Part shown: in pieces, positions 1 to 21,836 of the stretch
Numbering within the stretch: the stretch's first letter is position 1
How the letters are laid out: the number at the start of each line of letters is the position of its first letter
IMG/VR virus record: IMGVR_UViG_3300046000_008157
Coordinates: 1-21,836 of that record
Reading direction: 5' to 3' (one strand)
Length of the DNA stretch: 21,836 nt
Origin: a virus
The notes under the pieces: generated by a model
What the model saw: only the letters and a program-made list of their open reading frames with translations
Database searches by the model: none
Told to the model about the DNA's origin: nothing
Position numbers and translations under genes: made by a program

Positions 1-410
1 CTGTTGATCAGCATTGCTGACCATTTCGTCAACTCGCCCCACGTCACGCCGCGCAACTGCGCCTCGCTGTTTGCGCTGACCATCACTGTGCTGCCGATCC
101 GCGTCGAGAGCATCCACAGAATCAGCCAGCTCACCAGCGCCGACTTCCCGATCCCGCGTCCGCTTGACACCGCCGCCCGCAGGGTGTCCATTTCCACCTG
201 CCCACGGTTCGCCCCGATGTGATCCCTCATCATCCGCAGCACCCGACGCTGCCACTTCCGTGGCCCGTCGAACGCCGCCAGCGGCGTGTTCGGCTGCCCC
301 CACGGAAACGCCAGCAACACAAACGCTTCGGGGTCGTCCCGAATACGCGGTTCCCACAGGCGCGTCATCAGCGCCTGCTCCTCGGTCGCGGTGTATATCG
401 GCTTCTGCAT
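1..410 (-). CDS. Terminase large subunit, N-terminal part (runs off left edge)
   Basis: This is the ATP-driven motor of DNA packaging; large terminases pump DNA into the prohead and cut it with a C-terminal nuclease. Only the first 136 residues are in the window, so just the start of the ATPase domain is visible. A terminase-style Walker A, GRGIGKS, lies at residues 84-90 (lysine 89), followed by a hydrophobic strand and the stretch STVMVSANSEAQLRG, typical of phage packaging ATPases. The upstream FPWGQPNTPLAAFDGPRKWQ is the usual adenine-binding lead-in of podovirus/siphovirus terminases. The ATG at 410 is the only sensible start but has no clear Shine-Dalgarno; 52 bases separate it from the upstream ADP-ribosyltransferase gene. 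It belongs to the leftward late operon after the small subunit (2172-2687). The nuclease domain is outside the window. Confidence 0.88.
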   Translation of the reverse strand, partial: MQKPIYTATEEQALMTRLWEPRIRDDPEAFVLLAFPWGQPNTPLAAFDGPRKWQRRVLRMMRDHIGANRGQVEMDTLRAAVSSGRGIGKSALVSWLILWMLSTRIGSTVMVSANSEAQLRGVTWGELTKWSAMLIN

Positions 411-462
411 TTATATCGAATTTACCGGGGTTTATCGGCGCGGGCTAAACATACGCCTGCCG

Positions 463-1638
463 TTAGTCGCGGCTCAAAATTTTGACGTTTTGTTCTTCCC
501 CAGGGAAGACAACGATGTTGCGAGTGCCCTCGCCTGCAGTGCGAGAACTGCGATCTAGATAGCGGATGCCGGGAATGCCCAAATTTTTTATTTGGTCATG
601 CCCCATGCCATAAAGTTCGGCGCCCGTTAACTCACCGACTTGTTGATCGGTTCTAAATTCAAGTCTTTTGCGCCACTTTTTATCTTCCAAAACTTTGCGA
701 TAAATTTCAGGCTGCTGGCTCAACGGCTTATCCCAATCCAGCATCTTGTCAACCATAGCATCTGGGATGTCTACTTTATAAAGCGATCCCTCAATTTTCT
801 TTGCGTCTTTACCCGGCAACTCTACAGACCAGTTTTCACGTTTGGCAATTTCCAGCCAGTCAAGAGCAAGTTTTGCTTCTTTATTGTCGTATTTAAGAAA
901 TCTTTGCAAATAATTTTGCAAGTAATTTATTGCCTCTTTGCCAACTAATGTTTTTGCAGGCGCATCATCCATGTCTAGCGCAAGAATATCGCCATATTCT
1001 GGATCGCCAATTTGGGGAGAATTATTAATTTTAGTTATTCCGGTTCCTGACATTTTTTCTGACAGCACTTCTTTGTAATAACCAGCGGTGCCAGGAGACT
1101 CGGCAAAATACATCCCGTAGCCATACGCCTGCGCGCCTTCGCCGCTGCCAATCTTCTCCGACCGAAACCGTCCCAACGGCGCGCCTTCTTCGGCAGGAAA
1201 CGTATGCGGAGTCCCGTGAAATGCCGTCAGCGGGCTGATGTCTTTGGGCGGAATTGACCGCTGATACGCAGCAAAATCCTGAGCCTGCCGCGCCGCAGCG
1301 CGACTAGGCATTCCTCCGATTACGCGCCCTATTTCGCCAGCAATTGACGGCAACGCCTGCGCACTTTCGGCGGCTACGCGCACCGCGCCAGCGGGCATGC
1401 CAACGCCGGGTGTAAATCCCAGTGCCTCGCCCTGGCGGTACGCCTCGCGGCCCAGCGCCGACGCATCGGACATCAGCGGCAAGCCAAAATATCCTCGCAC
1501 GCCGCCGCGCACGGCCTGCTGGAACGGCTGCCCCACATACTGCTGGTACGCCCCATACGCGCGCTGCAACGGGTCAAGCGCCGCCCTAGCCAGTGCGTTT
1601 ACCGACGGCGGCGCCAAAAAATTCTTACCGTCAGCCAT
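463..1638 (-). CDS. Phage ADP-ribosyltransferase domain protein (ART-PolyVal-like)
   Basis: A 391-residue protein. Residues 1-135 are Ala/Gly/Pro-rich without a recognised fold. From residue 139 it shows the pattern of the ADP-ribosyltransferase domain found in phage polyvalent proteins: AFHGTPHTF (His141), YGYGMYFAES (Tyr177), LYKVDIPD and WDKPLSQQPE in the middle, and GIPGIRYLD (354-362) with RNIVVFPGE near the C-terminus. Such enzymes transfer ADP-ribose from NAD+ to a target; the target here is unknown. By comparison with the His-Tyr-Glu class, His141 and Tyr177 fit, but the place of the third catalytic residue appears to be Asn374. The ART body (about 463-1090) is far more AT-rich than the front part. 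The gene sits between the terminase subunits, 4 bases after the 184-aa gene, with a weak ribosome site. No immunity gene is seen beside it. Family assignment is from memory of motifs; delivery and target are inference. Confidence 0.82.
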   Translation of the reverse strand: MADGKNFLAPPSVNALARAALDPLQRAYGAYQQYVGQPFQQAVRGGVRGYFGLPLMSDASALGREAYRQGEALGFTPGVGMPAGAVRVAAESAQALPSIAGEIGRVIGGMPSRAAARQAQDFAAYQRSIPPKDISPLTAFHGTPHTFPAEEGAPLGRFRSEKIGSGEGAQAYGYGMYFAESPGTAGYYKEVLSEKMSGTGITKINNSPQIGDPEYGDILALDMDDAPAKTLVGKEAINYLQNYLQRFLKYDNKEAKLALDWLEIAKRENWSVELPGKDAKKIEGSLYKVDIPDAMVDKMLDWDKPLSQQPEIYRKVLEDKKWRKRLEFRTDQQVGELTGAELYGMGHDQIKNLGIPGIRYLDRSSRTAGEGTRNIVVFPGEEQNVKILSRD

Positions 1639-1642
1639 ATCG

Positions 1643-2197
1643 TCAGTCCCGCACCACCGCGCGCGGCACCTGCCGCGGCGCCGTCATCGGATACGCCTGT
1701 TCAATCTGCCGAACAATCTCACTCCACCGAGCCGGATCCGCGCCAGGCGGCGGATTACTCCTCCAATCGCCCGGCCCCGGCCGACGACCGACCATACCCA
1801 TCGCATTCGCCGCCCGCGGCATCCCGCCCATCATCGGGCCCAGCGCCATCAGCGCATTCATCACATTCCGTTCAACCTCACCCGAAATCCGACCCTGCGC
1901 CATCGGCCCCGCGCCACCACCCGGAATCACCCCAGGCATCCCCGGCGCCACGTTCGCCCCCTGCATCCCACGCGCCCGGGGGTCCATCGCCGACGGCGTT
2001 CCAGGACGCACCAGCGCCTTGTCAGCATTCAGCAAATCCCGCAGCGTCTTATCGGCCCCGAACAGCCGCCGGAAATCCGCCAGTTCCTCCGCCGTCACCA
2101 CCGCACGCCCGTTAACCACCGGCCTGTCCGGCCTCGGACCCGTGTACCGCGTGGCGTACATCGCAGCAGCGTTATCGTTCATCAAAGCGTTCGGCAT
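1643..2197 (-). CDS. Hypothetical phage protein between small terminase and ADP-ribosyltransferase
   Basis: A 184-residue protein that I do not recognise. The N-terminal part contains a short charged helical segment around residues 35-65 (TAEELADFRRLFGADKTL). The middle is Met/Gly/Pro-rich and low in complexity, and the C-terminus ends with a short amphipathic segment (EIVRQIEQAYP). There is no signal peptide or convincing membrane segment. The ATG at 2197 is preceded by AAGGAG at a 7-base spacing and lies inside the last codons of the small terminase gene, a 26-base overlap that suggests coupled translation. The stop is 4 bases before the ADP-ribosyltransferase start, so these two probably form a unit. 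It could be a virion-associated or accessory packaging protein; the sequence does not decide. Confidence 0.75.
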   Translation of the reverse strand: MPNALMNDNAAAMYATRYTGPRPDRPVVNGRAVVTAEELADFRRLFGADKTLRDLLNADKALVRPGTPSAMDPRARGMQGANVAPGMPGVIPGGGAGPMAQGRISGEVERNVMNALMALGPMMGGMPRAANAMGMVGRRPGPGDWRSNPPPGADPARWSEIVRQIEQAYPMTAPRQVPRAVVRD

Positions 2198-2687
2198 ACA
2201 CGGGCTCCTTAGCCGGCAGCGCCGCAGGCGACGGCGGCGCGGCTATCTTACCAGCGGGGCGCGGCTGCGGCGCTATCTCTATCGCATCCTCCACCTCCAC
2301 CGCCAACCCACGCTGCAACCGGCCGTTCGCGGCCTCCAGCGCGGCCACCACGCTGATCTGAGTATTTACGTCAACCTGCACATTCGTCTTCGCCACCCAG
2401 TCGTGCCGGTGACGGAGAAACTCCAGCGCCGCCTTACTATCCCCAGCCTGCGCAGCATCAAATACCACGCGGGACATTTCCATCTCGCTGTCGGCCCGGC
2501 CCTTCATTTCCGCCACATCGGCTATCGGGTCCATTATCTTCAGCCGCGCCAACTCAGCCGGCAACATACCTGCCGCCAGTGCAAGAGATTCTCCACGCAA
2601 ACCCAAGCGAGCGGCATCGTATATGCGCTCCAGCATTTCGGGCGTGGCTTTTAGCTCGCGGGCGCGGATGGGGAGATCGCGGAACAT
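2172..2687 (-). CDS. Terminase small subunit
   Basis: A 171-residue DNA-recognition partner of the packaging motor. Small terminases bind the packaging site and load the large subunit. Residues 17-55 form a helix-turn-helix-like segment (ERIYDAARLGLRGESLALAA followed by MLPAELARLK), then helices with LEFLRHRHDWVAK, a layout common in podovirus small terminases, and a Pro/Ala-rich tail. The reading frame is open upstream to 2945, but that extension is Cys/Arg-rich and lacks coding character, so I start at the ATG at 2687, where conserved-looking sequence begins. No good Shine-Dalgarno is visible; an eight-T tract on the coding strand (near 2704-2711) lies just upstream. It is the first gene of the leftward block and faces the AT-rich control region. 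A TTG a few codons upstream is an alternative start. Confidence 0.8.
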   Translation of the reverse strand: MFRDLPIRARELKATPEMLERIYDAARLGLRGESLALAAGMLPAELARLKIMDPIADVAEMKGRADSEMEMSRVVFDAAQAGDSKAALEFLRHRHDWVAKTNVQVDVNTQISVVAALEAANGRLQRGLAVEVEDAIEIAPQPRPAGKIAAPPSPAALPAKEPVYAERFDER

Positions 2688-3075
2688 CCGCGAAGTGTAG
2701 TGCAAAAAAAATTTTGTGCGGGGGCTCCACACACTTTGACGCCTGGCGCGGGCCCTGGCCGGGGGGTCCCCGCCGCACCCCACCCCCCCCCGCCTGGTCG
2801 TCAGCATACTGACGATGCGCATGCACACGGCCTGGCCTGCGCCATGGTGCAGCGCAGCGCAGGGCCGGCAGGGCGAGCGCAGCGCTGGGAACCGGCATCG
2901 GTGGCAATGGTGGCGGTCCTTCGCGCCGACTGCCACGCATGCCACGCTCGATGGCGTGTCAACGCGGGTTGACGTCAGGGCAGCATGACAAAAAGGGCCG
3001 TGGATAGTTTTGTGGGTAGCCTGTTCCTAGTCGCAAATCGCTATAAGTTGTTGATTTGTATAGGTTTCGGTGTCT

Positions 3076-3191
3076 GTGGCGATTGTGGCAGTGGAATCGC
3101 AGGTCATATATATACTACTACTATATATGTAAGTACTTACTAACATTGAACTTGTCTTAATGGTTTAGGTTTTCATTGCCATTCTTGCCAC
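3076..3191. promoter_or_regulatory. AT-rich dyad control region (promoter/operator or origin candidate)
   Basis: Three nested symmetric elements are visible. At the centre is a perfect 12-base palindrome, GTAAGTACTTAC (3129-3140). Beside it is an inverted repeat CATATATA/TATATATG (3105-3112 and 3122-3129) around three TAC units. Outside, two 21-base boxes in opposite orientation (3076-3096 on plus, 3171-3191 on minus) agree at 15 of 21 positions and share GTGGC, TGGCA and a final AA; their midpoint is one base from the palindrome centre. On the minus strand TTCAAT, 17 bases, TATATA could be a leftward promoter with the palindrome in its spacer. Rightward TTGTGG, 18 bases, TATATA is also possible. 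The elements are seen; their role is inferred. Confidence 0.45.
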
Positions 3192-3264
3192 GCAGAGAGA
3201 AGCCGCACCACCCACATCGACGCCACCAGACTACGCACACGATCGCCACCGACGCTGCTGCTGC

Positions 3265-3290
3265 GGGTTTTCCCGGATTAGGGAAAGCCC
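3265..3290 (+). promoter_or_regulatory. Leader hairpin upstream of the first early gene
   Basis: GGGTTTTCCC and GGGAAAGCCC pair over 10 base pairs with one G-U wobble, closing a six-base loop (GGATTA). It lies about 95 bases before the ATG at 3385. No T-run follows, so it is not a standard terminator. It may stabilise the leader or act in regulation. Confidence 0.5.
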
Positions 3291-3384
3291 CTACCGTTCC
3301 TGACGGCCGCTGTAAGTTTCGCGTAAGGAAAGTCGCCAATGATGCGTGTGTCGCGCCGATGGGCGGTGCGCAAGGAGTAGAGAG

Positions 3385-3561
3385 ATGGAAGCACGGATCG
3401 AGATCGTGAACGTAGGCGCCGACACGGCGCGCGCCTGCTGGGTTGAGTTCGCCGACCTGGACGCCGCTTACGCGTTCACCGCGGGCTATCCCGGCGCGTA
3501 CTGGACCGACCTGCAGGTCGCGGACGACGGCGTGATCGAGATCGTGATCGCGATCGAATAA
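3385..3561 (+). CDS. Hypothetical protein, 58 aa
   Basis: First gene of the rightward early cluster. The ATG at 3385 is chosen because AAGGAG lies 7 bases before it; a longer frame from 3346 has no ribosome site. The protein is small and acidic, with alternating hydrophobic and charged residues (MEARIEIVNVGADTARACW at the start and DGVIEIVIAIE at the end), suggesting a compact beta-rich fold. I recognise no family. Its position right after the main control region, ahead of many similar tiny genes, fits early phage proteins acting on the host, but that is inference. Confidence 0.7.
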   Translation: MEARIEIVNVGADTARACWVEFADLDAAYAFTAGYPGAYWTDLQVADDGVIEIVIAIE

Positions 3562-3564
3562 CCA

Positions 3565-3592
3565 CGGGCCTACGGGCCCGATAAATAGGAGC
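3565..3592 (+). promoter_or_regulatory. Intergenic hairpin with ATAAATAGGAG leader (copy 1)
   Basis: CGGGCC and GGCCCG (3565-3570, 3575-3580) form a perfect six-base-pair stem on a TACG tetraloop. It starts three bases after a stop codon and is followed directly by ATAAATAGGAG, which contains the Shine-Dalgarno of the gene at 3599. It resembles the leaders before 3745, 4532 and 5349. Confidence 0.55.
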
Positions 3593-3598
3593 GAGAAA

Positions 3599-3673
3599 AT
3601 GGAATTTGTAATGATGATTGCCTGCGTAGGCGTGCTGATAAGCGTCGTCGCGCTTGCGATGTTTTTGGATTGA
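3599..3673 (+). CDS. Single-pass membrane microprotein, 24 aa
   Basis: A very short gene with AGGAG 8 bases before its ATG. The product starts MEFVMMIACVGVL, continues as an uninterrupted hydrophobic stretch and ends FLD, so essentially the whole chain is one membrane helix. No family is recognised. It sits between a hairpin leader upstream and another downstream, in line with its neighbours, which argues that it is a real gene. Two more tiny hydrophobic genes in this cluster (4965, 6471) have a similar build. Possible roles include modulating a host membrane protein; this is speculation. Confidence 0.6.
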   Translation: MEFVMMIACVGVLISVVALAMFLD

Positions 3674-3736
3674 CCCCGAGTTATAGCCCCGCGAGTCGGG
3701 GTTATGGCGCGCGGTTTGCGCGGATAACGACAGGAG
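3673..3736 (+). promoter_or_regulatory. Tandem hairpins with GATAA-ACAGGAG leader (copy 2)
   Basis: ACCCCGA (3673-3679) can pair with TCGGGGT (3696-3702); an alternative inner stem is CCCCG with CGGGG. A second stem, CGCGC/GCGCG (3708-3712, 3718-3722), encloses GGTTT and is followed by GATAACGACAGGAG, the ribosome site of the gene at 3745. There is no T-run. It is the second of four similar leaders. Confidence 0.5.
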
Positions 3737-3744
3737 TGATGACG

Positions 3745-4467
3745 ATGACGACCCCGAGCGGATTTGTGTTTTACGACGGCCCGAGCGTGATTGACGGCGC
3801 GCCGATTATCGGCATAGCTGTGCTGCACTCGGAGAATTCGAAAACCGGCGATATGGTGCAGACCTATATTCTGCGCGCCGATATGTCCCCGCTGGACGCG
3901 ATAGCGTCGGGGGCGGATTGGAGTATTTGCGGTGATTGTGGCCACCGTGGAAACCCGGAGCTCGAGATAAAGCGCAGCTGCTACGTAAACGTAGGTCAGT
4001 CCGTGCAATCCGTATTTGCCGCGTGGGTTCGAGGCTCATACCCTGCAGTGTCCCCGACGGCCGGCGCGCGCATGCTGGCAGGTCGCACGGTCCGTATCGG
4101 TTCGTATGGTGATCCTGCGGCTATTCCGGCGCGCGCGTGGTTTACGCTGGTTCGCCACGCTGACGGCCACACGGGGTACACCCACCAATGGCGCCGTGCC
4201 GCTGCGCTGCGGCCGCTGGTAATGGCATCGGTCGATACCGTGCCCGAGCGCGACGTAGCGCGCGCAATGGGTTGGCGCACGTTTCGGGTCCGCAGCGCTG
4301 ATCAGCCGCTTGGCGCGCGCGAGATTGTTTGCCCTGCGTCGCCCGAAGGTGGCGACCGGCGGCAGTGTGTGACCTGCCGCGCGTGTGACGGCGCCGATCG
4401 GCCTGGTAAAGCCAGCGTCGCGATTGTTGTTCACGGGACAATGGCTAAGTATTTTGCCGCGGCGTGA
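3745..4467 (+). CDS. Conserved phage protein of unknown function with two cysteine clusters (DUF7227-like)
   Basis: A 240-residue protein, the best conserved-looking member of the early cluster. Near the N-terminus it has DGPSVIDGAPIIGIAVL and KTGDMVQTYILRADMSP, followed by SGADWSICGDCGHRG and RSCYVNVGQ, a pattern I associate with an uncharacterised phage family (DUF7227, from memory). Cys62, Cys65 and Cys79 could bind a metal; a second cluster (CPAS, CVTC, RAC) lies near the C-terminus, ahead of VAIVVHG. I use the ATG at 3745, because AGGAG lies 8 bases before it and only 2 bases before the ATG at 3739. The cysteine clusters suggest a zinc-stabilised DNA- or RNA-binding protein, but the function is not known. 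Confidence 0.75.
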   Translation: MTTPSGFVFYDGPSVIDGAPIIGIAVLHSENSKTGDMVQTYILRADMSPLDAIASGADWSICGDCGHRGNPELEIKRSCYVNVGQSVQSVFAAWVRGSYPAVSPTAGARMLAGRTVRIGSYGDPAAIPARAWFTLVRHADGHTGYTHQWRRAAALRPLVMASVDTVPERDVARAMGWRTFRVRSADQPLGAREIVCPASPEGGDRRQCVTCRACDGADRPGKASVAIVVHGTMAKYFAAA

Positions 4468-4477
4468 ACGTAGGGGT

Positions 4478-4522
4478 TAGCCCGGCGCGCCGGGCTACAC
4501 CGTGCGTTTTGCACGATAGGAG
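4478..4522 (+). promoter_or_regulatory. Perfect 20-bp palindrome plus hairpin leader (copy 3)
   Basis: Positions 4478-4497 are a perfect 20-base palindrome centred on GGCGCGCC. A second hairpin, CGTGC/GCACG with a GTTTT loop (4501-4515), follows, and ATAGGAG (4516-4522) leads to the ATG at 4532. It starts 11 bases after a stop codon. No T-run follows. Its order of elements matches the leaders at 3673 and 5281. Confidence 0.55.
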
Positions 4523-4531
4523 ATATCGAAA

Positions 4532-4759
4532 ATGACCCCCCCGAACGATACCCCGATCCTGCGCCGCGTAGACGCGTCCGATGGCCTATCGGTGACGCTG
4601 ACGCGCACGCTACTGGGAACCTGGCGCGTAGTGTTTTGCGACACCGATGCCGAGCGCGTAATCGAATCGCGCGTGTTCTCGCATTTCGAATCTGCCGAGT
4701 TTTACGCGTCGAAACTGATTCCCGCCCCGATTCGGGGCACACTGGAGAACGACGAATGA
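4532..4759 (+). CDS. Hypothetical protein, 75 aa
   Basis: Preceded by AGGAG about 9 bases before the ATG. The product has a hydrophobic-alternating core (LSVTLTRTLLGTWRVVF), then ESRVFSHFESAEFYASKL, suggesting a small alpha/beta fold. No family recognised. Its stop overlaps the next start by four bases (ATGA), so the gene at 4756 is probably translated by coupling. The palindromic leader at 4478-4522 is directly upstream. Confidence 0.7.
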   Translation: MTPPNDTPILRRVDASDGLSVTLTRTLLGTWRVVFCDTDAERVIESRVFSHFESAEFYASKLIPAPIRGTLENDE

Positions 4760-4962
4760 CGACGACGACCGAAATGAGCCCCGCCCTGCGGGAAAAGCTG
4801 ATCGCCAAGGGATGGAACCCGGATAACGTGTGCTGGGGCCGCCGCGTCAGCGGCTCGCCTCACGGGATGACGCTGGAGCGCGACGGCGTGGAGCGATATC
4901 ACTCCGGCCCCTTCGTCCCCATCCACGCCGACGGGCAGTCGGCCATTGTGCGCTGGAGCTGA
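4756..4962 (+). CDS. Hypothetical protein, 68 aa
   Basis: Starts at the ATGA overlap with the preceding gene. A longer frame from 4636 exists, but its extra 40 residues are Arg-rich and overlap the neighbour, so I reject it. The product begins with MTTTTEMSPALREKLIAKGW and continues with WGRRVSGSPHGMTLERDG and a C-terminal SAIVRWS. It looks like a small soluble protein; no family recognised. GGAG near its end serves as the ribosome site of the next gene. Confidence 0.68.
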   Translation: MTTTTEMSPALREKLIAKGWNPDNVCWGRRVSGSPHGMTLERDGVERYHSGPFVPIHADGQSAIVRWS

Positions 4963-4964
4963 CC

Positions 4965-5054
4965 GTGGAAAACGTACCCCTGACCCTCGCCTGCGTGGCG
5001 TTCGCCATCGCGTTCGGCCTTGCCCTGGGCGCCCTGGTGGCGCTCGGGTTTTGA
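4965..5054 (+). CDS. Single-pass membrane microprotein, 29 aa (GTG start)
   Basis: Begins with GTG at 4965, two bases after the previous stop, with GGAG six bases upstream inside the previous gene. The product is MENVPLTLACVAF followed by a Gly/Ala/Leu-rich hydrophobic run to the end, one membrane helix with a small-residue face (GLALGALVALG) of the type that packs against other helices. No family recognised. It is the second of three hydrophobic microproteins in this cluster. Confidence 0.58.
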   Translation: MENVPLTLACVAFAIAFGLALGALVALGF

Positions 5055-5076
5055 TACTGACGGCAGGAGAGAGAAG

Positions 5077-5280
5077 ATGCAATACGCCACGAAAGCCACA
5101 TGCACCCGCTGGGGTGCGCAGAAAGGCGCGCGCCGCGTGTCTGGCCTCACTGCCGGCGAACGAGCCGCAGTGCGTGCCGGCGTTGAGATCCGGCTCGCCG
5201 GCTGCCCGCCGGTGCGCGGCGTCACTGACCGTCGCATAGTCGAGTCCGGCGGCCGGTTTTATACCCGGATGCCGGTGTGA
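5077..5280 (+). CDS. Hypothetical basic protein, 67 aa
   Basis: The ATG at 5077 follows AGGAGAGAGAAG, giving a clear ribosome site. The frame is open further upstream, but that part overlaps the microprotein gene. The product is rich in Arg and Ala (MQYATKATCTRWGAQKGARR, then RRIVESGGRFYTRMPV), compatible with nucleic-acid binding, but there is no recognisable motif. It ends one base before the tandem hairpin leader of the next gene. Confidence 0.65.
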   Translation: MQYATKATCTRWGAQKGARRVSGLTAGERAAVRAGVEIRLAGCPPVRGVTDRRIVESGGRFYTRMPV

Positions 5281-5345
5281 CGCATCCGCCGAGCCCCCCA
5301 CCGGGGGTTCTGGGATGCGCCACGGTGGCGCAGATAAAGAGGAAG
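5281..5345 (+). promoter_or_regulatory. Nested and tandem hairpin leader (copy 4)
   Basis: An outer stem CGCATCC/GGATGCG (5281-5287, 5313-5319) encloses an eight-pair stem, GAGCCCCC/GGGGGTTC (5291-5298, 5303-5310, one G-U). The hairpin GCGCCA/TGGCGC (5317-5322, 5326-5331) follows, then AGATAAAGAGGAAG with the ribosome site of the gene at 5349. The outer stem and the last hairpin share three bases, so they could be alternative folds. No T-run follows. Confidence 0.55.
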
Positions 5346-5348
5346 ACG

Positions 5349-6044
5349 ATGACGACGACCCCCGAGAAGATCCACGTTGGCCGTATGGTGCGGTTTTCTG
5401 CCGGCTACGGCGGCATTGACGGCACCGGCGCCATTGTGGCCGTGCGCGGCACGGTCAACATGCAGCCGGCGCAGCGCATCGGCATCTTGCGCGTGATCCG
5501 CGCCGACGACTGCGAAATTGATGTAATTCTGTTCGATGGCCGTATGCTGCGCGGCATCGAGCAATGCGGCATCGACGCGCCCGGTATCGGCATCAAGCTG
5601 CTGGACGACGTGCTTGATGACGTCTCGCACCTGCCGGCACTGGTGGCCGAGCGTGAAGCTGCCGAAGCCATCGCTGCCGCGAAAGCCCGCGCAGAGTTCG
5701 AAGCTGCCGAAGCTGCGCGCGTGATCACGGATGCGCCGCTGTTCTACTGGAACGGGATCAAGGATCACCGGGGCGCGAAGTTGCAAAAAGTGTTTTACAG
5801 CCTAGGCGGCCTGCGCAATCATCCCGACGCCACGATTACGATTTACGGGCGCGGGTATGAGGGCTTCAGCACGAAGGTGCGCGAGTGCTTCGCAGTGCAA
5901 AACGACACCGATACGCAGGTCGATTATTTCGACAAAGACCGTATCCGCGTCATTCCCTCGCATCCGCTGTATGCCGCCGTCAAGGCCGCGCACGATGCCG
6001 GCGCAGCACGCAACGCCAAGCGCTACGGGCGCGCTGCGGCATGA
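5349..6044 (+). CDS. Hypothetical phage protein with central coiled coil, 231 aa
   Basis: The largest unknown of the early cluster after the cysteine-rich protein. The ATG at 5349 follows AGAGGAAG; an in-frame ATG at 5277 would put the hairpin leader inside the gene, so I reject it. Residues 1-95 look beta-rich with Gly turns (HVGRMVRFSAGYGGIDGTG), reminiscent of an SH3- or KOW-like barrel. Residues about 97-125 are an Ala/Glu helix likely to form a coiled coil (LVAEREAAEAIAAAKARAE). The rest has aromatic and charged segments (DAPLFYWNGIKDHRGAK, TITIYGRGYEGF). I recognise no family. Its stop overlaps the next start (ATGA). Confidence 0.7.
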   Translation: MTTTPEKIHVGRMVRFSAGYGGIDGTGAIVAVRGTVNMQPAQRIGILRVIRADDCEIDVILFDGRMLRGIEQCGIDAPGIGIKLLDDVLDDVSHLPALVAEREAAEAIAAAKARAEFEAAEAARVITDAPLFYWNGIKDHRGAKLQKVFYSLGGLRNHPDATITIYGRGYEGFSTKVRECFAVQNDTDTQVDYFDKDRIRVIPSHPLYAAVKAAHDAGAARNAKRYGRAAA

Positions 6045-6193
6045 CCCCCACCCCCAGCACCCCCGCCGAGCCCCTACGCGGGCCCCTGTGGCCTTTCCCG
6101 CCTGCACTGCTGGACTACCCCAGCATGCCCCCCTGCGCGCGCCCTGTGGGCCGCGTAATCCCGCCGGCCAATGCCGAGCCGGCGCCGTTTTGA
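6041..6193 (+). CDS. Small proline-rich hypothetical protein, 50 aa
   Basis: Starts in an ATGA overlap with the stop of the preceding gene, so translation by coupling is likely. The product is extremely proline-rich (MTPTPSTPAEPLRGPLW and PPANAEPAPF) with no expected fold. Low complexity and lack of an own Shine-Dalgarno leave some doubt, but it fills the gap exactly and ends 12 bases before the next ATG. Confidence 0.5.
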   Translation: MTPTPSTPAEPLRGPLWPFPPALLDYPSMPPCARPVGRVIPPANAEPAPF

Positions 6194-6205
6194 GGAGCAA
6201 CGAAA

Positions 6206-6460
6206 ATGCACACACTGCAGTACCCGACCCCCACCGTTAGCCGCGAGTGGGCCGCTAGCCGCGAGACTCACCCGGCCGTAGCCATGGCGATTCACGCCGT
6301 CAGCGGCCCGGGGCGCACGCCGGAGCAGATTTGGGAGGACCCGACGCAAGCGGAATTTGATCACGTCCGCATGGCCGTCGAGAATTACGTCTCTGCCGGC
6401 GTCTTTGATGGCGAGACAGATCATTGCTACCCCTGGGGTTGCGCCGTAATTGTTTTCTGA
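6206..6460 (+). CDS. Hypothetical protein, 84 aa
   Basis: Clear ribosome site (GAGGAG, 8 bases before the ATG). The product contains a helical region (HPAVAMAIHAVSGPGRTPEQ), then IWEDPTQAEFDHVRMAVENY, with the C-terminus ending GCAVIVF. The build recalls small phage proteins of unknown role. It is followed 10 bases later by a possible microprotein. Confidence 0.7.
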   Translation: MHTLQYPTPTVSREWAASRETHPAVAMAIHAVSGPGRTPEQIWEDPTQAEFDHVRMAVENYVSAGVFDGETDHCYPWGCAVIVF

Positions 6461-6470
6461 CGGGTGCGCC

Positions 6471-6533
6471 GTGATCCTGGCGCTCCTCGCCATCCTGCTG
6501 GCGCTGCTGCTGGCGGTCCTGTTGGACCTATAA
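6471..6533 (+). CDS. Putative hydrophobic microprotein, 20 aa (GTG start)
   Basis: A GTG-started frame coding for a chain made almost only of Leu, Ala, Ile and Val, ending LLDL; one short membrane helix. It has no clear Shine-Dalgarno and begins 10 bases after the preceding stop, so support is weaker than for the microproteins at 3599 and 4965. The similar length, hydrophobicity and placement argue for it. Confidence 0.4.
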   Translation: MILALLAILLALLLAVLLDL

Positions 6534-6538
6534 TCGCG

Positions 6539-6586
6539 CGGTCCCACTCGGGACCGTTGTCTCCTCCTGTCGGCCTGGTGGCCGGC
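6539..6586 (+). promoter_or_regulatory. Two hairpins upstream of terminator
   Basis: CGGTCCC/GGGACCG (6539-6545, 6550-6556) with an ACTC loop, then GTCGGCC/GGCCGGC (6569-6575, 6580-6586, one wobble) with a TGGT loop. Together with the terminator they make three stacked hairpins in under 100 bases. TCTCCTCCT between them is complementary to a Shine-Dalgarno. Confidence 0.5.
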
Positions 6587-6588
6587 TT

Positions 6589-6631
6589 CGCCCCGGCGCC
6601 TGGCGCCCATCGCCGGCCGGGGCGTTTTTTT
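6589..6631 (+). terminator. Rho-independent terminator of the early cluster
   Basis: CGCCCCGG (6589-6596) pairs with CCGGGGCG (6617-6624), with further pairing inside, followed directly by seven T residues (6625-6631). This is a textbook intrinsic terminator for rightward transcripts. Unusually, the ribosome site GGAG (6632-6635) and the ATG of the next gene (6644) follow at once, so it may act as an attenuator for that gene. Confidence 0.8.
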
Positions 6632-6643
6632 GGAGCATCGAGA

Positions 6644-6934
6644 ATGCTTGTCCTGACCCACTGCGACGCGCCGCCCAATCTCCGCGCTGCCGGCATTGTT
6701 GCCGCTGAACGGTTTTTCGCAGAATCCGGCGTCGACCCAATCGCCGCTTGGCGGGCCGCCGAAAACGTCAGTTTCGGCCAAGCGTATGACCGCGACGCCC
6801 TGCGCGCGTGGTATCTGGCCGAGGACGCCGCTGTTTTGGCCATGTACGGGCGCTGGCGCCACGCACCCGCCAGCGTGGCGCTGGAGTGGCGCGCGGAGCC
6901 GGTCAGACCACGCGCCGCATCGGGGTCGGCATAG
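6644..6934 (+). CDS. Hypothetical protein, 96 aa, downstream of a terminator
   Basis: The ATG at 6644 follows GGAG at an 8-base spacing. A longer frame from 6464 would run through the terminator hairpins and is rejected. The product begins MLVLTHCDAPPNLRAAG and has helical segments (AAERFFAESGVDPIAAWRAA and DALRAWYLAEDAAVLAMYG). No family recognised. Its last 32 bases overlap the end of the primase-helicase gene on the other strand. Expression would need readthrough of the terminator or a promoter that I cannot see between 6589 and 6644. Confidence 0.62.
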   Translation: MLVLTHCDAPPNLRAAGIVAAERFFAESGVDPIAAWRAAENVSFGQAYDRDALRAWYLAEDAAVLAMYGRWRHAPASVALEWRAEPVRPRAASGSA

Positions 6935-9197
6935 ACCCGAGGTGCGTCTCGGTCGCGTCGCGCGCGTCCGATTTCGTCCCGCGCCAGTCCGGCGACGCCC
7001 AGCAGTGGCGCGCGGTCTGGTGGGCGCGCGATTTGCACATGCCCAGGTCTTGCCACCGCGCTTCAGCTAGCGCATGCTGCAGGGCCTGCAGGTTCAGCCT
7101 GATATGCGGGGGCGCCTGATTCTGCAAGCGGTCCACCAGTGGCTGCCACGGGCCGCTGATCAGGCCGAGTCGGAATTCGTCGATGCGCTTCTCGATGCGG
7201 TCCACCAGCCACGATTCCGCTCCGCTGCGGCTGGTGGCAACCATGATCTGTTTCGCTTCGGTCCACGGCGGCGTGGCCCCGGGCGCGAAACGCGACACAT
7301 CCCGCTGCCGCAGATACAGCGCCCCGGCCTGCAGTCCGCCGCGGGCGAACCAGCCCCATAGGCGCGTCGATTCTTCCTCGGTCATTCTGGGCGCATCTGT
7401 CCACAAAACATACCATCTGCGGTCATCTGACGGTATCGCAATCGCGTCGCGGTAATTGCTGAACGCCAGCACCAGCGCCTGATTCCTGACCTGTATCGGG
7501 TGCGCGAATTTCCGCTGCACCGATAGCAGTTCCGGCGGCGCTGCGAGAATCGGTTTTAGTCGGTTTTCCAGCGCCCTGCGGTCCACAGCCTCGCTCTGCC
7601 GCAGTTCATTAAAAATAATCAACTCGTTCTCGAGATAGTATCCCCACTGATCCTGTAATTCTGCGGTTTCGACTGATGCGCAATTGGTTTTGTTTTCGCC
7701 GCCGATGGCGTAAAGCAGGGGCGCGACCATGCTGTCTTTCCCCGCGCCAGGCACGCCGCCAATCAGGATGGCGTGGTTAATTTTGATCCCGGGTCGCTGC
7801 ACTTTGAAAGCGAAGGCGTCGAGCATGTGGTTTCGCTCGGCCTCGTCGGGGATCAGTCGGGTTACGTGATCTAGCCACGGCTGCGGGTCTATGCTGGTGG
7901 TGATCACGGGCCTGCCGTCGCGCCATTTATTGCCGAAAGCCTGCCCCTGATGCTCGCACAGCGTTGACGCCCCAGGCGCGTAGGTCGCGCCGGCCAGCAC
8001 GCGGGCGCCCATTGCGGCTCGGTTTTCGTCGAAGCTGACACTAGCTTCGATCTTGCGTGCCGCGCCGCTGGTGCTGGCGTGGATACTGTGGCACCTGACC
8101 GAGCGATACAGGGCGTTGAACGCTGAGCGGCTCACTTCGGTGCGCTCCACCAGATCGAAAAATCCGTCATCTGGGACCATGTAGGCCCAGCGCGCGTACC
8201 ATTCTGCGGGCTCCAGCGTGCTGACGTCCCGCGCTGCGACTGCCTGCTCTGCCGGCGTTTCCGGTGTTGGCTCGGGTGTCGGCGGCTTCCAGAGCGCAGC
8301 GCGCGGCGCGATCCACGCCCGAGCGTCGGCCCACCGGGTCCAGCCGGAATCGGCGCAGTCCCAGCCCTCTGGCTGCCCGCTGGGGTCGATGACCTTAACC
8401 TCGGCCGCGATAGGCGCCAGGATGGCCGCCAGGCGCTCCATAGCCTCAATGCCGGCAGTGTCAGCGTCAGGCCACAGCAGGATTTTCCGGCCCCGCAGAA
8501 CCCGCCAGTTCGCGCGGCCCAGCGCCTGCGCGCCACCGGGCCAGGTCGTCGAGACGTACGGACTGCCGGTCAGTCCCGCCGCCGCGTCGGCGGCTTTCTC
8601 GCCCTCCACGACCAGCACCGGATCCTCGGGGCGGGCCTCGAGTTCCTGCAGGCGGTACAGCGGCCTCGGCACCGGCCACTGGCCCATGCCCCAGCCGTCG
8701 TGCGCGAAAGTCCAGGGCACGATCTGCTTGCGCTGCCCCTCGGGATCGTAGCGGGCCACGTAGCCGAGAACGTTGCCGTCGCCGTCGAAGTACGTCCAGC
8801 GTGCCGACGGGTCGCCGTATATGGGATGCCTGCAGTCGTGATCTGCGGCTTCGCTGGGGACCGGTGTTATCACCGTGCGCTGCGGTTTCGGCGGCCGCGC
8901 CGGCCTCGCTGGCGCTGCCGGCGTGCCGTCCAGTTGGCGGTACGCCTCGCCCAGATCGATCTCATGGATAGCCGCATACAGGTCGATCAGATCGCCGCCC
9001 TTGTCGCCAGTGGCGAAATCGGCCCAGCGGCCCGAGAGGAGGTTAACGCTGCAGGAGTCACCCTCACCGCCGGCCAGGTCGCCGCAGACCCACTCGTGGC
9101 CCCTCCTGCGTCCGCCTGCGAGCCACTGGGGGACGAGGGTTTCCGCGCTGATGAGCAGGCGCTGTGCGAGCGCGCTGAAGTCGAGTTTCGTTGTCAT
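6903..9197 (-). CDS. Phage primase-helicase (TOPRIM primase fused to SF3-type helicase)
   Basis: A 764-residue replication protein that would make primers and unwind the replication fork. Residues 34-76 resemble a primase zinc-binding domain but keep only two cysteines (Cys38, Cys49), so metal binding may be lost. The TOPRIM core shows VLVVEGEKAAD (194-204, Glu198) and LLWPDADTAG (240-249, Asp244 and Asp246). A Pro/Glu-rich linker lies near 303-320. The helicase part has Walker A GVPGAGKDS (481-489, Lys487), a Walker B-like LIIFNE (526-531), and AFSNYRDAIAIP with DDRRWY near 578-596, as in phage DUF5906-type helicases. The start has GGAGG and an ATGA overlap with the upstream gene. It is the last gene of the leftward replication operon. 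Confidence 0.9.
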   Translation of the reverse strand: MTTKLDFSALAQRLLISAETLVPQWLAGGRRRGHEWVCGDLAGGEGDSCSVNLLSGRWADFATGDKGGDLIDLYAAIHEIDLGEAYRQLDGTPAAPARPARPPKPQRTVITPVPSEAADHDCRHPIYGDPSARWTYFDGDGNVLGYVARYDPEGQRKQIVPWTFAHDGWGMGQWPVPRPLYRLQELEARPEDPVLVVEGEKAADAAAGLTGSPYVSTTWPGGAQALGRANWRVLRGRKILLWPDADTAGIEAMERLAAILAPIAAEVKVIDPSGQPEGWDCADSGWTRWADARAWIAPRAALWKPPTPEPTPETPAEQAVAARDVSTLEPAEWYARWAYMVPDDGFFDLVERTEVSRSAFNALYRSVRCHSIHASTSGAARKIEASVSFDENRAAMGARVLAGATYAPGASTLCEHQGQAFGNKWRDGRPVITTSIDPQPWLDHVTRLIPDEAERNHMLDAFAFKVQRPGIKINHAILIGGVPGAGKDSMVAPLLYAIGGENKTNCASVETAELQDQWGYYLENELIIFNELRQSEAVDRRALENRLKPILAAPPELLSVQRKFAHPIQVRNQALVLAFSNYRDAIAIPSDDRRWYVLWTDAPRMTEEESTRLWGWFARGGLQAGALYLRQRDVSRFAPGATPPWTEAKQIMVATSRSGAESWLVDRIEKRIDEFRLGLISGPWQPLVDRLQNQAPPHIRLNLQALQHALAEARWQDLGMCKSRAHQTARHCWASPDWRGTKSDARDATETHLGSMPTPMRRVV

Positions 9198-9691
9198 TTC
9201 CCCTCCAAAACCGCCGGATCAATCACCTCGGCGCCCGGAATCCTGCCGGCCTGTGCCTCCCGCGTCCGAGCTCTGATCCGCTCCTCGGCGCGGAGTCGCT
9301 CCGAGTGCGTCACTGCGGCCAGGATGTCGATCATGGCGACTTCAAGACACCGCAGCGCAGCCAGTTCCCCGGCCCGCACCGCTCGCGTGCCCGTTGCCTG
9401 CTGCCGGCGGATGATCTCTGCGCACGCTGTCTGCGCGCCGCTGATGATGCCGTCAGGGTCTGCCGCCAGGCCCATGCGGCAGAGTTCCTCGGCCAAGTTC
9501 ACGGCGTCGAAAATCACGCCCCACTGCTGGCGCTGGGCTTTGCCGCGTGCCACGGCCTCCAGTGCGTCGTGCATCTGCAGCGCCCAGACTGTGCGGTCGT
9601 CGCGGGTGAGCAGGGCTGCGCCTGTGATGGCGACGAGGTGGGCCGTGGGGTTGACGCCGCGGGGGCGGTAGGTGCTGCGTTTGCGGGTCAT
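9194..9691 (-). CDS. Hypothetical phage protein in the replication operon, 165 aa
   Basis: A mostly helical protein with a basic N-terminus (MTRKRSTYRPRGVNPTAHL), segments WALQMHDALEAVARG and GVIFDAVNLAEELCRMGL, and an Arg/Glu-rich C-terminal helix. I have seen similar proteins beside phage primases in betaproteobacterial phages but know no function. It overlaps both neighbours by ATGA, so it is co-translated with the primase-helicase, which suggests a replication accessory role. Confidence 0.75.
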   Translation of the reverse strand: MTRKRSTYRPRGVNPTAHLVAITGAALLTRDDRTVWALQMHDALEAVARGKAQRQQWGVIFDAVNLAEELCRMGLAADPDGIISGAQTACAEIIRRQQATGTRAVRAGELAALRCLEVAMIDILAAVTHSERLRAEERIRARTREAQAGRIPGAEVIDPAVLEGK

Positions 9692-9939
9692 GCGTCACCC
9701 TTTGGCTCTTGAATACTTTTCCACCAACGCCGCATTTCAACAGGGTCGTACCAACTGTTTGACCCTCGCCGCACGTTTTTGGAAACAAGAACTGGCTTTG
9801 GTGCATCTTTTGAGCGGCCGAGATTGCTTTTTAACAATCCCTCTGTAATCCCCAGTTCTTCCGCCATTTCTATAAATGTTCTTAGCGGGGCTCTTGGCGC
9901 AGATGTTGGCCTTTTAAGAGGCGATAGATTTTTTTTCAT
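9688..9939 (-). CDS. Small putative DNA-binding protein, 83 aa
   Basis: A basic protein with a helix-turn-helix-like segment at residues 21-45 (TFIEMAEELGITEGLLKSNL) followed by a beta-like stretch (PKPVLVSKNVRRGSNSWYDP) and a closing Trp-rich helix (VEMRRWWKSI), an arrangement like small excisionase or winged-helix proteins. The gene is noticeably more AT-rich than its neighbours, suggesting recent acquisition. Its ATG lies in an ATGA overlap with the VRR-NUC gene. A regulator or a replication-initiator accessory are both possible. Confidence 0.68.
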   Translation of the reverse strand: MKKNLSPLKRPTSAPRAPLRTFIEMAEELGITEGLLKSNLGRSKDAPKPVLVSKNVRRGSNSWYDPVEMRRWWKSIQEPKGDA

Positions 9940-10412
9940 GCATCCCCCAGCAGCTTGACGGCATCATCCACACTGCGGCAAACCCCAGCCACGCCACCGG
10001 CGCTGCGGATCGTGGCGAGGAACTCCTCCTGCCCGGGCCGCATGCGCCCAGTGCGCGACTTGACCTCAATGGCAAGCGTGCGCCCGTCTTTCAGGACGCC
10101 CATGATGTCGCTCATTCCCTTGGCGGTATTCGCGCGGATATACCGCGTCGAGCCGTCCCGGTTGCGCTCCGCGAAGGTGCCGGAATTCTGCCGCCAGTGG
10201 CTGGCGACGGCCGGATGCGACCGCAGCAGCGCCAAGATCGCCCTCAGGATCTGCGCCTCTGACGGCTCGCCGCTGGGCTTCGCTGGGGCGCGCTTCCGAG
10301 GCTCTGGCGGTATCGGCAGTTCACGCCGCGGCTTACCCCAGATGGCGGCGAGGGTGTCCTCGCTGCGCTGGTGATCCTGCATGACCTCTCGCAGGGTGCG
10401 GCGGCCCCTCAT
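9936..10412 (-). CDS. VRR-NUC domain endonuclease
   Basis: A 158-residue nuclease of the PD-(D/E)XK-related VRR-NUC family, common in phage replication and recombination modules, where members cut branched or flapped DNA. The C-terminal half carries the family pattern: Glu53 in SEAQILRAILALL, Asp102 in KGMSDIMGVL, the EVK motif at 116-118 and Gln128 in MRPGQEEF. The N-terminal 50 residues are basic and Pro-rich. I start at the ATG at 10412, which overlaps the previous stop (ATGA) and has AAGGGG seven bases before it; a GTG at 10433 would add seven residues. Both flanking genes overlap it, placing it inside one operon. Confidence 0.85.
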   Translation of the reverse strand: MRGRRTLREVMQDHQRSEDTLAAIWGKPRRELPIPPEPRKRAPAKPSGEPSEAQILRAILALLRSHPAVASHWRQNSGTFAERNRDGSTRYIRANTAKGMSDIMGVLKDGRTLAIEVKSRTGRMRPGQEEFLATIRSAGGVAGVCRSVDDAVKLLGDA

Positions 10413-10693
10413 CGCTTCGCCCCTTGCGCGCACCGCGCCGCATACGCCCAGACTGAGGGCGCCTGCTCATACGCCTGCCGCGCGGTCGCGCCTACCTCCG
10501 CTTGGACCGTTACGCGGTACCAAACGTTGTTTTTGTTGATCGCATCCGCGACCACTAGGCCGGACCGCTTCAAATGCAGCAGGTATCTGTTGGCGGCGTT
10601 TTTTTGCACGCCCAAGTGGGCGGCCAGGGTTGCCGTCGTCACCGGCTGGTGGGTCATGACGATGTGTAGTGCGTCGCGTTGTCGGGGGGTCAC
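10409..10693 (-). CDS. Winged helix-turn-helix regulator, first gene of replication operon
   Basis: A 94-residue DNA-binding protein with a winged-helix core: TPRQRDALHIVMTHQPVT, then LAAHLGVQKNAANRYLLHL as the recognition part and SGLVVADAINKNNVWYRV as the wing. The start is GTG at 10693, fixed by AGGAGG five bases upstream; a TTG at 10717 lacks this. The gene leads the leftward operon and begins about 40 bases from a perfect 14-base palindrome in the divergent spacer, so it may regulate its own operon and possibly the rightward one. The regulatory role is inference. Confidence 0.75.
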   Translation of the reverse strand: MTPRQRDALHIVMTHQPVTTATLAAHLGVQKNAANRYLLHLKRSGLVVADAINKNNVWYRVTVQAEVGATARQAYEQAPSVWAYAARCAQGAKR

Positions 10694-10849
10694 TTTGTCC
10701 TCCTGTCGGGGCCGCAAGTGTCAGCCCGCCGACTGCCGGCAGTCAACCGGCGCAGAATGACCCCGCAATTCTGTCAACAATAGTCACGGGGCGGCACAAA
10801 GTGGCATGATGCGTCGGCGCCGATGCGAGCGCGACACAGGAGTTGACGA
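10694..10849. promoter_or_regulatory. Divergent promoter/operator region with a 14-bp palindrome
   Basis: Spacer between the leftward replication operon and the rightward recombination block. GACTGCCGGCAGTC at 10731-10744 is a perfect palindrome and a good operator candidate. On the minus strand a perfect -35 hexamer TTGACA lies at 10777-10772, but no good -10 is visible at 17 bases, so a leftward promoter may need an activator. A rightward promoter is not clear; TAGTCA, 18 bases, CATGAT (10781-10810) is the best I see. ACAGGAG at 10839 or nearby is the ribosome site of the rightward gene. Confidence 0.5.
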
Positions 10850-11239
10850 ATGTACACGACAACCTACGGGCCTGGCGATGAAGCCACGTGGCCTACGTAT
10901 CCTCCCGGGTATGCCGGCGATCACCCGAACGAAGCCGAGGCCCGCGACCACCTGCTGGCCTGCCCTGCGGACTGGCAACTGTGGCTCAGCGTCGTCAGCC
11001 AAGCCCGCGAGGGTGCCGCGTTCGACGTCATGAATGTCCGCGAGGAAGACATGGCCACGGCTCACGCAGACGTCCTGCTGGCGTGCCTGTTCGCCGGCAC
11101 GCGGGCTCAGGCCGATGCGGCTCGTTTCGAGCTGCAATCGCGCTTCTTGGCGCACAACGAGCACCGGGTGCAGCAGATCGCGGACGCGATGTTTGCGTCT
11201 AGCGAGCCCGATTCTGACCCGTATGACTGGGAGGTCTGA
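10850..11239 (+). CDS. Hypothetical phage protein, 129 aa
   Basis: First gene of the rightward recombination block, with CAGGAG upstream of its ATG. The N-terminus is Tyr/Pro-rich (MYTTTYGPGDEATWPTYPP), followed by a helical, acidic body (AEARDHLLACPADWQLWLS and QADAARFELQSRFLAHNE) and a C-terminus ending DPYDWEV. Not recognised. Being first in the block and next to the palindrome suggests early expression. Confidence 0.7.
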   Translation: MYTTTYGPGDEATWPTYPPGYAGDHPNEAEARDHLLACPADWQLWLSVVSQAREGAAFDVMNVREEDMATAHADVLLACLFAGTRAQADAARFELQSRFLAHNEHRVQQIADAMFASSEPDSDPYDWEV

Positions 11240-11240
11240 G

Positions 11241-11432
11241 ATGACCACGACCATCAATGTTCACGAAATTGTCAGCGTGCGCGTTGACAAGCGCTCTCTC
11301 GCTGAGGGCGTCACTTGGCGCCACATCATCATCACCGACGCAAACGGTCGCGAGACGAAGATCGTTTTGTTTCCTGACGATTACGACAGCCCGGAGCAGA
11401 TCAGCATCATTGACGAGGAGCGGCAGCCGTGA
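11241..11432 (+). CDS. Hypothetical protein, 63 aa
   Basis: The ATG at 11241 is preceded by GGAGGT six bases upstream, and sits one base after the previous stop. The chain reads as a small beta-rich domain (VHEIVSVRVDKRSL, RHIIITDANGRETKIVLFP) with an acidic tail (IIDEERQP). No family recognised. The stop overlaps the GTG start of the YqaJ-type exonuclease, so the two are coupled. Confidence 0.7.
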   Translation: MTTTINVHEIVSVRVDKRSLAEGVTWRHIIITDANGRETKIVLFPDDYDSPEQISIIDEERQP

Positions 11433-12094
11433 TCCTCGAAACCGCCACCCAGCGTGATGCCGACTGGTACGCCGCCCGCGTCGGCAAGGCCACCGCGTCC
11501 CGGTTCAAGGACGCCATTGCTACCAAGAAGCAGACGGAAAAGCAGAAGAAAGACAACCTGCCAGGCGACCCCATGCAAGCGCAACTCGACTACTTAACCG
11601 AACTGGTTGTCGAGCGCCTGACGCAGCAGCCGGTGCAGCGTTACGCCACCGCCGCCATGCAGTGGGGCACCGAGCAGGAGCCCGCAGCGCGTGCGGCCTA
11701 CGAGCGCGCAACCGGCACCAGCGTCGAGGAAACCGGCTTCGTCGCGCACGACACGCTGCTGGCGGGCTGCAGCCCGGATGGCTTGGTGGACTGGGACGGG
11801 CTGATCGAGATCAAGTGTCCGTACAACAGCGCCGTGCATATCGAAACGCTGCTGCGTGGCATGCCCGACGAGCACACCGCTCAGGTGCAGGGTCAGATGT
11901 GGATCACTGGCCGCCAATGGTGCGATTTCGTTTCCTACGATCCCCGGATGCCCGCTGAACTGCAGTTGCACATTCAGCGGATCAACCGTGACCCTGGCTT
12001 CATTGCTGACCTGGAAGCCAAGGTTACGTCTTTTCTGCAGCAGGTCGGCATTCAAGTCGAGGCGCTGCGGCGTCTCGCGGAAAGCAAGAAATGA
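11429..12094 (+). CDS. YqaJ/lambda-exonuclease-like recombination exonuclease
   Basis: A 221-residue nuclease of the YqaJ family, which includes lambda Red exonuclease; members degrade one strand from double-strand ends and feed the annealing protein. Key features are QRDADWYAARVGKATASRF near the N-terminus, MQWGTEQEPAARAAYE (Glu82, Glu84), GCSPDGLV (Asp117), IEIKC (Glu127, Lys129) and the Gln-rich AQVQGQMWITG helix (151-161), all in family order. The start is GTG at 11429, overlapping the preceding stop. It pairs functionally with the DUF1071-type annealing protein at 12635. Confidence 0.9.
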   Translation: MILETATQRDADWYAARVGKATASRFKDAIATKKQTEKQKKDNLPGDPMQAQLDYLTELVVERLTQQPVQRYATAAMQWGTEQEPAARAAYERATGTSVEETGFVAHDTLLAGCSPDGLVDWDGLIEIKCPYNSAVHIETLLRGMPDEHTAQVQGQMWITGRQWCDFVSYDPRMPAELQLHIQRINRDPGFIADLEAKVTSFLQQVGIQVEALRRLAESKK

Positions 12095-12342
12095 GCGATA
12101 CCAAGAAGCGCCCCTATGTGCGCACCCTGAAGGCCTGGACCGTAATGGACGCGGAGGGCAACGAGCGACTGGTGCGGGCCTACACCGCAGCAGACGTGCT
12201 GCGCCACGTCACGCCGCAGTTCGTGATCGCGCCCGCCACGCACGACGACATCATCACGCTGATGGCTTCCGGCGTCATGGTGGAGACCGTCGGCCTGCCC
12301 GAAGCCGTCCCCGCCGACGAACCCGCCGGCCTGACCGACTGA
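12091..12342 (+). CDS. Hypothetical phage protein, 83 aa
   Basis: Starts in an ATGA overlap with the exonuclease gene. The product has a basic N-terminus (MSDTKKRPYVRTLKAWTVMD), the segment LVRAYTAADVLRHVTP, and an acidic Pro-rich tail. The pattern of a short beta hairpin and helix resembles small phage proteins seen next to exonucleases, of unknown role. Coupled position implies an accessory function in recombination, which is inference. Confidence 0.7.
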   Translation: MSDTKKRPYVRTLKAWTVMDAEGNERLVRAYTAADVLRHVTPQFVIAPATHDDIITLMASGVMVETVGLPEAVPADEPAGLTD

Positions 12343-12397
12343 TGAACCTGGGCGAGTTGCATTCGCCTTGCGGCTCGCTTCACTGAGGAGAACACCC

Positions 12398-12625
12398 ATG
12401 ACCCGCAAAAACGAACCGACCCCTTCGCTGGAAACCTCTGCCGCAGAGTTCTTCCACCCCAACAACATGCGCTTCGGTGCTGCTCGCATCCTGTGGGCGC
12501 AAGCCTGCACGCTGCGCAACGGCATGGCGCTGCCGGAAGGTTGGGTTCTGCCCGGTGGCCGGCGCACCCAAGACGCAGCCGCCGCAATGGCTGCCGCAGA
12601 ATACATTGATCGCGTCAGCCGCTGA
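12398..12625 (+). CDS. Hypothetical protein, 75 aa
   Basis: Has GAGGAG eight bases before its ATG. The product contains EFFHPNNMRFGAARILWAQA and EGWVLPGGRRT followed by an Ala-rich helix ending YIDRVSR. Not recognised. It lies between the exonuclease and annealing-protein genes. The 55-base gap before it holds a short stem (GGCGA/TCGCC) and a 14-codon frame that I do not count as a gene. Confidence 0.68.
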   Translation: MTRKNEPTPSLETSAAEFFHPNNMRFGAARILWAQACTLRNGMALPEGWVLPGGRRTQDAAAAMAAAEYIDRVSR

Positions 12626-12634
12626 GGAGCAAAC

Positions 12635-13318
12635 GTGCAAATTCCCAATCTAGCCGGAGTTGCCACGGACGATCTGGTGGAAACCATCGGCGCCGGCAGT
12701 TTCAAAGCCTCCTACATCAACTGGTCGCGCACCTTGCAGCTTCTGCGAGAACACGCGCCCGGTTGGCTGCCAGAGACGGTTCCCAATGCAGAGGGAAGCC
12801 TGCTGCATGCGGCGCCTGTTGGTTGTTATTTGCTGATCCGTTTCCGCAATGGTGAGCAGGTCACGCCCGCAGTCCCGCAAGCCGTCATGGATACGCGTAA
12901 CGCCGCAATCCAGCGCGACAAGATCACGGCGCGCGACCTGACGGATACGCATCGTCGAGGCGTTTGCTTGGCGGCGGCTATGACGTTCGGCCTTGCTTAC
13001 GAGCTATGGGCCAAGCTGCCGTTGGAGTCCGGTCACGAGGAGGAGAAAAAAGACGAAAGGCAAGAGCGCCGCGCTACTCCCAAACCGCCGGTAGCGCCGC
13101 CGCCGCCAAAGCCTCCTGTGGTACCGCCGCCGCCCGCGTCTACGGTAAGCGTCAACGCCCTGCTGGAGCAGATTGAGCTTGCCAGCACGATGGAGGGCCT
13201 AGAGTTGCTTCGCATTGACATCAACCGGCTACCAAAGGGAAGCGAAGAACGAAAGCAAGTCATTGAGGCGGCAACTCGTCGCACCAACCAGATCCGCGCC
13301 GAGGAGGGCGCCGTATGA
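12635..13318 (+). CDS. Single-strand annealing protein, DUF1071 (Sak3-like)
   Basis: A 227-residue putative recombinase. DUF1071/Sak3 proteins bind single-stranded DNA and anneal homologous strands, usually with a partner exonuclease, here at 11429. Residues 1-135 match the core: ASYINWSRTLQLLREHAPGW, GCYLLIRFRNGEQVTPAVP, then AAIQRDKITARDLTDTHRRG and LAAAMTFGLAYELWAKLP. Residues about 149-167 are a Pro-rich linker, and the last 55 residues form a small helical domain (LLEQIELASTMEGLELL). That tail could contact the exonuclease or SSB. The start is GTG at 12635 with GAGGAG upstream. Family assignment is from remembered motifs. Confidence 0.78.
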   Translation: MQIPNLAGVATDDLVETIGAGSFKASYINWSRTLQLLREHAPGWLPETVPNAEGSLLHAAPVGCYLLIRFRNGEQVTPAVPQAVMDTRNAAIQRDKITARDLTDTHRRGVCLAAAMTFGLAYELWAKLPLESGHEEEKKDERQERRATPKPPVAPPPPKPPVVPPPPASTVSVNALLEQIELASTMEGLELLRIDINRLPKGSEERKQVIEAATRRTNQIRAEEGAV

Positions 13319-13575
13319 GCACCCCAGTGATGACCCAAGCCGAGGCGGCGCTGCACTACCGCCTGCAGGCCGTGCAGGACATGTATGCCGTTGCAGACGA
13401 CCGCGCACGCACCGCCCGCGAGCACATTGACCGCCTGCTGGTGGCGATCTACGAACTGTCGTTTCCGCTGCTCAGCCACCCGGAGCACGGCGAGGCCGCC
13501 GGCAAGGCGCACGACATCGCTGCCGAGATCGAGGACTGGTGGTTTGCCGAGGAGAGCGCTGATGACGACGAATGA
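13315..13575 (+). CDS. Hypothetical protein, 86 aa, helical and acidic
   Basis: Starts in an ATGA overlap with the annealing-protein gene. Nearly all helical: EAALHYRLQAVQDMYAVAD, then ARTAREHIDRLLVAIYEL, with an acidic tail (EDWWFAEESADDDE). A small helical bundle is likely. Its 3' end overlaps the next gene by 14 bases in a different frame. Not recognised. Confidence 0.7.
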   Translation: MSTPVMTQAEAALHYRLQAVQDMYAVADDRARTAREHIDRLLVAIYELSFPLLSHPEHGEAAGKAHDIAAEIEDWWFAEESADDDE

Positions 13576-13765
13576 CACCCTGCTGACCGAGCAGGAACTG
13601 GCCGAGCGATGGCGCGTGACCAAGCGCACCGTGCGCCACTGGCGCGCCAATCAGCGCGGGCCGGCGTTCATCCGGCTTGGCCGCACCCAGCAGGGGCGCG
13701 TGATGTACCGGCTTGCCGATGTGCTGGCCTATGAGGCTCGGCAGAGGAAGGAGGAAGCGGAATGA
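13562..13765 (+). CDS. Helix-turn-helix protein of the AlpA/excisionase type, 67 aa
   Basis: A small DNA-binding protein with LTEQELAERWRVTKRTVRHW followed by RGPAFIRLGR, VMYRLADVLAYE and a basic tail, the MerR-like fold of AlpA and excisionase proteins. Such proteins bend DNA or regulate promoters; no integrase is in the window, so a regulatory role is more likely. The ATG at 13562 lies inside the end of the previous gene, and the stop overlaps the next start. Confidence 0.78.
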   Translation: MTTNDTLLTEQELAERWRVTKRTVRHWRANQRGPAFIRLGRTQQGRVMYRLADVLAYEARQRKEEAE

Positions 13766-14199
13766 CCACCCTACGAGAAGCCGCCCAGCAGGCGCTGGAG
13801 GCGTTGGAGAAGATTACTGCGTTTCCCAAGAATTTCTGGGATTTGGAAGAGGAGATCACCGCCCTCCGCGCCGCGCTGGCGCAGCCATTGCCTGATCCTG
13901 TGGACGAATATCGTAAGGGCTTTATTGCTGGGCAGATCGACATGCGTGATCGCCCGGAGGAGCAGGAGCCGATGGCGTGGCAGTGGTTGAACACTGCGCA
14001 CTTCCGCAAGAAGCTGCCAGCCAATGCTGAGTCGGGTGCATGGAATCCACTCTACGCCCACCCACCCCGCCGCGAGTGGCAGTCGCTGACGGATGAGGAG
14101 ATTAACGCTGTGGCAGCGGAGCTTGGGTACGCGCAACTGACGCCGAGAGAAGTTGCTCGCGCCGTCGAGCAGGCGCTGAAGGAGAAGAACCATGAGTAA
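13762..14199 (+). CDS. Mosaic phage accessory protein, 145 aa
   Basis: A modular protein of the kind found in accessory regions of many proteobacterial phages. It begins with an Ala/Leu/Glu helix (LREAAQQALEALEKI), has a middle with EEQEPMAWQWLNTAHF, and the recognisable module PLYAHPPRREWQSLTDEEI, which recurs in Ea22-like phage proteins. The C-terminus is helical (REVARAVEQALKEKN). Function unknown. It overlaps its neighbours by a few bases on both sides. Confidence 0.7.
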   Translation: MTTLREAAQQALEALEKITAFPKNFWDLEEEITALRAALAQPLPDPVDEYRKGFIAGQIDMRDRPEEQEPMAWQWLNTAHFRKKLPANAESGAWNPLYAHPPRREWQSLTDEEINAVAAELGYAQLTPREVARAVEQALKEKNHE

Positions 14200-14581
14200 C
14201 CAACCCGAAGCCCTTTGCGAAAGCAAAAACATGCCTACGGCATTGCGGCTGGCTGATTCTCTTGCGGCTGGCTTTAGCGACTGCGGACCCGAAGCCGCAG
14301 CCGAACTGCGCCGGCTGCACCAGTTTGAACGCGGTTACAACGAGTGGACCGAAAAGACTCAGTGGGTGCAAGAGACCAAACAAACCTACGAACTCGGTAT
14401 GCACCGGGCGGATGTGCTGAAGCAGCGAATTGAGAAACTGGAGACGGTGAATCAGGAACTACGGAAGGCTTTGCGAGAGGCCGCACTTGCTCTGGCCCAC
14501 GCTACCGAAACAATGCCAGTGGTGCACGACGACGACTACAACAGAGTGAGCGCCGCCATCGCCAAAGTGGAGGGAGCATGA
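14192..14581 (+). CDS. Hypothetical coiled-coil protein, 129 aa
   Basis: The ATG at 14192 lies within the end of the preceding gene. Residues 15-45 carry ALRLADSLAAGFSDCG and AAAELRRLH, a module seen in many phage accessory proteins; residues about 60-105 form a probable coiled coil (VLKQRIEKLETVNQELRKAL). The C-terminus is another helix. No enzymatic motif is visible. The stop overlaps the start of the 27-residue frame that follows. Confidence 0.68.
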   Translation: MSNQPEALCESKNMPTALRLADSLAAGFSDCGPEAAAELRRLHQFERGYNEWTEKTQWVQETKQTYELGMHRADVLKQRIEKLETVNQELRKALREAALALAHATETMPVVHDDDYNRVSAAIAKVEGA

Positions 14582-14661
14582 AACTCCGCGCCTTTCTGCG
14601 CGGCTTCGCCAACGGATTGACGCTGTTGCCGCTGTGGCGGTGGATTAGGGGGAAGACATGA
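14578..14661 (+). CDS. Small basic protein, 27 aa
   Basis: A tiny frame overlapping both neighbours by ATGA, with GGAGG-like AGGGAG just upstream. The product, MKLRAFLRGFANGL followed by TLLPLWRWIRGKT, is basic and amphipathic with a hydrophobic middle, likely membrane-associated. The exact fit between two coupled genes supports that it is translated, though short length leaves doubt. Confidence 0.5.
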   Translation: MKLRAFLRGFANGLTLLPLWRWIRGKT

Positions 14662-14891
14662 CCACATGGCACAAAGGCCCGCCGCCCAGCATCGGCTGGT
14701 GGCCAGCGAGCATATCCCGCGACCGCGATGCCATACGTTGGTGGGACGGAAAGTTCTGGAGCGTTCCTTGCTACAAAGGAGAAAAGCCTTGGAGTATTAA
14801 ATTGTCAGCCGGCATCAAAGATTTTCAACCTCCATGTGCCATCGAATGGACCGAGCGGCCCGCATCGTGGCCGGAGAGGGCAAGGATATGA
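14658..14891 (+). CDS. Hypothetical Trp-rich protein, 77 aa
   Basis: Starts in an ATGA overlap. The product is rich in Trp and Pro (MTTWHKGPPPSIGWWPASI, then IRWWDGKFWSVPCYKG, and a closing CAIEWTERPASWPERARI), a composition seen in small phage proteins of unknown role. It may be a small beta-rich domain. Overlaps the next gene by four bases. Confidence 0.65.
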   Translation: MTTWHKGPPPSIGWWPASISRDRDAIRWWDGKFWSVPCYKGEKPWSIKLSAGIKDFQPPCAIEWTERPASWPERARI

Positions 14892-15118
14892 CCCAAGAAG
14901 ACATCCTGCGCATGGCGCGGGAAGCGGGCTTCCCAATCACCAATCATCTTTCTGGTCGACAGGACATTGCTGGGCAATCGGTGGCGCGATTTAGACGCTT
15001 CGCCGCCCTCGTCGCCGCAGCAGAGCGCGCCGCCTGCGCCGACATCTGCGACCAACACGCAAGCATCGAGGGCATCGCGCAACGGTGTGCAGCAGAAATC
15101 AGAGCGAGGAACAAATGA
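14888..15118 (+). CDS. Hypothetical phage accessory protein, 76 aa
   Basis: Begins MTQEDILRMAREAGFP, contains FRRFAALVAAAERAACADIC and ends with a helix carrying AAEIRARNK. The AAERAAC segment belongs to a module very common in Burkholderiales phage accessory genes; its function is not known. The ATG overlaps the preceding stop and its stop overlaps the next ATG. Confidence 0.7.
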   Translation: MTQEDILRMAREAGFPITNHLSGRQDIAGQSVARFRRFAALVAAAERAACADICDQHASIEGIAQRCAAEIRARNK

Positions 15119-15282
15119 GACGCCGCATCCGCAAGATCAAAGACCGCCTGTATCCCTGGTACATCTACGCCGCAAGACAGCGCAGGGCATGGGAGGCTGT
15201 GCAAACTACTCAGGTGCGGTTCAGCAGGGCAATACGCGAAGCGTATGCCAAGGCGCGGGCAGGGCTGGAATGGCGGGGTTGA
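15115..15282 (+). CDS. Small Arg-rich protein, 55 aa
   Basis: Coupled by ATGA overlap. The product is strongly basic and aromatic (MRRRIRKIKDRLYPWYIYAA, ending AKARAGLEWRG), compatible with nucleic-acid or membrane-surface binding. No family recognised. It ends one base before the next ATG. Confidence 0.58.
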   Translation: MRRRIRKIKDRLYPWYIYAARQRRAWEAVQTTQVRFSRAIREAYAKARAGLEWRG

Positions 15283-15283
15283 C

Positions 15284-15559
15284 ATGACCAAAGACGAAAT
15301 CGCCACCCTGATGAACGAAACTGCGGGCCAGCACTGGGGCAACGAGGCGCACTTTCAGCGGTTTGCCATTGCGCTTGAAAAGCGTTTTGAGGCGGCGACG
15401 AAGTTTGTGATCAAGCTGGCAATGGAAGCAGAGCGCGAGAACGGCGCAGCCGCCGAACGCCAGCGCTGCGTCCAGATTGCCCGCGAGTTCGACCGCGACC
15501 ACCCGCGCACCAACTACGGCGGGCATATCGCCCGTCTCATCGAGGAAACAGCGCCATGA
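15284..15559 (+). CDS. Hypothetical phage accessory protein, 91 aa
   Basis: Begins MTKDEIATLMNETAGQHWG, with a long helix (FAIALEKRFEAATKFVIKLA) and AAERQRCVQIAREFD, then HPRTNYGGHIARLIEE. It shares its general plan (short MT-x-E-I start, FA-x-AxE helix, AAER-x-C segment) with the gene at 14888, hinting that both derive from recombined modules. Function unknown. Confidence 0.68.
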   Translation: MTKDEIATLMNETAGQHWGNEAHFQRFAIALEKRFEAATKFVIKLAMEAERENGAAAERQRCVQIAREFDRDHPRTNYGGHIARLIEETAP

Positions 15560-15711
15560 AACCCAGCCACCTCACCGCCCCACGCACGCTGGCCGACTGC
15601 ACGTTCACCACGGGCTACAACATCGCGGAGCCGCGTTCGCGTTACATTCCAGCGCCCGCAGTTATCATTGCGTGCATCGCACTGGGAGCCCTGCTGTGGA
15701 CATTGCTCTGA
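15556..15711 (+). CDS. Small membrane protein, 51 aa, C-terminal helix
   Basis: Starts in an ATGA overlap with the previous gene. The first 30 residues are polar (MKPSHLTAPRTLADCTFTTG), and residues about 32-51 form one membrane helix (APAVIIACIALGALLWTLL) ending at the C-terminus, so it would be a tail-anchored protein with the N-terminus in the cytoplasm. It is the first of three consecutive small membrane proteins. Role unknown. Confidence 0.6.
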   Translation: MKPSHLTAPRTLADCTFTTGYNIAEPRSRYIPAPAVIIACIALGALLWTLL

Positions 15712-15779
15712 CCATCGACATCATTGTGTGCGCCGTGCTGGCCGCTGTCGGCGTGCTGCTGTTTTGGCCGCAGGTATGA
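15696..15779 (+). CDS. Membrane microprotein, 27 aa (GTG start)
   Basis: A GTG-started frame beginning inside the last codons of the preceding gene, with GGGAG eight bases upstream. The product, MDIALTIDIIVCAVLAAVG with VLLFWPQV, is a single membrane helix. Its stop overlaps the next start (ATGA). The tight packing supports it being a real gene despite the size. Confidence 0.5.
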   Translation: MDIALTIDIIVCAVLAAVGVLLFWPQV

Positions 15780-15949
15780 GCCGCCTTCCCACCGGCTGCG
15801 ACCAGCAGGGTCGCTATCCCGAGGCTGCCGAAGTCTGCACCGAACTCGGAGCCGAAGACTTTGACGACGCTGCTGCGATCATCGTTGAGCAGATCATCTG
15901 CATCGTCATCGTCATTGCTGTCATGGCGGCAATCTTTGCGTTTCAATAG
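15776..15949 (+). CDS. Small membrane protein, 57 aa, C-terminal helix
   Basis: Starts in an ATGA overlap. Residues 1-30 are polar and acidic (MSRLPTGCDQQGRYPEAAEV), and residues about 35-57 form a membrane helix (IICIVIVIAVMAAIFAF) at the very C-terminus. The gene is the last of the rightward block; its final seven bases overlap the stop end of the M15 peptidase gene on the other strand. Whether it helps lysis or acts on the host membrane cannot be told. Confidence 0.62.
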   Translation: MSRLPTGCDQQGRYPEAAEVCTELGAEDFDDAAAIIVEQIICIVIVIAVMAAIFAFQ

Positions 15950-16302
15950 CTCCAGATCGCCGGCACGGCCCGCAAGTCAAGGTGGATGAACCGGCCTGTG
16001 CTTTTTTGCTGTACGCCGATTCCGGTGAATCCTAGCCCCAGCGCTAAACGCAGGAAACGCACAGCGTCAGCGCCCTGCACCGCCACATCGGCAGCCATGC
16101 CGGTAGAGTGCATGCCCGGATGCGTCTTGGCTTTTTCTATAGGATGATCAGAGCAGCGCCAGCCCGAACTGATGACCATCGGGCCGAACTTGTTGCGCAG
16201 CGACTGCAAGCGCTCCATGAACGCCGGCTGCATCTTCTCGCGCCCACAGTGCCGGCAGCGGAACTCCGCAGAGCGGAAGTTTGGGTATTCGGCCCAGTCC
16301 AT
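15943..16302 (-). CDS. M15 family peptidase (endolysin)
   Basis: A 119-residue Zn peptidase expected to cut peptide cross-links in the cell wall at lysis. The M15 signature is clear: SSGWRCSDHP, then HSTGMAAD (His65, Asp72) and FIHLDLR (His107, Asp109), supplying the zinc ligands and catalytic acid. The N-terminal EFRCRHCG carries a CxxC often seen in phage members. Length fits stand-alone M15A endolysins. There is no signal peptide, consistent with export through the holin next door. I start at the ATG at 16302, overlapping the holin stop (TAATG); a TTG at 16332 would extend it into the holin gene. Confidence 0.88.
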   Translation of the reverse strand: MDWAEYPNFRSAEFRCRHCGREKMQPAFMERLQSLRNKFGPMVISSGWRCSDHPIEKAKTHPGMHSTGMAADVAVQGADAVRFLRLALGLGFTGIGVQQKSTGRFIHLDLRAVPAIWSY

Positions 16303-16469
16303 TACTGGCGACGCTTGTCGTACACACTCCAACCCACGCCAGCAGCAGCAGCAGCGCCTCCTATGATGGCATCAATTGTACCGCCATCAATTCCATATCT
16401 GACGGCAAAACCGCCCGCAACGGCGGTCAAGATGTGGCGAACCAAAGCTTGAATGATGACTGCGTTCAT
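16302..16469 (-). CDS. Small phage holin, 55 aa
   Basis: A short membrane protein in the usual holin place, between the virion genes and the endolysin. It reads MNAVIIQALVRHILTAVAGG, then FAVRYGIDGG, TIDAIIGGAAAAAGVGW and a basic end YDKRRQ, a plan I associate with the Pam3-gp28-like holins (from memory). Two hydrophobic segments are likely, about residues 10-24 and 32-48. It would permeabilise the inner membrane to release the M15 endolysin. It overlaps the neighbours by TAATG and ATGA. Confidence 0.75.
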   Translation of the reverse strand: MNAVIIQALVRHILTAVAGGFAVRYGIDGGTIDAIIGGAAAAAGVGWSVYDKRRQ

Positions 16470-16687
16470 TTGTCGGCCTTTGCTTCCAGTTTGTCAAAAA
16501 TCCTAGCCAACATAGACTTAATTTCACTTATGTCGGCCTTGTAGTCTTCTTTGGCAACGTAGACATGCGGCATTTGCCTGACGTCCTTGTCAAGAAGTCT
16601 AATTGATTGCCAAATGTTGTTCAGTATCCAGCCTCCCAAAACGCCGGCCAGAGACACTGCGATGTTGAAGAGGGCTTGAGTGTCCAT
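16466..16687 (-). CDS. Membrane-anchored coiled-coil protein of the lysis cassette, 73 aa
   Basis: Residues 5-25 are a membrane helix (ALFNIAVSLAGVLGGWILNN); the remainder is a charged helix (YVAKEDYKADISEIK, ending KLEAKADK) likely to form a coiled coil. Similar small proteins with the Ala-Lys-Asp-Tyr motif often sit directly before phage holins and are labelled hypothetical. A spanin- or holin-regulator role is possible. It is coupled to the upstream virion gene by TGATG and to the holin by ATGA. Confidence 0.72.
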   Translation of the reverse strand: MDTQALFNIAVSLAGVLGGWILNNIWQSIRLLDKDVRQMPHVYVAKEDYKADISEIKSMLARIFDKLEAKADK

Positions 16688-18402
16688 CAGTCAATCAAGG
16701 CGTTTGTGGGCTGATTAGTGAACGTCGGAATGCCCATCGCTGCACGCAAAAGTGCTTCGTTTTGGGCCGCCAGTGCGTTAACCGTTGGCGAGTCGTAGGT
16801 CGGAATTGCTCTCTGCTGCGCCAAACCGCTTCTGAGATAGCGCCTTGCTCCAGCCGAAACTGCTGCCGGCGCCATTGCTCCCACCGCGCCACCAAGGGTT
16901 GCCCCCTGCGCCCCGCCCATAGCGTAGCCACCCGCAGCGCCGAGGCCGCCGCCCATGTAGCCAAACAGTGTTTGCGATCCCGGGGTGCCTTGGACGCCAG
17001 GTTGCACCATCACCGGCCGCGAGATGTTGGCAAATCGTGCGATCAGGTCTAGGTCGCCGCTGAAGTATCTGCCTCTGGTTTGCAAATCATTGGCGAGCTG
17101 CCTTGCGCTGACGGACCCCCCGCCTTCGACGATGGCGTCTTCTACCGCGTGACTGATTGCCATGCGCTGCCGAGATGCCCGGAACTGCTCAAGCATGGCC
17201 TGAGCGTTTGGATTGCCGGCCTGTTGCAACGAGCGCTCAATCTGGTCTTCAAGCGCATTGCTGACGGCTCTTTGCGCCAAACCAAGCGCGTTGTCACCGC
17301 GAGAAATGTTGGCGTTGGCCTGCTCTCGCAACGTTCTAGTGGCTTGCAAGGCGTCTGCAGAATTAAACTGCCCCACGCGATACGAATTGACCAGATCAAC
17401 AACAGGTTGCGGAATGGCTCCAGGAAAAGACCGACCAGGGCCGGTGTACGCCTGCAACACATTGTTCAAAGCGTTGTCAAAATCCTGATCGGTTCTCACC
17501 GCTCCAATTCGATTGAGCGGCTCGTATCCTCTTTGAAATTCGTCCCTGCGAATCTGCTGCGTTGTGTTGCGTTCAAGCCTTGCATCTGGAGGCAAGCCAA
17601 GAGCCCTTCGCGCAAGACGATCTGTCACTTCTTGGTTGCGAACAGCAAATTCCTGCTGCGTTCGTGTCTTGCCCCCAAGGCGTTCCGCCAGCACGTTTTG
17701 GGTTGATGGCGTAATGCTTCCGGGCGTTGCAATGTAGCCCTCAGCTTGCGCCTGTCGTAGCGTCAAATCGCGCACAGCGTTGCGAGACTGCTGGGCTTGC
17801 AGTGACGCCTGCCGAGCCTGCGCCGCGCTGATGGCGGCCCCCGGAATTGCCATAGAGGTTGCGGCACCAAGCAACGGTTGCCCAGTAGCCTCAGTGACAC
17901 CTTGGCCTGCCGCGCCGGCCGCAGCACCAGTTGCGCCCATGCCGGTCGTAGCGCGCGCCAGTTGTGGCAGCGTTCTCGCGGTTTGACCAATAGCGCTAGC
18001 CCCCCCAGTAATAGCGCCTGTCGCGCCCTGCAGAGCAACGTCAAGCACCCGTTGGCCCGCGGTGGTTTCGCCCTGCGGCTCGCGGATCAGGCCGGCACGC
18101 TTGAACGCCTCTGCAACGGGCTGACGAGGTGCGGTGACTTCTGGCGCAAGGTCAGGTCTTCCTAGCGCGGTAGCTGCCGTACCAAATCCCATCTTGGCAA
18201 GATTGGCCACGTTTTCTGGTGCCGTCAGCAAAATGTCTGCCGCACCAGCGACGGCGCGATATGGCGCGCTGGTGATGATGTCCATCGTAGAAGCGCGGCG
18301 TCGTGGGCCGGGGACTTCTGACGCAGACCGAGCGGTGGCAAGATCAAAGCCCGAGGCGAGCTCTTGTTCAACCGGCTTGGCAGTTGAAAGGTCGAACGCC
18401 AT
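16687..18402 (-). CDS. Putative internal virion / DNA ejection protein, 571 aa
   Basis: A long Ala/Gln/Arg-rich protein without enzymatic motifs. The N-terminus is polar, residues about 40-200 alternate helices with Gly/Ala-rich stretches (TGAITGGASAIGQTA and GMGATGAAAGAAGQG), residues 200-440 are long helices, and a Gly/Ala-rich hydrophobic segment (GYMGGGLGAAGGYAMGGAQG) near residue 480-510 could insert in membranes. This plan, the size and the place beside two similar genes match the ejection proteins of podoviruses (as P22 gp7, gp20, gp16). VNAL- and TNAL-type motifs occur near the C-terminus (542-544, 567-569). It couples by TAATG to the upstream gene. Confidence 0.65.
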   Translation of the reverse strand: MAFDLSTAKPVEQELASGFDLATARSASEVPGPRRRASTMDIITSAPYRAVAGAADILLTAPENVANLAKMGFGTAATALGRPDLAPEVTAPRQPVAEAFKRAGLIREPQGETTAGQRVLDVALQGATGAITGGASAIGQTARTLPQLARATTGMGATGAAAGAAGQGVTEATGQPLLGAATSMAIPGAAISAAQARQASLQAQQSRNAVRDLTLRQAQAEGYIATPGSITPSTQNVLAERLGGKTRTQQEFAVRNQEVTDRLARRALGLPPDARLERNTTQQIRRDEFQRGYEPLNRIGAVRTDQDFDNALNNVLQAYTGPGRSFPGAIPQPVVDLVNSYRVGQFNSADALQATRTLREQANANISRGDNALGLAQRAVSNALEDQIERSLQQAGNPNAQAMLEQFRASRQRMAISHAVEDAIVEGGGSVSARQLANDLQTRGRYFSGDLDLIARFANISRPVMVQPGVQGTPGSQTLFGYMGGGLGAAGGYAMGGAQGATLGGAVGAMAPAAVSAGARRYLRSGLAQQRAIPTYDSPTVNALAAQNEALLRAAMGIPTFTNQPTNALID

Positions 18403-19862
18403 TACTTGACCTCCACAAAACGCTTGCCATCAGGACTGACCCACGCTCGATTGCCTTTGGCGTCTTGTTTCAGCGTCCAGTCAGCGCCAACGCCAGCCGG
18501 CCGACCAGTCTGCGGCGCACGCGCAGGCGCGGCGGCCGCAGGTTGCGGCACGTACTTACGAAGTTCTGGACGATCAAACAGAGACTTTCCACCATCGCCA
18601 GCGTACCAAGCATCCTCAACGCCCTCGTACGTCTTATTCTCTTTCCACCATTTGTCCCAAAACGACCTCTGCTCAATGTCGCGCTTGCTTTGCGCCTTGG
18701 TGACGTCCAAAATAAATCGGTTGGCTTCTCTTGTGTTGCCAAGTTGCGAAGCTGTTTGCGTAATGCGCTGTGCGTCGGCTTCGGTTTGCGCGCCTTTCTG
18801 TTCAAGCTGGCGCTGCAGCACCATTTGATTGAGGGCCGAAGTAAAAGCCTGAGCGTCCGACGCGTACTTTGTTGCCTCAGGAACGCCGAGAGCAGATAGC
18901 ACAGATGCCGCTGCTTTTTGCGCTTCGGCGCCAAAGCCAGTTCTGAATCCTTGGTCAAGAATATTGATCTGCGTATCAATTGCCGGCAAAGTTCTTGCTG
19001 CAAGCCTAGCCGCTTGAGAAATTGTTTCGTAGAGCTTGACGTTAAACTCGCCCTTGGATTGGCGCTCTTTTTTCTCAAGGTCAGGCAAATTTACCTGCAC
19101 GTTGGTTGATGCCGCTGGCGGGCGCGTCGTCAGCATCTGAATTCGCTGCTCCAGCGGAGTCCTTCGCGGATCACCTGCCGGCAACTGAGCAATCTCTTGC
19201 TGCAAACGCGAGATTTCTGACGGTGCAAATTCTCGATCCGCTTTGGGCTTGTTTGCATCCGCAATTGACCGCCCAAGCTGCTGCAACTGCGGGTTTCTGC
19301 TTTGCAGCATCTGCCCGACTTGCTCCGACGAATACTGCCGGCCGGCGTAATCCAGCATCTTTGCGGGCGCGGCAGGCGCACCCATAGGCGCAGGCGCAGC
19401 CTGTGCCATCATGGCGTTCACAGGCCGAGCGCCACCAGCAGCGCCAACGCCCATCTCTGGCACTGCTTCGGGTGCTGCAGCCGGCATGGCGGCAGGCTGC
19501 TCGGCCATCGCAGGCGCACCGGCACCACCACCAAAAATCTTTTGGCGCTCGTCCTCCTCCATCGCCGTCTGCATCAGCTTCTGGCCGACTTCAAAGTGTT
19601 GAGGGGTCGTGCCCTGCGTCATAAAAACGCGAGCCAGTTCTTTCACGCCGCCTGGAAACGCCTTGGCGACCTCAGACTGAAACTGCTGGTACGCCTGCTG
19701 CTTGCGCACAGCCTCGGCAGTTTCCATCTGTTGCTGCTGCACCCCCCGCAGCGCATTAATCCCAGGCGCAATCCGCGACAGCGTCTGCAACTGCGACTCA
19801 GGCGCAAACTGCATCGGCTGCCGTTGGCCGGCCATCAGGGGCAATCGGGTGTCAAGTTGCAT
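18402..19862 (-). CDS. Putative internal virion protein, 486 aa
   Basis: A Gln/Ala-rich helical protein: an N-terminal segment with Gln clusters, a low-complexity Pro/Ala/Met-rich region near residues 115-170, then long helices with LYETISQAARLAARTLPAID and DAQAFTSALNQMVLQRQLE, and a C-terminal Pro/Ala linker followed by a short basic domain. No enzyme motif is visible. Its position between two similar proteins suggests the podovirus ejection set. I use the ATG at 19862, with a G-rich site upstream; the longer TTG start at 19877 overlaps the previous stop. It contains INAL and VNAM sequences like its neighbours. Confidence 0.65.
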   Translation of the reverse strand: MQLDTRLPLMAGQRQPMQFAPESQLQTLSRIAPGINALRGVQQQQMETAEAVRKQQAYQQFQSEVAKAFPGGVKELARVFMTQGTTPQHFEVGQKLMQTAMEEDERQKIFGGGAGAPAMAEQPAAMPAAAPEAVPEMGVGAAGGARPVNAMMAQAAPAPMGAPAAPAKMLDYAGRQYSSEQVGQMLQSRNPQLQQLGRSIADANKPKADREFAPSEISRLQQEIAQLPAGDPRRTPLEQRIQMLTTRPPAASTNVQVNLPDLEKKERQSKGEFNVKLYETISQAARLAARTLPAIDTQINILDQGFRTGFGAEAQKAAASVLSALGVPEATKYASDAQAFTSALNQMVLQRQLEQKGAQTEADAQRITQTASQLGNTREANRFILDVTKAQSKRDIEQRSFWDKWWKENKTYEGVEDAWYAGDGGKSLFDRPELRKYVPQPAAAAPARAPQTGRPAGVGADWTLKQDAKGNRAWVSPDGKRFVEVK

Positions 19863-19866
19863 GATT

Positions 19867-21836
19867 TCAGCCCCCAAGGGTGCGCCCGAAGATGTCTCGG
19901 ACGAGGCGTTCTTCTTGCTGCCGGTTCAGATAGTTCTGGAACGAGTTCAGCGCCCCGCCGATGGCCCCAGTGTAAGCCGAGGCTCGCCCCATCCGCCCCG
20001 CCGCCAGCGCGTTGGCTTCTTGGCCCATGATGTTGCCGGCAGAGGTGCCAAATCCGGACGCCGCGTTGCCCATCTGGGTGCTAGTAGATCGGCCGATGCC
20101 CGCAATATCTGAGAGTCTTCCAAACGCCCGGTCATACTCCTGCGACGCCGTATCCTGCGCAAACCGCTGACCGGCCTTCATCGCACCGCCCGACAGGAAA
20201 TTGCCCCGCGAAGCCTGCATGCGCTCCAGCGCTTTCAGCCCCTCGCCCAGACGGAACCCGTAGCCCGGGTCCATCTCCAGCATCTGCTGCTGCGAGCCTT
20301 GGCCGCCGAAGCCCATTGCACCGGACAGGCGCTCCAGCGCCTTTGTGCCGGCAGTGCGGTACGGTTCCAGCAGGCCTTTCTGGTACTCGAACATCTCTCG
20401 CTGCAAAGCGAGCGCGTTTGCCGCAGCCTGCGACTGCGTTTCTGCGGCCTTCTCTGCAGCGTTGGCTTCCAGCACGCCCCCGACGACGCTGCCGACGCCG
20501 CCTACGACGGCCTGGCCGACGGGGCTGGTGACGAGTTTGACGGCTTTGTCAAGGAGGCTGCCGCCACTCAGAACATTTGACGGAATGTTGGTGCCGCTCG
20601 TCAAAATGCCCGTGCCCGCAACGCCGGCCCCTTCGGCGGCCGCGACATCAGACATGCCGGAAAGAAAATCGCCGCCACCCCCAGCGGCGCCGGCTCCAGC
20701 GGCGCCGGTTGCGCCAGTAGCAGCAACGTCTGCGGCGGTGGGAACAGTAGCGCCGCCTCCGCCACCAAGACCAGTTACCGCAGTACCAGCACCAGTCACC
20801 CCAGCGTTGAGCGCCGCCATGCCCGCGTCAACGCCCATGCCGGCAGCAAAACCGGCATCTGCCGGAATGCCCGCCAGATCAGCAATCGTGCCCACCGAAG
20901 GGGGCGTTGACGTAATCGCCGCAGTGGGGTCAGCCAACGTGCCAAACTCAAACGTTGGCGGCGTGACCGTTGATCCCGGCGGCAGGTTTGCCAGCGGCGT
21001 CACCGTTGATGTTGCCGTCGGCAGCGGAGTCATAGCCGACGTGGGCGTCGTCAAGTAGTCCAACTGCAACAGTTCAGTTGGCGTCAGGTTCTCGTACGCG
21101 CCCCCGGTCAACGCGTTGACAGACGGCGTCGTGGGTGCAGTTGCCGGCGCTTGAACGTTGGGCGCCATGACGTTGGTGACGGTCTGGTTACTGAGCGGCG
21201 CAAGGTCATAGACCTGAGTCTGCGGCGGCGGGCTGATCTGCCCCAGCACATCCGACGGCAAAGTCGCCAAGTCCGCCGCGGTCAGCGCGCCGCCGGTCCC
21301 CCCCAGAAGCGCATTGACGCCCACCATTTCCGCAGCGGTTGCCGGCGCAATCACGCCAGGCGCCATAGCTTCTGCAATGCCCAGTGCACTGCCGGCACCT
21401 GCACCTGCGCCCGCTCCAGCCCCAGCGCCGCCCAACAGCGAATTGATGCCCGCGCCAAGACCGGCCAACCCGAGGCCGGCGCCGAAGACCTTGATCATCG
21501 GCTTGATCATGTCGCCGATGTCGGAGCCTCCAATCTTGATGTCTTCGACGTTGCCTTCTGGCGTTACCAGACCCCAGTAAGTGTTGAACGTGCGGCGATC
21601 GGGGTGCTTCCAGCGCAGGTCGTAGCCAGAGGCGCGAAGGCTATCGATGGCCGCCTTGGCTTGAGGCGTATATTGCTGCCCAACTTCTAGCGGCATAAAA
21701 CCGCCGTTCGGGTCGGGCTGCATTTCAATCATGGGCTCATACACTTTTCCCCGGAAGCCCGTTGCCTGCAGAACCTGCTCCCACGGACCCACATATTTCA
21801 TGGTCTCCGGGTTGCCATACGCCGGGTCATTGGCCC
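19867..21836 (-). CDS. Putative internal virion / DNA transfer protein (open at right edge)
   Basis: At least 644 residues. The N-terminal 90 residues form a small charged domain (YDLRWKHPDRRTFNTYWG). Then come Ala/Gly repeats (residues 126-137 alternate Gly and Ala), a long Thr/Pro/Ala-rich linker and a Gly-rich hydrophobic stretch near 425-445. The C-terminal 200 residues are helical and carry DPGYGFRLGEGLKALERMQA, RGNFLSGGAMKAGQRFAQD and SQEYDRAFGRLSDIAG, a pattern I know from P22 gp7-like DNA transfer proteins. An ATG exists at 21801, but the frame stays open with good codon use to the edge (ANDPAYGNPET before it) and the spacing to GGAG is too short, so the true start is probably outside. 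Confidence 0.7.
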   Translation of the reverse strand, partial: ANDPAYGNPETMKYVGPWEQVLQATGFRGKVYEPMIEMQPDPNGGFMPLEVGQQYTPQAKAAIDSLRASGYDLRWKHPDRRTFNTYWGLVTPEGNVEDIKIGGSDIGDMIKPMIKVFGAGLGLAGLGAGINSLLGGAGAGAGAGAGAGSALGIAEAMAPGVIAPATAAEMVGVNALLGGTGGALTAADLATLPSDVLGQISPPPQTQVYDLAPLSNQTVTNVMAPNVQAPATAPTTPSVNALTGGAYENLTPTELLQLDYLTTPTSAMTPLPTATSTVTPLANLPPGSTVTPPTFEFGTLADPTAAITSTPPSVGTIADLAGIPADAGFAAGMGVDAGMAALNAGVTGAGTAVTGLGGGGGATVPTAADVAATGATGAAGAGAAGGGGDFLSGMSDVAAAEGAGVAGTGILTSGTNIPSNVLSGGSLLDKAVKLVTSPVGQAVVGGVGSVVGGVLEANAAEKAAETQSQAAANALALQREMFEYQKGLLEPYRTAGTKALERLSGAMGFGGQGSQQQMLEMDPGYGFRLGEGLKALERMQASRGNFLSGGAMKAGQRFAQDTASQEYDRAFGRLSDIAGIGRSTSTQMGNAASGFGTSAGNIMGQEANALAAGRMGRASAYTGAIGGALNSFQNYLNRQQEERLVRDIFGRTLGG

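Follow-up and report, generated by a model that had tools for sequence, protein, structure and literature searches.

It is an open question how phages exchange small early genes and yet leave the expression of neighbouring genes undisturbed, and the boundaries of mosaic segments usually carry no recognisable shared sequence (PMC3029335). The locus examined here is a series of small + strand genes extending from 3385 to about 6900 of the window, i.e. the whole 21.8-kb virus record (IMGVR_UViG_3300046000_008157), which belongs to a virus that infects bacteria. A preliminary description had pointed to a GC-rich hairpin ahead of the Shine-Dalgarno (SD) sequence of the genes starting at 3599, 3745, 4532 and 5349, whose leaders are referred to here as leaders 1 to 4. 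For comparison, loci were collected from environmental virus contigs by protein search (15, 80 and 80 loci with the genes at 5349, 3745 and 6903, respectively, as queries), and extra stretches from relatives were gathered through pattern searches. A DNA search of phage isolates gave partial matches confined to the 3745 gene and none to a leader of the leader 4 type, and a protein search of bacterial genomes returned four weak matches in metagenome bins. When the window and 16 related loci were compared with Rfam at curated cut-offs, no family was matched, and neither of the two leader families described below has a match there. The gene at 3745–4464 is a member of phrog_2554 (DUF7227); its relatives are spread over 148 phage records, many of them from Mycobacterium, Gordonia and Klebsiella phages and often close to the genome end.

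The hairpin is present before all four genes, located between the stop codon of the upstream gene and the SD, and is followed on its 3' side by an A-rich spacer. In 200 dinucleotide shuffles, the folding energy was in excess for leaders 1, 3 and 4, with z values of −2.7 (−2.67), −3.9 (−3.87) and −2.5, respectively, but not for leader 2 (z −1.0 to −1.4), which is not significant by energy alone, so that the support for leader 2 comes from comparison. More generally, of the SD-start sites, 22.6% in the window and 24.5% in close relatives had a strong hairpin upstream, compared to 4.5–4.7% of ATGs without an SD, and shuffling the upstream sequences reduced the hairpin rate to about one third of the overall rate; distant relatives showed no excess of strong hairpins before SD-starts. 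Of the 81 tetraloop hairpins with C-G closure located ahead of SD-starts, 57 had a UNCG loop and none its reverse complement; once the stem used as search pattern was left aside, the counts were 26 of 49 against none. The comparison is equal by construction when both strands are counted irrespective of genes. In the long hairpin (form I, see below) of the two families, G-U pairs outnumbered A-C pairs by 34:0 and 72:4. The UNCG strand asymmetry and the excess of G-U over A-C identify the sense-strand RNA as the selected molecule. No terminator-like site (a GC stem followed by a T-run) was found on the + strand at leaders 1 to 4, in agreement with the preliminary description, which had noted that T-runs are missing and that the hairpins are not terminators. 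The hairpins before 3599, 3745, 4532 and 5349 are real and selected as RNA structures.

The four leaders had been taken as copies of one recurrent element, a view that did not hold when models were built and searched. Specifically, the model derived from leader 4 (R1) matched only leader 4 in the window, and the model derived from the class C relatives of leader 2 alone (R2) matched leaders 2 and 3, giving three types. One family for all four leaders was consequently rejected. Covariance modelling against related phages thus yielded two covariation-supported families, though no single four-copy family. The earlier suggestion that stem sequences differ while pairing is kept was strongly supported in both, with two-sided changes at seven of eight pairs in the leader 4 family and 16 of 19 pairs in the leader 2/3 family.

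Leader 2 (class C; 3671–3736, + strand) starts at the TGA stop codon 3671–3673, which is paired in the lower stem (3672–3675/3713–3716 and 3677–3678/3710–3711), continues into an upper stem (3680–3691/3697–3708) and ends at the SD (3732–3736). A stem at 3673–3702, which had been described as an additional hairpin of this leader, proved to be a competitor of this supported structure, with its upper stem at 3680–3691/3697–3708 and its lower stem reaching the stop at 3671. An alternative second hairpin (3709–3712/3718–3721) is followed by the spacer GATAAC; the “GATAA” of the preliminary description is not a separate site but an unpaired spacer shared by several leader types, as exemplified by this one in the leader 2 family. 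Leader 3 (class D; 4465–4522, + strand) has the TGA stop 4465–4467 at the base of the long hairpin, an upper stem at 4478–4485/4490–4497, an alternative second hairpin at 4502–4505/4511–4514 and its SD at 4518–4522. With R2, leader 2, a member of the training set, scored 88.8 bits, and leader 3, which lies outside the training set, was matched with 37.2 bits (E 5e-7), as were several other diverged copies. Leaders 2 and 3 therefore form one covariation-supported family.

In an alignment of 51 rows (A6) fitted to the model, and so biased towards the model structure, the two-sided changes at 16 of 19 pairs gave a score of 0.473 compared to 0.181 for shuffled alignments, reached in none of 500 shuffles, and of at most 0.10 when the structure was slid; the lower stem alone showed two-sided changes at five of its seven pairs. 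The 5' base of form I is the in-frame stop codon that ends the upstream gene, and this codon takes part in the pairing of the lower stem, as UGACC/GGUU in class C, UGAAC/GUUU in class D and UGAUC/GAUU in relative L279. An in-frame stop at the 5' base of the hairpin was found in 49 of 49 rows, and 45 of these had TGA at column 1 (37 rows), TAA at column 1 (one row) or TAA with its last base at column 1 (seven rows). In the alternative form II, the 3' arm of the lower stem re-pairs as a second hairpin, which could form in 48 of 49 rows compared to 6.8 expected from shuffled tails; one row (L044:5899), an opposite-strand shadow, was excluded from the second-hairpin and co-change counts. The chief argument that both folds have been maintained is the joint change of three columns. 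The partner of column 45 is column 8 in form I but column 58 in form II, and columns 8/45/58 read GCG in 25 rows, AUA in 13, AUG in 10 and CGC in one, with both pairs kept in 49 of 49 rows, although, because the rows are related, these changes represent fewer events than cells. The predicted energies of forms I and II were −26.0 and −25.3 kcal/mol for leader 2 and −32.9 and −25.8 kcal/mol for leader 3, the latter being 7 kcal/mol apart. In the leader 2/3 family both of these mutually exclusive helices are thus conserved. Two leaders from relatives that are unrelated in sequence, at L153 1960–2031 and L066 3582–3648, showed the same geometry of a 5-bp lower stem, a 1x1 loop, 2 bp, a second 1x1 loop and an upper stem of 10–12 bp, and that of L153 also has an overlapping second hairpin.

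Leader 4 (class G; 5278–5345, + strand) lies between the TGA stop 5278–5280 and the start codon at 5349, and comprises an outer stem (5281–5287/5313–5319), an inner stem (5291–5298/5303–5310), an alternative second hairpin (5316–5322/5326–5332) and an SD at 5339–5345. A pattern made from its conserved part found 91 stretches, 51 of which contained the inner stem. All 51 had a TGA located 6–7 nt before AUCC, this stop closing an open frame of at least 53 codons in 48 instances, and 49 were followed by an SD and an ORF. For the inner helix, an alignment (A1) with two-sided changes at seven of eight pairs scored 0.375 compared to 0.125 for shuffled alignments, a value again reached by none of 500 shuffles, and sliding the helix gave no more than 0.08. 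The second hairpin, GATGC/GCATC, is built with the 3' arm of the outer helix; it is 94% paired and could form in 40 of the 43 rows, where 9.5 would be expected. Forms I and II of leader 4 were predicted at −31.4 and −31.0 kcal/mol. The two-state reading is nevertheless weaker here than for the leader 2/3 family because there is hardly any variation in the outer helix, part of which the search pattern had kept constant. With R1, leader 4 itself scored 65 bits (E 3e-18; training-set member) and relatives outside the training set, such as L210, L217 and L222, 65–67 bits. There were 79 strong R1 matches in environmental virus contigs, which were flanked by 28 gene families on the upstream side and 30 on the downstream side, combined in 57 ways, and preceded by TGA wherever a stop could be assigned; in 300 genomes of the order to which one of the weakly matching bacterial bins belongs, a search carried out without a positive control, R1 had no match. 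Matches of R1 on the opposite strand were discarded as weak shadows of the near-palindromic stems. In one relative of leader 4 (L007 3455–3521), the facing internal-loop residues G,G had changed together to A,A, a single case that hints at a conserved non-canonical pair.

Leader 1 (class A; 3559–3591, + strand) is shorter, with the stop TAA at 3559–3561, a hairpin at 3565–3580, the A-rich spacer, an SD at 3587–3591 and the start codon at 3599. The hairpin, CGGGCC(UACG)GGCCCG, has 6 bp and a UACG loop, and the leader folds with −14.0 kcal/mol. Class A copies in relatives (n=34, a pattern-selected set) all lay 6–14 nt past a stop and 5–7 nt ahead of an SD, and joined five upstream with 12 downstream gene families. 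Neither leader 1 nor the other short types (A, E and F) showed a switch. Between leaders 1 and 2, positions 3599–3673 encode a 24-residue hydrophobic ORF (MEFVMMIACVGVLISVVALAMFLD), a position occupied by other genes in relatives.

Leaders are found at the four genes first singled out and also at others in the window, namely those at 3385, 4756, 6206 and 6644. The first-gene leader (class B; 3313–3376, + strand), before 3385, consists of a GTAAG...CGTAAG element, a hairpin, CGCGCCG(AUGGG)CGGUGCG, and an SD, and the same leader stands ahead of several unrelated first genes in relatives. The motif GTAAG-N4-CGTMAG-N8-14-CCGACACT precedes the hairpin in this leader (3313–3346) and in internal class F leaders. 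This motif also occurs in relatives (e.g. L006 6729 and L024 5365), where an SD and ATG follow 58 of its 60 copies. The GTAAG repeat of classes B and F is a candidate early promoter or protein-binding site; no sigma-70-type site was found at the leaders. Before the gene at 4756, a class F-like hairpin, GCCCCG(AUU)CGGGGC, is followed by an SD (4724–4746, + strand; z −1.5, not significant alone). The coding end of ORF 4532–4759 takes in this hairpin, which is intergenic in relatives; leader and coding sequence may have merged. A class I leader (6160–6198, + strand), with the hairpin GCCGGC...GAGCCGGC and an SD, precedes the gene at 6206. At 6597–6632, a hairpin followed by seven T and directly by GGAG, ahead of the start codon at 6644, resembles a terminator placed on a ribosome-binding site, and genes of this family in relatives have a comparable leader.

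Clustering of upstream sequences gave recurring leader types, each found ahead of different genes. Across 43 operon stretches, the order B, A, C, D, F, G, I held in 244 pairwise comparisons and was broken in two, counts that are not independent as the stretches come from related phages. The numbers of downstream gene families for these types were 4, 12, 13, 2, 11, 7 and 7, respectively. The leaders are thus constant and ordered and the genes vary, with as many as 13 gene families found downstream of a single class. Judged from sequence comparison, the leaders are a fixed scaffold and the genes between them are exchanged. This ordered scaffold with swapped genes, the anchoring at the stop codon and the alternative pairing had been overlooked in the earlier reading.

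These observations suggest, though tentatively, that the leaders serve as portable translational insulators at cassette boundaries, a reading that we consider plausible without favouring it strongly. Each leader would be a cis-acting folded RNA spanning the gap from the upstream stop codon to the next SD, in which the hairpin at the stop codon would block post-termination ribosomes from reaching the next start. A terminating ribosome positioned on the stop would open the lower stem, and the freed 3' arm could then form the second hairpin; this would leave a barrier in front of the ribosome, with the SD still unpaired. Each gene would in this way be translated from its own SD, whatever its neighbour. 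In line with this, structure placed right after an upstream stop lowers coupling in a library screen, according to the summary of that work in a review (Chemla et al., reviewed in PMC12548453). The SD was predicted to be unpaired with probabilities of 0.82, 0.65, 0.29 and 0.80 in leaders 1 to 4; the mostly paired SD of leader 3 (29% unpaired) fits control of the SD, not insulation. The leaders of types A, E and F, which show no switch, and the gap of 7 kcal/mol between the two forms of leader 3 also count against insulators. The shared leaders may in addition provide homology for gene swaps by the phage's own annealing recombinase: the window encodes, both on the + strand, a YqaJ-family recombinase/exonuclease (11429–12094; PF09588, E 5e-28) and a probable Sak-type single-strand annealing protein (12635–13318; PF06378, E 2.6e-4), whose 21.0 bits fall just under the curated cut-off of 22.3 bits, and together these could recombine cassettes at the leaders. 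It is possible, if more doubtful, that the leaders represent a new class of phage RNA, a two-state element built on any upstream stop that senses termination and acts as a portable gene boundary, with the operon being a series of ordered RNA slots for exchanged genes. An insulator device would permit gene insertion beside any neighbour, and the leaders could supply natural translational insulators for gene circuits.

Other explanations account for part of these data. The conservation of both alternative helices, the location of the stop codon within the lower stem, the near-equal energies of the two forms in leaders 2 and 4 and the mostly paired SD of leader 3 in the predicted ensemble would also suit a termination-responsive switch, in which a ribosome at the upstream stop switches the RNA between forms I and II and so raises or lowers the expression of the next gene, like translational attenuators or coupling by RNA unfolding. 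We regard such a switch as unlikely: the SDs of leaders 2 and 4 are not strongly sequestered in either form (65–80% unpaired), and the upstream gene varies freely, so that no dedicated leader peptide is kept. In phages T7 and T4, with which the leaders were compared, processing gives genes their own protected transcripts. The same could be achieved here by cleavage at the hairpins, through RNase III acting on form I or RNase E acting in the A-rich spacer, and the intergenic position, the irregular 19-bp form I and the A-rich single-stranded spacer past the hairpin are consistent with this role in mRNA processing or stability. It is nonetheless quite unlikely, as the stems of types A, E and F (6–9 bp) are too short for RNase III and processing leaves the paired stop codon and the kept second hairpin unexplained.

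Antitermination acting on RNA polymerase, which had been proposed earlier by likeness to the put sites of phage HK022, now appears improbable. In the published description of put RNA (PMC9378689), as in leaders 2 to 4, two stem-loops occupy about 70 nt in a phage early operon, and the LoaP antiterminator binds UNCG hairpins (PMC12691694). Put RNA, however, is described as occurring once downstream of each early promoter, and the leaders are present in many copies at internal gene junctions of one operon; nor does that account of put (PMC9378689) mention alternative pairing of a stop codon. Neither R1 nor R2 had a match in HK022 25000–40751, a record in which put is unannotated, and no NusG-type gene was recognised among the scanned proteins. 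Shared sequence kept purely for cassette recombination, with hairpins that have no role in expression, would agree with the ordered scaffold of exchanged genes and with the presence of the Sak-like annealing protein and YqaJ. This last explanation is highly improbable: compensatory changes, a G-U bias on the sense strand and UNCG loops are not expected from selection for sequence identity, and a boundary acting as DNA only is contradicted by changes that are compensatory and strand-specific.

Among known systems, phage T4 carries stable CUUCGG (UNCG) hairpins between genes, a likeness to the leaders, whose stems differ in being diverse and in their link with the SD of the following gene. The SAS/ESAS elements of cluster K mycobacteriophages are likewise repeated just upstream of the start codons of several non-structural genes, about half of them with inverted repeats (PMC3203893). 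However, SAS is a fixed 13-bp sequence that includes the SD, and ESAS hairpins in mRNA had little support in the original study (PMC3203893), whereas in the leaders it is the pairing that is conserved. The SAS sequence GGGATAGGAGCCC gave five matches with three mismatches compared to 6.1 expected, none of them at the leaders, and identity with SAS was rejected since the sequence is absent beyond chance. Translational attenuators and coupling through RNA unfolding, as in the MS2 lysis gene and f1 VII/IX (reviewed in PMC12548453), resemble the proposed behaviour of the leaders in that the ribosome on the upstream gene changes which helix forms. Their inhibitory helix covers the next ribosome-binding site, whereas that of the leaders covers the upstream stop and leaves the SD mostly free. 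The PeSLs of T4-type phages (Arbiol 2010; Comeau 2014) are composites of an early promoter and a stem-loop terminator in the account of the paper that cites them (PMC4503421). As characterised there, they differ from leaders 2 to 4, which have no T-run or recognised promoter and whose folds cover the stop, end at the SD and have an alternative pairing; the terminator feature is absent from leaders 1 to 4. PeSLs are, by the same account, short regulatory stem-loop segments between small early genes, linked to gene shuffling among related phages, and the leaders also sit between genes that are swapped among related phages. On these descriptions in the citing paper, which set the leaders apart in structure, PeSLs would be the closest known elements in evolutionary role.
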